64,000 bases of DNA from Stanieria cyanosphaera PCC 7437. GTDB lineage: Bacteria; Cyanobacteriota; Cyanobacteriia; Cyanobacteriales; Xenococcaceae. The position numbers and the translations under genes were made by a program. Below are positions 1-64,000 of this stretch, piece after piece. How positions within the stretch are numbered: position 1 is the first letter of the stretch; each line of letters starts with the position of its first letter. Under the pieces are notes generated by a model. The model was not told the DNA's origin. It worked only from the letters and a program-made list of their open reading frames with translations, and ran no database searches. The stretch is taken from contig NC_019748.1 in NCBI RefSeq assembly GCF_000317575.1, positions 698,001 through 762,000 on the forward strand. The letters are read 5' to 3'.

Positions 1-1
1 T

Positions 2-820
2 TGGGGAGAAAAAGTTAAAGTTTTTAAAGCTTTTAATTTTTGTGCGCCTTTCCTTCCTCAACAGGTTTTACAACAAATTCAAGAAGAAGGATTCGACAAA
101 TTATTAATTTATCCTCTCTTAGTAGTTGATTCTATTTTTACAAGTGGAATTGCTGTAGAACAAGTCAATAAAGCTATCTCACAATTGACTACAGGTGAAG
201 AACATTGGCTCAAAAATCTTCGTTACATACCATCGTTTTATAACCAACCAGACTACATTAAATTGCTAGCAGGAATGGTAGAAGAAAAAATTCAAACCGA
301 ATTAATTCAAGCCCATTTACCTTCGCAAATTGGCATTATTTTAATGAATCATGGTTGTCCTCATAAAGCTAAAGGATTCACTTCTGGAATTGATGAAAGT
401 CAAGCTTTGTATGAGTCAGTTAGAGAAGAATTAATTTATAAATATCCTCTCATTTCAGTTGGTTGGCTAAATCATGATACACCTTTAATTGAGTGGACAC
501 AACCTAATGTTGAATTAGCAGCTAAAAATCTAATTGAATTGGGCGCAACTGCAATTATCATGATGCCGATTGGGTTTGCTACAGAAAACCACGAAACTCT
601 TTTAGATGTAGATCATATTATTCATCATCTACAACATCGTCATTCACAAATAACTTTTGTACAAATGCCTTGTGTTAACGACAATCCAAACTTTTTAGCA
701 ATGGCAGCAGCTTGGGCAAATCCCCAAATTGAAGCATTATTATCCGAACAAGGAGTAACTATTAATCCGCAATTAGCCATAGCTCAAGCAAATCATCATC
801 ACCACCATCATCATCATTAA
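2..820 (+). CDS. Ferrochelatase/CbiX-like chelatase, 3' part, natural His tail
   Basis: The frame is open from the window edge (base 2), so the 5' end lies outside; 272 residues are visible. The second half carries a chelatase-like core: IGIILMNHGCPHKAKG, then the segments GWLNHDTPL and IMMPIGFATENHETLLDVDH, which resemble the metal-inserting active-site region of ferrochelatases (class II chelatase fold). The protein ends in an Asn followed by eight His, a natural metal-binding tail of the kind found on cobalt/nickel/iron chelatases. A TTG at 185 could be mistaken for the start, but the upstream codons are clearly protein-like. I infer a tetrapyrrole or metallochaperone role; whether it is true HemH or a paralogue cannot be told from this fragment. 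A TnpB relic begins 8 bases after the stop. Confidence 0.7.
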   Translation, partial: WGEKVKVFKAFNFCAPFLPQQVLQQIQEEGFDKLLIYPLLVVDSIFTSGIAVEQVNKAISQLTTGEEHWLKNLRYIPSFYNQPDYIKLLAGMVEEKIQTELIQAHLPSQIGIILMNHGCPHKAKGFTSGIDESQALYESVREELIYKYPLISVGWLNHDTPLIEWTQPNVELAAKNLIELGATAIIMMPIGFATENHETLLDVDHIIHHLQHRHSQITFVQMPCVNDNPNFLAMAAAWANPQIEALLSEQGVTINPQLAIAQANHHHHHHHH

Positions 821-828
821 ACTGCTTG

Positions 829-1200
829 ATTGACATCCTCCCTCAATTTATTGAGGGATTCCTAAAACAAGGCAGGTTGTTCAAAGGATGGTACTCGTTT
901 CACAGACAACTGCTTAGAACAAGTTCCAAGTCTTACGTCGTCTCCACGAAGGCTGTGTCCCAGCCGAGGGGCTGTCATTTGGCGTTGGGGGACTTCGAGG
1001 TTTCCTCGAATGCTTGTAAGCCCCGTCAGCCTGTTTATACCTTCTAGGCGAATGTTACGGCTAGCGTTTTTATCTCTCAAGTGATGAGTCGAGCAGTTAT
1101 AGCGTTACGCATATACGTTAGGACATTTTTGGAAAGCTGCATCAACACATTCTCTCACAGTCTCAAATTCTTTAACTCTCTGCTTCATCCAAATATTGTT
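829..1200 (-). pseudogene. Decayed TnpB (IS200/IS605-type) C-terminal remnant with its right end
   Basis: On the minus strand the frame reads FQKCPNVYA, an in-frame TAA, then RYNCSTHHLRDKNASRNI. The last part is the TnpB RuvC-III motif (RDxNASRNI), with remains of a zinc-ribbon Cys before it. A frame-open tail follows to 862. The RuvC-I/II region and the N-terminus are gone. The right end keeps a perfect 7-bp stem (CCCTCAA / TTGAGGG, 840-857), the AGGAATCCC-like box, and ends in GGAGGATGTCAAT (829-841 on the minus strand). The same terminal sequence ends the larger element at about 25200, so both belong to one family. No TnpA is present. The element sits directly behind the stop of the chelatase gene. 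Confidence 0.7.
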
Positions 1201-1245
1201 CGTTCCTAATAATTAGTAATTAGTAACTGGTAACTTTCTGAAAAA
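1200..1245. repeat. Dispersed intergenic AT-rich repeat
   Basis: The sequence GTTCGTTCCTAATAATTAG followed by TAATTAGTAACTGGTAAC matches, in either orientation, pieces at about 7150-7230, 9605-9668, 16270-16372 and 25700-25765. It is a short composite repeat of cyanobacterial intergenic type (heptad-like AATTAGT/AACTGGT units next to a GTTCGTCC-type block). It encodes nothing. Confidence 0.5.
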
Positions 1246-1313
1246 GGAGTGTCCTTTACCAACACTCCTCTTCTCCTATCTATACTTTTACGTCTAAGGG
1301 TGGTGTAGTGGAA

Positions 1314-3926
1314 TTACTGATCTAAATTTAACCGTGTAAGTTCCGTTACTATTTCTTGTGATTGAAGCTTCACTAATTTATTGCCAGCACCATCTGTTCC
1401 TAATAAATTAACTTGATTGATCGCAATAACTAATTTTTGTTCGTTATTTGTAGTTACCATGATTGACTGATTTGGTTGAGCCAAGATCATACCAGCCAAA
1501 TTGTCAGTTTTACTACTAAATTGAATTGCTTGTGTACCAATATCACCTCGACTCGCTAATCTAAGAGCCGTTGCAGGAATACATTTACCGTAGCCCGATT
1601 GAGTTACTAAAAGTAGTTTATCTTCACTCCTTAAAGTAACACAACCAACTATTGCTTCACCGTAGCGTAATTTCAAAGCTTGGTTACCTTGAGCATTTCT
1701 ACCCAAAATAGGAATTTGTTGATCGTTGACAGGCAGACGCAGAATACGACCTCCTGTGGTTGCGATCGCGACTTCTTGATCTTCTTTGGTAAAACCAACG
1801 TATTTGAGACGATCTTGCTCTTTAAGTTTAATTAAAACTAAACCCCGATTCCCAAGATTAGTTAATTCTGAAACAGGCAGACGTTTAATCATGCCTTTTT
1901 CTGTTAATAAAATTAAATCCAGATTTTTGTCTTCTGTGGGTAAGAAAAAGTGCGCCACTGTACTACTAGCATCTCGTTGAGCAGCTTTGGATAAGAGATT
2001 CAAAGCAGTGACATTTTGGGCTTGAATTTTGGCAGGAATTTCTTCAATATTGAGAGGATAGGCTTTACCACTATCAGTGATGACAATGACTTGTTCGCGA
2101 TCATTAATCAATTCAGTTTGAACGACAAAATCTTCTCCTGGTTTAGGTTTAGAAGGTAATAATTCTTGTTCTTGAGTAGGATTTTGCCAATAAATGCAAC
2201 CTTGATGGGTAATTGCAATAGTGGCATTAGGTTCGCGCTCAATATTGAAAACTGAAGGTTGAATCTCTATTTTTTTCTGTTTGTTTGAGGAATCAGAAAA
2301 TTTTGCTTCTTTTTCTATTTTAGTTCCCGAACCATTGGCTTCGTTTGAAATCAAAACTTGTTTTTGTTTTTCTTTTACTCCTTGAGTATCTTTTAACTCT
2401 TGTTTGGGTTGCTCTTTTTTAACAGGAATAACAATTCTAGTCCGACGTTGATCACCATATTTACGTTTGAGAGCGCGAAATTCCTTTTTCAAAGACTTCA
2501 TTAATTCATTGCGATCGCGTAAAATTCTTTCCAATTCAGCAATACGTTGTTGTAAATCAGCAAATTCTGTTTCTAGTTTTTGCTTTTCCAACCCTGTCAG
2601 ACGACGCATCGGCATCGCTAAAATTGAATCTGTTTGAGCATCAGTTAGATTTAGTTCTGTTTCCAGAGTATATTTTGCTGTAGTTCCATCAGCAGCATTG
2701 CGAAGAATATCAATCACGCGATCTAAATTATTTAAAGCGGAGAGCAATCCTCCAACCAGATGAAGGCGTTGTTGTGCTTGTTCTAAGTCATGACTGTATT
2801 GCCTTCTAAGAGTTTGTTCGCGAAAATTTAAAAACTCTGTCAATAAATCTCGCAAAGGAAGCTGACAAGGCTTATTTTCTACTAAAGCAAGCATAATTGC
2901 CCCAAAATTAGATTGCAGGGCTGTTTGTCGATAAAGTTGCTTGAGAACTGGTTGAGGATTGGTATCTCGTTTTAATTCAATTACGACCCGAATTCCAGCA
3001 CGATTGCTCTCATCACGAATATCGGCAATTCCTTCGATTTTGCCTTGATTAACCAACTCAGCAACTTTTTCAATCCAACTAGCTTTGTTAACTTGATAAG
3101 GCAACTCTGTAACTATCAGCGCGGTTCTCTCTTTGCGTCTTTTAGTGCTGACAGAAATGTTCTCAACTTTGGCTACTCCTCGAACCGTAATAATTCCTTT
3201 CCCAGTACGATAAGCTTCAATAATGCCCGAATTATCAATAATTTCTCCTCCTGTCGGGAAATCAGGGCCGGGAATTAACTGCCACAATTGTTGATCTGGT
3301 AAATCTGGTTTATCAATTAAAGCAATTAAACCATCGACTACTTCAGATAAATTGTGGGGCGGTATATTGGTTGCCATGCCTACTGCAATACCAGAACAAC
3401 CATTGAGGAGTAAAATCGGCAGTTGAACAGGTAAAACTACTGGTTCTTGCTGAGAATTATCAAAATTACTCGTAAAATCGACAGTTGCTTCGCCAATTTC
3501 ACTCAACATTGCCTGATGAGCCACAGAAGCTAATCGAGTTTCAGTGTAGCGCATTGCTGCTGGAGGATCGTTATCTACCGAGCCAAAATTACCATGACCA
3601 TCGAGCAGGGGATAACGAGTAGAAAAATCCTGTGCCATCCTCACTAAAGCATCATAGACGGCTTGATCGCCGTGAGGATGGTATTTTCCCAAAACATCTC
3701 CTACTACACGGGCGCATTTACGAAAAGGGCGGTCTGGAGTCAAACCAAGTTCGTGCATCGCATACAAAATTCGCCTATGTACCGGTTTAAGTCCATCTCG
3801 AACATCTGGTAAAGCTCTTCCCACGATCACGCTCATAGCATATTCCAGATAAGACCTTTCCATCTCCGAGTGGAGAGCAGTAGAAATAATTTGACCACTA
3901 CCGAGTAGGTTAAACTGTTTTGCCAT
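1314..3926 (-). CDS. Type IIA DNA topoisomerase subunit A (GyrA/ParC family), no GyrA box
   Basis: 870 residues. The breakage-reunion domain is clear: [28 protein letters not shown], then KYHPHGD and AAMRYTE with the catalytic Tyr at about residue 127. A coiled-coil C-gate follows at 390-500, then a charged Lys/Glu/Ser-rich linker (about 505-560) and a beta-pinwheel C-terminal domain. The position where gyrases carry QRRGGKG reads [19 protein letters not shown], so the GyrA box needed for DNA wrapping and negative supercoiling is absent. Cyanobacteria commonly have two GyrA-like proteins; I infer this is the ParC-like decatenase-type paralogue. Gln88 stands at the quinolone-contact Ser position. 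No GyrB/ParE partner is nearby. The start ATG at 3926 gives MAKQFNLLG. Confidence 0.85.
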
Positions 3927-4058
3927 GAGTTTCCGATCCTAAACTTTTAAGCCACAATTGTGTTAGTAGACAGGTACTGACTTCAAGGTAACCTGATTCA
4001 AGTTATTCTTAACACTAAGTTCCTTTGAATTGAAAGAAAAGTTTTGTAATTAATATCC

Positions 4059-4457
4059 ATGACAACGGTTTTGATTGTAGAAGATGACCCGATTAATTTT
4101 CGAGTTTTTTCCAAAATTCTGACTAAAAGAGGGGGTTTGGAAGTAAAAGGCACGGAAAATGTTGAAGAAGTTCTTCAATTCGCTCAATCGGGCGAAATAG
4201 ATATTATTTTAATGGATGTTTCTCTTGCTAATAGCGTTTATCAAGGAAAATCAGTCGATGGCATCAAAATTACCCAAATGTTAAAATCTGACCCAAAAAC
4301 TTCTGCTCTGCCAGTAATTTTAGTGACTGCTCATGCTATGCAAGGCGATCGCGAAAATTTTCTCAAACAAAGCGGTGCTGATGATTATATTTCTAAACCT
4401 GTTGTCGATCACCAAAAGTTTATCGACCAAATTTTAGCTTTGATTAATCAGTCGTAA
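4059..4457 (+). CDS. Single-domain response regulator (CheY-like)
   Basis: 132 residues forming one receiver domain with no output domain. The acidic pocket is VEDD near residues 7-10. The phosphoacceptor is Asp53 in LMDVS, the switch Thr is Thr90 in LVTAHA, and the conserved Lys is Lys113 in ISKP. All residues needed for phosphorylation are present. No histidine kinase lies next to it, so the partner is unknown. Proteins of this shape act by protein-protein contact, for example as phosphorelay intermediates. It stands alone between two minus-strand genes. Confidence 0.85.
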   Translation: MTTVLIVEDDPINFRVFSKILTKRGGLEVKGTENVEEVLQFAQSGEIDIILMDVSLANSVYQGKSVDGIKITQMLKSDPKTSALPVILVTAHAMQGDRENFLKQSGADDYISKPVVDHQKFIDQILALINQS

Positions 4458-4531
4458 GCCAAACTTTGGAATCTCAAACGATAATTTTCTTGTGGTCAAC
4501 AACTTGAGAAGTATAGCTATTAAAATTTAGA

Positions 4532-4575
4532 GCCACTGCCTTTTTGACTTCAGTGGCATGATATCATTTTTACTA
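4532..4575 (+). terminator. Hairpin between convergent genes
   Basis: GCCACTG (4532-4538) and CAGTGGC (4551-4557) form a perfect 7-bp stem with a 12-base loop. An AT-rich stretch with CATTTTTAC follows. It lies between the response regulator (plus) and the TPR protein (minus), so it can end the plus transcript. The loop is long and the T run short, hence modest confidence. Confidence 0.35.
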
Positions 4576-4600
4576 GTACAAATCAACTAGTTTGCTTTGA

Positions 4601-5497
4601 TTATGGTGTCAGATCGGTTTCTGACGAATTGTCTGCGGGAGTTTCTTGTTTAAGACGAGAAACAATTGCTTGCATTTGTGGATTAGCTAGAAAAGCTTTG
4701 GTATCTTCAAGCAAACGTTCTCCCCAAAGATTATCTTTGAGAAACTGAAGTTCAGCATAACGACTATCATTAGCTAAAGCTGCTTCTCCTAGTTCTACTC
4801 CTTTGTCAACTTCGCCTTGAGTGTACAAAGCTACTGCTAAAGCAAGTTGTGGTTCAGTTTGTTCTGGGTCAATTTTGAGAGCAGCTTGCCATTGCTCCAT
4901 TGCTTCACTAATATCACCTTGTTCGTATTTAACTAAACCAACGTTATTAATCGCAGGCCAAAATTTTTCTTCTTGAGAAACAGCCTTTTCATAAGAAGAG
5001 ATAGCATCCTGATATTGAGCTAATTTTAAATAAGTATTGCCTAAATCAAAAAGAGCCTCGGGAGCATCACCTTTAATTTGTAACCCTGCTTCTAATTTTT
5101 CTAATGCTGCTTGATAATTACCTTGTTGGAAATAAGCGTTACCTAGAGTAAATAAAACTCCTTCTTGATTAGGTGCAAGTTTTTCTGCTTTTTCTAGGAC
5201 TTGAATTCCTTTGTCCAATTGGTCTTGTTGTACGTAAAGACTGCCTAAAATATACCAAACTTCATAGGTATTAGGAGCTAATTGAGTAGCCAATTCCGCT
5301 CTAGGTAAAGCTAATTCATACTGCTGAAATTTAATTAGTTGTACTGCATCTTGAAGCAGTTGCAGACCTTGCTGTTCTAGTTGTTCTGAATTTAGTTTTG
5401 GTATGTAGGGAAGAAGAGCTTGTCCCCTGGCAGGAACAGCTATACTAGATAAACCAGTACAAACTATCAGAGAAAATAACCACTTCAATTTAGGCAC
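4601..5497 (-). CDS. Secreted TPR-repeat protein
   Basis: 298 residues. The N-terminus MPKLKWLFSLIVCTGLSS is a Sec signal peptide, with likely cleavage near residues 24-26 (ARGQA). From about residue 40 to 250 there are six tetratricopeptide units; examples of the pattern are GNAYFQQGNYQAALEKLEAG and GNTYLKLAQYQDAISSYEKA. The C-terminal tail is Ser/Glu-rich. The start is GTG at 5497, with GAGG eight bases upstream; no ATG fits. TPR proteins of the cyanobacterial envelope serve as scaffolds, but no partner can be named from this locus. Confidence 0.8.
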   Translation of the reverse strand: MPKLKWLFSLIVCTGLSSIAVPARGQALLPYIPKLNSEQLEQQGLQLLQDAVQLIKFQQYELALPRAELATQLAPNTYEVWYILGSLYVQQDQLDKGIQVLEKAEKLAPNQEGVLFTLGNAYFQQGNYQAALEKLEAGLQIKGDAPEALFDLGNTYLKLAQYQDAISSYEKAVSQEEKFWPAINNVGLVKYEQGDISEAMEQWQAALKIDPEQTEPQLALAVALYTQGEVDKGVELGEAALANDSRYAELQFLKDNLWGERLLEDTKAFLANPQMQAIVSRLKQETPADNSSETDLTP

Positions 5498-5725
5498 GGC
5501 ATCGCCTCAATGTAAACGTACACACTCTATTATTCAATCTATGTTAAAGGTATTTTTCCTTATTTTAAATGGATATATTTAATAATAATTCGCTCAAAGC
5601 CTTACTTGAGGAGGAGTTAACCCACATTTTTTTTGTTTTAAATTAATATTTAAGTAAAGATTAAATTACAGTATATCTTGGTTAGCTCCTCTATTGCCTA
5701 ATCATTTCATTGGTTAAAAATATTT

Positions 5726-7150
5726 ATGGAACGTCCTTTATTTGGCAAGCTAAAACGTCCTTTACCTTGGATAGTCGGGATCATTACGGGCAGTTTTATT
5801 TTGCTAGGCACGACTATTTATTTCACTGTGCAGAATGCTGGTTCTCGCTCCGAATTAGAAGAGTTAACCGTACCTGTTGAACAACAAGATTTAACTGTAC
5901 AAATTAAAGCTAGTGGCACTGTAGAACCAATCAAAAGTGTCAATATTAGCCCTAAAAATCCTGGTCGTTTAGCTAAGTTATTAGTTGAACAAGGTGATTC
6001 CGTCAAACAAGGACAAAAGCTGGCAGTGATGGAAAATGTTGACGTTCAAGCTCAAGGCGTTCAAGCTCAAGCTGATCTCAAACAAGCAATAGCTAATCTT
6101 CAAGAGAAAAAAGTTAGTGTCGCAGGTGAAATTGAACAGGCTAAAGCTAGATTGGTTCAAGCTCAAGCTCAATTTAATCAAGCTCAAGCTAGAATTCCTA
6201 AAGATATTGACCAAACTAGAGCGCAACTGCAAGCAGCAGAATCAGGTTTAAAATTAGCTCAACAGAGGATTAAACGCAATCAATATCTGCTTGAGCAAGG
6301 AGCAATTACTCAGGATCGTTTTGATGAAACTGTCAATAATTATCAAAATGCTCAGGCTAATTTAGCCGAAATTGCTCAACGTCTAGAACAACTTAAAAGT
6401 ACTAGCAATCCTGAACTAGAACAATTAGCTGCTGCTATTGGTGAAGCTAAACTTGCTCTCGAACAAAGACAACAAAATGCTCAAAATGAAATAGCTTCTT
6501 TAAAAGCTGCGGTAGAATCTGCTCAAGCTGCGCTTAAGCAAGTAGAAGTTCAATTTGTTGATACAATTTTAACTGCTCCGTTTGATGGCATTATTACTCA
6601 AAAATATGCGGTGGAAGGAGCTTTTGTCACTCCGACTACTTCGGCTTCTAGTACAGCTTCAGCTACTTCGACTTCAATTTTAGCGATCGCACAAGGCTTA
6701 GAAATAGTAGCGGAAGTTCCAGAAGTAGATATTGGTCAGTTACAACCAGGACAAAAAGTAAGAATTGTTGCGGATGCTTATCCAGACGATGTTTTTTTTG
6801 GTGTCATTAAAACTATTGCTCCTGAAGCAGTAGTAGAGGATAACGTGACTTCTTTTCAAGTCAAAATTGCCTTGATGACTGGTCAAGATAAGTTACTCTC
6901 AAAAATGAATGTCGATGTTACTTTTTTGGGACAAGAATTAAATAATGCTTTAGTTGTTCCTACTGTAGCTATTGTGACTCAAGAAGGAGAACAAGGAGTC
7001 ATGATTCTCAATCAAAAAAATCAACCCGAATTTAAACCAGTCAACATTGGACTCACTCTAGGAGATAAAACTCAAATTTTATCAGGTTTAAATACAAGCG
7101 ATCGCGTGTTTATTGATTTGCCAGAAGAAAAAAATAAAGAATCAGAATAA
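5726..7150 (+). CDS. HlyD/MacA-family periplasmic adaptor (membrane fusion protein)
   Basis: 474 residues. One N-terminal transmembrane helix (about 14-33, PWIVGIITGSFILLGTTIYF) is followed by a split biotinyl-lipoyl domain. Its first half is around 60-105 (VEPIKSVNISPKNPGRLAKL) and its second half near 280-300 (DTILTAPFDGIITQKY). Between them is a long Gln/Ala-rich alpha-hairpin coiled coil, about 105-275. Beta-barrel and membrane-proximal domains complete the protein. This is the architecture of MacA-type adaptors that bridge an inner-membrane ABC exporter to an outer-membrane channel. The next gene encodes the matching MacB/FtsX permease. Neither an ATPase nor a TolC homologue is adjacent. 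Confidence 0.88.
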   Translation: MERPLFGKLKRPLPWIVGIITGSFILLGTTIYFTVQNAGSRSELEELTVPVEQQDLTVQIKASGTVEPIKSVNISPKNPGRLAKLLVEQGDSVKQGQKLAVMENVDVQAQGVQAQADLKQAIANLQEKKVSVAGEIEQAKARLVQAQAQFNQAQARIPKDIDQTRAQLQAAESGLKLAQQRIKRNQYLLEQGAITQDRFDETVNNYQNAQANLAEIAQRLEQLKSTSNPELEQLAAAIGEAKLALEQRQQNAQNEIASLKAAVESAQAALKQVEVQFVDTILTAPFDGIITQKYAVEGAFVTPTTSASSTASATSTSILAIAQGLEIVAEVPEVDIGQLQPGQKVRIVADAYPDDVFFGVIKTIAPEAVVEDNVTSFQVKIALMTGQDKLLSKMNVDVTFLGQELNNALVVPTVAIVTQEGEQGVMILNQKNQPEFKPVNIGLTLGDKTQILSGLNTSDRVFIDLPEEKNKESE

Positions 7151-7152
7151 AC

Positions 7153-7230
7153 AGTTACTAATTCCTAATTAATAATTACTAATTATTAGGGACGAACAAT
7201 TAACCATAAACAATCAACCATTAACAATTC
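7153..7230. repeat. Dispersed intergenic AT-rich repeat
   Basis: Between the adaptor and permease genes lie TTACTAATT-type units, then GGGACGAACAATTAACCAT and AACAATCAACCATTAAC. The same blocks occur inverted at 1200 and 9605-9668 and partly at 16270 and 25735. The repeat fills the whole 84-bp gap, so the permease gene has no obvious Shine-Dalgarno site of its own. Confidence 0.5.
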
Positions 7231-7234
7231 ACAA

Positions 7235-8452
7235 ATGAATATTGTAGAAAACCTAAAAATGGCAGCTTCTACCTTAACCAGTAATAAGTTACGAAGTAGT
7301 TTAACCATGTTAGGTATTGTAATCGGGAATGCTTCTGTAATTGCTTTAGTAGGTATAGGACAGGGAGCGCAAAAATTAGCTAAAGAACAGTTTGAATCTT
7401 TAGGCCCTAATGTTTTATTTGTCGTACCTGGTTCTCAAGAAGAACGCCGTACATCCTTTGATTTACCAAAAACTTTAGTGTGGGAAGACGCAGACGCGAT
7501 CGCACAACAAGTCCCAAGCGTCACTGAAGTTGCTCCTCAAATTAATGGTAATCAACTGATTACTTATCGCAGTCGCAATAATAATAAATTGGTAATTGGA
7601 ACAACACCAGAGTTTTTGAGTGTGAGAAGTTTTGAGGTTGCTGTAGGTAGATTTATCAATGAAAATGACCTTAAGCGTAATAATCGTGTGGTTGTTTTAG
7701 GTTCAGAAATCGCCGAACAGTTTTTTTTACAAACTAATCCAATTGGTAAACAAATTAGGATTAAAAATATTAGCTTTGAAGTAATTGGTGTAATGGAATC
7801 AAAAGGTTCTTTTTTGGGAAGTAATCAAGATGATTCTGTGTACATACCACTTACAACAATGTCTAATCAAATTGTTGGCAACACTTCTCCTTACGGAACT
7901 CAAGTTTCTTTTATTGCTATTTCCGCCAAAGATGAAAATAGCATTCGTGCAGCTAAGTTTCAAATTGAAAACCTCTTACGCTTACGTCATAAAATTACCG
8001 ATAGTGATGATTTTGGGGTACAAACTCAAAAAGATATTTTGACAATTGTTGGCACAGTAACTAATGGTTTAACTTTTCTTTTAGCTGCGGTGGCAGGAAT
8101 TTCTCTACTCGTTGGTGGCATTGGCGTAATGAATATTATGCTAGTTTCAGTCAGAGAAAGAACTCAAGAAATAGGTTTACGTAAAGCGATCGGTGCTAGA
8201 GAAAAAGATATTTTAGGACAGTTTTTAATCGAAGCAATTATTTTATCGGCTACGGGTGGAGTAATTGGTACTTTAATTGGAGTTGGTACTATTTTAATAG
8301 TAGGAGCATTTTCTCCCTTAGCAGCTACTGTTTCCCCTGTGGCAATTGTTATGGCAGTAAGTGTTTCTGGTGGAATTGGACTTTTCTTTGGTGTGTTTCC
8401 TGCACGTTCTGCTGCCAAACTCGATCCAATTGTGGCATTAAGAAGTATTTAA
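7235..8452 (+). CDS. MacB/FtsX-family ABC transporter permease
   Basis: 405 residues. An N-terminal helix (about 20-40, LTMLGIVIGNASVIALVGIG) is followed by a periplasmic core domain (about 45-270) and three C-terminal helices. The helices include LLAAVAGISLLVGGIGVMNIMLVSV with the RTQEIGLRKAIGA signature of FtsX/MacB permeases, which contacts the ATPase. The family exports lipoproteins, peptides, lipids or macrolides. Unlike full-length MacB, this protein has no N-terminal nucleotide-binding domain, and no separate LolD-like ATPase gene is next to it, so the energising subunit must come from elsewhere. It follows the adaptor gene and is followed after 7 bases by an unknown membrane protein. 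Confidence 0.88.
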   Translation: MNIVENLKMAASTLTSNKLRSSLTMLGIVIGNASVIALVGIGQGAQKLAKEQFESLGPNVLFVVPGSQEERRTSFDLPKTLVWEDADAIAQQVPSVTEVAPQINGNQLITYRSRNNNKLVIGTTPEFLSVRSFEVAVGRFINENDLKRNNRVVVLGSEIAEQFFLQTNPIGKQIRIKNISFEVIGVMESKGSFLGSNQDDSVYIPLTTMSNQIVGNTSPYGTQVSFIAISAKDENSIRAAKFQIENLLRLRHKITDSDDFGVQTQKDILTIVGTVTNGLTFLLAAVAGISLLVGGIGVMNIMLVSVRERTQEIGLRKAIGAREKDILGQFLIEAIILSATGGVIGTLIGVGTILIVGAFSPLAATVSPVAIVMAVSVSGGIGLFFGVFPARSAAKLDPIVALRSI

Positions 8453-8459
8453 ACTGATA

Positions 8460-9575
8460 ATGAATCAAACAGATGAAAATCAAAAACAAGCAACTCCAAA
8501 TCCTAGTTATGCAGAGAAAACCGACCGCTTTAAAACTTGGATTCAATTAATTAAATCTCTTGCTATTTTGGCTTGGGCAATTGTTGTTTTAGTCGTAATT
8601 TTTCCTTTAATAGGCAAAGCATTTTTAGTTAATTCAATTAGTAAAATTTCTGAATTCAAACAACCACAACAAGAAGAGATTGTATTTATTAATAAAACTC
8701 TGTCTAATCCAGATTACATTGATAATAAGATCGCTGTTGGAGTTAAAACTGCTTACACTGATTCCAAAGAATTTGCTACAGCAGAATTAGACGCTTGGCT
8801 CGACAAACTAATGTGGAGAGTCGATCATAGTTTTTTAGATTGGTATTTCGATTATTTTAATCAAAAGAAAATTGAATTTAGTACTCCTTTAATTTGGTTA
8901 TCTTCTTCAGTATCTCATTGGATTAATCCTGAAACTTTATCAGCAGAACAAGCAGTCGCAGAAAAAATAACAGAAAAATTTCAAACTGAATTTACTAAAA
9001 GAGTGCTTCGTCCCAAAATTGCTCAATTAGAATTAGAAAGAATTACCAGAGATACTGTTAATCTATATATCAATGAACTAGAAAACAATCTCACTCAAAT
9101 TCAAGCTAGTTATCACATTCCTCAAGGCAATTGGGAAAGATATTTAGATGATATTGCTATTACTATTACGGACACAGAAGGTAATATTTCTAATTTATCA
9201 ATGAAATTTATTGCTGGAGGTGGTACTTATTTACTAGCCAAAGCAATGATACCAGTAGTGACTAAAGTTGGCAGTAAAGTAGCTATCTCTATGGCTGGTA
9301 AAGCAGGCACAAAAATTGCAGCAAAAACAGGCGGAGTCGTAGCAGGTAAATTAGGCGCACAATTACTCGATCCTATTGTGGCAGTGGGCATTATTATTTG
9401 GGATGTTTGGGATTATCATCATACTGTTGCCATTGAAAAACCAATCTTAAGGGAAGCTATTTATGATTATTTGCAAGAAATTAAGGCTTCTCTACTAGCC
9501 AATCATCAATCAAGTATTATGGCTACAATTGACCAAGTCAATCGAGAAATTTTGCAATCTTTATCAACAAAATAA
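8460..9575 (+). CDS. Unknown membrane protein co-located with MacAB-like exporter
   Basis: 371 residues; I do not recognise the family. A hydrophilic head is followed by one strong transmembrane helix (about 32-55, LAILAWAIVVLVVIFPLIG). A helical, charged region follows, with Trp-rich segments around 115-150. A Gly/Ala/Lys-rich stretch at about 245-300 (LLAKAMIPVVTKVGSKVAIS, then GKAGTKIAAKTGG) can form further short hydrophobic helices, and the tail is helical. It starts 7 bases after the permease stop, so it is probably translated from the same mRNA and may be an accessory of that exporter; this is inference from position only. Confidence 0.65.
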   Translation: MNQTDENQKQATPNPSYAEKTDRFKTWIQLIKSLAILAWAIVVLVVIFPLIGKAFLVNSISKISEFKQPQQEEIVFINKTLSNPDYIDNKIAVGVKTAYTDSKEFATAELDAWLDKLMWRVDHSFLDWYFDYFNQKKIEFSTPLIWLSSSVSHWINPETLSAEQAVAEKITEKFQTEFTKRVLRPKIAQLELERITRDTVNLYINELENNLTQIQASYHIPQGNWERYLDDIAITITDTEGNISNLSMKFIAGGGTYLLAKAMIPVVTKVGSKVAISMAGKAGTKIAAKTGGVVAGKLGAQLLDPIVAVGIIIWDVWDYHHTVAIEKPILREAIYDYLQEIKASLLANHQSSIMATIDQVNREILQSLSTK

Positions 9576-9604
9576 ACAATTCATAGTCGTTCTCACGCTC
9601 TATA

Positions 9605-9668
9605 AGATACATGATTGTTAATGGTTAATTGTTCCTCCCTAATAATTACTAATTAGTAACTAATAACT
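9605..9668. repeat. Dispersed intergenic AT-rich repeat
   Basis: GATTGTTAATGGTTAATTGT followed by TCCTCCCTAATAATTACTAA and AACTAATAACTG is the inverse of the 7153-7230 copy. It lies between the convergent exporter operon and histidine-phosphatase gene. Confidence 0.5.
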
Positions 9669-9670
9669 GT

Positions 9671-11008
9671 TTATAATGCCCCTGCTGCGGTGCGGTCTAA
9701 AATACCACCACTCAAATGAGTAGTAAGATTAATCGCTTGTAAAACTGGCTTATCTTCTAAACCGTTGGGATAATCAATCACACTAACTGCACCATTACCT
9801 TGTTTAATATTCCAGAAATTATCTGGTTTTAATCCTAGGAGATAGCAAATAATCACTTTATTAATTGCATCGTGTGCTACTACAATTCCAGTTTGAGGAG
9901 AATCGGAATTCGCGTAGGTTGCGACAATATCTTCCCAAGCTGCCACTGCACGATCCCAAACTTGTTGTAAATTTTCTCCTTCTGGCATTTGCACTGTTTC
10001 AGGTGCTTTTTGCCACTGGGCTAACAATCCAGGAAAGCTTGCTTCGATTTCTGTTTCAAGTTTTCCTTCCCATAAACCATGACAAATTTCTTGTAGAAGA
10101 GAATTAGTTGTCAGTGTCACTTCTGGATGATGTTGTAAGATAATCTCTGCCGTTTCTTTGGGACGTAACATCGGACTAGTCACAGCAAAATCGATTTTGA
10201 GATCTTTAAGAAATTCACCTGCTTTTCTACCTTGTTCCCTACCATTATCATTGAGAGGAATATCTCTAATACCTTGAAACCTAGATTCCCGATTCCATTG
10301 GGTTTCGCCGTGACGAATTAGTAGTAAACGAGGACCAAAATGAGGGTTACGAGTTGTAGGAAGTGGAATACCTAAATGAGAAGTTTGATTGAGAGATTCT
10401 AACTGAACTGGTTCACCATAACTACCAGTAAAGTTTAAAACATTAATACAACAGTTGGATTGTTGAATTGAGTGATATCTTTCTACTGGAATACCTATCG
10501 CACTCATGATTAAACAGCGATTGATGCCATTATGAGCAACGATTAAAATAGTTTTGCCTTGGTATTGAGGAAGAATATCTTGCCAAAATTGTTGTGCTTG
10601 TTGATAAAGAGAAAGAACAGGATAATGTTCTTTTCCTTCTGCCAATATCATCTTAAATTGGTGAGGATGCTGTTTCCAGGTACGATAATCTTCTGCGTAT
10701 TGTTGAGCTACATTTTGTTTGTGAAGTTTTTCCCACAGAGGTAAATCAATTTCTAGTAATTGTTCTGTAGGTTGTACATCAGGAGGATTGTTTAAATAAT
10801 CATAAATAATATCTGCGGTTTTTTTGGCTCTTTGTAGAGGACTACAATAAAAACCATCAATCTGAACACCACTAAGGGTTTTCCCTACAATCTGAGCATC
10901 TTCAATACCTTTTTGTGTTAAAACTGACTCATCGCAACGACCTTGAATCATTTTTTGAGCATTATAACTGCTTTGTCCGTGGCGAACAATAATCACGCGA
11001 GTAGCCAA
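9671..11008 (-). CDS. Two-domain histidine phosphatase (phosphoglycerate-mutase-like)
   Basis: 445 residues with two complete histidine-phosphatase domains in tandem. Domain 1 (about 1-205) has the catalytic IIVRHGQSS, with the second His in VAHNGINR. Domain 2 (about 225-430) has LLIRHGETQWN and VAHDAIN. Both domains keep the RHG motif and the second His, so both could be active. Single-domain relatives in cyanobacteria include cofactor-independent phosphoserine phosphatases; others are mutase-like or act on sugar phosphates. The duplicated form is a known cyanobacterial arrangement, but the substrate cannot be read from sequence. The gene stands alone, divergent from the CPBP protease. Confidence 0.85.
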   Translation of the reverse strand: MATRVIIVRHGQSSYNAQKMIQGRCDESVLTQKGIEDAQIVGKTLSGVQIDGFYCSPLQRAKKTADIIYDYLNNPPDVQPTEQLLEIDLPLWEKLHKQNVAQQYAEDYRTWKQHPHQFKMILAEGKEHYPVLSLYQQAQQFWQDILPQYQGKTILIVAHNGINRCLIMSAIGIPVERYHSIQQSNCCINVLNFTGSYGEPVQLESLNQTSHLGIPLPTTRNPHFGPRLLLIRHGETQWNRESRFQGIRDIPLNDNGREQGRKAGEFLKDLKIDFAVTSPMLRPKETAEIILQHHPEVTLTTNSLLQEICHGLWEGKLETEIEASFPGLLAQWQKAPETVQMPEGENLQQVWDRAVAAWEDIVATYANSDSPQTGIVVAHDAINKVIICYLLGLKPDNFWNIKQGNGAVSVIDYPNGLEDKPVLQAINLTTHLSGGILDRTAAGAL

Positions 11009-11338
11009 TTTTCTAATCCTCCTGGTAATTATGAATTAGTTTTAAAGGATATTTTTGAAATATTTAGAACTAAGTTTATCTGTGCCTTAGCTATTTTAGC
11101 CACAATTGGGACAGAATAGAAAAGGAGAATAAGGAGAGGAAGAGAGGAGAAACCTAGTATTATTGTTAATAAATTTATGTCTTCATCCTTGCATCTTTTC
11201 ACCTCTGCACCTTTTGCCCCCCTGAATCTTTTCTCCCCTACACCTCTACATCTGTTTCCTCTAACGTATCTGTGGTAACCTGAAATCTGGAAAAATGGGA
11301 TAATGCCAGTTGAATACATCAAAATCCTCGGAGGATAG
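11009..11338. other. Intergenic region with purine/pyrimidine-rich repeat, no gene
   Basis: A 330-bp gap between two divergent genes. On the plus strand, 11181-11260 holds CTTCATCCTTGCATC, CACCTCTGCACC, CCCCTACACCTCTAC, a pyrimidine-rich low-complexity sequence seen widely between cyanobacterial genes. A 106-residue minus-strand frame across it has a composition set by this repeat and no convincing start, so I do not call it a gene. The plus-strand gene has a good ribosome site (CGGAGG, eight bases or so before ATG). Confidence 0.5.
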
Positions 11339-12931
11339 ATGACTATCAAGCGATTGATTTTAGCTTTTTTGACAATTTTGGCTTTGGCTAGAGTGGTGTT
11401 TTCTTTGGGTGATAGTTTATCTCAGCCTCAGATTCAAAGTCGTCTAGAACTATACCAAAGCAATTTAGTACTTCATGTTTCAGAATTTAAAGCAGAGTTG
11501 CTTGATGAATCTATTCCTCCTAATGCTAATTTAACTAAAACAATCGATTCTTTAATTGGTGAAAGTCCTTATTCGGCAGCAGAAAAACAATATCAAAAAG
11601 CTAAAGAAGAAGCTGAAGTCAGTCTGAAAAATTTTCAAGAGCAATTAGCAAAATTATTAGTTCAAGAAACTCAACCAAATCCAGAAGATTCTTCAGTTAC
11701 GCTTAAAAATCAAACAGTCGCTAGTCTTGATTTGAGAAAACAACAATTACAACAAAATAGCGCCAAAATTGAGAGTTTTATTGATGAATTAGCTTTAAAA
11801 ATAGGAATTTTAAAAGCTGTTCAAAATGAACAAAAACAAGCTTTATCAATTTGGGATAATTTAATTGCTAGAAAAGATAATGAAAATAGTCCTTATTCGG
11901 AAACAGCTAAGGTTTTAAGAAATTTGTGGGATCAATATACTCATGTTCTTCCTAATGCTGAGACTTTTATTACTAGCAATTTAGATAGTTGGTTTCGTTA
12001 TAAAGCTTTAGAAAAACTTTACCAAATTGAAGATTTTCAGGAAGAGTTAGCTCAACTACAACAGCAAGAACAACAACAAGCAAGTCAAGCAATTTTTAAG
12101 TTGGCTTTAATCAGTGGTATACCTGTTTTAGGCGGACTTGGTGGAATTATTTTATTAATTTTTTTACTAATTCAACTTGGTTTAAAACAAGAAAAATCTA
12201 TTTTAGCTACTAATAGTAAGATTGGCTGGGAAACTCCTTGGAATTGGGAAATAACTTGGCAAGTTTTAATTGTGGGCTTTTTCTTTATTGGTCAGTTTGT
12301 TTTACCAATTCTGTTAGGTTTATCGGGTATTAGTCCTGCTAATGGTAGTTTAAGGTTTAAGGCTTTATACGTTTTTGTCAGCTATGTTTTAATGGCTTTG
12401 AGTGGAATTGGTGTTTTATATTTGTCAATTAAATCTTTTTTACCGTTAAGCAAAGATTGGTTTAAATTTAAGTTGTTCAGTAATTGGTTTGTTTGGGGAT
12501 TCGGCGGTTATTTGATTGCGCTGCCTTCAGTATTATTAGTCTCTTTAATTAATCAACAAATTTGGCACGGACAAGGAGGAAGTAATCCTTTATTATTTCT
12601 GGCTTTACAAGCACAAGACCGAGTAGCTTTAGCTATATTTTTTATTACTGCTTCTATTGCTGCCCCGTTATTTGAAGAAGTAATGTTTCGAGGTTTCTTA
12701 TTACCTTCTTTAACTCGTTATGTACCAGTTTGGGGAGCAATTATTATTAGTGGGTTTATCTTTGCTGTCGCCCATCTTAGTTTATCGGAAGTATTACCTT
12801 TAGCAACTTTGGGAATTATTTTAGGAATAGTTTATACGCGATCGCGTAACTTATTAGCTCCGATTTTTCTTCATAGTCTTTGGAATAGTGGAACTTTATT
12901 AAGTTTATTTGTGTTAGGAAGTGGGATTTAA
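11339..12931 (+). CDS. CPBP-family intramembrane glutamic endopeptidase with long N-terminal domain
   Basis: 530 residues. A signal-like first helix (5-22) is followed by a coiled-coil extracytoplasmic region (about 30-255, with a Gln-rich end). About eight transmembrane helices follow. The CPBP (Abi, CAAX-protease-like) motifs are LFEEVMFRG with Glu446, Glu447 and Arg451, then FAVAHL with His479, and LHSLWN with a further His. These form the membrane-embedded catalytic site. Related cyanobacterial proteins are uncharacterised membrane proteases. The ATG is preceded by GGAGG. The neighbouring minus gene overlaps nothing, so this is a single-gene unit ending in a heptamer repeat array. Confidence 0.85.
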   Translation: MTIKRLILAFLTILALARVVFSLGDSLSQPQIQSRLELYQSNLVLHVSEFKAELLDESIPPNANLTKTIDSLIGESPYSAAEKQYQKAKEEAEVSLKNFQEQLAKLLVQETQPNPEDSSVTLKNQTVASLDLRKQQLQQNSAKIESFIDELALKIGILKAVQNEQKQALSIWDNLIARKDNENSPYSETAKVLRNLWDQYTHVLPNAETFITSNLDSWFRYKALEKLYQIEDFQEELAQLQQQEQQQASQAIFKLALISGIPVLGGLGGIILLIFLLIQLGLKQEKSILATNSKIGWETPWNWEITWQVLIVGFFFIGQFVLPILLGLSGISPANGSLRFKALYVFVSYVLMALSGIGVLYLSIKSFLPLSKDWFKFKLFSNWFVWGFGGYLIALPSVLLVSLINQQIWHGQGGSNPLLFLALQAQDRVALAIFFITASIAAPLFEEVMFRGFLLPSLTRYVPVWGAIIISGFIFAVAHLSLSEVLPLATLGIILGIVYTRSRNLLAPIFLHSLWNSGTLLSLFVLGSGI

Positions 12932-12933
12932 AT

Positions 12934-12993
12934 CAGTTACCAGTTACCAGTTACCAGTTACCAGTTACCAGTTACCAGTTACCAGTTACCAGT
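12934..12993 (+). repeat. CAGTTAC heptamer tandem array, 8 copies
   Basis: Eight perfect head-to-tail copies of CAGTTAC (12934-12989) plus four further bases. It begins three bases after the CPBP stop codon. It belongs to the short tandemly repeated heptamers common in cyanobacterial genomes. Copy number is likely to vary between strains. Confidence 0.9.
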
Positions 12994-13041
12994 GTAAAAT
13001 ATACAATTTTATGGCTTAAATTCCAATTATTAAAATTAAGA

Positions 13042-13060
13042 AGGTGGGTTTTTCCCACCT
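13042..13060. terminator. Perfect hairpin between convergent CPBP and pgm genes
   Basis: AGGTGGG and CCCACCT (7 bp) flank a TTTTT loop. It lies between convergent genes and can serve both. There is no strong T run after the stem on either strand, so termination strength is uncertain. Confidence 0.45.
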
Positions 13061-13077
13061 AAATTCAAGATTATTAA

Positions 13078-15057
<1,980 letters not shown>

Positions 15058-16271
15058 ATGGATTTTTTGCAACTACTAAGATATTTATTATTAGCCATCA
15101 CTTATTTAGGATTGGCATTAGGTAATCTTCCAGGTTTACGAATGAACCGAGCCACGATCTCTTTAGTAGGTTCAGCTTTATTAATGTTATTACAAGTAAT
15201 TGATTTAGAAACTGCTTGGCAAGCGATCGATGCTAATACTATTTTATTTTCAATGAGCATGATGATCGTTAATGCTTATTTAGCTTATTCAGGTTTTTTC
15301 TATCTAGCTTTAGTTTATTTTGCTAAATTTGCTCGTAGTCCTTTTGGGTTATTAATAATTTTAACTTTGAGTAGTGGAACTTTTTCCGCGTTTTTTCTTA
15401 ACGATACTGTTGCGTTAGTTTTTACTCCATTAGTTTTAGATTTAACTAGAGGTTTACAACTTAATCCTATTCCTTATTTATTAGCTCTTGCTGCTGCAAC
15501 TAATCTTGGTTCGTTAGCAACAATTAGTGGCAATCCTCAAAATATTATAATTGGTTATTTTTCTGAAATTGGCTATGTAGATTTTGCTAAATTTCTAGCT
15601 CCGATCGCTTTTACTGGCATAATAATACAAATCGGTTTGATTTGGTTATTTGATCCAGAATTGAGGTCACTTCAAAGCTTAAAACCAATTACAATTATTC
15701 GCTCTATAATTTTACCTGGTTTATTGAAAAACCCGTTTTAATTACCGTTGGTTTATTATTAGCTTTTGCTTTAGGATTTCCTTTAGGAGAATCTGCTTTA
15801 GTGGCAGCAGCTTTATTATTAATTACTCGTAGAATTAAAGCAGAGAAAATTTTAAGACAAATTGATTGGAATTTGTTAGTTATGTTTTCTGGTTTATTTA
15901 TTATTACTAAAGCTGTTCAAAATTTAAATTTATTAGGAATTTTTGAGCCTTTTACTAATACTTATTGGGGCATTTTAAGCACAGTAACTTTGCTGTCTAA
16001 TGTAATATCTAATGTTCCTGCTGTATTATTATTACAGCCTCTGATAGAAAAAAATGATATTCATGCTTGGTTACTTTTAGCTGCTGGTTCTACCTTAGCA
16101 GGCAATCTAACTTTATTTGGTTCAGTTGCTAATTTAATTGTGGCAGAATTAGCTAATCAATTAGGTTATAAATTCACTTTTAATGAACATCTTCGTTTTG
16201 GTATTCCTTTAACCATTATTACCTTAACAGTTAGCTACGTTTATCTAGGTATTGTCTTATCTAACCGATAA
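15058..16271 (+). pseudogene. SLC13/ArsB-NhaD-type anion transporter split by a -1 frameshift
   Basis: Two adjacent frames make one protein of about 400 residues. The first (ATG 15058, MDFLQLLRYLLLAITYLG, stop at 15739-15741) contains FFLNDTVALVFTPLVLDLT and SGNPQNIIIGYFS, hallmarks of the ArsB/NhaD/SLC13 ion transporter superfamily. The second continues without an own start: from about 15729 its frame reads KPVLITVGLLLAFALGF and goes on to LLSNVISNVPAVLLLQPL and GSVANLIVAE, the second half of the same fold. The switch falls at TTGAAAAACCCG. One extra A would restore LLKKPVLITVG. A sequencing error, a true mutation or slippage are all possible. The start GTG at 15010 is also open but no ribosome site supports it. 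Confidence 0.75.
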
Positions 16272-16372
16272 ATGTTCATTGTTAATTGTTCATCCCTCAT
16301 AATTAGTAATTAGTAACTAATAACCGATGTACTGGCAATTCATGAATTGCCCCTACTGGTAACTGGTAACTG
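16272..16372. repeat. Dispersed intergenic repeat with ACTGGTA heptads
   Basis: GTTCATTGTTAATTGTTCAT, then TAATTAGTAATTAGTAACTA, and finally CTGGTAACTGGTAACTGAAA. The first blocks match the copies at 1200, 7153 and 9605. An inverted pair GGCAATTCATGAATTGCC (16334-16351) sits inside. Confidence 0.5.
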
Positions 16373-16375
16373 AAA

Positions 16376-17299
16376 TTACCCCCATTGACTCAAGGTTGAT
16401 TGAGAAATAATTTGTTTTAGTTTTTCTTTAAGAGTAATAGTTCGTTGATAAGCTTGAAAATCTTCTTGTGCTTGATACTGTTGTAAAGCTGTATTTAAAT
16501 CTTTAAACGCAGCCTGTTCTAAACCTAATAGATGATACAACCAGCTTCGATTGACATAAACTTGAGTTTGAGCAGGATTAAATTGTAAAACTTGAGTAAA
16601 ATCCTTGATCGCTGCCCAATAATTTCCTTGTCGATGATGACAACACGCACGATTAAAATAAGCCCACTCATTGAGAGGATCGAGGTTAATAGTTTGATTA
16701 AAATCTGCTCTGGCTTTGTCATAATCAGCTAACATTAAATAAGCCAAACCGCGATCGCTCGTAATCAAAATTCGATCTGCATTAGTAGTTAAATTGGGAG
16801 AAGTTAAAGCTTGACTATAATCAGCAACAGCTTGTTGATAATCTTGCATGGCAAAATAAGCTAATCCTCGATTATAATAAGCTCGATAATCATGGTCATT
16901 ACGGTTAATTATTTGTTGATATTGAGCAATAGCTGCCGAATAATCCTTCAATTGAACATAAATTAAACCCAAATTCAGTAAAGCTTCTAAATTATCAGGA
17001 TTTCTTTGCAAAGCGATCGCACAATCAGATTTAGCAGCATCATAATTATTTAGTTGAAGATTAACTAAACAACGATTGCTATAAGCAGCATGAACTAAGT
17101 AACTATTGAGATTAATCACCTTAGTAAAATTGCTAAGAGCTTCTTGATAATTCTGTTGACGTACATTTTCTAAACCATAATTAAAAAAATCTGAAGCATG
17201 ATAACGAACAACATCATCTGATGCAGCAAAAGTAGGTTGTTGTCCGAAAAATATTATAAATAAGACCAAAAGCCAGAATAGACGACAAAAATAAGCCAT
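16376..17299 (-). CDS. Secreted TPR-repeat protein
   Basis: 307 residues from ATG 17299. That start gives a clean signal peptide (MAYFCRLFWLLVLFIIFFG, cleavage near TFAA). An upstream TTG at 17341 would add 14 residues ahead of the signal and is rejected. At least six TPR units follow, e.g. AYSNRCLVNLQLNNYDAAKS, LGLIYVQLKDYSAAIAQYQQ and YNRGLAYFAMQDYQQAVADY. The repeat face is Tyr/Asn-rich. It is presumably periplasmic. No enzymatic domain is seen. It is the second secreted TPR protein in the window and not closely similar to the one at 4601. Confidence 0.8.
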   Translation of the reverse strand: MAYFCRLFWLLVLFIIFFGQQPTFAASDDVVRYHASDFFNYGLENVRQQNYQEALSNFTKVINLNSYLVHAAYSNRCLVNLQLNNYDAAKSDCAIALQRNPDNLEALLNLGLIYVQLKDYSAAIAQYQQIINRNDHDYRAYYNRGLAYFAMQDYQQAVADYSQALTSPNLTTNADRILITSDRGLAYLMLADYDKARADFNQTINLDPLNEWAYFNRACCHHRQGNYWAAIKDFTQVLQFNPAQTQVYVNRSWLYHLLGLEQAAFKDLNTALQQYQAQEDFQAYQRTITLKEKLKQIISQSTLSQWG

Positions 17300-17539
17300 T
17301 AAAAAAAAACCAAAGTTGATTTCACACTTTATTGCTGCCAAATTTTCGGCAATAATTCAACAGACAGATTGTCAAACTTGCAAACTCAAATCAGGTAATT
17401 AATTTTTTTTTAAGCTTAAGCGTCTTTAAAAAGAGAGAATTTGCAGATTTAATAAAGATAAACCCCCTCTTCAAAGAAAGCGAGATAAATAAATAAGAGC
17501 AGATTTAGTCCCACTTGCATCAAGAGATAAAAGATTTAA

Positions 17540-18589
<1,050 letters not shown>

Positions 18590-18741
18590 TTGTTCAAATT
18601 ATCAGTCAAGTAAATAGTTTTGGGTATCAAGTTTTCTCAATACTCAAAACTTACTGATGAGCCATTGCACTGATGACTGGTCACTGATAACTGAAAAAGT
18701 GGTATCTTATTCGATCGCGTGAATTATTAAAATAACATTAA

Positions 18742-20043
<1,302 letters not shown>

Positions 20044-20063
20044 GCTAAAATAGCAAATTTATG

Positions 20064-20103
20064 AAGTCTGGAGTCTTGAAAAAAAACTTGAGACTTTAGA
20101 CTT
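20064..20103. terminator. Long hairpin after eno
   Basis: AAGTCTGGAGTCTTGA and TTGAGACTTTAGACTT pair over 16 positions (four G-T wobbles) around an A-rich loop, 20 bases after the enolase stop. No T run follows, so it may be an RNA-stabilising or processing structure rather than a classical terminator. The rest of the 320-bp gap to glgP shows AT-rich promoter-like sequence only. Confidence 0.4.
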
Positions 20104-20364
20104 AGTAGAGGATTATTAGGTGTAGGGAAATTGTCTTAATTTTCAATTTAACCTTGACACATCATTAAAAGTTGATTCAACTATAAGAGCATTAATTGAT
20201 TTTGGCAAGATTAAACCTCTTTACCGCTAAATTCCAAATCAATACTGATGGTTATCTTTTAGGACAAAGCTTTTGATTTTACTCAATCAGGATCTCAATG
20301 ACTGAGGCAAAAATCTATTGTTGCGGTCTTAATCAGCCAGTTTAAACAATAATTAGAGAGCAAT

Positions 20365-22959
20365 ATGGAAATGAATCTCTTCAATAATAAAGATGGTCAC
20401 TCTGTTGAAAAAACCATCTCCATTCCAGAGTCTACCAATCTTAACGTAGAAACTAACATCAAGATTGAAGATGATCGCACGGGGATGAGTGTAGAAACCC
20501 TCAAACGAGCTTTTTCGGATAACTTATTTTATCTGTTGGGCAAAGATGAATCCAACGCGACATTAAGAGATTATTACGAAGCTTTAGCTTACACTGTTAG
20601 AGATAGGTTGTTGCATCGCTTTGTTAAAACAGGCAGAACTTACTACGAAGAAAACGTCAAAGTTGTTTCCTATCTTTCGGCAGAATTTTTGATGGGTCGT
20701 CACCTAGAAAATAACTTAGTTAATCTAGGTATCTACGATAAAATGCAACAGGTAGTTGCAGAATCTGGTCTAAATTTAGAAGAACTAATTGAACAAGAAC
20801 CAGATCCAGGTTTAGGTAATGGTGGTTTAGGCAGACTAGCAGCCTGTTTTCTTGATTCTTTAGCTAGTCTGGAAATGCCTGCCATAGGTTACGGAATTCG
20901 CTATGAATTTGGCATCTTTCACCAAGCTTTACGGGATGGTTGGCAAGCAGAAATTCCTGATAATTGGTTACTTTATCAAAATCCTTGGGAAATCATTCGT
21001 CCCGAAGATACCGTAGAAGTCAAATTAGGCGGACACACCGAAGGCTATCACGACGACAAAGGTAACTACCGAGTCTACTGGATTCCCGATCGCATTATCC
21101 GAGCGATCCCCTATGATACTCCTGTCCCTGGATACCAAACTAATACAGTTAATTCTCTCCGTCTTTGGAAAGCAGAAGCTAGTGAATCGTTCAACTTTGA
21201 AGCTTTTAACGCTGGTAATTATGACTCGGCAGTAGCGGAAAAAATTAGCTCGGAAACAATTTCCAAGGTCCTTTATCCCAATGACAACACTCCCCAAGGC
21301 AGAGAATTAAGACTAGCACAACAATACTTCTTTGTGGCTGCTTCTCTTCATGACTTGATTCGGATTCATCTTCACTTACATCCCAATTTATCTAATTTCC
21401 ACGAACGAGCAGCCATTCAACTCAATGATACCCATCCTGCGATCGCAGTAGCTGAATTGATGCGCTTGTTTCTTGATGAACATGGTATTGATTGGGATCA
21501 AGCTTGGGATATCACCCAAAAAACTCTAGCTTATACCAACCACACTTTGATGCCAGAAGCCTTAGAAAGATGGTCTGTAAAGCTGTTTGAAAAACTTTTA
21601 CCCAGACATTTAGAAATTATCTACGAAATTAATCATCGTTTCCTAGAAGATGTTCGTACTTGGTTTCCTGAAGATGAAAACTTACTAAGCGCACTCTCCA
21701 TTATTGAAGAAGGAGACGAAAAACAGGTCAGAATGGCAAACTTAGCCTGTGTAGGCGCGCACGCTATTAATGGTGTAGCAGCACTTCATACCGAACTCCT
21801 CAAAAAAGATACCCTCAAAACTTTTGCTAGACTTTGGCCAGAAAAATTTGTCAACAAAACCAATGGAGTAACTCCTCGTCGCTGGATTCTTCTCAGTAAT
21901 CCCAAATTATCGGAACTGGTAACAGAAAAAATTGGTGATGGCTGGCTCAAAAATTTAAACCAAATGCGAGAAATTGAAAAATTTCTTGACGATCCCGAAT
22001 TTTGTCGACGTTGGCGTCAAATTAAACGAGCAAATAAAGCAAATCTGGCTGCTTATATCAAGAAAACTAGAAATATTGAAGTTAATGTTGACTCAATTTT
22101 CGATGTTCAAGTCAAACGTATTCACGAATACAAACGTCAGCATCTAGCTGTCCTGGAAATTATTACTCTCTACAATCGCATTAAAATCAATCCTAATATT
22201 CAGATTGTTCCTCGTACCTTTATCTTTGGTGGAAAAGCAGCACCTGGTTACTTCATGGCAAAATTAATTATTAAATTGATTAATTCTGTCGCCGAAGTAG
22301 TTAATCGCGATCCCGATGTTCGTGGTCGCCTCAAAATCGTCTTTTTACCCAATTTCAACGTTTCTTTAGGACAAAGAATCTATCCTGCTGCTGACTTATC
22401 CGAACAAATTTCTACTGCTGGTAAAGAAGCTTCTGGTACAGGCAATATGAAATTTGCCATGAATGGAGCATTAACCATTGGTACTCTTGACGGCGCAAAT
22501 ATAGAAATTCGCGAAGAAGCTGGAGCAGAAAACTTCTTCTTATTTGGTTTAACGGCTGAAGAAGTATACGAAATGAAAGCCCAAGGTTATGAACCAATGG
22601 ATTATTACCAAAATAATCGGGAATTAAGGGCTGTAATTAATCGTATTTCCAGAGGAGATTTTAGTCACGGAGATACCAAACTGTTTAAACCAATCATCGA
22701 TTCACTGCTATATCATGACCCTTATATGCTCTTGGCAGACTATCAAGCTTATGTAGATTGTCAAGACCAAGTTAGTAAAGCTTATCAAGACCAAGATCAG
22801 TGGACGCGGATGTCAATTTTAAACTCTGCTCGAATGGGTAAATTTTCTTCAGACCGCACTATTCAAGAATATTGTGACGAAATTTGGGAATTAAAACCAG
22901 TTTCCATCGATCTTGATGCTTATAGCCAACAAAAATCCGCTATTAAGGCTATTTTTTAA
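20365..22959 (+). CDS. glgP: Glycogen phosphorylase
   Basis: 864 residues. It begins MEMNLFNNKDGHS (Met3 is an alternative) with a poorly conserved 30-residue head. Catalytic-domain landmarks are YLSAEFLMGR, EPDPGLGNGGLGRLAACFLDS, AIQLNDTHPA, KRIHEYKRQ and the pyridoxal-phosphate site GTGNMKFAMNG with Lys696. It releases glucose-1-phosphate from glycogen, feeding Pgm (13 kb region) and then the Gap1/enolase branch located just upstream. Cyanobacteria often have two GlgP copies; which one this is cannot be decided. A strong terminator follows. Confidence 0.95.
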   Translation: MEMNLFNNKDGHSVEKTISIPESTNLNVETNIKIEDDRTGMSVETLKRAFSDNLFYLLGKDESNATLRDYYEALAYTVRDRLLHRFVKTGRTYYEENVKVVSYLSAEFLMGRHLENNLVNLGIYDKMQQVVAESGLNLEELIEQEPDPGLGNGGLGRLAACFLDSLASLEMPAIGYGIRYEFGIFHQALRDGWQAEIPDNWLLYQNPWEIIRPEDTVEVKLGGHTEGYHDDKGNYRVYWIPDRIIRAIPYDTPVPGYQTNTVNSLRLWKAEASESFNFEAFNAGNYDSAVAEKISSETISKVLYPNDNTPQGRELRLAQQYFFVAASLHDLIRIHLHLHPNLSNFHERAAIQLNDTHPAIAVAELMRLFLDEHGIDWDQAWDITQKTLAYTNHTLMPEALERWSVKLFEKLLPRHLEIIYEINHRFLEDVRTWFPEDENLLSALSIIEEGDEKQVRMANLACVGAHAINGVAALHTELLKKDTLKTFARLWPEKFVNKTNGVTPRRWILLSNPKLSELVTEKIGDGWLKNLNQMREIEKFLDDPEFCRRWRQIKRANKANLAAYIKKTRNIEVNVDSIFDVQVKRIHEYKRQHLAVLEIITLYNRIKINPNIQIVPRTFIFGGKAAPGYFMAKLIIKLINSVAEVVNRDPDVRGRLKIVFLPNFNVSLGQRIYPAADLSEQISTAGKEASGTGNMKFAMNGALTIGTLDGANIEIREEAGAENFFLFGLTAEEVYEMKAQGYEPMDYYQNNRELRAVINRISRGDFSHGDTKLFKPIIDSLLYHDPYMLLADYQAYVDCQDQVSKAYQDQDQWTRMSILNSARMGKFSSDRTIQEYCDEIWELKPVSIDLDAYSQQKSAIKAIF

Positions 22960-22998
22960 ACAATCAGCAGCGAACAATTTTTCCGTTGAAAGTTACTT

Positions 22999-23031
22999 TA
23001 GGGGTGTTGGAAGCAATATCCCTATTTTTTT
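22999..23031 (+). terminator. Rho-independent-type terminator of glgP
   Basis: TAGGGGTGTTG and CAATATCCCTA form an 11-bp stem (two G-T pairs) with a GAAG tetraloop, followed directly by seven T. It starts 40 bases after the glgP stop. Confidence 0.8.
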
Positions 23032-23084
23032 ATGAATTAATGTGTCGGGTAAGGCAGGAGCATTGCTGCTCCCTTCTTCCCTAA

Positions 23085-23118
23085 GAACCGAGCGTGCAAG
23101 TTTCCAAGCACTCGGCTC
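23085..23118 (-). ncRNA. Group II intron domain V
   Basis: A 34-nt hairpin on the minus strand. Its outer stem pairs GAGCCGAG with CTCGGTTC, it has the AGTGC / GCAC part typical of domain V, and a GGAAAC loop. This is the ribozyme's catalytic heart and looks intact. Confidence 0.8.
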
Positions 23119-23126
23119 AAGCAATA

Positions 23127-23453
23127 TCACTCTTTCTGGTAGTGTACTTTATGATGGCAGTATTGATGTAGCCAGACCAGGTTTTTTGCCTCATCTTTTC
23201 CACCCTTACATCTTGGGATAATATGATGCAGATGTAATGGTTCATCGTCAAATATTGATTCACCACAGATTGAGCATATATATTCCTGTTTTTTAGCCAC
23301 TTTTTGTTGGATTTTATTCAGTTTTTCGGCTTCTGATAGGTTTCTCTTCTTGTTTCTGTTTTCCCAGTATTCTTTTAATTCTGGGTCATCAGGTGAAGAC
23401 CTTTTGACTACAAGAGTGTGTCTATCAATTTTGAACCAACTGAATCTGAGCAT
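23127..23453 (-). pseudogene. C-terminal fragment of group II intron maturase (X/HNH domains)
   Basis: 108 residues from a Met at 23453, though the frame continues upstream as VEDEKDNSS. The segment FSWFKIDRHTLVVKRSSPDD then LKEYWENRN is the region between the maturase and endonuclease domains of LtrA-type proteins. ICSICGESIF, then LHLHHIIPRCKGGKDEAKNL and HQYCHHKVH form a complete HNH endonuclease domain with its zinc Cys pairs. The reverse transcriptase and maturase core (several hundred residues in relatives) is absent. It could be read as a stand-alone HNH protein, but its place directly ahead of domain V shows it is an intron relic. Confidence 0.8.
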
Positions 23454-23722
23454 AGAGGAATTATCTTTCTCATCTTCTACTCATTATCCGTCTTGGGTAG
23501 ATTTAGTTTAAAGAAGCCTCATCACAGGTTCACTTTTGTTGGACGTGGGCATCTTACCTTAGCCCCTAGTCCGTATACGGATTACAGATTTTGGGACACT
23601 TGACTCTCTAGCTGTGAGACACCTCTGTTACCAGTGATGCCCCTTCGGGCAGGTACAACCTTGGCTACTAGGTTGGAGTCTTTCTTAGGGACTCACTCTT
23701 TAGGTGCGACTTCGGTTCGCAC

Positions 23723-23860
23723 CAGGCTGAAAACTATTGTAGCTTGTCTCTGAAGACAGCCCCTCCTCGATGCCTCGAAAAACTGCAAATAGTTAATTTT
23801 GTACACAATTTTCAGGTTGAATGTGTTAAAATGTGAAAGTTGTTAAATTAAAAATTGTAC
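23723..23860 (+). other. Left flank of TnpB element
   Basis: This segment lies between the intron's candidate 5' end and the tnpB start. It contains a small stem TGTCT-CTGA-AGACA (23749-23762 region) and a TTGTACACAA palindrome, followed by AT-rich sequence. Subterminal hairpins are usual at IS200/IS605 left ends, but the exact left boundary cannot be fixed without a second full copy. Confidence 0.35.
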
Positions 23861-25141
23861 ATGACTGAACGCGCCTATAAATATAGGTTTTACCCAACGC
23901 CAGAACAAGAAGAACTCTTGCATCGAACAATGGGCTGCGTTCGGTTGGTTTACAACAAAGCTTTGGCTGCTAGAACCGAATGATGGTATCAGCGACAAGA
24001 AAGGATTGGATATAGCGAAACTTCTTCGATGCTGACAGCTTGGAAAAAAGAAGAAGAACTTTCTTTCCTCAACGAAGTTAGTTGCGTTCCTCTCCAGCAA
24101 ACACTTCGCCATTTGAGCAAAGCGTTTGAAAATTTCTGGGCAAAACGAGCTAAGTATCCCAATTTCAAGAAGAAAAGAAATGGAGGTAATGCTGAATTTA
24201 CTCGATCTGCTTTCAAGTGGAAGGAAGGTAAACTGTGGCTTGCTAAGTGCAAAGAACCGTTGAATATAGTTTGGTCTAGATTGCTGCCGTCTGGTTGTAA
24301 TCCTTCCACTGTCACAGTCAAGCTTGAACCTTCGGGTAGATGGTTTATTTCGTTCTTGGTTGACGACCCAACAGTCAAGCCACTCCCTCCAACAAATAAA
24401 AATATTGGGTTGGATGCTGGTCAGACCAGCTTGGTCATTACTTCCGATGGCAAAAAAATTACTAACCCCGAGCATTTCAATAATAAATATCAAAAACTTA
24501 GAGCAGCGCAAAAGACACTTTCTCGAAGACAAAAAGGCTCTAAAAATAGAGAAAAAGCAAGAATTGCTGTAGCTAGAATTCAAGCTAAAATTGCTGATTC
24601 TAGAAAGGATTTTCTGCACAAGCTGACGACTCAATTGGTACGCGAAAATCAAGTAGTAGCAGTTGAGGATTTGGCTGTGCGGAATATGGTTAAGAATCGT
24701 TCTCTCGCTCGTAGTATTTCTGATGCTGGTTGGGGAGAATTGGTTCGACAACTTGAATACAAATGCCAGTGGCACGGTCGAGAACTGGTAAAAATTGACC
24801 GATGGTTTCCGTCGAGTAAACGATGTGGAAACTGTGGTTTTGTAATCGATAAATTGCCGTTGAATGTTAGAGAGTGGGAGTGTCCAGAATGTAATACTAC
24901 TCACGACCGAGACATCAACGCCAGTCGTAATATTTTGGCTGCGGGACTCGCAGTTACAGTCTGTGGAGCGAACGTAAGACCTGATAGACATAGCTCTAAA
25001 GGAGCGAGTGCGGTCTTGGGGAGGGGCTGTGACTCGAACCAAGTTCGAGTCCTTGTACGCCCCGTGGTTTCCCCCATGAGCAACTCGCGTAGGCAGTTGC
25101 AAAAACCCCGTAAGGGAAGGAAACAGAAACCTAAGTCGTGA
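23861..25141 (+). pseudogene. tnpB: TnpB (RNA-guided nuclease family), in-frame stop at codon 41
   Basis: The frame from ATG 23861 reads MTERAYKYRFYPTPEQEELL, a typical TnpB N-terminus, then an in-frame TGA at 23981-23983, and continues WYQRQERIGYSETSS to the stop at 25141 (426 codons). All RuvC catalytic residues are kept: Asp185 in NIGLDAG, Glu269 in VAVEDLAV and Asp351 in HDRDINASRNI. The zinc ribbon is CGNCG (322/325) and CPEC (341/344). A second start at 24029 would give a 370-residue protein without the first 56 residues, which form part of the RNA-binding fold. No TnpA is adjacent. A single-base change (e.g. CGA to TGA) explains the stop. Confidence 0.88.
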
Positions 25142-25200
25142 GTCTTAGGAATCCCCCTCTTCGCGAGGTAACGAGCGTTTAGCGGTGGGAGGATGTCAAT
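25142..25200 (+). ncRNA. Right end of the TnpB element, predicted 3' part of omega/reRNA
   Basis: After the tnpB stop come TAGGAATCCCCCTC, a stem around TTCGCGAGG, and the end GGTGGGAGGATGTCAAT. The relic at 829 ends with the same GGAGGATGTCAAT. In this family the guide RNA overlaps the tnpB 3' end and finishes at the right end; its guide is the first host sequence outside, here TAAAAAGACTTACTTAAC. The RNA is inferred from family knowledge. Confidence 0.55.
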
Positions 25201-25209
25201 TAAAAAGAC

Positions 25210-25665
25210 TTACTTAACTTGACAATAATCATTAATTCCAGAACTTAATTTTCTTTCCCATTCTCCAGCTAGTTTAACATCTGCCTGAGCAGCCTGAGCA
25301 GCTACTAAATTTCTACTTTCTCTTGCTTTAACTATGCTGTAAGTTGCTTCAGAGTTGGTACGATAAATTTTAACGAAATCACCTAAATAATGAAGAAGTT
25401 GAGGGTCTTTAATTGGCAAACTCTCCATCTTTTCTGCTGCTTTTGTCATTATTTCAGCAGCATTTAACCAATTTTTTATTTCATTGTTTTCTACTGATTT
25501 ATTAGTAATAATTTTTTTCGTTTCACTAGCTACACTATTAGCAAGAGTAATTATTTGTTCACACTGAGTATATTTATTTTCTTCACAACTAATCAAAAGA
25601 GAATGAATACTAAAAATAAATCCAATTAATAAATACTTATGGTAATAAATCTTGGTAAGATTCAT
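25210..25665 (-). CDS. Small putative lipoprotein
   Basis: 151 residues from ATG 25665. Met at 25683 is possible, but MNLTKIYYHKYLLIGFIFSI gives the better signal. A lipobox LLISC puts the lipidated Cys at 27. The mature part is helical, with Cys in QCEQII and NDYCQVK that could form a disulfide, and an Ala/Lys-rich end (NLVAAQAAQADVKLAGEWER). I do not recognise the family. It lies just outside the right end of the TnpB element, so the element inserted downstream of it (10 bases from its stop). Confidence 0.6.
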   Translation of the reverse strand: MNLTKIYYHKYLLIGFIFSIHSLLISCEENKYTQCEQIITLANSVASETKKIITNKSVENNEIKNWLNAAEIMTKAAEKMESLPIKDPQLLHYLGDFVKIYRTNSEATYSIVKARESRNLVAAQAAQADVKLAGEWERKLSSGINDYCQVK

Positions 25666-25702
25666 ATTCTCTAAATGTAGCAATTTTTAAATTGGTGCAG
25701 TA

Positions 25703-25800
25703 CACTTATCAGTTATCAGTTACTAATTACTAATTATGAAGGATGAATAATTAACCATTAACATAAGCGAAGCGCACTACCGTAGGTCTCAACTATTAAC
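25703..25800. repeat. Dispersed intergenic repeat
   Basis: TATCAGTTATCAGTTACTAA and TACTAATTATGAAGGATGAA then TAATTAACCATTAACATAAG: heptad-like units followed by the AATTAACCATTAAC block shared with the copies at 7153 and 9605. It fills the gap between the lipoprotein and galE. Confidence 0.5.
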
Positions 25801-25810
25801 AAAAAAAACT

Positions 25811-26809
25811 TTATCGATGGCGTTGTTGATGCCATTGCCATGCATCTTTAATAATACGTTGTAAATCTGGATATTGAGGATTCCAACCGAGGATACGCCT
25901 CGCTTTATCACTACTTCCCACCAAAATTGGTGCATCTCCAGCACGCCGTTGTGCTTCTACGACAGGGATATCTAGTTCTGTAATTTGTTTAGCAGTTTCA
26001 ATTACTTCCCTAACTGAAAAACCATTGCCATTACCCAAATTAAATACTTCGCTTTCTCCTCCTTCTAGTAAATATTTCAGTCCCAAAACATGAGCATCCG
26101 CTAAATCACTAACGTGAATATAATCTCTTACGGCTGTGCCATCAGGTGTATCATAATCTGTGCCAAAAATATAAAGATTTTCCCTTTTTCCTAAAGCAGT
26201 TAATAAAGCTAAGGGAATCAAGTGGGTTTCAGGTTGATGATCTTCACCTAAACAACCACTTGGATCTGCTCCTGAAGCATTAAAATAGCGAAAAGCTACC
26301 GACTTCAAACCATAAGCCTCATCAAAATCGGCTAAGATGCGCTCTACCATATCCTTACTTGCAGCATAGGGACTTAAAGGATTGTGGGGATGTTGTTCTG
26401 TCATCGGAATTTCTTGAGGCATCCCGTATACTGCACAAGTAGAAGAAAAAACAAACTTATTGACTCCTGCTGCAATCATTGCCTCTAGTAAATTGAGAGT
26501 ACTAGAAACATTATTACGATAATAGTCACCTGGTTGTTTAACTGATTCTCCTACCGCAATATAGGCTGCAAAGTGCATTACGGCAGCAATATTATGAGCA
26601 ACAAACAGTTGATCTAGTAAATTGCGATCGCTTGTATCGCCTACAATTAATTCAACTTTAACTACCTCCTCAATTAATTCCCGATGTCCATAAGATAAAT
26701 TGTCAAGGACAACTACGCCATAACCAGCTTGTTTAAGAGCTAAGGCTGCGTGAGAACCAATATAACCCGCACCGCCTGTTACTAAAATAGTAGGTTGATA
26801 AGGTGACAC
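25811..26809 (-). CDS. galE: UDP-glucose 4-epimerase
   Basis: 332 residues. The NAD-binding TGGAGYIGSH is at the N-terminus, followed by LDNLSYGH and HFAAYIAVGESV. The catalytic SSTCAVYG and YAASK (Tyr-x-x-x-Lys) are typical of short-chain extended dehydrogenases of the GalE type. FRYFNASGADP and RDYIHVSDLADAH complete the signature. It interconverts UDP-glucose and UDP-galactose for exopolysaccharide, lipopolysaccharide and galactolipid precursors. It lies 60 bp downstream of the polyprenyl synthase gene on the same strand. Confidence 0.94.
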   Translation of the reverse strand: MSPYQPTILVTGGAGYIGSHAALALKQAGYGVVVLDNLSYGHRELIEEVVKVELIVGDTSDRNLLDQLFVAHNIAAVMHFAAYIAVGESVKQPGDYYRNNVSSTLNLLEAMIAAGVNKFVFSSTCAVYGMPQEIPMTEQHPHNPLSPYAASKDMVERILADFDEAYGLKSVAFRYFNASGADPSGCLGEDHQPETHLIPLALLTALGKRENLYIFGTDYDTPDGTAVRDYIHVSDLADAHVLGLKYLLEGGESEVFNLGNGNGFSVREVIETAKQITELDIPVVEAQRRAGDAPILVGSSDKARRILGWNPQYPDLQRIIKDAWQWHQQRHR

Positions 26810-26870
26810 CCAAACTCCTTGAACTATTGCTTGAAGTTAACCAATCAATAATAAACCGATCTAGTCAGTC

Positions 26871-27842
26871 TTAGTATAGACGGCTAAGAACATAATCGGT
26901 AAGGTCTTTCAAGGCTTGAGCAGAAGGCGAAGGAGTTAGACAAGTTATACTTTGCAAAGCCATCTGAGCATGAGCAGTCGCTAATTGTCTAGCACGTTCA
27001 ATACCTTTACTTTCTTTAATAATAGTTAAGGCTTTTTCTAAATCTCCTTCTTCACTAAATTCTCTTTCAATTAAAGTTTCTAGATAGGGTTTTTCTTCAA
27101 GAGCATATAAAACTGGAGCAGTTATATGACCACTGGCTAAATCAGAACCTACTGGTTTACCTAAAACTTCTGTCGAACCAGTAAAATCGAAAATATCATC
27201 TACTATTTGAAAGGCTAAACCTAAATAACGACCATAATCGTATAAAGAGTCAGCTACTTCAGAAGCAACTTCACTTAACAAACCAGCAGCTTTAGCACTA
27301 TTGGCAATTAAAGAAGCAGTTTTATAATAACTTTTTTCTAAGTATTGTTCTATTGATAAATCACTATTGTATCTACTTAATCCCTGTAAAATTTCTCCTT
27401 CGGCAAAATCTCTAATGACTTCTGAGAGAAGTTTGACAACTTCTAGATTATCAAGATTGGCTAAATACCAAGAAGATTGAGCAAATAAAAAGTCTCCAGC
27501 TAAAACCGCAATTCGATTGTCAAATAAACTATTGACTGTAGGAACATTACGACGCAAATCAGCTTCGTCTACTACATCATCATGAACCAAACTAGCAGTA
27601 TGAATCATCTCCGTGATTTCTGCTAGGCGACGATGACGAGGAGTGATTTCTCGTTCTAACATGGTTGCCCGTGAAACCAACAAGACAACTGCTGGTCTAA
27701 CTCGTTTTCCTCCAGCGGAAAATAAATGTTCTGCTGCTGCACCCAAAATCGGGTGACGCGCACCAATTAGTTTTTTTAGGTTATCTGTCAAGATACGAAG
27801 ATCTGGATCAACAGGAGTAAATAAAGAAGTTGTTGATATCAT
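26871..27842 (-). CDS. All-trans polyprenyl (solanesyl-type) diphosphate synthase
   Basis: 323 residues. The first aspartate-rich motif is Asp88-Asp89-x-x-Asp92 (HDDVVDEADLRR), and the second is IVDDIFDFTGS near 215. KRVRP near the start and the GGKR-type loop are also present. The family condenses isopentenyl diphosphate onto allylic primers in the trans configuration. In cyanobacteria this subclass makes the solanesyl (C45) side chain of plastoquinone; the length call is inference from the family. It lies in the same-strand series amidase-murI-synthase-galE, though 745 bp separate it from murI. Confidence 0.88.
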   Translation of the reverse strand: MISTTSLFTPVDPDLRILTDNLKKLIGARHPILGAAAEHLFSAGGKRVRPAVVLLVSRATMLEREITPRHRRLAEITEMIHTASLVHDDVVDEADLRRNVPTVNSLFDNRIAVLAGDFLFAQSSWYLANLDNLEVVKLLSEVIRDFAEGEILQGLSRYNSDLSIEQYLEKSYYKTASLIANSAKAAGLLSEVASEVADSLYDYGRYLGLAFQIVDDIFDFTGSTEVLGKPVGSDLASGHITAPVLYALEEKPYLETLIEREFSEEGDLEKALTIIKESKGIERARQLATAHAQMALQSITCLTPSPSAQALKDLTDYVLSRLY

Positions 27843-28421
27843 TGCTGAGCCAAATTTGGCAATATAGTTAAGAAAGTTTACATAATCCTGTACTTATTTT
27901 AAGATAACCTCAGCTAAGAGCAAACTTTTGTTTTCTTTTTTGCTTGAGATTTAGATTGGAAAATATTGTTATAACTATACTTGATTGGTTTAATATTTTT
28001 AATTATTATGCTATCTTTTAATTATAGAAGTTTTAAGAAAATAGTAATAGTAAGGTAACTAGACGTAAGTAATTCTGAGTACCTGATAAAAGCAGCAAGT
28101 AAGATTACGAAATCAATACTCGCTAGTATGTGGTACGTAAGAAGATTTTTCGTAAGTGTTTCTCTTGGCTAATTGTTTACCAATCAGAATCACTGCTTTG
28201 CAGTTACCAAACTGGTTTACTCCTAGACTTAAAAGTCTAAAACGAATTAAAAAATCAACAACGGGTGTGAGAAAAAAATAGTAATTGCTTCAAGCTAATT
28301 ACTTAGTCTAGGCATCGGTAACTAAAATTATAGCCAAAGTTACTGATGTCCTATAATTGTGTGCCTATTTTTGATTGCCTTGAATTGTTAACCCTATAGC
28401 TTCAACCAGTTGTCTTGCCCC
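27843..28421. other. Intergenic region, no RNA gene recognised
   Basis: AT-rich, 579 bp. A small hairpin TAGACTT-AA-AAGTCTA occurs near 28232-28247. I see no tRNA, riboswitch or repeat. It should contain the promoter of the polyprenyl synthase (minus strand, right of 27842) and that of the small plus-strand frame at 28422. Confidence 0.4.
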
Positions 28422-28565
28422 ATGAATTACGGAGAACTCCCTGTACTGATTACCTGCCTTGCTGCATTTTATCTTATGAGTGTTTATGGCTTACTCAAGC
28501 TAGCCGAATTGCTACTCAAAAGTGACCGCTCTTCTCCTAAAGAAGTCGGAAAAGCTAATAATTAA
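28422..28565 (+). CDS. Possible 47-residue membrane microprotein
   Basis: A short frame (ATG 28422 to TAA 28565): MNYGELPVLI, then TCLAAFYLMSVYGLLKLAEL and LLKSDRSSPKEVGKANN. It has one good transmembrane helix (about 7-32) and a polar Lys/Ser-rich C-terminus, the layout of the many single-span small proteins that attach to photosynthetic or respiratory complexes. I cannot assign it to a named Psa, Psb, Pet or Ndh subunit. There is no Shine-Dalgarno site. It is convergent with murI, 22 bases apart. Coding is plausible from composition but unproven. Confidence 0.45.
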   Translation: MNYGELPVLITCLAAFYLMSVYGLLKLAELLLKSDRSSPKEVGKANN

Positions 28566-28587
28566 ATAATGATTTACTAAATTAGTA

Positions 28588-29424
28588 CTATTCCAATGGT
28601 TTAAGGGTCATCGGTGATAAAGATGACTCTTTTAAATACACCTTATCTACTTTAGGATAGTAACCCAACCACTGCCGAGACAAATGGGCAAATTGCTTAG
28701 GAGAACCACTTACACAAAAATGGGTAGGTAAAGGCAACTGATTATTTTTTAATCCCATTAAAGCTAGTTCTTTTTCCGCAGCAATTACAATATGTTCGGC
28801 AGGATCGACTATGTTAATTGTGCTAGGAATGATAGAACGAATAATTCCATCTAAATGTCGATAATGAGTACAACCGTAGACTAAAGTATCAATTTGTTTA
28901 TGTAACAAAGGCTGTAAATATCTTTGAGCTACTTGTCTGGTATAAGAAGAATAAATACGGTTTTGTTCAATTAGAGGCACAAATTCTGGACATCCTACTT
29001 GCCATACCTGTGCTGTTTGGTCGATTTCTTGAATAGCTTGACGATAAGCGTTACTAGCAGCCGTAGCAAGAGTCGCAATGACACCAATATTTTTTCCTTG
29101 TTGAACGGCAGCCCTAGCTCCAGGTAAAATCAAACCTAAGATAGGTATATTGTATTCTTCTCTTACTATTTCCAGGGCAAGAGCAGAACTAGTATTACAA
29201 GCCATAATGATCATTTTTACGCCCTGAGTTGACATCCAATCGAGAATGTCTCGGACAAATTGTAAAATTTCTTCTGGTGAGCGATTACCGTAAGGAAGTC
29301 TAGCTGTATCAGCAAAATAAAGAATTGATTCTTGTGGCATTTGCCGATAAATTTCTCTTAAAACCGTTAAACCACCGACACCACTATCAAACAAACCAAT
29401 ACGTAGACCTGAAGATTCTATCAT
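28588..29424 (-). CDS. murI: Glutamate racemase
   Basis: 278 residues. GLFDSGVGGLTVLR opens the fold. The catalytic pair of Cys residues is Cys76 in MACNTSSA and Cys185 in YGCTHY with His187. DTARLPYGNRS carries the substrate-binding Asp and Tyr/Gly residues. It makes D-glutamate for peptidoglycan. It follows the amidase gene on the same strand (83 bp), so peptidoglycan synthesis and remodelling genes sit together. Confidence 0.94.
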   Translation of the reverse strand: MIESSGLRIGLFDSGVGGLTVLREIYRQMPQESILYFADTARLPYGNRSPEEILQFVRDILDWMSTQGVKMIIMACNTSSALALEIVREEYNIPILGLILPGARAAVQQGKNIGVIATLATAASNAYRQAIQEIDQTAQVWQVGCPEFVPLIEQNRIYSSYTRQVAQRYLQPLLHKQIDTLVYGCTHYRHLDGIIRSIIPSTINIVDPAEHIVIAAEKELALMGLKNNQLPLPTHFCVSGSPKQFAHLSRQWLGYYPKVDKVYLKESSLSPMTLKPLE

Positions 29425-29507
29425 CGATTGTAATTAAAAAAAATATTAAGTTGATGAGTGAAAATTGAAGGAAAGTATATAACATTCATTAACTACAGTA
29501 AATCTAC

Positions 29508-31415
29508 TTATAGTTTGTTTTGTTTTAGATACTCTATAATGCCTCTAGCGATCGCTTGTGCCATTTGACTGCGATGATTGGGGTCACGAAGACGAGGAGC
29601 ATCTATTGCGCCAGTAACAAAACCGACTTCTACTAAAACCGCAGGCATAGCAGAATGTCTTAACACATAGAATCTAGCTCTGCGAATCCCGCGATCGCTA
29701 ATATTAACACTATTTAAAATACTCCAATGAATTACTTCTGCCAAACGACGACCATTTTCATAGTAGTAAGTTTCTAATCCATTAACATCGGGGCGACTAA
29801 GGTTGATCGCATTAGCATGAATACTAACAAATAAATCTGCTTTAATCTTGTTAGCATAATCTGTTCTGCCTTGGAGACTAACAAAATAATCGCTATCTCT
29901 AGTGAGTTTAACTTCTACTCCTTGTTCTTTAAGAATTTCAGCAACTTCTAGAGAAATAGGTAAAACAATATGTTTTTCTTGTAGACTACCAATTCCAATT
30001 GTGCCTGGGTCTTGTCCTCCATGTCCAGCATCAATAACTACTAGTGGTTTATCATGAGCAATTGGCGCAGTAGGTAAGGGACGAGCTTGAAGTGTAGGAG
30101 TTATTGTTCGTTCAGGCTGAGGTACATTGATAGTAGTAATAGTTTGCTCGGGAGGAAACAGAGGAGCATCATTAGGTGGCGGAGGAGCTAAACCTCTTTG
30201 AATAGGTAGAGCGACTAAGTTATTTTCTGGTTGATTTATTTCTCCTAAACGAATTCCCAATCTGGTAGTAACAAGAATTACGACACCAGAACTTTCTTGG
30301 CGAACAACCAGTTCAGATACAGGACTATCAGTTTGTAATAAAGGTCCATCAAAAGGTTCTGCTAATTCGGCATTATCAATTCTAATCTCATAAATGCCAT
30401 TGCTAGTTTGTTGAGTTCTAGCTGTAACATTTTGATTGGCACTAATTAAAAGTTGACTATCTCCATCAGTAAGTTCTACGGCATCGATAGTCGTTTTTCC
30501 TACAGATAAGGTTGTAGGAATTTTTTCACTACTACCAATAGCGGAGGAAACTCCGGCTCTAGGTACTATAATCAAACCTCTAATTCGACTAAAAGTAGCT
30601 AGCCAATCTGAGCTATCTTCACCTACTTTCAGACTAATTCTAGCTTGAGGAGGAGAAGTTGAAGTTTGAGTAAATTCTATCGCGCTGACTCCGTATTGAT
30701 TAACTGCTACTGCTTGATCGCTCAAATCTTGAGGTAGAATGATACCTTCTAAATCAAAATTAATTGCATCGCGGTCGCGACTTTTTTGAATATCATAGTT
30801 TCTATTACCATCAATACCAATAAAAAATCCATTGCGTGTCGCTGTTACATAAGAAGAATCAGTTACAGAGGTAACTTGCCTGGTAGCAGTTGAAGATGTA
30901 TCCGTTACAGAGGTAACTCTTCTGGTAGCAGTTGAAGAGGTAGAAGCAGGAATTGTGCTTAGGGCAACCGAAGGAACCTCAATTGACTGCCCTTGACTTG
31001 ATAAACGACTTACCCTAGACAAAGGTTCAATTCTAGGACTAGGAAAATCTACTGTCCATTGCGTGGCAGACAATCCCCGAAATTTAACTTCTTGAGGGTC
31101 GATAGTATATCCAGGAGCTAATTCTATTACAATACGAGTAGTGTTTTGATCAAATTGTCCTACACGAAGACTTCTGATTGTTCCACTATATTCTTCTTTA
31201 ACAGTCTTACTTCCTAGCGAAGTTGAAGGAAGATCGATTACTAAACGACTAGGATTAGCAAGTAACTGTGCTTTTGGTTGGATCGCTTCATCAGTAATAA
31301 ATACTAAATGATTTTCGTCTGCTTCAAATTCCCAAGACAATAATTTTCCCGCTTTTGCGGGGGAACAAAAGAGGAAAATACTTAAACAACTCAGTGCTAG
31401 CCAGTGAAATCTCAC
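29508..31415 (-). CDS. N-acetylmuramoyl-L-alanine amidase with AMIN domains (AmiC type)
   Basis: 635 residues. A signal peptide (1-22, MRFHWLALSCLSIFLFCSPA) is followed by an AMIN domain (about 27-130, ARLVIDLPS-type strands). A Thr/Ser-rich linker comes next, with an imperfect duplication (STATRRVTSVTDT / STATRQVTSVTDS at about 160-190), then a second AMIN-like region (about 200-400), a Pro-rich linker and the Amidase_3 domain (about 455-632). The zinc-site motifs are VVIDAGHGGQDPG, SIHANA and LVEVGFVTG. It cleaves the peptide stem from glycan strands at septa. In filamentous cyanobacteria AmiC enzymes drill septal nanopores; in other forms they act in cell separation. murI follows. Confidence 0.92.
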   Translation of the reverse strand: MRFHWLALSCLSIFLFCSPAKAGKLLSWEFEADENHLVFITDEAIQPKAQLLANPSRLVIDLPSTSLGSKTVKEEYSGTIRSLRVGQFDQNTTRIVIELAPGYTIDPQEVKFRGLSATQWTVDFPSPRIEPLSRVSRLSSQGQSIEVPSVALSTIPASTSSTATRRVTSVTDTSSTATRQVTSVTDSSYVTATRNGFFIGIDGNRNYDIQKSRDRDAINFDLEGIILPQDLSDQAVAVNQYGVSAIEFTQTSTSPPQARISLKVGEDSSDWLATFSRIRGLIIVPRAGVSSAIGSSEKIPTTLSVGKTTIDAVELTDGDSQLLISANQNVTARTQQTSNGIYEIRIDNAELAEPFDGPLLQTDSPVSELVVRQESSGVVILVTTRLGIRLGEINQPENNLVALPIQRGLAPPPPNDAPLFPPEQTITTINVPQPERTITPTLQARPLPTAPIAHDKPLVVIDAGHGGQDPGTIGIGSLQEKHIVLPISLEVAEILKEQGVEVKLTRDSDYFVSLQGRTDYANKIKADLFVSIHANAINLSRPDVNGLETYYYENGRRLAEVIHWSILNSVNISDRGIRRARFYVLRHSAMPAVLVEVGFVTGAIDAPRLRDPNHRSQMAQAIARGIIEYLKQNKL

Positions 31416-31724
31416 AATGTTTGCTCCTCACAGAAAGTATGCAACCGACTCTAAATGGTTTTAATTTTGACCCCGTAGAACTCTATAATATCCGCTCTCT
31501 AATCTCGATCAACAGGGACGTAAATATAAAGTTTTAAGTTTCAAGATTATCAAAGAAATATAAAGGTAATCACTTAGGCGAATCACAAGAGGAATTTAAT
31601 TAATTTCTGATGAACTTCGCCTAATTATGGTGTTATTCTCTAGTTTGATCTACTTTGCCAGAGCGGAGTTAAAATTTTTTCTCAGTTACAGTAGATTGAA
31701 TTGATATCCTTGGCAAATGGGAAA
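31416..31724. other. Intergenic region, nothing recognised
   Basis: 309 bp between the amidase (start side) and the antiporter stop. It should hold the amidase promoter on the minus strand. No hairpin with a T run, repeat or RNA gene was seen. Confidence 0.4.
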
Positions 31725-33119
31725 CTAAGTAATTGTTTCAGGTTTGGTTTCCATTTCTTTAAACACCAACCGCAGTAAAGGAGGTGCAATAAAAGTAGTT
31801 AAAATAACCATCATAATGATAGCTGCTTCCGTAGATTCCGAAAGAGCTCCACTAGCTGAACCGACACCAGCAAACACAAGTCCTACTTCGCCTCGGGGAA
31901 TCATTCCTACACCAATAGAGAGTTTATTGAGATCGTTTTGACCAAAAAGAGTAAATCCAGTAATTACTTTACCCAGAATAGCAACCAAAATTAAAAATGT
32001 GGCAATAATTAATCCTTCTCGATTACTCTCAACTGCTGGATTAAGCACACTGAGGTCGGTTTTGGCTCCGACACAGACAAAGAAAACTGGTACAAGAATA
32101 TCAGCTACGGGAATGACTTGTTCTTCTAGCTCTTTTCGTTTTTCGGTTTCTGCTAAAACTAAACCGGCAGCAAAAGCACCTAAAATAGCTTCTAATTGAA
32201 TGGCTGTGGCGATATAAGACAAGGTAAAAGCAAAAATAAGAGCAGTCAATAAAACTTGACCGCGAGTTTTCATTTCGTCTACCAAGCTGACAAAGTAAGG
32301 ACTTAAGAAACGACCAATCAAGATAGCACCAATTAAGAACGCACCTGCGCTGATTATGAGGTAGATAATATTGACTATTTGAACTTCCCCAGTTTTGACT
32401 AGACTGGCTACTACTGCTAAAACAATAATACCTAAAACATCATCTAGTACGGCAGCACCAATAATAATTTGTCCTTCTTTGGAAGAGAGTTGTCCAAGTT
32501 CAGCTAATACTTTAGCGGTAATACCAATACTGGTAGCAGTTAAGGCTGCTCCTGCAAAAATAGCAGGAATTACAGGAACATTAAACAGATACACTAAACC
32601 TGCTGTACCTGTTGCAAACGGAGCAACTACTCCTACTACCGCGACTATAGCAGCTTGAGGACCAACACGAATTAATTCTTTAAGGTCTGATTCTAAACCA
32701 ATTTCAAATAAAAGAATAATTACTCCTAATTCGGCTAACAAAGAAATGACTTCACTTTGAGCAGCAAACACCGATTCTGTAGCTTCGGGAGTTAAACCTG
32801 CTGTATTTTGTAAAAAGGTAATAACCAATGAATTGTCAGCCGTAGAACCACTTTCAGGAAATACTAATAAATGAAAAGCTGATACTCCAACTAAGACACC
32901 ACCTACTAATTCACCTAAAACGGGAGGGAGATTGATTCGAGCGCAAATTTCGCCACCTAATTTACTAGCAAAATAAACTATGACTAAACTGAGTAATACT
33001 CCTGCTAAAACTAAGGTACTGTTTGAGGTTTCCGATTCATTGGTTGTCGCTAATAAAGGATTCAGCCAAGATAGTGAGGAAAAAGAATTGAAATTCATCC
33101 AACAAAAAAGATTGGTCAT
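31725..33119 (-). CDS. Cation/proton antiporter, CPA2 family (NhaS3-like)
   Basis: 464 residues, about 12 transmembrane helices. The first helix is 36-52; LPPVLGELVGGVLVG marks the family's second segment. TATSIGITAKVL and GAAVLDDVLGI (Asp226, Asp227) form the ion-binding site typical of KefB/NapA-type antiporters. No TrkA-N domain follows. The sequence type resembles the cyanobacterial NhaS3 antiporter, a thylakoid Na+(K+)/H+ exchanger; that subtype is from recognition, not alignment. It probably works in pH and sodium homeostasis. The gene is alone, upstream of the cyanase gene. Confidence 0.87.
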   Translation of the reverse strand: MTNLFCWMNFNSFSSLSWLNPLLATTNESETSNSTLVLAGVLLSLVIVYFASKLGGEICARINLPPVLGELVGGVLVGVSAFHLLVFPESGSTADNSLVITFLQNTAGLTPEATESVFAAQSEVISLLAELGVIILLFEIGLESDLKELIRVGPQAAIVAVVGVVAPFATGTAGLVYLFNVPVIPAIFAGAALTATSIGITAKVLAELGQLSSKEGQIIIGAAVLDDVLGIIVLAVVASLVKTGEVQIVNIIYLIISAGAFLIGAILIGRFLSPYFVSLVDEMKTRGQVLLTALIFAFTLSYIATAIQLEAILGAFAAGLVLAETEKRKELEEQVIPVADILVPVFFVCVGAKTDLSVLNPAVESNREGLIIATFLILVAILGKVITGFTLFGQNDLNKLSIGVGMIPRGEVGLVFAGVGSASGALSESTEAAIIMMVILTTFIAPPLLRLVFKEMETKPETIT

Positions 33120-33304
33120 GTTTTGGGCATAGAGATCGCTTTATATAATGTATAAGCTTATCGGTTGATCGTGATGATTCGGGTATTAGTTTTATCTAGT
33201 TGTTGATGAATACTTGTAACCTGTGTGTTAGAAGAAATCAAGGTTTGACTATGCTAAACCTTAATTTCTACAAGCTTTTTAATGTGTATGTTGCTGTAAA
33301 ATGT

Positions 33305-33748
33305 CTACCACTTTTTATATGGTAAAAATTTACCACACATACTAACTTGAACCCGATCGCCTTTGGGGTCTTCTACTTTTTCTACTTCCAAGGTAAAATC
33401 AATCGCACTCATAATGCCGTCACCAAATTTTTCGTGAATTACTGCTTTAAGAGGCATTCCATAGACTTGCATGATTTCGTAGAAACGATAAATTAAGGGG
33501 TCAGTTGGTATTGTGGGTTCGAGAGAACCTTTTAGGGGAGGTATGGTTAAAGGTTCAGCCATTGATTCTGATAAACCCAACGCAGTAACAATTTTGGTTG
33601 CTTCTTCAAGATCAGCACTCGCTTGACGGTAAATGACTGAGGCTATCCAAGTTTCATCTCTGCCGACGATTTTTTCTAAATCTTCAAAAGTAATGCCTTT
33701 GGCTTGTTTGGCTGCTAAAAGTTTTTCGGTGATTTTTGATCTCGCCAT
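33305..33748 (-). CDS. cynS: Cyanate hydratase (cyanase)
   Basis: 147 residues, slightly shorter than the E. coli enzyme. An N-terminal helix-turn-helix-like helical domain (1-75) precedes the active-site domain. [14 protein letters not shown] supplies Arg88 and Glu91, and the Ser of GIMSAIDF is Ser114; these match the E. coli catalytic Arg96, Glu99 and Ser122. It converts cyanate and bicarbonate to ammonia and CO2. In cyanobacteria cyanase is often next to a cyanate ABC transporter (cynABD) under NtcA control. No transporter genes are here, so it is an orphan copy. Confidence 0.95.
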
Positions 33749-33911
33749 AACTCAATTCTCCTGCTTAAATTTTATGTATATTACCAGCCACAATCAAAAT
33801 TTGATCTTGGTTAGTTGTGGCAAAAATATTTAATTTTCAAATTAAAACAATTTTTATTGCTTAAAATTAAGTTTTGTAAAGAAAAGTGTGTTAATATTAA
33901 GTAGATAGGAA
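33749..33911. other. Intergenic: cynS promoter region
   Basis: 163 AT-rich bases between the cynS start and the psaJ terminator. It should contain the cynS promoter. No clear GTA-N8-TAC site for NtcA was found. Confidence 0.35.
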
Positions 33912-33956
33912 TCATAAAAAACTCGCGATCGCAAAACAATTGCTTAAGACCGCGAG
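33912..33956 (-). terminator. Terminator of psaF-psaJ
   Basis: On the minus strand CTCGCGGTC and GATCGCGAG pair (one mismatch), with a HIP1 octamer forming part of the right arm, followed directly by TTTTTTATG. It lies about 120 bases after the psaJ stop. Confidence 0.65.
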
Positions 33957-34077
33957 CTAATTTTTAACAAGATATTTTTTGGACTAGTTAGGTCAATGCG
34001 GTGGTTAGATAAGCTGGATTTGCTCCAGCATTTTCCACCTTCAAACCGCAACACACAACAGCCAGTGTTAACTTTCC

Positions 34078-34200
34078 CTATGGGTGGAAGAGTAAATCAG
34101 GATGAGCATAGTTAAACATAATCAACCATACTGCTGTTTCCGCTAGCCACAACATGAGAATGACCGGAGCCAAAGAAAGAAATTTTTGCAAACCTTCCAT
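34078..34200 (-). CDS. psaJ: Photosystem I reaction centre subunit IX (PsaJ)
   Basis: 40 residues: MEGLQKFLSLAPVILMLWLA, then ETAVWLIMFN and the conserved end YAHPDLLFHP. The N-terminal MEGLxKFLSxAPV and C-terminal PDLLFHP are diagnostic for PsaJ. It has a single transmembrane helix (about 9-30), and helps bind chlorophyll and stabilise PsaF in the PSI core. It starts 38 bases after the psaF stop, so the two form the usual psaFJ operon. GGAGAATATTTC precedes its ATG, a ribosome site. Confidence 0.95.
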   Translation of the reverse strand: MEGLQKFLSLAPVILMLWLAETAVWLIMFNYAHPDLLFHP

Positions 34201-34238
34201 GAAATATTCTCCAAAAAACTTTACTAAGTAAAACTAAA

Positions 34239-34742
34239 TTAGCGGGGGGAGATGGGAATTTCAGAGTCTTTGACAGTTAACTTGCCAGTCGTCCATTCAC
34301 CAAAAGCAGCTAAGGGCCAAGCAGCAGAAGCAATCATACTTTTGACAGCTAAAGGCACATCAAGTATGACTTCTTTCATCTCGGGTTCTTTATCGTTGCG
34401 GATCGCAATTAGATAAGAGCGACCAGCCCAACCAATACAGCCGGTGATATAAAGGAAGAGAACACTAGGAATAAAGAAATCCCCGATGTGAGACCAACGA
34501 CCATCAACAATTAAATGAGGATAGCCTTCTGGACCGCAAAGAGCCTCTGCATAGACGGCAGCACGTCTTTGACCTGATTGAGGATCGGAGGTAGTGTTAA
34601 GAAAGTTTTTCGCTTTTTGCAGATAAGCAGGATTATCAGCACAGCGAGTCAAACCAGCAACTCCGTCTGCGTCTGCTGAAGCAGAAGGAGCAAAATTAAA
34701 CCACAAGGTAACTACTAAAATTAAAGCAAACAATCGTCGCAT
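34239..34742 (-). CDS. psaF: Photosystem I subunit III (PsaF)
   Basis: 167 residues from ATG 34742 ([20 protein letters not shown]); an upstream TTG-type extension to 34772 is not native. The signal peptide ends after SASA, and the mature lumenal part starts [15 protein letters not shown]. The two Cys (RCADN and ALCGPEGYP) form the lumenal disulfide. [20 protein letters not shown] starts the transmembrane part, with a further helix near 120-145. It sits at the lumenal edge of PSI as a plastocyanin/cytochrome c6-side subunit. psaJ follows in the same operon. Confidence 0.95.
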
Positions 34743-34891
34743 GGATTTGTTTCCTTTTATTACACAATACAAAGGTGTTTATACAAAAGCGTCAAGATAT
34801 CATTGATACTCAGAAGTAATCTTACTCTGACCGATGGGTCGAGTAAAGCTTCCGTGAAGCAAGATAGTCTTTTACAACAACTTATCAAAGG

Positions 34892-35938
34892 ATGGGGACA
34901 ATTTTAGCAATCGAAACAAGTTGTGACGAAACATCGGTCGCAATTGTAAAGAATCGTCAAGTTTTAAGTAACATTGTGGCTTCTCAAATTCAGTTACATC
35001 GCACTTATGGCGGTGTTGTACCAGAATTAGCCTCGCGTCAACATTTGGAAACAATTAATCTTTGTATCACAAAAGCTTTAGTGGAAGCAGATAAAAATTG
35101 GCAAGAAATTGATGCGATCGCAGCTACTTGCGCTCCTGGTTTAGTAGGGGCATTATTAGTTGGAGTAACCGCAGCCAAAACTTTGGCGATGTTGTATCAA
35201 AAACCTTTTTTAGGAGTACATCATCTTGAAGGTCATATTTATGCTTCTTATTTAAGTGAACCTGATTTACAACCACCTTTTTTGTGTTTGTTAGTTTCTG
35301 GCGGTCACACCAGTATTATTTATGTCAAGGATTGTGGTTTATATGAGATGTTGGGATCGACTAGAGATGATGCTGCTGGCGAAGCTTTTGATAAGGTGGC
35401 AAGACTACTCAATTTAGGTTATCCAGGTGGTCCTATTATTGATAAGTTAGCTCAACAGGGAAATCCTCAAGCTTTTAAGTTACCAGAAGGCAAAATTTCT
35501 TTACCGCAAGGTGGTTATCATCCTTATGATTCTAGTTTTAGTGGCTTAAAAACAGCAGTATTAAGGTTAGTTCAAAAACTTGAATTAGAAGGAGATTTAC
35601 CTGTGGCAGATCTGGCTGCTAGTTTTCAAGATACTGTGGCTAAAGTATTAACTAAAAGAACAATTAAGTGCGCTCTTGATTATGGTTTAACTAAAATTGC
35701 TATTGGTGGTGGTGTGGCAGCTAATAGTGGTTTAAGAAAACAGCTTTTAACTGAGGCTCAAAAACACAATTTACAAGTTTATTTTCCTCCTCTTAAACTA
35801 TGTACAGATAATGCAGCAATGATTGGTTGTGCAGCTTCGGATCATTTTGCTCATGGACATACTTCTTCTTTAAATTTAGGAGTACAATCTCGTCTAGAAA
35901 TTACAGAAGTTATGAAATTGTATGACAAGTTAAATTAA
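34892..35938 (+). CDS. tsaD: tRNA N6-adenosine threonylcarbamoyltransferase TsaD
   Basis: 348 residues. [16 protein letters not shown] opens the ASKHA-type ATPase fold. [14 protein letters not shown] and the metal-binding pair His111 and His115 ([11 protein letters not shown]) follow. [29 protein letters not shown] and [13 protein letters not shown] complete the family signature. Together with TsaB, TsaE and TsaC it makes the t6A modification on ANN-decoding tRNAs. It is divergent from psaF, as in several cyanobacteria. AAAGG precedes the ATG closely. Confidence 0.96.
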
Positions 35939-36047
35939 ATTATCAAAAACAAAAATAAGTTCTTTTTGTGAATAGTTAATTGTTATTAATAACAGAGCAA
36001 AAAACTCAAAACTAACTAAACCATCAGGATTGATAGGAGTAAGTAAT

Positions 36048-37193
36048 TTGCAGCAGGAAGATCAAGTTTTTTTAACGGAAGAAGAGGAAGAGGATTTATT
36101 TGATTATGCTTACGAAAAACCTGGTAGTTTACCAGGAACTTTAAGTATAGAAGAAGATGCTCAACCACCCGAAATTGTGTTGATTGACTATAATGCTAAA
36201 TATGCTACTCGAATTAATAATCTTACTCCAGAAGAATGTGCTAGTTATTTAGATACTGAATCAGTTTCTTGGGTTGATGTTTCTGGCTTAGGTAGCGAAG
36301 ATATTTTAAAACGATTAGGAAAAGTTTTTAAACTTCATCCATTAGTTTTAGAAGATGTAGTTAATGTTCCTCAAAGACCAAAAGTTGAAGATTATCAAGA
36401 CCAATTAGTAATTATTACTCAAATGGCAGTACCTAAACCAAAAGGAGAAGGTTTTTGGTTAGAACAAGTTAGTTTGATTGTCGGTAAATATTATTTATTA
36501 ACTGTACAAGAAGAACCAGAAAGAGATTGTTTTCATCCAGTTCGCAGACGAATTAGGCTTAAACAAGGCAATATTAGAACTAAAGGTTCTGACTATTTAG
36601 CTTATTCTTTATGGGATGCAATTATTGATGGTTTTTTTCCTATTTTAGAAAGTTATGGTGAAAAGATCGAAAATTTAGAAGATGAAGTATTATTTAATCC
36701 TAGTAGTCAAACTTTGGGTAAAATTTATCAAGTTAAACGAGAATTATTAGCTTTGCGACGAGCGATTTGGCCCCAAAGAACAGCAATTAATATTTTAATT
36801 AGAGATGGAAGTGCTTTAATTACTGATGATGTTTTAGTTTATTTACGAGATTGTTACGATCATATTATTCAAATTATTGATGTAATCGAAACATATCGGG
36901 AACTGGCTTCTAGCTTAACCGATGTTTATCTTTCTGCGGTTAGTAATAAAATGAATGAAGTGATGAAATTACTAACTGTTATTTCTACTATTTTTATTCC
37001 TTTAACTTTTATTGTTGGTATTTATGGCATGAATTTCAACACAGAAATTTCTCCTTGGAATATGCCAGAGCTAAATTGGTATTGGGGCTATCCTTTGTGT
37101 TGGCTCATCATGCTTGCGATCGCAAGTGGATTAATTTATTTCTTTTGGCGTAAGGGATGGTTTAATAATAGTTCTTATTATAAAGAAGATTAA
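36048..37193 (+). CDS. corA: CorA-type magnesium/cobalt channel
   Basis: About 381 residues. I choose TTG at 36048 because AGGAG lies eight bases upstream; a TTG at 36030 is the outer limit. An acidic head (LTEEEEEDLFDYAYE) precedes the cytoplasmic alpha/beta domain and the long stalk helix (about 240-300). Two transmembrane helices close the protein, the first ending in the diagnostic YGMNFN and the second near 350-370 (WLIMLAIASGLIYFF). The acidic loop after GMN (EISPWNMPELNW) fits the channel mouth. It carries Mg2+ into the cell; activity may extend to Co2+ or Ni2+. Confidence 0.92.
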   Translation: MQQEDQVFLTEEEEEDLFDYAYEKPGSLPGTLSIEEDAQPPEIVLIDYNAKYATRINNLTPEECASYLDTESVSWVDVSGLGSEDILKRLGKVFKLHPLVLEDVVNVPQRPKVEDYQDQLVIITQMAVPKPKGEGFWLEQVSLIVGKYYLLTVQEEPERDCFHPVRRRIRLKQGNIRTKGSDYLAYSLWDAIIDGFFPILESYGEKIENLEDEVLFNPSSQTLGKIYQVKRELLALRRAIWPQRTAINILIRDGSALITDDVLVYLRDCYDHIIQIIDVIETYRELASSLTDVYLSAVSNKMNEVMKLLTVISTIFIPLTFIVGIYGMNFNTEISPWNMPELNWYWGYPLCWLIMLAIASGLIYFFWRKGWFNNSSYYKED

Positions 37194-37224
37194 TAGTTAA
37201 TATTTAATTTATTTTAATTTTAAG

Positions 37225-38172
37225 TTAGTGTCGATTAAAAAATTTATTCATTTTTTTTCTAATCTCAAAAGCTCCTATAAAAGTTATGGCTATTAAGAAA
37301 GGAAATAAAAAATAAACTCCTCGATAAGCAAGTAAAGAACCCAAAACATCTGGAGTAGATATTGATTCTGGTAACAAATATAAAATTACAGTTTCAAATA
37401 TTCCTAATCCTCCAGGTACATGGCTAATAATTGCTGCCGTAATTGCTAGTAAATAAATACCAAAAAAAGCTAAATACGATAATGAATTATGACTGGGCAG
37501 AAGCACATAAAGTACTGCTGTGGCTAATGCCCAGTCTAAAGCAGATACCAAAATTTGAGTTAAAGAAATTGAAAGAGAAGGAAAACTCAAAATTTGATTA
37601 CGAAAATTTAAAGTTTTTTTACGCCAACAAAAATAAAGATAAACACTTACTATTACTAAAAATAATACTCCTAAAGGACGTACCGTTAAAAAATGAAAAT
37701 AAAGTAATCTAGGAACTGGAAGTGGTTCAAAAATAAAAGTTATTCCACTTACGGCAAATAATCCTAACCAAAAACTTAAATTAGCAAATCCAAGTACTTG
37801 AGCAATTTTTTTAGTTGGTACTTGCCAACAAGAATAATAACGATAACGAATTCCTCCTCCAATTAATAAAGCAAATCCTGTTGTATTACTAATGGCGTAG
37901 CTTAAAAAAGCAGTCAGCATGATTTTGACAACGGCTAAAGAAGAGCCAAGATAACAAAAAGCAATAACATCATAAAAAGAAATTACTAAATAGCTAATCA
38001 TGGTTAAACCTACAGCTATTAATAAGCGACTTCTACTAATTGTTAATAAACTTTTCATAATTTCTTGAGGTGGATGATGTTGCAATTCTTGATGTAAAAC
38101 CCACCAAGAAAGTATCAACAAAATTCCACTGCAACTGAATAAAATCAATTTGTACCAATGATGGTGTTTCAT
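37225..38172 (-). CDS. MprF-type flippase-like membrane protein (UPF0104)
   Basis: 315 residues with about eight hydrophobic helices. SNTTGFALLIGGGIRYRYYS and the segment ISHVPGGLGIFETVIL are the motifs of the N-terminal lipid-flippase half of MprF (lysylphosphatidylglycerol synthase). The C-terminal aminoacyl-transferase domain is absent, so the protein could only move lipids or act as a membrane scaffold. The start MKHHHWYKLILF is an ATG. It is convergent with corA. The role in cyanobacteria is not known. Confidence 0.8.
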   Translation of the reverse strand: MKHHHWYKLILFSCSGILLILSWWVLHQELQHHPPQEIMKSLLTISRSRLLIAVGLTMISYLVISFYDVIAFCYLGSSLAVVKIMLTAFLSYAISNTTGFALLIGGGIRYRYYSCWQVPTKKIAQVLGFANLSFWLGLFAVSGITFIFEPLPVPRLLYFHFLTVRPLGVLFLVIVSVYLYFCWRKKTLNFRNQILSFPSLSISLTQILVSALDWALATAVLYVLLPSHNSLSYLAFFGIYLLAITAAIISHVPGGLGIFETVILYLLPESISTPDVLGSLLAYRGVYFLFPFLIAITFIGAFEIRKKMNKFFNRH

Positions 38173-38462
38173 GCTATCAATCCTTGTTGCAACACTAGTA
38201 GTTGATTCAGTTTTGCTTATTGATAATTGTGTAGAGTAAGTTTAGAGTTTAAGCATTTCATAAGTTTATCAGTTGTGATCGTGTTTGGTTGATTACTAAA
38301 TCGTTATTTCAGACTTTTGGTCTATTCAACCATTTTTGCTTAATGGTATTAATTAGTCTTAGATACACTAAATGATTTTATCCACCTGCTTAACAGAAAG
38401 TTATTTCTCTGTATCTAGTAGCTTGAATAATTATTTTTTGATTAGGAAAAAATATTCAACCG
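38173..38462. other. Intergenic, divergent promoters
   Basis: 290 AT-rich bases between two divergent membrane-protein genes. No repeat, operator or RNA gene recognised. Confidence 0.35.
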
Positions 38463-39512
38463 ATGATTAGACTTTTTAATAAATCAAATTTTTGGTTAAA
38501 TTGGGGCTTAGTTTTTCCCATAATTATGCTTAATTTAGCCTTATTAATTTTTTGTTTTTATTATTTACAACCAGCTATAACAATTATTATTATTGCTGCT
38601 TTGCTGGCTTTTTTATTAAATTATCCAGTCAGAATTGTAACTTCAATTATTTCTAAACGTAGTTATGCAGTAGCAATTGTCTTTATTGTGGCTATTACAA
38701 TTTTTGTTACTTTAGCAATTACGTTATTTCCGTTAGTACTTCAACAACTAGAAGAATTCACCAAACGTCTTCCTGTGTGGATTGATTCTGGTAGTATTCA
38801 ATTACAAATCTTTCAAGAATGGGCAATTGCTAAAAATCTGCCAATTAATGTTAGTACTGTTGCTAAGAGACTAGAAGAACATTTAGCTAATGAACTACAA
38901 TTATTGCCTACACAAATTCTTAATTTTGCCCTAGAAGCATTTGACAGTACAATTGAAATTTTAATAGTTGTTGTTTTAACTTTTTATCTTTTATTATATG
39001 GCGATCGCTTTTGGAATGATCTATTTCAAGGATTACCACTAAAAATTAGTCAAGTAATTAAACTCGCTTTGCATCAAAGTTTTCGTAATTATTTTCTGGG
39101 ACAATTTGCGATCGCAGTTTTAATGGGATTGACTTTAACTACTACTTTTTTACTACTTAAAGTTCCCTTTGGATTGTTATTTGGTTTAAGTATAGGAATT
39201 TTAGTTTTAATTCCTTTTGGAGATATTTTAGGAATTATTAGTGTTAGTGTTTTAATCTCTTTAAAAAGTATTTGGTTAGGAGGAGAAGTTTTAATTATCG
39301 CTGCGATTATCGATCAAGGAATAGATAATATTCTTGCTCCTAGAATTTTTGGTACGTTAGTTGGTTTAAATCCCGTTTGGATTATTATTTCTCTACTTTT
39401 AGGAGCAAAAATTGGTGGATTATTAGGAGTAGTTATAGCAGTACCAATAGCAGGAACAATTAACCTGAGTTTAGATTATTTCAAAAATGAATCAATCAAT
39501 GTTAATAATTAA
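38463..39512 (+). CDS. AI-2E family transporter (PerM/TqsA-like)
   Basis: 349 residues, seven to eight helices arranged as in PerM-type proteins. The N-terminal pair is at 18-62 (IMLNLALLIFCFYYL, IIIIAALLAFLLNYP). An extracytoplasmic helical stretch (100-150) follows, and then the conserved core with LTFYLLLYGDRFWNDL, PFGDILGI and IDNILAPRIFGTLVGLNPVW. Members of this superfamily are annotated as AI-2 exporters, but others are Na+/H+ antiporters or unknown. No quorum-sensing genes are nearby, so the substrate is open. Confidence 0.85.
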   Translation: MIRLFNKSNFWLNWGLVFPIIMLNLALLIFCFYYLQPAITIIIIAALLAFLLNYPVRIVTSIISKRSYAVAIVFIVAITIFVTLAITLFPLVLQQLEEFTKRLPVWIDSGSIQLQIFQEWAIAKNLPINVSTVAKRLEEHLANELQLLPTQILNFALEAFDSTIEILIVVVLTFYLLLYGDRFWNDLFQGLPLKISQVIKLALHQSFRNYFLGQFAIAVLMGLTLTTTFLLLKVPFGLLFGLSIGILVLIPFGDILGIISVSVLISLKSIWLGGEVLIIAAIIDQGIDNILAPRIFGTLVGLNPVWIIISLLLGAKIGGLLGVVIAVPIAGTINLSLDYFKNESINVNN

Positions 39513-39519
39513 ATTCTCT

Positions 39520-39966
39520 TCAAAAATAATGTTCAAATTTTTTGACTAGTCTCAAAACAATTAGAGTCAAAATTCCACCAACCAAACCCATTTGCCATAA
39601 TCCACAACCAGCAGCAGCACCCAAAGCAGCAGCAACCCAAATAGCAGCAGCAGAAGTCAAACCATGAACTTGATTTTTACCCGTTTGTGGTTGAGTATCT
39701 CGCCAAATTTCCCCAGCCCCCAAAAAACCAATACCTGTAGCTACTCCTTGAATTGTACGAGATAAAGCCTCATACTCTTGTTGATTAGGACTAAGCATAA
39801 TCGGAATTAAAACAAACAAAGCAGCACCTAAACTTACCAACATATGAGTTCTTAATCCGGCTGCTTTATTGCGGATTTCTCTTTCCCAACCGATTAATGC
39901 TCCAAAACTAATCGCGCTTACTAACCTAATTGTTATTTCTAACCAATCTTGTGAAAATAACAGCAA
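39520..39966 (-). CDS. MgtC/SapB family membrane protein
   Basis: 148 residues with four hydrophobic helices. GALIGWEREIRNKAAGLRTH is the MgtC hallmark, followed by LVSLGAALFVLIP, GFLGAGEIWRD and GLTSAAAIWVAAALGAAAGCG. MgtC-type proteins modulate ATP synthase and Mg2+/phosphate homeostasis in pathogens; the cyanobacterial role is not established. The C-terminal soluble domain of MgtC is absent, so it is of the short SapB-like type. It is convergent with the AI-2E-family gene (7 bases between the stops). Confidence 0.87.
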   Translation of the reverse strand: MLLFSQDWLEITIRLVSAISFGALIGWEREIRNKAAGLRTHMLVSLGAALFVLIPIMLSPNQQEYEALSRTIQGVATGIGFLGAGEIWRDTQPQTGKNQVHGLTSAAAIWVAAALGAAAGCGLWQMGLVGGILTLIVLRLVKKFEHYF

Positions 39967-40040
39967 ATCTATCCAAAAAAAGATTAGGCAACTACTTAAT
40001 CCTAACTGATTTTGAACCAGACTCAGTTAATTAATCAATG

Positions 40041-40715
40041 TCAATAAGCACCTTTACGAGCTAAAACGACAGCCACAGTTTGTAAAATCAAATAAATATC
40101 ATAGAAACAAGACCATTTTTGCTGATATTTTAGATCCATGCTGACAATTTGCTCAAAATCAGTGATACGAGAACGTCCTCTAACTTGCCATTCTCCAGTA
40201 ATACCAGGTTTAACAGAAAGACGTTGACGATGGGATTCTTGATATTGAATAACTTCATCAGGTGTTGGAGGGCGAGTACCAACTAAACTCATTTCTCCTT
40301 TAAGTACGTTCCAAAATTGAGGAAATTCATCTAAACTAGTTCGACGTAACCAACGACCTACACGAGTAATACGAGGATCATTTTCATTTTTAAAAATATG
40401 CCCTTTAGCTTGATTAAAAACTAAATGTTTTTGTTGATCGGCATTAACAATCATTGAGCGAAATTTCCAAATCCGAAAAGTTTTCCCATACAAACCACAA
40501 CGAATTTGACTATAAAAAACAGGACCAGCATCTTCCAATTTTATAGCGATCGCAATAGGAATAGCAATAATAATAGTAATTATTAAACCTATTAAAGCTC
40601 CAATAATATCAAGAACTCTTTTAGTTCTACTGATTACAGAAGGATGAATTTCTAAGTTTTGAGGTGAGGTTTTATTTTTATAAGAAATAATTGCTGAATT
40701 ATCCAAAAAATTCAT
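40041..40715 (-). CDS. Polyisoprenyl-phosphate sugar-1-phosphate transferase (exopolysaccharide)
   Basis: 224 residues. One N-terminal hydrophobic helix (about 33-55, VLDIIGALIGLIITIIIAIPI) is followed by the bacterial sugar transferase domain: GPVFYSQIRCGLYGKTFRIWKFRSM, RRTSLDEFPQFWNVLKGEMSLVGTRPP and KPGITGEWQVRGRS. This is the WcaJ/RfbP/PssY family. It loads the first sugar phosphate onto the undecaprenyl carrier at the start of exopolysaccharide or O-antigen synthesis. It lacks the long four-helix N-terminal part of full WcaJ. No other polysaccharide genes are adjacent. Confidence 0.9.
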   Translation of the reverse strand: MNFLDNSAIISYKNKTSPQNLEIHPSVISRTKRVLDIIGALIGLIITIIIAIPIAIAIKLEDAGPVFYSQIRCGLYGKTFRIWKFRSMIVNADQQKHLVFNQAKGHIFKNENDPRITRVGRWLRRTSLDEFPQFWNVLKGEMSLVGTRPPTPDEVIQYQESHRQRLSVKPGITGEWQVRGRSRITDFEQIVSMDLKYQQKWSCFYDIYLILQTVAVVLARKGAY

Positions 40716-41101
40716 ACTTGTTGATTTGATTAAAGTGATTAATTAAATAATCTTGTTTAATCAGTAATTTTACGCATGATTAGTCAGAAAATGGTCTATT
40801 GATAGAGTTAATTCATTGAATCTTTAAAATTTAGTCCTTATTTTTAAAGTTTTTGTATCTTAAATATTGAAAATATTATTTGACGCTTTTGAATTGTTGA
40901 GATTCTCATTGTCATTTAATAAAATTTATTTCACTCAAGAACTATTTTCAATGATGTCCTGTCACTACAAGACAAATAGCAAGGCAATTCAATCAAGGCA
41001 GGTTATAGTTGAAATACCTTTAACTAGGTTTTTTAATTTATTTTCAAGACATAAAACATCTGTGATTGTTAGATTTGTATCCTGACAGAATTTTGCTGCT
41101 T
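40716..41101. other. Intergenic, promoters only
   Basis: 386 AT-rich bases between a sugar-transferase gene (minus) and a Crp-type regulator (plus). A 72-codon plus frame at 40867 has a composition like the surrounding noncoding DNA and no ribosome site, so it is not called. No repeat or RNA gene is evident. Confidence 0.4.
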
Positions 41102-41830
41102 ATGGAAAACCAATACAAATACATCGAAGAGCAACCAAAATACCTAGAACACCATGCTGAGCTTGGAGAACTAATTGTATCAGTACCTTTTTTCGCTGGT
41201 TTACCAGAAGATAGTCTCCAAAAAATTAATACTCATTTTGTCACTCTTAGCCATCCTCCCAATCAAATCATACTGTTAGAAAACGACTGGGGCGGTTCGG
41301 TTTATTTTATTTTAGAAGGTTGGGTAAAAATTCGGACTTATAATTTAGATGGAAAGGAAGTCACTCTAAATATTATTGGTCAGGGTGAAATCTTTGGCGA
41401 AATGGCAGCATTAGATAAAATGCCGCGCTCGACAGATGCTATTACTCTAACGCCGACAATTATTGGTAGAATTCCTTCTCAAAAATTTGTAGATTTAATT
41501 ACTACTGAACCTTTAGCAGGAGTTCGTTTAGCTCAATTGATGGCCAAACGCTTACGTCAAGTCAACCGAAGACTACAACTACGAGAAGCAAACAGTACTT
41601 CAAGAGTAGCAGATGCCATTTTATTCCTCGTCGAAGGACAAGGACAAATAGGAGAAACAGGAACAGCGATTCCTAATTTACCTCATCGAGAAATTAGTAG
41701 TCTGAGTGGATTAGCTAGGGAAACTGTCACCCGAGTCCTTACTAAATTGGAAAAAAGAGGAATCATTAAAAGAGATGCAGATTTATTAACAATTCCTGAT
41801 TTACCAGCTTTAGAGAATATGATTCTTTAG
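41102..41830 (+). CDS. Crp/Fnr-family transcriptional regulator
   Basis: 242 residues from ATG 41102 (MENQYKYIEEQ); the TTG at 41066 only adds a poor head. The cyclic-nucleotide-binding fold spans about 20-140. IFGEMAALDKMPRSTDA resembles the cAMP pocket of CRP (Gly-Glu, then Arg-Ser), so cAMP or another ligand could bind. A dimerisation helix follows (145-175), then a winged helix-turn-helix with REISSLSGLARETVTRVLTKLEKRG as recognition part. Target genes are unknown; the DUF2232/CobT-like pair is just downstream on the same strand. Confidence 0.9.
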   Translation: MENQYKYIEEQPKYLEHHAELGELIVSVPFFAGLPEDSLQKINTHFVTLSHPPNQIILLENDWGGSVYFILEGWVKIRTYNLDGKEVTLNIIGQGEIFGEMAALDKMPRSTDAITLTPTIIGRIPSQKFVDLITTEPLAGVRLAQLMAKRLRQVNRRLQLREANSTSRVADAILFLVEGQGQIGETGTAIPNLPHREISSLSGLARETVTRVLTKLEKRGIIKRDADLLTIPDLPALENMIL

Positions 41831-41879
41831 ATAATTTAGACTAAATCAATATTCTACTAGGTATGACAGTCACTGGCTT

Positions 41880-42650
41880 ATGTCTAATGAAAACCAAGAA
41901 AATCAATTGCCTGCATCTACTTCAGATTCTTGGATAGAAGATACTAATTGGGTTGATGGTGATGAGCAAGAGGATTTATTAAAGCAATCATCAGTCGTAA
42001 GTTGTCAATTAAAGAAACCAATTAAAAACACGACTAACACTGTGATTATAGTTGAAACTGCCTTTTTAGCTAGTACTGCTAGTTTAATCTGGCTGATTAA
42101 CTATTATTTCCCTCTTGGCCCTTTACTAAAAATCTTTTTTCCCATCCCCATTGCTTTAATTTGTTTGCGTCGGGGACTCCGCGCTTCGTGGATGGCTGCC
42201 TTAGTATCTGGACTGCTTTTATCGGTATTGATGGGTCCTACTCGTAGTATTGTCTTTCTCATGCCTTATGGTTTGATGGGAGTACAATTGGGAGTTTGTT
42301 GGAGCAGAAGAGCTAGTTGGGTATTGTCGATTTTGATTGGCTCTTTGATCGGTACTTTTGGTTTATTTTTCCGTTTTTGGCTGTTTTCAGTTTTACTAGG
42401 CGAAGATCTTTGGATTTATGTAATTACTCAAATTACTGAATTAACCGATTGGATTTTTCTCAAGCTTGGTTTGCTCGCACAACCAAGTTTTTTTCTGATT
42501 CAAATTTTAGCGATCGCAATGATTTTAATCAATAATTTAGTTTATTTGTTCGCTGTTCATCTCGTAGCTTTGATTCTTTTAGACCGTCTCGGTAATCCTA
42601 TTTCTCGTCCTCCTCAATGGGTACAAGTTCTTTTGGATTACGAAGATTAA
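41880..42650 (+). CDS. DUF2232 membrane protein
   Basis: 256 residues. A hydrophilic 50-residue head (NQLPASTSDSWIEDTNWVDG) is followed by about seven hydrophobic helices; segments such as FFPIPIALICLRRGLRASWM and LMGPTRSIVFLMPYGLMGVQ are typical of the DUF2232 (YybS-like) family. Its function is not known. It stops 6 bases before the CobT-like gene, so the pair is almost surely one transcript. The compact helix pattern resembles substrate-capture components of vitamin transporters, which would be of interest beside a cobamide gene, but this is inference. Confidence 0.8.
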   Translation: MSNENQENQLPASTSDSWIEDTNWVDGDEQEDLLKQSSVVSCQLKKPIKNTTNTVIIVETAFLASTASLIWLINYYFPLGPLLKIFFPIPIALICLRRGLRASWMAALVSGLLLSVLMGPTRSIVFLMPYGLMGVQLGVCWSRRASWVLSILIGSLIGTFGLFFRFWLFSVLLGEDLWIYVITQITELTDWIFLKLGLLAQPSFFLIQILAIAMILINNLVYLFAVHLVALILLDRLGNPISRPPQWVQVLLDYED

Positions 42651-42656
42651 TAATAA

Positions 42657-43775
42657 ATGATTTATCTTTACACTCAATTACAGCAGGGACAAAGATGGCT
42701 TAGAAGATATCAAGGAAAAACTCCTACTTTTGCCTGTATTTTAGGATTTACTGCCACTGGTTTAATTCCTGACATTTCTGCTGCGGGAAACACTCCTCAA
42801 GCAAGAGAGTATACAGCGATCGCTGATGCTGAGTTTTTATCTTTAGGAGTAGAACCTAATCCTCGTCAGCCTCTTCCTGATCTAACCGCTGGTAGTTCAC
42901 CCGTATTTATTTCTCGGGCTGTGATTGAATCTCTTAATTTACCTTACTTTATATTTAATGCTGGCTTACTTCATGCCTTAACAGTAGACCATATTGACCT
43001 TGAAGGAATTGCTGCTAATTGTCTTACTTCTGGCAAAGCCATGCCTTTGGAAACAGTAAAACATTTATTTGAGCAGGGTTTAGAGTGGGGCAAGAAATTA
43101 GCTCAACAAACAGATTATTTAATTATTGGTGAATGTGTAGTGGGAGGAACGACTACTGCGCTTGCGATACTTACGGGTTTAGGAATAGATGCGGTGGGCA
43201 AGATAAATAGTAGTCATGTTCATTGCAATCATGCTCAAAAATGGTCAATTGTAGAAGCAGGACTAAAACAGGGAGGATTTATACCTTTTAGTCAAATCAC
43301 CACTGATCCCTTGAGTTTAGTAGCTGCTGTAGGAGATCCCATGCAAGTTGTAGCTGCCGGAATGACTATCGCTGCTAGTCAGATTACGGGTGTCATGTTA
43401 GCAGGGGGTACTCAAATGCTAGCAGTGTATGCTCTAGCCAAAGCCATTAGCCATTATTTTGATTTAGAAATCAAACTAGAACAAGTAGTAGTAGGTACAA
43501 CTCGTTGGGTAGTAGAAGACCCAACAGGAGATACAGTAGGATTAGCTCGGATGATTGAAGGAGTCCCACTCTTAGCGACTGGGTTAAACTTTACTACTTC
43601 CCGTTATCCCAGCTTTCGCCTTTATGAACAAGGATACGTAAAAGAAGGGGTTGGTGCAGGAGGTTGTGCTATTTCTGCTCACCTCAAACAAGGTTGGACT
43701 CCAAGTCAATTATTAACTGCCATAGAAACTCTATTTACCAGTTATCAGAATCTAGGATTGAATTCTGTAAGTTAA
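42657..43775 (+). CDS. UPF0284 / NaMN-dependent phosphoribosyltransferase (CobT-like)
   Basis: 372 residues. The core segments are ATGLIPDISAAGNTPQAREY, TAGSSPVFISRAVIE, GECVVGGTTTALAILTGLG and GDPMQVVAAGMTIAAS. They match the UPF0284 (TIGR00303) family shared by cyanobacteria and archaea, a relative of CobT, which activates the lower ligand base of cobamides from nicotinate mononucleotide. Its real substrate in cyanobacteria, which make pseudocobalamin with adenine, is unsettled. Its 3' end overlaps by 24 bases the convergent coiled-coil gene. Confidence 0.85.
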   Translation: MIYLYTQLQQGQRWLRRYQGKTPTFACILGFTATGLIPDISAAGNTPQAREYTAIADAEFLSLGVEPNPRQPLPDLTAGSSPVFISRAVIESLNLPYFIFNAGLLHALTVDHIDLEGIAANCLTSGKAMPLETVKHLFEQGLEWGKKLAQQTDYLIIGECVVGGTTTALAILTGLGIDAVGKINSSHVHCNHAQKWSIVEAGLKQGGFIPFSQITTDPLSLVAAVGDPMQVVAAGMTIAASQITGVMLAGGTQMLAVYALAKAISHYFDLEIKLEQVVVGTTRWVVEDPTGDTVGLARMIEGVPLLATGLNFTTSRYPSFRLYEQGYVKEGVGAGGCAISAHLKQGWTPSQLLTAIETLFTSYQNLGLNSVS

Positions 43776-44135
43776 CAATTGTTCTTCTAAAGCAGCGATA
43801 CGGTTATAAGCTGCGGTTAATTGTGCTGTGAGTCGACGAATTTGAATATCTGGAGATAATTCTTGTTCTTTAGTGGCAGTAGGATTAGGTTGACTGCGGT
43901 CGTCGTCTACTAAAATATCTTTGTGAGCCAAGCTATAATCTCCTGTTTCGTAATGAGAACCAGCAGATTTATTACTTAGTTGAGAAACAGCAGCTAAAGA
44001 ATAAGCAATTGGTTCAGAATGTTTTTGTTTAGCAGCCATTAATGTGTTGACTTGAGAACTAAGTCGTTCGACCATTTGATGAAGTTGGTCAATTTTTTGA
44101 TTAATTTCCCTGATTTGTAGTTGTAGAGTGTCCAT
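43752..44135 (-). CDS. Small coiled-coil protein
   Basis: 127 residues, family not recognised. Two amphipathic coiled-coil segments, MDTLQLQIREINQKIDQLHQ (1-37) and RRLTAQLTAAYNRIAALEEQ (about 97-122), are joined by a polar linker (Ser/Asp/Pro-rich). Such proteins oligomerise. Convergent 3' overlap of 24 bases with the CobT-like gene. The ATG is at 44135. Confidence 0.65.
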   Translation of the reverse strand: MDTLQLQIREINQKIDQLHQMVERLSSQVNTLMAAKQKHSEPIAYSLAAVSQLSNKSAGSHYETGDYSLAHKDILVDDDRSQPNPTATKEQELSPDIQIRRLTAQLTAAYNRIAALEEQLLTYRIQS

Positions 44136-44402
44136 AAATTTGTGAAGTTGGTTGACTGATCTTTTTTCATGCTAAAAGCAAGCTCAAAGAAATGTGTAAC
44201 TATTCCTGATTCATTTAATATTTGTTTGCTTAACTTTAATTACAAAAATTTACTTCTTTTTGGCATCAATTAGTTTAAATAATCAAAATTTAAAAACTAA
44301 TTTGGGTAGATGAATTCAGCTATTGTGAGATAAGCTCCAATTAAAGCCAAAAAATGTAAAATTATCCTTATTTTCTCGATTGATTTTCTATAAAATAAAA
44401 TT

Positions 44403-45554
44403 ATGCTCGACCGTCGTTCTTTCTTGATTAGTGCAGCAACTTTAACTCTAGGACAATTAGTTTCTGGTTGTAGTCAGAATGCTGGAAATTTAAAAGTATT
44501 GTTACTGCAAGGTTCGATTCCACCTCAACTAACCAACGATTTTCGTAAAAATATAAATTTAGAAAAAAAAATTAATTTTCAACCAGAAGTAGAAATCAAA
44601 AAAATCTATAATTGGTTAGAAAATTGGCAAAATTCAGGTAAAAATACTCAGAGCTTATTTAGTTGGTTGGCTCAGGAAAATAACCAAAGTAAAATGAGCG
44701 CTTTGGTTACTTTAGGAGATACTTGGTTAACCACAGCAATTCAAAAACAATTAATCCAACCTCTCGATCTAACTCAATTAACTGCTTGGAAAAGTTTAGA
44801 TTCAAGATGGCAAAACCTAGTTAAACGCGATCGCAATGGACAGTTAGCTGAAAATGGTCAAATTTGGGGTGCGCCTTATCGTTGGGGTAATACGATCATT
44901 GTTTATCGTCGGGATAAGTTTAAAGATTTAGATTGGCAACCAAAAGATTGGCAAGATCTTTGGCATCAAGATTTACGCGATCGCATTTCAATTGTTGATC
45001 AACCTAGGGAAGTAATTGGTTTAACTTTAAAAAAACTTGGTTATTCTTACAATACTAATGATTTAAACAAAATTCCTAATTTGTCTTCGGAATTAGCAGC
45101 ACTACATCAACAGATTAAGTTTTATAGTTCTGACCATTATCTTGAGCCTTTAATTATTGGAGATACTTGGTTGGCTGTTGGTTGGTCTACAGATATTTTA
45201 CCTTTAAGTAAACGTTACTCTAATCTTGGTTTTGTTGTGCCACAATCGGGTACATCTATCTGGGCAGATTTATGGGTACAACCACGATTAGCTGAGAGTA
45301 ATTTTGGGGAATTATCTCAATGGATTAATTTTTGTTGGCGTCCCTTAGCAGCTAATCAAATTTCTTTATTTACTAATGCAATCTCGCCTGTAACAAACAC
45401 AATGAAACCTACAGAATTACCTCAAGATTTACTACATAATTCTATTTTTCAAGCTTCTCTGAAAAGTTTTGCTCTTAGTGAATTTATTACTCCTCTATCC
45501 AGTCAAGCAAATCAACAATATCAAGAACTTTGGCAAAAAATTCGTCAAGCTTAA
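44403..45554 (+). CDS. Lipoprotein solute-binding protein (polyamine/iron-type)
   Basis: 383 residues. The N-terminus MLDRRSFLISAATLTLGQLV then SGCSQ has a twin-arginine-like RRSFL and a lipobox (LVSGC, lipidated Cys about 23). The remaining fold is that of PotD/FutA-type periplasmic binding proteins (segments GAPYRWGNTIIVYRRDKF, DWQDLWHQDLRDRISIVD, ISPVTNTMKP). No permease or ATPase gene is next to it; the downstream gene encodes a different kind of binding protein. Substrate not known. Confidence 0.78.
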   Translation: MLDRRSFLISAATLTLGQLVSGCSQNAGNLKVLLLQGSIPPQLTNDFRKNINLEKKINFQPEVEIKKIYNWLENWQNSGKNTQSLFSWLAQENNQSKMSALVTLGDTWLTTAIQKQLIQPLDLTQLTAWKSLDSRWQNLVKRDRNGQLAENGQIWGAPYRWGNTIIVYRRDKFKDLDWQPKDWQDLWHQDLRDRISIVDQPREVIGLTLKKLGYSYNTNDLNKIPNLSSELAALHQQIKFYSSDHYLEPLIIGDTWLAVGWSTDILPLSKRYSNLGFVVPQSGTSIWADLWVQPRLAESNFGELSQWINFCWRPLAANQISLFTNAISPVTNTMKPTELPQDLLHNSIFQASLKSFALSEFITPLSSQANQQYQELWQKIRQA

Positions 45555-45587
45555 TTGTTTCATAATTAATTGGGTGAAGGGGACAAA

Positions 45588-46973
45588 ATGTCACAGAAAA
45601 ATGAAACAGGAATTTTATTATTATCTTTATTAATTACGATTGGTTTAATTGGAGGCGGATGGTGGTGGTTTCAACAACAAGAAAATTTACCATTTAATTC
45701 TTCTAACAATACTTCAACAAGTTCAAGTGATGATTTATTAAGTCCAGGCAATCGAGTTTTAATTACTCAAAATGCTACACCAGAAAAACAAGCAGCAACG
45801 GCAGCGATCGCAAATAATAATTATGCCGAAGCAATATCTCAGTTAGAAGCTTCTTTGAAAAAACAGCGTAACGATCCAGAAGCTTTAATTTATCTGAATA
45901 ATGCTCGAATTGGTACTCAAAAAGCTTATACCATTGCTGTGGCTGTCCCAATTGATGCCGAAACCAATGCTGCTCAAGAAATTCTTAGGGGAGTTGCTCA
46001 AGCTCAAACCGAAATTAACAATGCGGGTGGTATTAAAAGTGTACCTCTAAAAGTCATTATTTCTAGCGATCGCAATAATCTAGATACGGCTCAACTATTA
46101 GCACAAACTTTGGCACAAAATCCTGAAATTTTAGGTGTTGTCGGTCATTTTTCCAGCGATACAACTTTAGCAGCCAGCCAAGTTTATCAAAAGGCTGGTT
46201 TAGTGATGATTTCGCCTACTAGCACCTCTGTCGATCTTTCTGGCGTAGGTAATTACATTTTTCGGACTGTCCCAAGCGATCGCTTTGCAGGTAATGCTTT
46301 AGCTCAATATTTACTTCAACAATTAAAGCTACAACAAGCTGCGGTTTTTTATAATTCTGCTAGCAGTTATAGTAATTCTCTCAAAAATATTTTTACTACT
46401 GATATCTTTGCTCAAGGTGGAGATATCGTTGGGGAATTTGATTTAGGTAGTAATAGTTTTAATGCTGCTGATGCTGTTCGACAAGCACAACAACAGAAAG
46501 CGCAAGCTTTAGTTTTACTCGCTAATTCTGCTACTCTCGATCCAGCACTATTAGTTATTCAGGTTAACAATCGTCAGTTACCTTTACTAGGAGGAGATAG
46601 TCTTTATAAACCCCAAACTCTCCAAATAGCAGGAAGTAATGCAGTCGATTTAATTTTAGCTGTACCTTGGCATATTTTAGCTGATCCCAATTCTTCCTTT
46701 CCGCAAACAGCCACTCGTTTGTGGGGTGGAGAAGTCAACTGGCGTACTGCTTTAGCTTATGATGCTACCCAAGCCTTAATCGCTGGACTTGAGCGCAATC
46801 CCACTCGTCAGGGACTGCAACAAGCCTTATCGGCAAAAGATTTTGTAGCTAATGGTGCTTCAGGAAAGATTCGTTTTCTTCCTTCAGGCGATCGCAATCA
46901 AGCGGTTCAATTAGTTAAAGTTGTCAAAGGTAACCGCTCTGGTTTTGGTTATGATTTTGTACCGTTACGCTAG
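45588..46973 (+). CDS. Membrane-anchored Leu/Ile/Val-type receptor protein with TPR-like head
   Basis: 461 residues from ATG 45588 (MSQKNETG), with GAAGGGGA as ribosome site; the TTG 18 bases upstream is rejected. A transmembrane anchor (about 7-26, ILLLSLLITIGLIGGGWWWF) is followed by a Ser/Thr/Asn linker. A helical pair at about 72-108 (NNNYAEAISQLEASLKKQRN) looks like a single TPR unit. Then comes a periplasmic-binding fold of the branched-chain-amino-acid receptor type: GVAQAQTEINNAGG, GVVGHFSSDTTLAAS, VMISPTSTSVDLSG, NYIFRTVPSDRFAG. The anchor and TPR suggest a sensor or scaffold, not a simple transporter subunit. Confidence 0.8.
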   Translation: MSQKNETGILLLSLLITIGLIGGGWWWFQQQENLPFNSSNNTSTSSSDDLLSPGNRVLITQNATPEKQAATAAIANNNYAEAISQLEASLKKQRNDPEALIYLNNARIGTQKAYTIAVAVPIDAETNAAQEILRGVAQAQTEINNAGGIKSVPLKVIISSDRNNLDTAQLLAQTLAQNPEILGVVGHFSSDTTLAASQVYQKAGLVMISPTSTSVDLSGVGNYIFRTVPSDRFAGNALAQYLLQQLKLQQAAVFYNSASSYSNSLKNIFTTDIFAQGGDIVGEFDLGSNSFNAADAVRQAQQQKAQALVLLANSATLDPALLVIQVNNRQLPLLGGDSLYKPQTLQIAGSNAVDLILAVPWHILADPNSSFPQTATRLWGGEVNWRTALAYDATQALIAGLERNPTRQGLQQALSAKDFVANGASGKIRFLPSGDRNQAVQLVKVVKGNRSGFGYDFVPLR

Positions 46974-47678
46974 AGTTTTAAAAGCTTGCCAGGTCAAAAT
47001 ATCGTTTAATAAAGTTTGATATCCCTGCACATTAGGATGAAGTCCATCATCACCTAATTGAGTTTTAATCCAATGTTCACCTCTAGCCAACCACAGATCG
47101 AAAATATCTAAATAAGGAATGTTTCTTTGTTGACAAGCTTGTAAAGTAGCTTCTTTGTAATGGTATTGATCGCTACGATTGTAATACAAACAATCAAAAA
47201 AGGGCATTTTTGTCTCATCCACTGGTGTCATTCCAACAAAGAGTACAGGGCAAAGACTTTGGGCTGCATCTAGTAAATGGTTAACTTGTTGCTTAAATTC
47301 AAAAAAATCTGTAAATAAACGACCATTTTGTTTACCCAGACGAGGAGAATCATTAGTACCAACCGATAATAAAATCAAATCAGGTGTACGATTACGCAAC
47401 TCTCCGCGACAGCGAAACTCTTGTTCCAAACGTTGAGTAACTTGAACAACGCGATCGCCTCTAACTCCTAGATTATATAATACATGACCAGAACTATCTG
47501 GAGACATCCATTGGCGACGTAACCTTTCTACCCAACCCCCACCAACAAAATCGCCATAACCGTAAATTAGGCTATCTCCTAAAGCAATAATTTTTAAAGG
47601 ATGTTGTTTTTTAAAAGACAAACTGGAATTACGAGAACTACTTACCGAAGTCAAATGATTAGAATAAACAGCCTGCAT
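46965..47678 (-). CDS. SGNH/GDSL-family hydrolase
   Basis: 237 residues. ALGDSLIYGYGDFVGGGW holds the nucleophile Ser (block I). Block II is near NLGVRGDR, block III is SVGTNDSPR, and block V is DDGLHPNVQGYQ with the Asp-His pair. The family contains esterases, lipases and acyl hydrolases. No signal peptide is seen (a 28-residue polar Ser-rich head precedes the fold), so it should be cytoplasmic. It overlaps the convergent receptor gene by 9 bases. Confidence 0.87.
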   Translation of the reverse strand: MQAVYSNHLTSVSSSRNSSLSFKKQHPLKIIALGDSLIYGYGDFVGGGWVERLRRQWMSPDSSGHVLYNLGVRGDRVVQVTQRLEQEFRCRGELRNRTPDLILLSVGTNDSPRLGKQNGRLFTDFFEFKQQVNHLLDAAQSLCPVLFVGMTPVDETKMPFFDCLYYNRSDQYHYKEATLQACQQRNIPYLDIFDLWLARGEHWIKTQLGDDGLHPNVQGYQTLLNDILTWQAFKTLA

Positions 47679-47936
47679 AGATAGAGTTAAGATTTATCTC
47701 AAATAGTGGTGTTAAAATTTACATTTTTAAACATTAATAACAATATTAATAGCAAATCAGTAGCCAATCATAACTGATGAAGATAAAAATGTCTCACTGA
47801 AAGAACATAAATTGATTCAAAGCTTGATGTAACAGGGATTTAACCATCGTCATCTTAGAACTGCTAAACTAGTAATGATGTAGCAAAAGCTACGTCGCCT
47901 ATATTTGCGTCAATCGTTTGGAGATCAAAAATATCA

Positions 47937-48164
47937 ATGCAAAGACGAAGCTCGTTTGACTCTTCTCAAATCATGTATCGTGCTGATGAATTAATGAATG
48001 CAGCTTCTAATCGTTATAAAATTACGGTTCAAGTAGCTAATCGTGCCAAACGTCGTCGCTATGAAGAAATGGATAGTTTAGAAGATCCAATGATGAAACC
48101 AGCTATTCGCGCCATCATTGAAATGTCTGATGAACTTACTCAACCAGAGATTATTGGTGATTAA
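47937..48164 (+). CDS. rpoZ: RNA polymerase omega subunit
   Basis: 75 residues, the usual short cyanobacterial length. [20 protein letters not shown] and the segment [14 protein letters not shown] are the omega motifs (NRY, ANRAKRR); the C-terminus [20 protein letters not shown] is also typical. It supports assembly of the RNA polymerase beta' subunit and, in cyanobacteria, affects sigma factor use at high temperature and CO2. It is isolated from other polymerase genes. Confidence 0.92.
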
Positions 48165-48260
48165 TTAAATAAAACAATTTATAACTCTCTATAGCTTTCA
48201 ACTAATATGATGGTTAAAGCTATAGATTTTTCAAGCAATTGTTTGCTTAAATCTGATGGT

Positions 48261-48830
48261 ATGAAAATCCGAAACTTATTAATTTCTTTTAGTTTGGGAC
48301 TGTTATTGCCTTTAATAGCAATAGATTTTTCAGCTAATCATAGTTTAACTTTAGTTGTTGCTCAAAATCTTCGTCCAGAAATGGCAGCAGCAGAAGTTTA
48401 TCAAAGACTCAAACAATTTCCGCCAGCAAATCAATATCTGAGTCAAGAAACAGGAAAAATCGATTCAGATAATACCTTAGTTAGTCGCATCATTCGTTAT
48501 CATCAATATGTTAAAAGTCGTCCCGTTACTTATCGACTTGATTGGCAATTAACTTTGGCTGATTATCTCGGTGTTAACGAACCCATTTCAGAATCTCGTT
48601 ATCCAGGTAGTCAAACTTTAACTGTAAATCCTCAACAGAGCGATATCAAAATTATCAAAGATTTAACTCGCACTCAAAGAAATAAATTAATTGAGACTTT
48701 GGTTAGTATTTACAATCCTCAAACTCCATCTACTAACAATTCCAATTCTTCACCACCATCGCCTTCTTCTAACTCTGTTTCTCAACCAAGACTTCCTCAA
48801 CCAGGAGATGCACAATTACTCTTACCCTAG
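48261..48830 (+). CDS. Unknown secreted protein
   Basis: 189 residues from ATG 48261 (MKIRNLLISFSLGLLLPLIA), chosen because it makes a standard signal peptide; ATG 48207 gives an 18-residue head. The mature part has NLRPEMAAAEVYQRLKQFP and LDWQLTLADYLGVNEPISES, then a Ser/Asn/Pro-rich, probably disordered tail. I do not recognise the family; similar small secreted proteins with a conserved central domain occur in cyanobacteria. It lies 96 bp downstream of rpoZ. Confidence 0.6.
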   Translation: MKIRNLLISFSLGLLLPLIAIDFSANHSLTLVVAQNLRPEMAAAEVYQRLKQFPPANQYLSQETGKIDSDNTLVSRIIRYHQYVKSRPVTYRLDWQLTLADYLGVNEPISESRYPGSQTLTVNPQQSDIKIIKDLTRTQRNKLIETLVSIYNPQTPSTNNSNSSPPSPSSNSVSQPRLPQPGDAQLLLP

Positions 48831-48851
48831 TTGAAGCAATAAAAACTTTAA

Positions 48852-48893
48852 AAGCCCCGTCCAGACACTCACCTTTGGTAGAGTGCTGGGCTT
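48852..48893. other. Hairpin after the secreted-protein gene
   Basis: CCAG-A-CACTC (48861-48870) pairs with GAGTG-CTGG (48881-48889), with an outer AAGC/GCTT pairing. No T run follows, so it is an RNA structure of unclear role. Confidence 0.35.
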
Positions 48894-48993
48894 CTGCCAG
48901 ATTAGCTAAAAAGCTAGAAACGTATCGGCGACACATCTGTACAAAAGCACGAAGCGTACTGAGCGATCGCGAAAGATCAAAGTAAAAAAATCT

Positions 48994-49035
48994 AACTGGT
49001 AACTGATAACTGATAACTGATAACTGATAACTGAA
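48994..49035 (+). repeat. AACTGAT heptamer array abutting a start codon
   Basis: AACTGGT is followed by four perfect AACTGAT copies and AACTGAA. The array ends three bases before the ATG of the DUF1818 gene at 49039, so it occupies the whole ribosome-site region. Confidence 0.85.
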
Positions 49036-49038
49036 TTA

Positions 49039-49404
49039 ATGGCACGTTTACTTAAAAGTGGTAATGGTTGGCGAATTGGCTGGAATCCCGAAGCCGAAAC
49101 ATATCCAGGATTAGTAGGAAGTGATGATTGGGCAATTGAACTTACTGAAGCCGAATTAAATGATTTTTGTCGTCTTTTGCTTCAATTGGTTGAAACTATG
49201 AATCAAATGAAAGCAGAATTGATGGATGAAGAAAAAATTAGTTGTGAAGCAGAAAGCGATTTACTTTGGTTAGAAGTAGATGGTTATCCTCATGCTTATT
49301 CTTTACGGTTGATTCTCAATTGCAATCGACGTTGTGAAGGCAATTGGCAGGAAGGAGTTGCTCAAGAATTAGCCGAAGCTGCCAGCCGATTAAATGTATT
49401 TTAA
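49039..49404 (+). CDS. DUF1818 family protein
   Basis: 121 residues. MARLLKSGNGWRIGWNPEAE then YPGLVGSDDWAIELTEAELN is the DUF1818 signature; later LWLEVDGYPHAYSLRLIL and NCNRRCEGNWQEGV. The family is confined to cyanobacteria and plastid-bearing organisms and has no known biochemistry. It begins right behind the heptamer array. Its stop (TAA 49402-49404) directly meets the stop of the minus-strand oxidoreductase gene. Confidence 0.85.
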   Translation: MARLLKSGNGWRIGWNPEAETYPGLVGSDDWAIELTEAELNDFCRLLLQLVETMNQMKAELMDEEKISCEAESDLLWLEVDGYPHAYSLRLILNCNRRCEGNWQEGVAQELAEAASRLNVF

Positions 49405-50514
49405 TTATAAAAACCGATCTAGCTCAGGAACATCAACCCAACTTCTACTTTCATGGGATTGATGAGTTAAATCCATTAATAACTGGGAATAAACGCCTTC
49501 TTTCAAAGAAGGAACTAAAGACTCGCTTCGATCAATAGCTTCAACTAAACGATCTATTACTCGAATAAAAGGTGCTAAACGTCCATCAGTAAACACTTGA
49601 GGAAAAGCTAATCTTTTGGGAATTTCTACTTCAGTTAAAGCTTTACCCGCAGGCGCAGCTAATAAACGAAAACCATGAACGTAATCTTTAAGATTATCAC
49701 TACCTAAAACTAATGTTCCTTCTTCACCATATACTTCTACCCAATGTCCTCTACCTGCATAGGTAACCGAACTAATTGCTAACTGACAAGGAGTACCGTC
49801 TGCCAATTCCAACATAATTAAACAAGTGTCGTCGGCATCTACAGGTTTTAATTCGCCTTCTGCTTGAGGATCAGGGCGTTTGGGAATGGCACAGGATAAA
49901 TAACCAGATAATCGTTTAACCGAGCCAAATAACCAGCTAATATAATCAAAAGCGTGAGAACCAACCGCACCTAAAGCACCACCACCCATATCTTTACGAG
50001 AATACCAGTTCCAAGGGCGATCGCGATCAGCACGACTAGTAACTAACCAATCGATTTTGATTAATCTTTTCTTGCCTACATATCCCTGTTGTAGATGTTC
50101 TGCTAATAATTGCCAAGCAGGAATAAAACGAAATTCAAAATCTGCGATCGCGACTACTTTTTTTTGGGCAGCTAGATGATATAGTTCCTTAATTTCTGTT
50201 GCATTCATGCCCATCGGTTTTTCTAGCAGAAGATGTTTCCCTGCTTCGATTACTTGTTTTGCCATCTCGTAATGTAAAAATGGCGGTGTGGAAATACTAA
50301 CTACATCTACTTCTGGTAAAGCGAGAATTTTATCTAATTGATTGTAAGCATAAAGAATATTGTGAGTATCTGCGGTCGCTTTAGCTTTACCCAAGTCGCG
50401 ATGATAAACTGCTACTACTTCGGTACGGGAATGATGTTGAAAACCTGGCAGATGAATTTTTTGCCCGAAACCAGTGCCAACAATAGCTACGCCGATTTTT
50501 TTAGCCGAATTCAT
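49405..50514 (-). CDS. Gfo/Idh/MocA-family oxidoreductase
   Basis: 369 residues. Rossmann start VAIVGTGFGQKIHLPGFQHH (GxGxxG), then VVSISTPPFLHYEMAKQVIE, and LLEKPMGMNATEIKEL with the EKP motif of the family. The second domain follows (about 130-350, DWLVTSRADRDRPWNWYSRK, GGGALGAVGSHAFDYISWLF). The His in GSHAFDY is expected to act in catalysis. Members reduce or oxidise sugars, inositol or biliverdin; the substrate here cannot be read. Confidence 0.88.
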   Translation of the reverse strand: MNSAKKIGVAIVGTGFGQKIHLPGFQHHSRTEVVAVYHRDLGKAKATADTHNILYAYNQLDKILALPEVDVVSISTPPFLHYEMAKQVIEAGKHLLLEKPMGMNATEIKELYHLAAQKKVVAIADFEFRFIPAWQLLAEHLQQGYVGKKRLIKIDWLVTSRADRDRPWNWYSRKDMGGGALGAVGSHAFDYISWLFGSVKRLSGYLSCAIPKRPDPQAEGELKPVDADDTCLIMLELADGTPCQLAISSVTYAGRGHWVEVYGEEGTLVLGSDNLKDYVHGFRLLAAPAGKALTEVEIPKRLAFPQVFTDGRLAPFIRVIDRLVEAIDRSESLVPSLKEGVYSQLLMDLTHQSHESRSWVDVPELDRFL

Positions 50515-50736
50515 AGAATTTGTAATAGTTGATCAACATTTTGCCTTGTTTATTTTAAGGAATTTTGAAGCAGCATGAAAATAAAACCTCTTTAGTAACT
50601 ATCAATAACTGCTTTAAAATGGTACAAAAATACTATATAATAGAGAAGTAGAACTTAAGCAGCAATTTCCATTTAATCAAGAAGTGGAATTAGCTTGAAC
50701 TTATAGAAACTTTTCAAACAAATATTGGTTTTAGTT

Positions 50737-51015
50737 ATGAAAAAACATTATTTACTTCATCTCAATCCCCACGCCTCTCATGAATGGGATCGATGTGTCT
50801 TAAGAAATCCTCTAACAGGAGAACGTCCCGATTTAGTCGAAGAGATTTCTCAAGCGGTCGCAAAAGGAGCAGGTTCTTATTTAATTAGTGTTTCGATAGA
50901 TGTCGAAGTATTAGAACAAGTACCTCTAAGTTCAAATTCACTCAAAACTAAAGAAATCTCACCTACCAAAACTACAATTACAACGGTAGAATCAACACGA
51001 TTACTTGCATCTTAA
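50737..51015 (+). CDS. Unknown small protein
   Basis: 92 residues from ATG 50737 (MKKHYLLHLNPHASHEWDRC); an upstream TTG at 50725 is less likely. The middle part (NPLTGERPDLVEEISQAVAK) is charged, and the C-terminal 30 residues are Ser/Thr-rich. I do not recognise it. A possible -10 element TATAATAG is near 50636. It is convergent with gatC. Confidence 0.55.
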   Translation: MKKHYLLHLNPHASHEWDRCVLRNPLTGERPDLVEEISQAVAKGAGSYLISVSIDVEVLEQVPLSSNSLKTKEISPTKTTITTVESTRLLAS

Positions 51016-51032
51016 AGCAAATCATTGCACAA

Positions 51033-51056
51033 CAAAAAACTCCCTTAATTGGGAGT
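51033..51056 (-). terminator. Terminator of gatC
   Basis: On the minus strand ACTCCC-AATTAA-GGGAGT is followed by TTTTTTG, 41 bases after the gatC stop: a perfect 6-bp stem with a T run. Confidence 0.7.
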
Positions 51057-51096
51057 CTGAATTAAATAGCCTTGTTAAAATAAATCCTAATGAGGA

Positions 51097-51393
51097 TTAT
51101 TCTTCGTCAGAAGTAAGAATTTGTGGGACACGAAAATAATCACCTTCTTGTTCGGGTGCAGCTTTTAATAAAGCATCTTTATCAGTAAAAGGTTTTAATT
51201 GATCGGGGCGAGTAATATTACTCAATTCTATAGCTCTTGTAGTTGGGGCAACATTTTCTGTATCAAGCTCACTCAACTGTTCAAAATAATCCAAAATACT
51301 ATTAAGTTGAGTTGTAAATTGTTCTTCTTCTGCCGAAGAAATTTCTAAACGTGCTAAGTGAGCAACTTTTCTAACTTGTTCGCGATCGATCAT
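51097..51393 (-). CDS. gatC: Asp/Glu-tRNA amidotransferase subunit C
   Basis: 98 residues: [20 protein letters not shown], then [20 protein letters not shown] and [14 protein letters not shown]. These are the helical pair and C-terminal VPxxL end of GatC. It holds together GatA and GatB, which amidate Glu-tRNA(Gln) and Asp-tRNA(Asn). The other subunits are elsewhere. ycf3 is immediately upstream, 16 bases away on the same strand, so the two are likely co-transcribed. Confidence 0.93.
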
Positions 51394-51409
51394 GTTGAAT
51401 TAATTAAAT

Positions 51410-51931
51410 TTAAAAATATACATCCATTTCTGAACGTCCAGTAATTTTAAGCCAGTTTTGAGCTTCCATATAATTATTGGGAGCAATACGAATTGCTTGT
51501 TTCCAGAATTCAGCAGCTTTATCAAATAAAAACTCTGCCTTTTCATCTTGACCAGCTTCTTTAGCTTTTTCACCCTGATAATGATAAATTACAGCAACAT
51601 TATTCAAAGCTTGAGGCATTTTCGGATTCAGATCGATTGCCTCATTATAATAGTCTAATGCTTTGTCCATATCGCCATTACTAGCATAGATCAACCCCAT
51701 ATTATAAAGAATATAGCTGCGATCGTTAGAATCCTCTTCTAATTTGAGAGCTTCTTCGTAGTTTTCTAAGGCTTCTGCATATTCACCATCAGCTTGAGCC
51801 GACATACCATCACGATAGTAGGCAAAAGCTTCCTTAGCTTGTTTATTCGTTGGTAAAACTTTCAAAATCAAATCTGCCATGACAGTGAAAGATTTATCAA
51901 TAAAATTATCGTTTCTTTGAGTACGTGGCAT
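51410..51931 (-). CDS. ycf3: Photosystem I assembly protein Ycf3
   Basis: 173 residues. [20 protein letters not shown] is the diagnostic Ycf3 start. Three TPR units follow ([56 protein letters not shown]) and the end [14 protein letters not shown] is conserved. It is a thylakoid-associated chaperone that helps assemble PsaA/PsaB. Co-directional with gatC. Confidence 0.95.
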
Positions 51932-52074
51932 AGTAATTTTTTAGATGCAATGATTATGTTTCGATCCTACCGTTTTGAGTCACGATTAGATAGATCAGGG
52001 ATTGAGCAACAGGGTGATTTGATAAACGGAACTAAGTTCGCTATCCTTCACCGTCAATGTTACATTTTTTTGAA

Positions 52075-53727
52075 TTAAAAATTCACCTCACAAGTTAAAT
52101 CTCCTGCTTTTTGCGAAAAACGAAGATTTTCTTCATAATCAACAGGACAATCAATTACGGCTGGTACATCTTGAGCTAGTGCTTCTTTAAGAGTTGGAAT
52201 TAAATCGGCTGCTGACTCAACGCGATAACCTTTTAAACCCATACTTTCAGCAAATTTAACAAAATCAGGATTGGTAAAATCAACAAAAGAGGAACGACCA
52301 AATTGATTAAGTTGTTTCCACTCAATTAAACCATAACCATTGTCATTAAAAATTAGAGTCACAAAAGGTGTTTTGACCCTCAAAGCAGTTTCTAATTCTT
52401 GACAGTTCATCATAAAACCGCCGTCTCCAGTCACTGCTACAACTTTTTTATCAGGATGAACTAATTTAGCTGCGATCGCGCCAGGAATGGCAATTCCCAT
52501 GGCAGCAAAACCATTAGAAATGATACAAGTATTAGGGCGATCGCAATGATAATGACGTGCCATCCACATTTTATGCGCTCCTACGTCAGAAATTACGATG
52601 TCTTCTGGTCCCATTACCTGACGCAAATCGTAAATAATCTTTTGGGGTTTAACGGGAAAACCTTCATCAAAAGCATAATATTCATAATCCTCTTTAATCT
52701 GCGTTCTTAAGCGAGCGATTTTAGGGGTAGTTTTACCCTGACGGTCTGTTCGTTTGATAATATCGACTAGAGAATCCGAAATATCTCCCAACACTTCCAC
52801 AATGGGAATATAACTACTATCAATTTCTGCGGGAGTCATACTGATGTGAATAATCGGGATATTACCCTCAGGATTCCATTTTTTCGGGGAATATTCAATT
52901 AAATCGTAACCAATAGCAATTACTAGATCTGTTTCATCAAAGGCACAACTAATCAAATCACGTTGTTGCAAACCAACTGTCCACAAAGCTAACGGGTGAG
53001 TGTATGGAATAGCTCCTTTTCCCATAAAAGTATTAGCCACAGGAATATTTAACTGGGTAGCAAATTCACTTAAAGTTTCACTACCATTTGAGCGAATTAC
53101 TCCATTTCCTGCTAAGATTAGCGGATTTTTGGCTTTAGAAATAGCTGCTGCTGCTGCATTAATACTGCGGTAGGAAGCATAGGTTTTTTCTTGAGCGTCT
53201 TTTTTTAAGGGTTTACCAGTTACTGGCATAGCAGCAATATTTTCTGGTAAATCAATATGCGCTGCTCCTGGTTTTTCACTTTGAGCTACTTTAAAAGCTT
53301 TGCGAATAATTTCTGGAGTATTGGTAGGACGAACAATTTGCTTATTCCATTTAGTTACAGGAGCAAACATGGCTACTAAATCTAAATATTGATGAGATTC
53401 AATATGCATTCTGTCAGTGCCTACTTGTCCCGTAATAGCAACTAAAGGCGCACCATCGAGATTAGCATCAGCTACTCCTGTCATCAAATTAGTCGCACCA
53501 GGGCCTAACGTAGAAAGACAAACCCCTGCTTTACCCGTCAAACGACCATACACATCTGCCATAAAAGCTGCACCTTGTTCATGACGAGTAGTCACAAACT
53601 GAATCGAAGAACCTCTAAGAGCTTCTAAAATATGAAGATTTTCTTCTCCTGGTAACCCGAAAACGTATTCTACTTCTTCATTTTCCAAACATTGAACCAG
53701 CAACTCGGCAGTATTAAGTTCGCCCAT
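52075..53727 (-). CDS. Acetolactate-synthase-like thiamine-diphosphate enzyme
   Basis: 550 residues from ATG 53727 (MGELNTAELLVQCLENEEVE), with GGAAGGGG just upstream; a TTG 12 bases earlier is rejected. VFGLPGEENLHILEAL contains the catalytic Glu of the cofactor ring. TTRHEQGAAFMADVYGRLTG, GDGGFMMNCQELETALR (GDG...N cofactor motif) and NNGYG-type FNDNGYGLIEWKQ follow. The AlsS/IlvG type without a regulatory subunit fits best, since no IlvN is adjacent. It may make acetolactate for branched-chain amino acids or overflow metabolism; related enzymes include oxalyl-CoA decarboxylase and glyoxylate carboligase. Confidence 0.85.
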   Translation of the reverse strand: MGELNTAELLVQCLENEEVEYVFGLPGEENLHILEALRGSSIQFVTTRHEQGAAFMADVYGRLTGKAGVCLSTLGPGATNLMTGVADANLDGAPLVAITGQVGTDRMHIESHQYLDLVAMFAPVTKWNKQIVRPTNTPEIIRKAFKVAQSEKPGAAHIDLPENIAAMPVTGKPLKKDAQEKTYASYRSINAAAAAISKAKNPLILAGNGVIRSNGSETLSEFATQLNIPVANTFMGKGAIPYTHPLALWTVGLQQRDLISCAFDETDLVIAIGYDLIEYSPKKWNPEGNIPIIHISMTPAEIDSSYIPIVEVLGDISDSLVDIIKRTDRQGKTTPKIARLRTQIKEDYEYYAFDEGFPVKPQKIIYDLRQVMGPEDIVISDVGAHKMWMARHYHCDRPNTCIISNGFAAMGIAIPGAIAAKLVHPDKKVVAVTGDGGFMMNCQELETALRVKTPFVTLIFNDNGYGLIEWKQLNQFGRSSFVDFTNPDFVKFAESMGLKGYRVESAADLIPTLKEALAQDVPAVIDCPVDYEENLRFSQKAGDLTCEVNF

Positions 53728-53896
53728 GACCCCTTCCAATACTCTAACTTCACAAAATTTTGTCTTGATGAAGTCGAAGCAAACTCAGTAATTATTCTGT
53801 AAGAGAAAACTCGACCTCAAAAAAGCCCTTCAAATTTAGCATAGCTGAGATAAGTCTTATCCAACCACATGAGTTCAAAGCTGAGATTCAAACTAA

Positions 53897-54331
53897 TTAG
53901 CGATCGCCAATTGTAGTTAGTTCTCTCCCGCCAAAAATCGCCTCAAAGTGTCGATAGAACTTAAATTCCAGCAAATTATAGAAGGGATCTTCTAAAAAGA
54001 AGGTGCGATGTTCGGTTAACTCTCCAGGAAAACGTAGTTTAGGTGATTGAGCCAAATTTAATTGTTGATTACGTGCTTTTTCTAGTAAATTTTCCCATTC
54101 TGATTCTGTGGGAAAAATTAAACCAAAATGCCTAGGATAAATACTTTTTTGTGGTTGAAGTGGTTCTAAGCTCATGTGAGCAACTACTTGATGACCATAA
54201 AAGTTAAAAATGATTGCAGTTGAATTTTCTCGACCGATCTGACAACCTAAACCTTGAGCATAAAATTCTTTGGCTTTAGCTAAATCGTTAATGGGAATAG
54301 CTAAATGAAAAATAATTTGATTATTGATCAT
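53897..54331 (-). CDS. VOC superfamily protein (glyoxalase/dioxygenase fold)
   Basis: 144 residues with two beta-alpha-beta-beta-beta modules. IFHLAIPINDLAKAKEFYAQ has the metal-ligand His of the first module, and FFLEDPFYNLLEFKFYRHFE has the C-terminal Glu ligand. Length fits single-domain VOC proteins (glyoxalase I-like or bleomycin-resistance-like). The substrate is unknown. It stands alone, divergent from cysC. Confidence 0.85.
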   Translation of the reverse strand: MINNQIIFHLAIPINDLAKAKEFYAQGLGCQIGRENSTAIIFNFYGHQVVAHMSLEPLQPQKSIYPRHFGLIFPTESEWENLLEKARNQQLNLAQSPKLRFPGELTEHRTFFLEDPFYNLLEFKFYRHFEAIFGGRELTTIGDR

Positions 54332-54517
54332 AACTTTAATCTCCTTTTTCTCAAAATTGTAGAAAATACTAATCCATCGAGCTAAAAAATATTTTTTAGT
54401 TCTGGCAGTTGCAACGCTTATTATGACTAGGTTTGCTCGAAATAACTTAGATAGAATTTAGTCAATAAGCAAGTAGAATACGTAGAGGCGTAAATTTAAG
54501 TTAAGAGAAAAATAAAC

Positions 54518-55048
54518 ATGAAGCAGCGTGGAGTGACAGTTTGGTTTACAGGATTTAGTGGTGCAGGTAAAACTACGATCACCAATGCTTTAGTCGAAGA
54601 ACTAAAAAATCAACAATTTGACATCGAAGTTTTAGATGGCGATATTATTAGAGAGAACCTTACTAAAGATTTAGGTTTTTCTAAAGAAGACCGAGATACT
54701 AATATTCGTCGCATTGGTTTTGTAGCTCAACTGTTGACTCGTCATGGAGTAATAGTTTTAGTACCAGTTATTTCTCCTTATCGTGCGCTCCGAGAAGAAA
54801 TGAGAAAAAAAATTGGTGATTTTGTCGAAGTATTTGTTAATGCACCTTTAGCAGTTTGCGAAGACAGGGACGTTAAAGGATTATACAAAAAAGCCAGAGC
54901 AGGAGAAATTAAACAGTTTACTGGAATCGATGACCCTTATGAACCTCCCCTTAATCCTGACATTGAGTGTCGTACTGATAAAGAAGATGTAGCTGAATGT
55001 GTTGCTAAAGTGATGAATAAATTACAAGAATTAGGTTATATCGCTTAA
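54518..55048 (+). CDS. cysC: Adenylylsulfate kinase
   Basis: 176 residues. The Walker A motif is GFSGAGKTT (residues 12-20, Lys18). VLDGDIIRENLTKDLGFS is the APS-binding loop, followed by DRDTNIRRIGFVAQLL and PYRALREEMR. FTGIDDPYEPPLNPDIEC is the conserved mobile lid segment. It phosphorylates APS to PAPS in sulfate assimilation. No ATP sulfurylase domain is fused. It stands alone. Confidence 0.95.
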   Translation: MKQRGVTVWFTGFSGAGKTTITNALVEELKNQQFDIEVLDGDIIRENLTKDLGFSKEDRDTNIRRIGFVAQLLTRHGVIVLVPVISPYRALREEMRKKIGDFVEVFVNAPLAVCEDRDVKGLYKKARAGEIKQFTGIDDPYEPPLNPDIECRTDKEDVAECVAKVMNKLQELGYIA

Positions 55049-55473
55049 AAATATTTGAAGTTATATTCAAATACAATTCTGACTAGGTATCAAACAAGAT
55101 CTAATTAGTTTTTTAGATGTTATTTGTAATTTGCCTGGTCTTATTTTTGGGAGTTTCTGGCTCTATAACTACTTTACTATAATTGTAGCGGTCGCATTTT
55201 TCTTTGATGATAAAAATCTTTTGATTTCAACAATTATTTGGACTTGTTATTAGACCGAGGAAGCATCCGCTACAATACATTTAGACTAATTGGACTAAAT
55301 TGAATAACTTGACGAACATACCGAACGGCAAATACTTACCGAACAGCGATGTTGAAAGCCCAGTGTCTTTAGTTATCTTTAGACCTGGGATGAAAACGAG
55401 CGCATTGTTCAGATTAGACACTTTTAAGTGTCCTGACTTCATTGTATTATTGCATTAGAAGGAGGTGAAGCTA
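55049..55473 (+). other. cysC to TnpB gap: inverted repeat and element left end
   Basis: 425 bp without a gene. ATTGTAGCGG (55182-55191) and CCGCTACAAT (55267-55276) form a perfect 10-bp inverted repeat 75 bp apart. Near 55357-55391 CCCAGTGTCTTTAG and CTTTAGACCTGGG can pair; this and ACTTTTAAGTGTCC (55421 region) probably belong to the left end of the TnpB element. AGGAGGTG at 55460-55467 is the tnpB ribosome site. Confidence 0.45.
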
Positions 55474-56838
55474 ATGTATGGCTGCCAGCAAGTGCTACTA
55501 AAGCCAAATAAAGAATTATCGGCTATTTTAGAGTTTCTTTGCCGACAAGCACATAGTTTAACCAACATGGGCATCTACTATGCACGTCAACTCTACCTTA
55601 AAACCAAACGTTACGTTGGCAAGTACGACCTGGAAAAGCTGTACAAAAACAATATCCACTACAAGGTTTTCCATTCTCAAGCAGCACAGCAAATACTTCG
55701 GTCGGTATATGAGTCTTTCTTCTCGTATAAGAAATTAGTTAAAGCCTACAAAGAAGGCAAGTTAGAAGATAGACCAAGACTTCCAAAATACCGCAAGAAA
55801 GGAGGTCTGGCACTAGTATCTTATCCTGGTCAAGCACTGAAATTAAAAGACGGAAGTATCCGAGTACCATTAGGCAAGCAGGTTAAATGCTGGTTCGAAC
55901 TAGATAGTTTTCAACTACCAATGCCGAGCAACATTAATTTAGCTGATGTTAAAGAACTTAGAATACTGCCGAGAAACAAGTGTTTTTATGCGGAATTTGT
56001 ATACAAAAAAGAAATACAAACTTTGGAAGTAGATAAGCAAAATGTACTCGGTATTGACCCAGGACTAAACAATTGGTTAACTTGTGTTTCTAACATCGGA
56101 ACTAGTTTTATTATCGACGGCAAGCATATTAAATCGATGAATCGTTGGTATAACAAGCAAGTTTCAACTCTTAAAGAAGGTAAACCACAAGGTTTTTGGA
56201 GTAATAAATTAGCTGCTATCACCGAAAAGAGAAACAGACAAATTAAAGACGGGATTAATAAAGCTGCTCTTATTGTAATGAATCATTGTTTGGAAAACAG
56301 AATTGGTACGATTGTTTTTGGTTGGAATAAAAGGAACAAAAAAGAAATTGAACTTGGTAAGAAAAATAACTCTGAATTTGTTCCAATTCCAACTGCAAGA
56401 CTGAAAGATAGAATCGAACAACTTTGTTTAGAATATGGGATTCAATTTGTTGAAACTGAAGAATCTTATACCTCAAAAGCTTCATTTTTAGATGGTGATA
56501 CTCTTCCGATTTATGGTGAAAAACCCAAGTGTGAAAACTGGAAACCATCAGGAAAAAGAACGAAACGTGGTTTATATCGAACTGCGAATAATTGGTATAT
56601 TAATGCGGATGCACAATCGGCTGGAAACATCATCCGCAAAGTAAGCATAACACTGGGCATAGACCTAAGTGGAGTGTGTAGGGCGACTTTGACTTCGCCC
56701 CACAGGATAAAACTGTGGTCAGCTAATAAGGAAACAACGCGAAGCAATGTGGCTTTAGCCCGTTGCGAAGCTACCTCATTAGAATCCCCTAGCGAAGCGG
56801 TGCTTGATTCTGGGGGAGCAGTCAATAGCGATAACTGA
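55474..56838 (+). CDS. TnpB-family protein of a zinc-ribbon-less clade
   Basis: 454 residues from ATG 55474, seven bases behind AGGAGGTG. The N-terminal part is helical and basic. VLGIDPGLNNW holds the first RuvC Asp (195), and INADAQSAGNIIRKV the third (Asp379). The second RuvC strand reads TIVFGWNKRNKKEIELGKKNN, so the Glu seen in the copy at 23861 (VEDL) is not in its usual place. The CxxC zinc ribbon is replaced by TEESYTSKASFLDGDTLP. These are features of a distinct IS605 OrfB/TnpB clade. The tail (after about 390) runs through the element's right end and stops 13 bases beyond it. No TnpA is present. Confidence 0.85.
   Translation: MYGCQQVLLKPNKELSAILEFLCRQAHSLTNMGIYYARQLYLKTKRYVGKYDLEKLYKNNIHYKVFHSQAAQQILRSVYESFFSYKKLVKAYKEGKLEDRPRLPKYRKKGGLALVSYPGQALKLKDGSIRVPLGKQVKCWFELDSFQLPMPSNINLADVKELRILPRNKCFYAEFVYKKEIQTLEVDKQNVLGIDPGLNNWLTCVSNIGTSFIIDGKHIKSMNRWYNKQVSTLKEGKPQGFWSNKLAAITEKRNRQIKDGINKAALIVMNHCLENRIGTIVFGWNKRNKKEIELGKKNNSEFVPIPTARLKDRIEQLCLEYGIQFVETEESYTSKASFLDGDTLPIYGEKPKCENWKPSGKRTKRGLYRTANNWYINADAQSAGNIIRKVSITLGIDLSGVCRATLTSPHRIKLWSANKETTRSNVALARCEATSLESPSEAVLDSGGAVNSDN
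56778..56826 (+). ncRNA. Right end of the second TnpB element, predicted reRNA 3' end
   Basis: TAGAATCCCCTAGCGAAGCG, then GATTCTGGGGGAGCAGTCAA. GAATCCCC and the later GGGGG(A) can pair, and the end ..CAGTCAAT resembles the ..ATGTCAAT end of the other family. As in relatives, the RNA would overlap the tnpB 3' end. Inference from family knowledge. Confidence 0.45.
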
Positions 56839-56847
56839 TGATTAAAT

Positions 56848-57144
56848 ATGCCAGAAATAAAGTTTCTAATTGAATGGCCCGATGGTTCTCGACAAACTTG
56901 TTATTCTCCTTCTTTAGTAGTAAAAAAATATTTTACTCCTGGAGAAGAATATGACTTAGAAGATTTTTTGAATAGGTCAGAAACAGCATTACAAACAGCA
57001 AGCGATCGCTTTTTTGAAGCTTATGGATTTTCTTGTAGTAGAGCCTGGGGACAATTTCAGGATATTAAGACTCAAGCTGCTCAATACAAAAATCTTGATA
57101 ACCCAAAAGTACGTTTTTTACAATTTCAGGAAGCTCAAAATTAG
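56848..57144 (+). CDS. MSMEG_0570-family nitrogen-starvation-response-type protein
   Basis: 98 residues: MPEIKFLIEWPDGSRQTCYS, then PSLVVKKYFTPGEEYDLEDF, and TASDRFFEAYGFSCSRAW. The pattern (MPEv.f..WPDGs...CYSPS, GF.CS.A) matches the MSMEG_0570 family, normally part of a multi-gene cluster (MSMEG_0568-0574 type) induced by nitrogen starvation. Here it is alone: none of the cluster partners (radical SAM, nitrilase, acyltransferase types) are in the window. The TnpB element ends 22 bases before its ATG, and no ribosome site is visible, so expression may have been disturbed. Confidence 0.75.
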   Translation: MPEIKFLIEWPDGSRQTCYSPSLVVKKYFTPGEEYDLEDFLNRSETALQTASDRFFEAYGFSCSRAWGQFQDIKTQAAQYKNLDNPKVRFLQFQEAQN

Positions 57145-57373
57145 TTGAAATTAGCAGCTGATACCGTTTATCAAAAATTGCTAGATCAATAACAAACCTG
57201 AAATAACGTCAAGAATTCGTCTCAACTAAATCTCCAAGTACTTTTGAGAATTGGTATAATATTTGAAGCGACCGCTTTGCTGCTACGTTCGGTAGTCGTT
57301 TTTTTACCACAGCAATATTTTTTTCAAAATTAGCTTTGTCGGCACGCTACACGATGGGACTCGAGAGCTAAGT

Positions 57374-58192
57374 TTAAAAGGCAAAAGAATAACCAGCTAC
57401 TAAACGTAACTCATTGGAATCACCTGATTCTCCTGCAATATCTCCCTGTATCCCCAAATCAAGAACACTTTGATAACCAATTTGTTGACGCATACCTACG
57501 CCTAAAGAGACTACTGCACCGTCATTTTCCTCTTCACTAGCTTTTACTCCCACTTCAGCTAAAAAAGTACGGGTAAAGGTTTTGGGATAGCCTATGGGTC
57601 GAGAATAACCCAAGATTACCCCAGGCACAAAAGATCTTTCTTCATCTTCAGTAGCAGTAGCAAAATTAGCATCTAAGTTGAGGTGTAAGCGGTTGGATTG
57701 TCCGACGGTTTTACTAGCAATACCTCTGAGGCGAAAATCTACCCCCTCAGAATCATTCCCTGTAGGAAAAGCCACATCACCCCGTAGGGCAAAAGCTGGA
57801 GTATTATTATATTCGCGATTGAAGTTATGCAGTACTCCTATAGATAAATCCCCGATATTAAATTCTGTCTCGTCATTATCTGATTCAATACTGGGATCTA
57901 TGCCAATATTGAAATGTGTGTTAGGTGCAAAACCATAAAGATATTCGATTTCAAATTCACCCCCAACAGATTTTCCTTCAGGAATAATTAATGCTGCACC
58001 TAAATCTAGAGCTTGTTCACGAAAACCAATTGATTCAGCGTCATCAAAATTGAGGGGACGATTCGCATCAAGATTATTATGATCTGATGCCATAGCGCGA
58101 TCGCTATAAATTAAAGTAAAAGCGACTACCGAAGGTAGCAGCAAAGCGATCGCACCTAGCTTGGCTAGGGAATAAAATTGTAATCTTTGCAT
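57374..58192 (-). CDS. Outer-membrane beta-barrel protein
   Basis: 272 residues. A signal peptide with a long charged start (MQRLQFYSLAKLGAIALLLP, cleavage near 35, DRAMAS) is followed by alternating beta strands, typical of a small barrel: EFEIEYLYGFAPNTHFNIGI, GDLSIGVLHNFN, FALRGDVAFPTGN, LHLNLDANFATA. The protein ends YSFAF, with the terminal aromatic residue used for barrel insertion. It resembles the COG4313-like (transporter/phenol-degradation MetA-type) barrels. It is the last gene of the minus-strand group that begins with the metal-type regulator, 22 bases downstream of the His/Met-rich protein, so it may be the outer-membrane part of that system. Confidence 0.75.
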   Translation of the reverse strand: MQRLQFYSLAKLGAIALLLPSVVAFTLIYSDRAMASDHNNLDANRPLNFDDAESIGFREQALDLGAALIIPEGKSVGGEFEIEYLYGFAPNTHFNIGIDPSIESDNDETEFNIGDLSIGVLHNFNREYNNTPAFALRGDVAFPTGNDSEGVDFRLRGIASKTVGQSNRLHLNLDANFATATEDEERSFVPGVILGYSRPIGYPKTFTRTFLAEVGVKASEEENDGAVVSLGVGMRQQIGYQSVLDLGIQGDIAGESGDSNELRLVAGYSFAF

Positions 58193-58214
58193 TTAGGTTA
58201 GATTGTTTTAATAA

Positions 58215-59438
58215 CTAATGGTTATGCTTGGTATGGTCTTCTTCTGGCTCGCTCATGTTGGGATTATTTTCTCTGCGATCTATCTCAGAATTATTCTCCT
58301 GGTTCATTTGTTGGTGCATGATGTGGGGATTGTTTTGCCTATGATTAAGATGCTCGTATCCTTCAATATCTCCCATCCAGCCCATTCCTGGCATTCCCGC
58401 CATAAAACGGTGGTCGTGTAGCTTGTCATCACCGTAGGTTTTTCCTGCTTCCATTCCTTCGTGATTGGAAGCCATTACTAACCAAATTGCTCGTTGAATT
58501 TGTTCTTCTTGCTGTTTCTCGCTCATCCATTCCGAAGCTAAGGCATCGTTCACCATGTCGTGCAGCATATGAAGGTTGTCAAAGGTATTGGCAATTTTGG
58601 GGAAACGGGCAGCAAAACGGGGGCTAACCTCTGCAAACATGGGCATAAAAGGGCGATCTGTACGATAAAGTTCTACTTCGTGATACTGTTTACCCATTTG
58701 CTCGTAAGCTTGTTGTTGTTCCTCTAAAGTTTTGCCATAGAGTAAGTCATACATCGAACCCTGTAACCAGTGGTAGCCCCAAAACAATCCATTAACTTTG
58801 GGATATTTGTCGCGAAAGGCTTTCGAGTAGGGCTGGGAATCAAGATAACCCATATTCATTGGTAACCCAGTAATGGCATAGGGTACGTTATCGAGATAAA
58901 ACTGATACAAAGCTTCAATCTCCGCTTCTTTTTCTGCTTCAGTTAGTTCCGTACTTGCCAGCACGTCTACTGTTTGGGCATGAAGAATATGCGCCCATTC
59001 AAATACTTGTTCTAATACTCCATACTTGCGTCCAAAGGTAGGAGAAATATTGGCTTCATCGGGCATAAAACGGGGAGGATTTTTTAAAACTTGATTGATC
59101 TTCTCAAAAGTTTTGGTTTCCAATTGATCAGCTTTCCCTGTAATCAAATCCTCATAAGCAAAAGCATGACCGACAGCCACTGCGTTTAAATCTAAAGCAA
59201 GAGGACGAACGTTATAGATATCATCATTATATTTACCACGTTTGCGATAAATATGGTTTTTGTCTTTATTATTCATCCATTTTGGTAAATTTTGTGGCAC
59301 AGGAGGTAATTCTTTTACTTCTTCTGTTGTCATCTGATGATGATGTTCTGATTGAGCGATCGCTGGTGGTAATCCTATAGCGATGAAAGAGAACATGACC
59401 GTACTAGCGGTAATTTTTGAAACTAGATTATTAAACAT
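58215..59438 (-). CDS. Secreted His/Met-rich protein of unknown family
   Basis: 407 residues from ATG 59438. MFNNLVSKITASTVMFSFIA is a clear signal peptide (cleavage near AIAQ); the frame is open further upstream but that is inside the preceding gene. The mature N-terminus starts SEHHHQM. The body is helical, with QVFEWAHILHAQTVDVLA and NLHMLHDMVNDALASEWM as His-containing helices. The C-terminal 70 residues are rich in His, Met and Asn (HDHRFMAGMPGMGWM, HIMHQQMNQ, ending HTKHNH). Such composition binds soft or borderline metals such as copper. I do not recognise the family. It lies between two other envelope genes in one operon. Confidence 0.72.
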   Translation of the reverse strand: MFNNLVSKITASTVMFSFIAIGLPPAIAQSEHHHQMTTEEVKELPPVPQNLPKWMNNKDKNHIYRKRGKYNDDIYNVRPLALDLNAVAVGHAFAYEDLITGKADQLETKTFEKINQVLKNPPRFMPDEANISPTFGRKYGVLEQVFEWAHILHAQTVDVLASTELTEAEKEAEIEALYQFYLDNVPYAITGLPMNMGYLDSQPYSKAFRDKYPKVNGLFWGYHWLQGSMYDLLYGKTLEEQQQAYEQMGKQYHEVELYRTDRPFMPMFAEVSPRFAARFPKIANTFDNLHMLHDMVNDALASEWMSEKQQEEQIQRAIWLVMASNHEGMEAGKTYGDDKLHDHRFMAGMPGMGWMGDIEGYEHLNHRQNNPHIMHQQMNQENNSEIDRRENNPNMSEPEEDHTKHNH

Positions 59439-59454
59439 ATCCAAAATAAACAGG

Positions 59455-59697
59455 CTATTTTTGAGATTGATTTTGAGTATTACATTGATGGTTTTGCTGA
59501 TTTGCCGAATTAGTTGTCGAAGGTTGGCGATGTGGACTATGACACTTAGTTGTATGCTGTTGATTAGAGGGCTGGTTATTAGTAGTAGTTTGTTGTTGTT
59601 GATCATTATTTTGTACTTGGGCAGCAGACATAGATGCGATCTGTAGAGTAATTGCTATTCCTAAAACAAAAATCGATGCGGTTCGTTTATTTTTCAT
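59455..59697 (-). CDS. Small secreted Gln/Asn/His-rich protein
   Basis: 80 residues. MKNKRTASIFVLGIAITLQI then ASMSAAQ is a signal peptide. The mature 50 residues are almost only Gln, Asn, Thr, Ser and His (QNNDQQQQTTTNNQ, HTTKCHSPHRQPS) with two Cys (KCHSPH, HQCNTQ) near His, so a metal-binding or low-complexity envelope peptide. A strong ribosome site GGAGGTG lies 8 bases upstream of ATG. The stop is 16 bases before the next gene, so it leads the envelope operon. The good ribosome site and signal peptide support a real gene despite the low complexity. Confidence 0.65.
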   Translation of the reverse strand: MKNKRTASIFVLGIAITLQIASMSAAQVQNNDQQQQTTTNNQPSNQQHTTKCHSPHRQPSTTNSANQQNHQCNTQNQSQK

Positions 59698-59749
59698 AAA
59701 TAAATCACCTCCAAGAGTTCATATATCTATTTATTGATAGTTCTAAAAA

Positions 59750-59767
59750 ATGAAATCAGAATGAAAT
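59750..59767 (-). promoter_or_regulatory. Direct repeat TTTCAT-N5-TTTCAT upstream of envelope operon
   Basis: On the minus strand ATTTCAT occurs twice with 11-bp spacing (ATTTCATTCTGATTTCAT), about 55-70 bases before the ATG at 59697 and just ahead of TAGAACTATCAATAAATAGA, which offers -10-like boxes. One-turn direct repeats are the usual site form for OmpR/PhoB-class response regulators. No such regulator is in the cluster. Confidence 0.4.
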
Positions 59768-59853
59768 TTGATGCGATTAATTGGATGAGAAATTAAAATC
59801 TACAATTTTCTTTCTTCTAACTTGCTTCAAGATTGTATGTAGCCGTCAAAAGT

Positions 59854-60279
59854 CTAATGTAAAGACACACTGGAAATTAAAGGACAGACTTCTTGAGAAT
59901 TAGATTCGGGATAGGGATTATTTGTCCAAGCAGTTCGATACTCTTCCAATTCGGCTTTAAATAAAGTCATCTGCTTAATCTGAATTTCTAATTGCTCGAT
60001 CTTCTGATTCAGTAAGCTTTTTACCAGACTGCAAGGTTGTTCTCCGCGATCTCTAACATCAAGAAATTGTTTGATTTCTTCTAAAGTAAATCCCAAAGCC
60101 TGAGCTTTTTTAATGAATTTTACTTGAGAACTGGCATCTTGACTGTAATAGCGATAACCATTGTCTCCCCGTAAGGAAGGGAGTAAAAGCCCTAAATCGC
60201 TGTAATAACGCAAAGTTCCCACTGCAATACCTGTTTGTTTGGCTAATTCACCAATTTTTAAAAAATTTATTTGATTCAT
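59854..60279 (-). CDS. MerR-family heavy-metal-responsive regulator
   Basis: 141 residues. The winged helix is IGELAKQTGIAVGTLRYYSD and the segment SLRGDNGYRYYSQD. A coiled-coil dimerisation helix runs at about 85-118 (SLLNQKIEQLEIQIKQMTLF). Cys83 (GEQPCSLV) aligns with the +2/mercury-type Cys position of MerR and ZntR; Cys132 lies in SQEVCPLI, the usual C-terminal metal loop. The Cys near 117 of mercury MerR is missing, so ligand identity is open (zinc, cadmium, lead, mercury or a thiol signal). It has a dyad-centred promoter upstream (60313-60344) and lies between the MauE-like gene and the envelope operon. Confidence 0.88.
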   Translation of the reverse strand: MNQINFLKIGELAKQTGIAVGTLRYYSDLGLLLPSLRGDNGYRYYSQDASSQVKFIKKAQALGFTLEEIKQFLDVRDRGEQPCSLVKSLLNQKIEQLEIQIKQMTLFKAELEEYRTAWTNNPYPESNSQEVCPLISSVSLH

Positions 60280-60312
60280 AATTACTTTGCCACTTATTCT
60301 CGCTACTCCTTA

Positions 60313-60344
60313 AGTTTAGACTCTCTAGTATACTAGAGAGTCAA
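60313..60344 (-). promoter_or_regulatory. MerR-type promoter/operator upstream of merR-like gene
   Basis: On the minus strand TTGACT (60344-60339) and TAAACT (60318-60313) are separated by 20 bp, the over-long spacer that MerR regulators need to untwist. A perfect 22-bp palindrome (ACTCTCTAGTA plus its complement, 60320-60341) sits between and overlapping them. The predicted start lies about 25-30 bases ahead of the regulator's ATG. Confidence 0.8.
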
Positions 60345-60378
60345 GGTAGGGATAGTCCAGAATATAGGTTGTATTTCT

Positions 60379-61170
60379 CTATCTACTTGCATCTTGCAAC
60401 TGAACGATCGCGTTGGGTTCGGCTTCTTTTATTTTTACCGATTCAGCTTCTCCTGTAGTCGCAGAAAAAATAAGTGCTGCGCCCATAATTGTCATAATCG
60501 CATTCTCGGTAAAGCTGACAATTCCTAAAGGTGCTTTAGAATTTCCCCCAACACAGGCACAGTTGAGGGCTAGCTTGTCAATATAAACGGCTTTAAATAC
60601 CGATATGCCACCACTAATACCAATAAATAGAGAAGTTATTCCTGTAGCTAATGGGGCGATACCCGAGAGAAAACCCAATCCTATCGCCAATTCTGCAAAA
60701 GGATATATTTTGGCATAGGGTTTAATTCTTTTAGTGATAAGGTCGTATTTGGTAAAACTTTCGGCAAAAGATTCAATATCCATTAGCTTAAGTGAAGCCA
60801 GTAGAGACAGAGAAAAACCCATAAATCCCGTAAGCCCCATTGTAGTAGCCAAAGCCATCAACCCCGCGGTAGAGAAGATGGCAATCACGGGAGTATAAGA
60901 ATATTCTGCACCTTCTGCTTCCACATCCAGCTTTTCCGCTAGATCGGTATAACCGCCAATTCTTTCCTCACCAAAGAAAATCTGCGGTGTAGTTTGTACC
61001 TTGTATTTGGCTTTAAAAGCTTCGGTTTCTTCTTGCGATTTTAGTTTATGATCTTCAAATTCGATTCCTTTTTCTCTTAGCAAATTAACTGCTTTTAATC
61101 CCCAAGGACATTCGTGTTCTGGGGTAGACATCCGATATACTCTTACTTTTTCTAAAGTGGCACTATTCAT
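60379..61170 (-). CDS. Glutaredoxin-MauE fusion membrane protein
   Basis: 263 residues. The N-terminal part (1-82) is a glutaredoxin-like domain: VRVYRMSTPEHECPWGLKAV with a monothiol CPWG (Cys21), cis-proline TTPQIF and GGYTDL. The C-terminal part (about 93-240) has four hydrophobic helices of the MauE/DoxX-like family, with Cys204 and Cys206 in LNCACVGGN at a helix end. Such fusions pass reducing equivalents or thiols across the membrane; MauE supports disulfide formation in methylamine dehydrogenase. It is the first gene on the minus strand of the metal-type cluster, behind its own dyad promoter (61213-61244). Confidence 0.82.
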   Translation of the reverse strand: MNSATLEKVRVYRMSTPEHECPWGLKAVNLLREKGIEFEDHKLKSQEETEAFKAKYKVQTTPQIFFGEERIGGYTDLAEKLDVEAEGAEYSYTPVIAIFSTAGLMALATTMGLTGFMGFSLSLLASLKLMDIESFAESFTKYDLITKRIKPYAKIYPFAELAIGLGFLSGIAPLATGITSLFIGISGGISVFKAVYIDKLALNCACVGGNSKAPLGIVSFTENAIMTIMGAALIFSATTGEAESVKIKEAEPNAIVQLQDASR

Positions 61171-61212
61171 ACTATTTGACTATTCAATGTTGTTTAGATT
61201 GGAGTTAAATTA

Positions 61213-61244
61213 AGTTTAGACTCTACAGTTAACTAGAAAGTCAA
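61213..61244 (-). promoter_or_regulatory. MerR-type promoter/operator upstream of glutaredoxin-MauE gene
   Basis: Same layout as the site at 60313: TTGACT (61244-61239), 20-bp spacer, TAAACT (61218-61213). The dyad at 61220-61241 is imperfect (8 of 11 half-site positions match), with a TTAA centre. The downstream bases AAGTTTAGACTC are shared with the other site. The ATG follows 43 bases after the -10 box. Confidence 0.72.
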
Positions 61245-61430
61245 GTGCCTATTGTTTGGTTTTTGAAATTAATTACTGACGTTTTTTCTTCTCTGCAATT
61301 GTCATTTTCTGGTCATATTAGTTTTCAACACTTTGAAATAGCAGGATTTTAAAGCGATTAAGCTATCAATTATTACGCGATCGTTTCCTGATATTGCGCT
61401 AAACGCACCTATAGTTTATGCAGAGTAAAA
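61245..61430. other. Intergenic, amino-acid permease promoter region
   Basis: 186 AT-rich bases between the operator and the permease start, with GCGATCGTTTCCTGATATTG near 61378. No third dyad of the 60320 type was found on this side, so the permease is probably outside the regulon. Confidence 0.35.
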
Positions 61431-62774
61431 GTGAAAAGCAAACAATTATCTAAGTCAACTCTGTTCTCAACCAAATCTAAGTCAGCATTGAATTTTGTTG
61501 ATGTTGTAGCTCTTATTGTTGGAGTTGTCATTGGTGCTGGTATTTTTGAGACACCTGCTCTGGTTGCTGCCAACACCGGGAGTAAAGAGCTTTTGCTGTT
61601 GACTTGGGTGTTGGGAGGAGCAATGTCGTTAATTGGTGCGATTTGTTATGCAGAATTAGCAACAACCTATCCTCATCCAGGAGGCAATTATTATTATCTC
61701 AAACGTGCCTTTGGTAAACCAACCGCTTTTCTCTTTGCCTGGGGACGCATGACAGTAATTCAAACTGGTTCGCTTACTCTGTTGGCGTTTGTGTTTGGTG
61801 ATTATGCTTCCCAGTTATTTCGTCTTGGTGACTATTCTGCTTCTGTTTACGCTGCTCTTGCCATTGGCATTTTGACCATTTTAAATCTGATCGGCATTCG
61901 CCAAGGAAAATGGACTCAAAATTGGTTAACCGCAGCTAAAGTATTAGGATTGTTATTAGTTGTCATAGTTGGTTTACTATTTGCTGCGCCTGCTACTTCT
62001 GTAGAGCAAACTGAGCCTGAATTTTCCCAAAATCTAGGCATGGCAATGATTTTTGTTCTGTTATCCTATGGTGGCTGGAATGAAGCCGTATATATCTCTG
62101 CCGAATTAGAAAATCTTAAGCGGAATATGGTGCGATCGCTTTTGTGGAGTATTGGTGTCATTACCGCGATTTATTTGGCGATTAATTTGGCATACGTACA
62201 AGGATTGGGATTAGAAACAATGGCAGTTTCCGAAGCAGTAGCCACTCAGCTAATGAGTCGTGCAGTTGGCACACCAGGTGCTTGGTTAATCAGTTTATTA
62301 ATTGCTATTTGTACTTTGGGTGCGATCAATGCCACGATTTTTACTGGTGCTAGAACTAACTATGCTTTAGGAAAAGATTTTGCGGTGTTGAGTTGGCTTG
62401 GACATTGGCATCGTAAGACTCAATCACCACCACCTGCTTTATTGATTCAGTCAGGAATTGCACTTTTTTTAGTTTTGTTGGGGACACTGACACGCAGGGG
62501 TTTTGAAACAATGGTAGATTACACTGCCCCAGCTTTTTGGTTCTTTTTTCTTCTGACAAGTTTGTCTTTATTGGTGTTGCGATTCAAAGAACCAGAAGTA
62601 CCAAAACCTTTTCAAGTCCCATTTTATCCTTTAACACCGATTCTTTTTTGTTTGATCTGCGCCTACTTACTTTATTCGAGTCTAGTTTACACAGGCATTG
62701 GCGCACTTGTCGGCGTAGCAGTAGTAATTGCTGGGATTCCGCTGTTGCTATGGTCACGTCGGCAGAAAACTTGA
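61431..62774 (+). CDS. APC-family amino-acid permease
   Basis: 447 residues with twelve hydrophobic helices. VALIVGVVIGAGIFETPALV is the first-helix signature (GxGIF) of the APC superfamily. Further motifs are CYAELATTYPHPGGNYYYLK and LSYGGWNEAVYISAELENLKRN, of the LAT/amino-acid exchanger type. The start is GTG at 61431 (MKSKQLSKST); no upstream ATG in frame was seen. The substrate is not clear. It is divergent from the metal-type cluster. A lipoprotein methyltransferase gene begins 24 bases after its stop. Confidence 0.87.
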   Translation: MKSKQLSKSTLFSTKSKSALNFVDVVALIVGVVIGAGIFETPALVAANTGSKELLLLTWVLGGAMSLIGAICYAELATTYPHPGGNYYYLKRAFGKPTAFLFAWGRMTVIQTGSLTLLAFVFGDYASQLFRLGDYSASVYAALAIGILTILNLIGIRQGKWTQNWLTAAKVLGLLLVVIVGLLFAAPATSVEQTEPEFSQNLGMAMIFVLLSYGGWNEAVYISAELENLKRNMVRSLLWSIGVITAIYLAINLAYVQGLGLETMAVSEAVATQLMSRAVGTPGAWLISLLIAICTLGAINATIFTGARTNYALGKDFAVLSWLGHWHRKTQSPPPALLIQSGIALFLVLLGTLTRRGFETMVDYTAPAFWFFFLLTSLSLLVLRFKEPEVPKPFQVPFYPLTPILFCLICAYLLYSSLVYTGIGALVGVAVVIAGIPLLLWSRRQKT

Positions 62775-62798
62775 ATTTAAAATCAAAAGGAAAATATC

Positions 62799-63440
62799 AT
62801 GAATTTAAGTAGAAAAATTGGATTTTTACTTACGAGTCTCAGTCTTAGTAGTTTAGTTGTAGTTGGATGTACTCAAGAACGCAACTTTAGCGAGACTTCT
62901 CCTCAAACTCAACCACCTTCAACCCCAGTCCAAAACCGACCGAGTACCAATGTACCTGACGTACCTTACGTACCTACACCTGAAAACGTTGTTAATCAAA
63001 TGCTGGAATTGGCAAATGTATCGGGTGATGATGTTCTTTATGATCTTGGTAGTGGAGATGGTCGAATTCCCATTACCGCAGCGCAGAAATATGGAACTCG
63101 TGGGACTGGTGTAGAGATCAATCCAGAACTAGTACAACGTAGTCGAGAAAACGCAGAAGCAGCAGGTGTTGACGATCAAGTGGAGTTTTTGCAACAAGAT
63201 TTATTCCAGACAGATTTAAGTGATGCTACAGTAGTCACTCTTTATTTACTACCAGATGTTAACCTCGAACTTCGTTCTAAATTACTGCGAGAACTTCAAC
63301 CAGGTACACGAGTTGTTTCTCACGACTTTGATATGGGAGAATGGCAACCAGAACAAGTAATTAGAGTACAAAGTGGAGCTAGGCAACATACCATTTATTA
63401 CTGGGTTGTTCCCGAAGAAATTCCTGAAAATCTTACCTAA
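62799..63440 (+). CDS. Lipoprotein-type SAM-dependent methyltransferase
   Basis: 213 residues. MNLSRKIGFLLTSLSLSSLV then VVGCTQERN is a lipoprotein signal (Cys about 24). A Pro/Thr-rich linker (25-55) precedes the class I methyltransferase fold: LYDLGSGDGRIPITAAQK (motif I), GVEINPELV, and VTLYLLPDVNLELRSKL. It resembles the methyltransferase-like proteins of the cyanobacterial ferric-reductase neighbourhoods. SAM is cytoplasmic, so an exported enzyme would lack its cofactor. AAAGGA lies 8 bases before ATG. The next gene starts 8 bases after its stop. Confidence 0.82.
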   Translation: MNLSRKIGFLLTSLSLSSLVVVGCTQERNFSETSPQTQPPSTPVQNRPSTNVPDVPYVPTPENVVNQMLELANVSGDDVLYDLGSGDGRIPITAAQKYGTRGTGVEINPELVQRSRENAEAAGVDDQVEFLQQDLFQTDLSDATVVTLYLLPDVNLELRSKLLRELQPGTRVVSHDFDMGEWQPEQVIRVQSGARQHTIYYWVVPEEIPENLT

Positions 63441-63448
63441 TAACAGCT

Positions 63449-64000
63449 ATGAAACGTTTGTTAATGAGTAGTCCTGTAGCAGTGGCAGCCTTCTGGATTG
63501 CAATTTATATTGTTATCACTCTTTTACCACTGCTTGTACTTCTGTTCTATTTCCCTCCAGAAGGAAGAGGATTTTGGGTTGAGTTTTCGGTGGCTTTAGG
63601 TTTTATCGGCTTGGCGATGATGGCTCTTCAGTTCGCATTAACAGCCCGAATTAATCGCATTGAAGCTTCTTATGGAGTTGATATCATTCTTCAGTTTCAT
63701 CGCTATATTTCTTTAGTAGCTTTTTGTCTGATTCTGATTCATCCTCTAATTTTATTTGTTACCGAACCTGAGACACTACAATTATTAAACTTTCCCCAAG
63801 CACCTTGGCGTGCTAGATACGCTGTCATTGCTACTTTGGCACTAATTATCTTAGTTGTTACCTCAGTTTGGCGCAAACGTTTCAACATTCCCTACGAATT
63901 CTGGCGCACTTCTCACGGGATTTTAGCCGTTACCGCAGTCACTTTGGGTTTGGCTCATGCTTTGGGAGTCAGTTACTACCTAAGCTTTTTCTGGAAAACG
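63449..64000 (+). CDS. Ferric-reductase-like transmembrane protein, 5' part
   Basis: 184 residues, cut by the window end. Five helices are visible. RLLMSSPVAVAAFWIAIYIV starts the protein; the heme-ligand helices are LQFHRYISLVAFCLILIHP and RTSHGILAVTAVTLGLAHAL, each with two His spaced as in the FRE/NOX/YedZ family. The missing C-terminus should carry FAD and NAD(P)H domains. It is 8 bases downstream of the methyltransferase gene, so co-transcribed. Reduction of iron, copper or another metal at the membrane is the likely activity. Confidence 0.85.
   Translation, partial: MKRLLMSSPVAVAAFWIAIYIVITLLPLLVLLFYFPPEGRGFWVEFSVALGFIGLAMMALQFALTARINRIEASYGVDIILQFHRYISLVAFCLILIHPLILFVTEPETLQLLNFPQAPWRARYAVIATLALIILVVTSVWRKRFNIPYEFWRTSHGILAVTAVTLGLAHALGVSYYLSFFWKT

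Follow-up and report, generated by a model that had tools for sequence, protein, structure and literature searches.

The question raised by five minus-strand genes lying together in the cyanobacterium Stanieria cyanosphaera PCC 7437 is whether they form a single metal-handling system of the cell envelope, and which metal such a system would serve. The genes are located in the window, i.e., the whole 64-kb stretch of DNA that was analysed. An earlier note had read them as a metal system of the envelope in which a MerR regulator and a secreted His/Met-rich protein of unrecognised family accompany an outer-membrane barrel; this much is borne out, and all five were recovered in place (Table 1). 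The compositions suggested for the two small-to-medium secreted proteins are correct as well: P0003 contains two Cys, 17 Gln, 11 Asn and four His residues, and P0004 contains 21 His and 23 Met but no Cys. With 59438 as the start of P0004, the gaps of 16 and 22 bases among the last three genes are right. The open frame can be extended to 59606, in which case it overlaps P0003, but the shorter start appears preferable, since homologues begin with a signal peptide near that site. The two MerR dyad promoters and the CopR-like direct repeat were absent from the earlier note. Given the conservation and the regulatory sites, the locus is more than a chance assembly.

Table 1. Genes and candidate regulatory sites of the locus (window coordinates).
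Feature	Position	Strand	Remarks
MerR-type promoter of Grx-MauE gene	61211..61244	-	TTGACT, 20-bp spacer with dyad, TAAACT
Grx-MauE fusion gene	60379..61170	-	One-cysteine CPWG site; CxC in MauE part
MerR-type promoter of merR	60311..60344	-	Near-perfect dyad, 20-bp spacer
merR (P0002), MerR-family regulator gene	59854..60279	-	Cys83, C-terminal CPLI
CopR-like direct repeat ATTTCATTCTGATTTCATT upstream of P0003	59749..59767	-	Likened to Synechocystis CopR site
P0003, small secreted Gln/Asn/His-rich protein; accessory	59455..59697	-	Not conserved; plasmid paralogue
P0004, secreted His/Met-rich helical-repeat protein, no known family	58215..59438	-	First half of conserved pair
P0005, outer-membrane barrel COG4313/PF13557	57374..58192	-	Predicted mature start Ser-Asp-His

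The five genes are two transcription units, one comprising the fusion and merR under MerR-type promoters and the other comprising P0003–P0005 behind the CopR-like repeat. The idea of one complete five-gene unit is not supported, given the two promoter types, the split distribution of the fusion and P0004 and the absence of P0003 from the four family relatives read. In a sample of 292 genomes of the phylum, the fusion was found in 19 and P0004 in six, both occurring together only in the window's own genome. The neighbourhood is partly conserved in family relatives. Within the family, genome G312 has the fusion, MerR, P0004 and P0005 in the same order as in the window, and G295 has the dyad, fusion, P0004, P0005 and MerR, with merR moved behind P0005; in G292, the fusion and MerR are broken and adjoin a transposase, P0004 and P0005 being intact, and G311 retains nothing of the set but the direct repeat, P0004 and P0005. 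A distant pair from outside the family, that of G322, precedes genes for an OmpR-type regulator and a kinase. P0003 was found neither in these four family relatives nor in G322; its paralogue on a plasmid precedes a CusB-like gene. On this distribution, P0004 and P0005 are the core of the locus, the fusion and MerR are family-level companions and P0003 is accessory. A reading of the fusion and MerR as unrelated neighbours of the pair was dropped once the family relatives showed the same set.

Two matches to MerR-type dyad promoters occur in the window, with 0.00 expected by chance. A genome-wide search found this operator again on plasmid C4, upstream of a copy of the Grx-MauE fusion (89% identical), once more just behind this copy and, on the same plasmid, before a gene for a CopZ-like chaperone and a copper ATPase (TIGR01511, 668 bits); a chromosomal operator precedes genes for DUF411 and a multicopper oxidase. 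No merA was found downstream of the operator sites read in the genome. In other cyanobacteria, dyads of similar type are situated upstream of genes for MerR, DUF411 and thiol proteins, and in other genera they precede either the fusion gene or the MerR gene divergent from it. The picocyanobacterial (Grx-)MauE gene adjoins genes for DUF411 and a multicopper oxidase. By this context, the genes behind the shared operator would compose a copper regulon, the sensed metal being indicated by the company of genes rather than decided by cysteines, and the MerR encoded here is the presumable regulator acting at the dyads.

Pfam searches assigned 44.8 bits to the MauE part of the fusion (cut-off 27) and 36.8 bits, also above the cut-off, to its glutaredoxin domain, where the dithiol CPYC-type site is replaced by CPWG. 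P0002 possesses a MerR helix-turn-helix (HTH) and a long-spacer dyad promoter, both general traits of MerR-family activators, and scores below every curated MerR sub-family cut-off in NCBIfam (84.8 bits against 147.4 for CueR and 92.9 bits against 150.85 for the mercury MerR). Two of the three mercury-site cysteines are present. A cysteine stands at the position where CueR has Ser77, and the C-terminal loop contains a single cysteine (CPLI), not a CueR-like pair; this single CPLI-type cysteine is common to P0002 and MerRs encoded near CopA in other cyanobacteria. P0002 and its locus resemble CueR, MerR(Hg), ZntR and CadR/PbrR in the MerR fold, the dyad promoter with a 20-bp spacer and the operator before its own gene, but P0002 differs from them in falling below the sub-family cut-offs and in having only two metal-site cysteines. 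The regulon suggests copper as the metal of P0002, the cysteines being indecisive.

The second unit also points to copper. Synechocystis CopR binds TTCATN4-5TTCAT (PMC4182526); the repeat before P0003 has an N6 spacing, compared to the published N4-5. Twelve sites with at most one mismatch were found in the genome, against four for the reversed-pattern control; nine are located on the 309-kb plasmid C4 (binomial P 1e-9) and two on C3, and the 5.04-Mb chromosome has a single one, the repeat before P0003. The plasmid C4 repeats mostly adjoin copA-copB, CusB/CusA-like, P-ATPase and DUF305 genes, and a repeat is placed directly upstream of P0004 in Aphanothece, Chroococcus, G292 and G311. A CopR-type regulator is the candidate acting at the direct repeat, and RppA/CopR-like regulators are encoded on a plasmid. 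With MerR dyads and a CopR-like repeat at one locus, two regulators of different type, both linked to copper by context, are indicated.

AlphaFold modelling of P0004 predicted an all-helical core spanning residues 41–340 (pLDDT >80, mostly >90). In hhalign comparisons, the repeat relationship is clear between units 2 and 4 (E 5.6e-16), weaker between units 3 and 4 (E 1.5e-4) and marginal between units 2 and 3 (E 0.028); the first helical unit resembles none of these in sequence, and for this reason three repeats are claimed, not four. Nine histidines are invariant across 50 sequences of the P0004 family from several phyla, as are several Met, Glu and Asp residues and, in the core, Trp and Tyr. 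Neither Pfam nor NCBIfam contains a family matching P0004 above the cut-off, in agreement with the earlier note, and the 50 members revealed no convincing similarity to Pfam families; searches of PDB sequences, PDB folds and viral folds found nothing similar to P0004 either; "no known fold" refers here to the PDB-fold and viral-fold libraries. The possibility, raised earlier, that this central protein belongs to a known unrelated enzyme family was not upheld, as P0004 matches no enzyme family or fold searched, and Cu-oxidase models found no match in P0004 and 49 relatives. An ANIS5 metal-binding domain was considered and rejected as weak (E 0.059 in P0004 itself; best E 2e-4 among the 3 of 50 members that showed it). 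CopM of Synechocystis is secreted, helical and rich in Met and His, and its gene has a promoter element of the CopR type (PMC4335983, PMC4182526); P0004 shares these traits with CopM (DUF305) and the CopMRS/CopBAC system; kinship was nevertheless rejected, since neither Pfam nor profile comparison places P0004 in DUF305.

The outer-membrane barrel assignment of P0005 is supported by a match to PF13557 (28.1 bits, cut-off 22), the only Pfam family listed up to an E-value of 1, and by a predicted barrel structure with a terminal Phe. Among solved structures, FapF and the COG4313 channel 4rl8 come closest to the model (TM about 0.65; E 2e-7 for 4rl8), and PcoB ranks lower among the fold matches (TM 0.44). 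P0005 shares the barrel fold with FapF and the COG4313/PF13557 channels, but the sequence identity is about 12%, and P0005 stands apart in having P0004 as a dedicated partner and a mature start conserved as X-Asp-His. A free N-terminus reading X-X-His constitutes the ATCUN motif, which binds Cu(II)/Ni(II). The predicted mature protein begins with X-Asp-His in 49 of the 55 P0005 relatives, a count that leaves out a 56th sequence, the L078 paralogue lacking the His, and that relies on a simple A-x-A cleavage rule, not on a trained signal-peptide program; in the other six, the predicted cut is one residue earlier and leaves His at position 4. We know of no COG4313/PF13557 protein described as a metal channel, which counts against reading P0005 as a copper channel, and the literature search on PF13557 with copper found nothing relevant.

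A search of about 85,000 species genomes for P0004 relatives yielded 56 loci, including those of Microcystis, Aphanothece, Chroococcus, Chlorogloeopsis and other cyanobacteria, many from Armatimonadota and some from MAGs labelled Acidobacteria, Actinomycetota, Zixibacteria and Chloroflexi, labels that can err. A P0005 relative directly follows P0004 in all 55 loci where the contig is long enough, with a 4-nt overlap in 40 of them (a 22-nt gap in the window). Two Methylobacterium plasmids carry the pair at 28–31% identity, with no recognised copper genes beside it, and a Gemmatirosa plasmid carries it in reversed order. A CopA-type ATPase is encoded near the pair in 25 of 50 non-redundant loci, compared to about 1–2% expected if a genome has about three such genes, though the loci are related and the P-value is optimistic. 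A YHS-YtkA-cupredoxin protein neighbours the pair in 28 of these 50 loci, CsoR/RicR-like repressors are found in nine loci and MerR in ten cyanobacterial ones, and DUF305 is also among the neighbours. No pathway genes recur beside the pair, but copper-export genes do. The literature search on copper in Armatimonadota found nothing relevant. The linkage of the P0004–P0005 pair to copper is very likely. The earlier statement that the locus cannot be matched to the known cop systems holds for P0004 but fails for the context, which is copper throughout.

Both its location with copper genes and its copper-type promoters fit copper efflux, and the locus seems fairly likely to serve copper stress through a PcoAB-like hand-over from P0004 to P0005, followed by efflux. 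In the proposed mechanism, where metal binding, transfer, transport direction and the identity of both inducers are what we infer, exported P0004 would bind copper via His and Met residues on its repeated helices and flexible tail and hand it to P0005, whose ATCUN-type mature N-terminus would reach into the periplasm; copper would then leave the cell through P0005. A CopRS-type two-component system would probably switch on P0003–P0005, and the MerR sensor would activate merR itself together with the fusion gene, whose product, a redox protein of the membrane, may maintain the proper redox state of envelope thiols or of copper.

In Caulobacter, PcoA and PcoB are encoded by a two-gene operon with a four-base overlap, and His residues in the flexible N-terminus of PcoB are needed for copper efflux, this N-terminus also stabilising PcoA (PMC12509749). 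The P0004–P0005 pair resembles PcoA-PcoB/CopA-CopB in the order of a periplasmic gene and a barrel gene, the frequent four-base overlap, the N-terminal His of the barrel and the copper context, but P0004 contains no multicopper oxidase domain and P0005 matches PF13557 instead of the CopB family PF05275. A true copA-copB pair, whose copB matches PF05275, is present on plasmid C4 of the same genome. The plan of the pair is known from PcoAB and the parts differ, P0004 belonging to no family named by the libraries searched. Judging by context and sequence, the pair is probably an uncharacterised route moving copper outward through the cell envelope. More tentatively, P0004 might found a new fold family of metal-binding proteins, composed of tandem helical repeats with His-x-x-His helices, and, together with a dedicated channel bearing a Cu(II)-binding N-terminus, might form an undescribed path by which copper leaves the envelope in cyanobacteria, Armatimonadota and scattered proteobacteria.

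Other readings of the pair are conceivable. P0004 could be a metal-dependent periplasmic enzyme, e.g., a copper or iron oxidase or reductase, with P0005 passing an organic substrate or product and copper being a cofactor or a stress, not the cargo. The core of P0004, in which not only His but also Trp, Tyr, Glu and Asp are invariant, is far more conserved than a simple metal sponge would require; one Methylobacterium relative has a Tat-like signal, often seen on cofactor-loaded enzymes, and PF13557 is named after a phenol-degradation pathway. Nevertheless, the searches revealed no related enzyme family or fold, and the genes recurring beside the pair belong to copper export and not to a pathway; we consider an enzyme unlikely. 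Import of copper, admitted by P0005 under starvation and received by P0004, is very improbable: an outer-membrane channel whose N-terminus binds Cu(II) with high affinity could work inward too, but the promoter elements and the neighbours (CopA, CusBA-like, CopA/CopB oxidase pair) fit copper excess.

For the MerR part, a mercury or general thiol-metal sensor is a real alternative because a cyanobacterial MerR, Slr0701 of Synechocystis, answers mercury and controls merA (PMC6741143); the locus would then be a mercury/thiol stress system where Grx-MauE repairs thiols. The slr0701 promoter primers, used as a test of the orthology of P0002 to Slr0701, found no match in the loci searched. The cysteine replacing the CueR serine and the CPLI cysteine agree with such a sensor, but the third mercury cysteine is missing, the operator stands before copper genes and never before merA at the sites read, and P0003–P0005 are under a different promoter element. 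Mercury or thiol stress is therefore an improbable role, and outward movement of copper is the preferred reading of the locus.

The passage of copper across the outer membrane by means other than a tripartite pump is ill understood, PcoB included, and a second, unrelated pair of the PcoAB plan, kept across phyla and having on its channel a short N-terminus predicted to bind copper, would provide an independent test of the hand-over model. The reading given here also suggests what the widespread P0004 family, unnamed in the libraries searched, may do, and it would extend cyanobacterial copper resistance beyond CopMRS/CopBAC.

A gene for a TnpB-type transposon protein adjoins the five-gene locus and is probably a recent insertion, since it is missing at the corresponding place in the same-genus relative G292. 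In G292, the glutaredoxin-MauE gene is shortened and adjoins a transposase gene and merR is truncated too; the genes for the His/Met-rich protein P0004 and the predicted outer-membrane barrel P0005 are both intact. The chromosome (C1) of Stanieria cyanosphaera PCC 7437 also carries a second, decayed copy, where a fragment of P0004 is joined to the final part of a P0005 gene. Its 309-kb plasmid C4 (stretches L024, L025 and L115) is the site of a large copper island, comprising copA-copB, copper ATPases, a CusB/CusA-like pump and a DUF305 protein, together with several RppAB-like two-component systems and many CopR-like repeats.

Coordinates of features at and beyond the locus
Feature	Genome	Position
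TnpB-type gene	PCC 7437	window 55465-56838
Decayed second copy	PCC 7437	C1:4514116 (L013:9092-9538)
Shortened glutaredoxin-MauE gene, truncated merR	G292	L138:2648-4174
MerR dyad and predicted permease	G295	L139:9328-10634
P0004 relative	Methylobacterium	L117:8716-10125
CPYC/CIYC protein	Armatimonadota	L062:7317-7970; L064:7398-7940

At L062, L064 and other Armatimonadota loci, the gene immediately before P0004 encodes a secreted protein that is ~155 residues long and contains CPYC and CIYC motifs, and a YHS-YtkA-cupredoxin protein is encoded close by; both look uncharacterised. The Tat-like signal (SRRGLL) of the P0004 relative from Methylobacterium would point to a protein that is exported already folded. 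In the family relative G295, a predicted permease is also preceded by a MerR dyad, and is possibly a further member of the MerR regulon.
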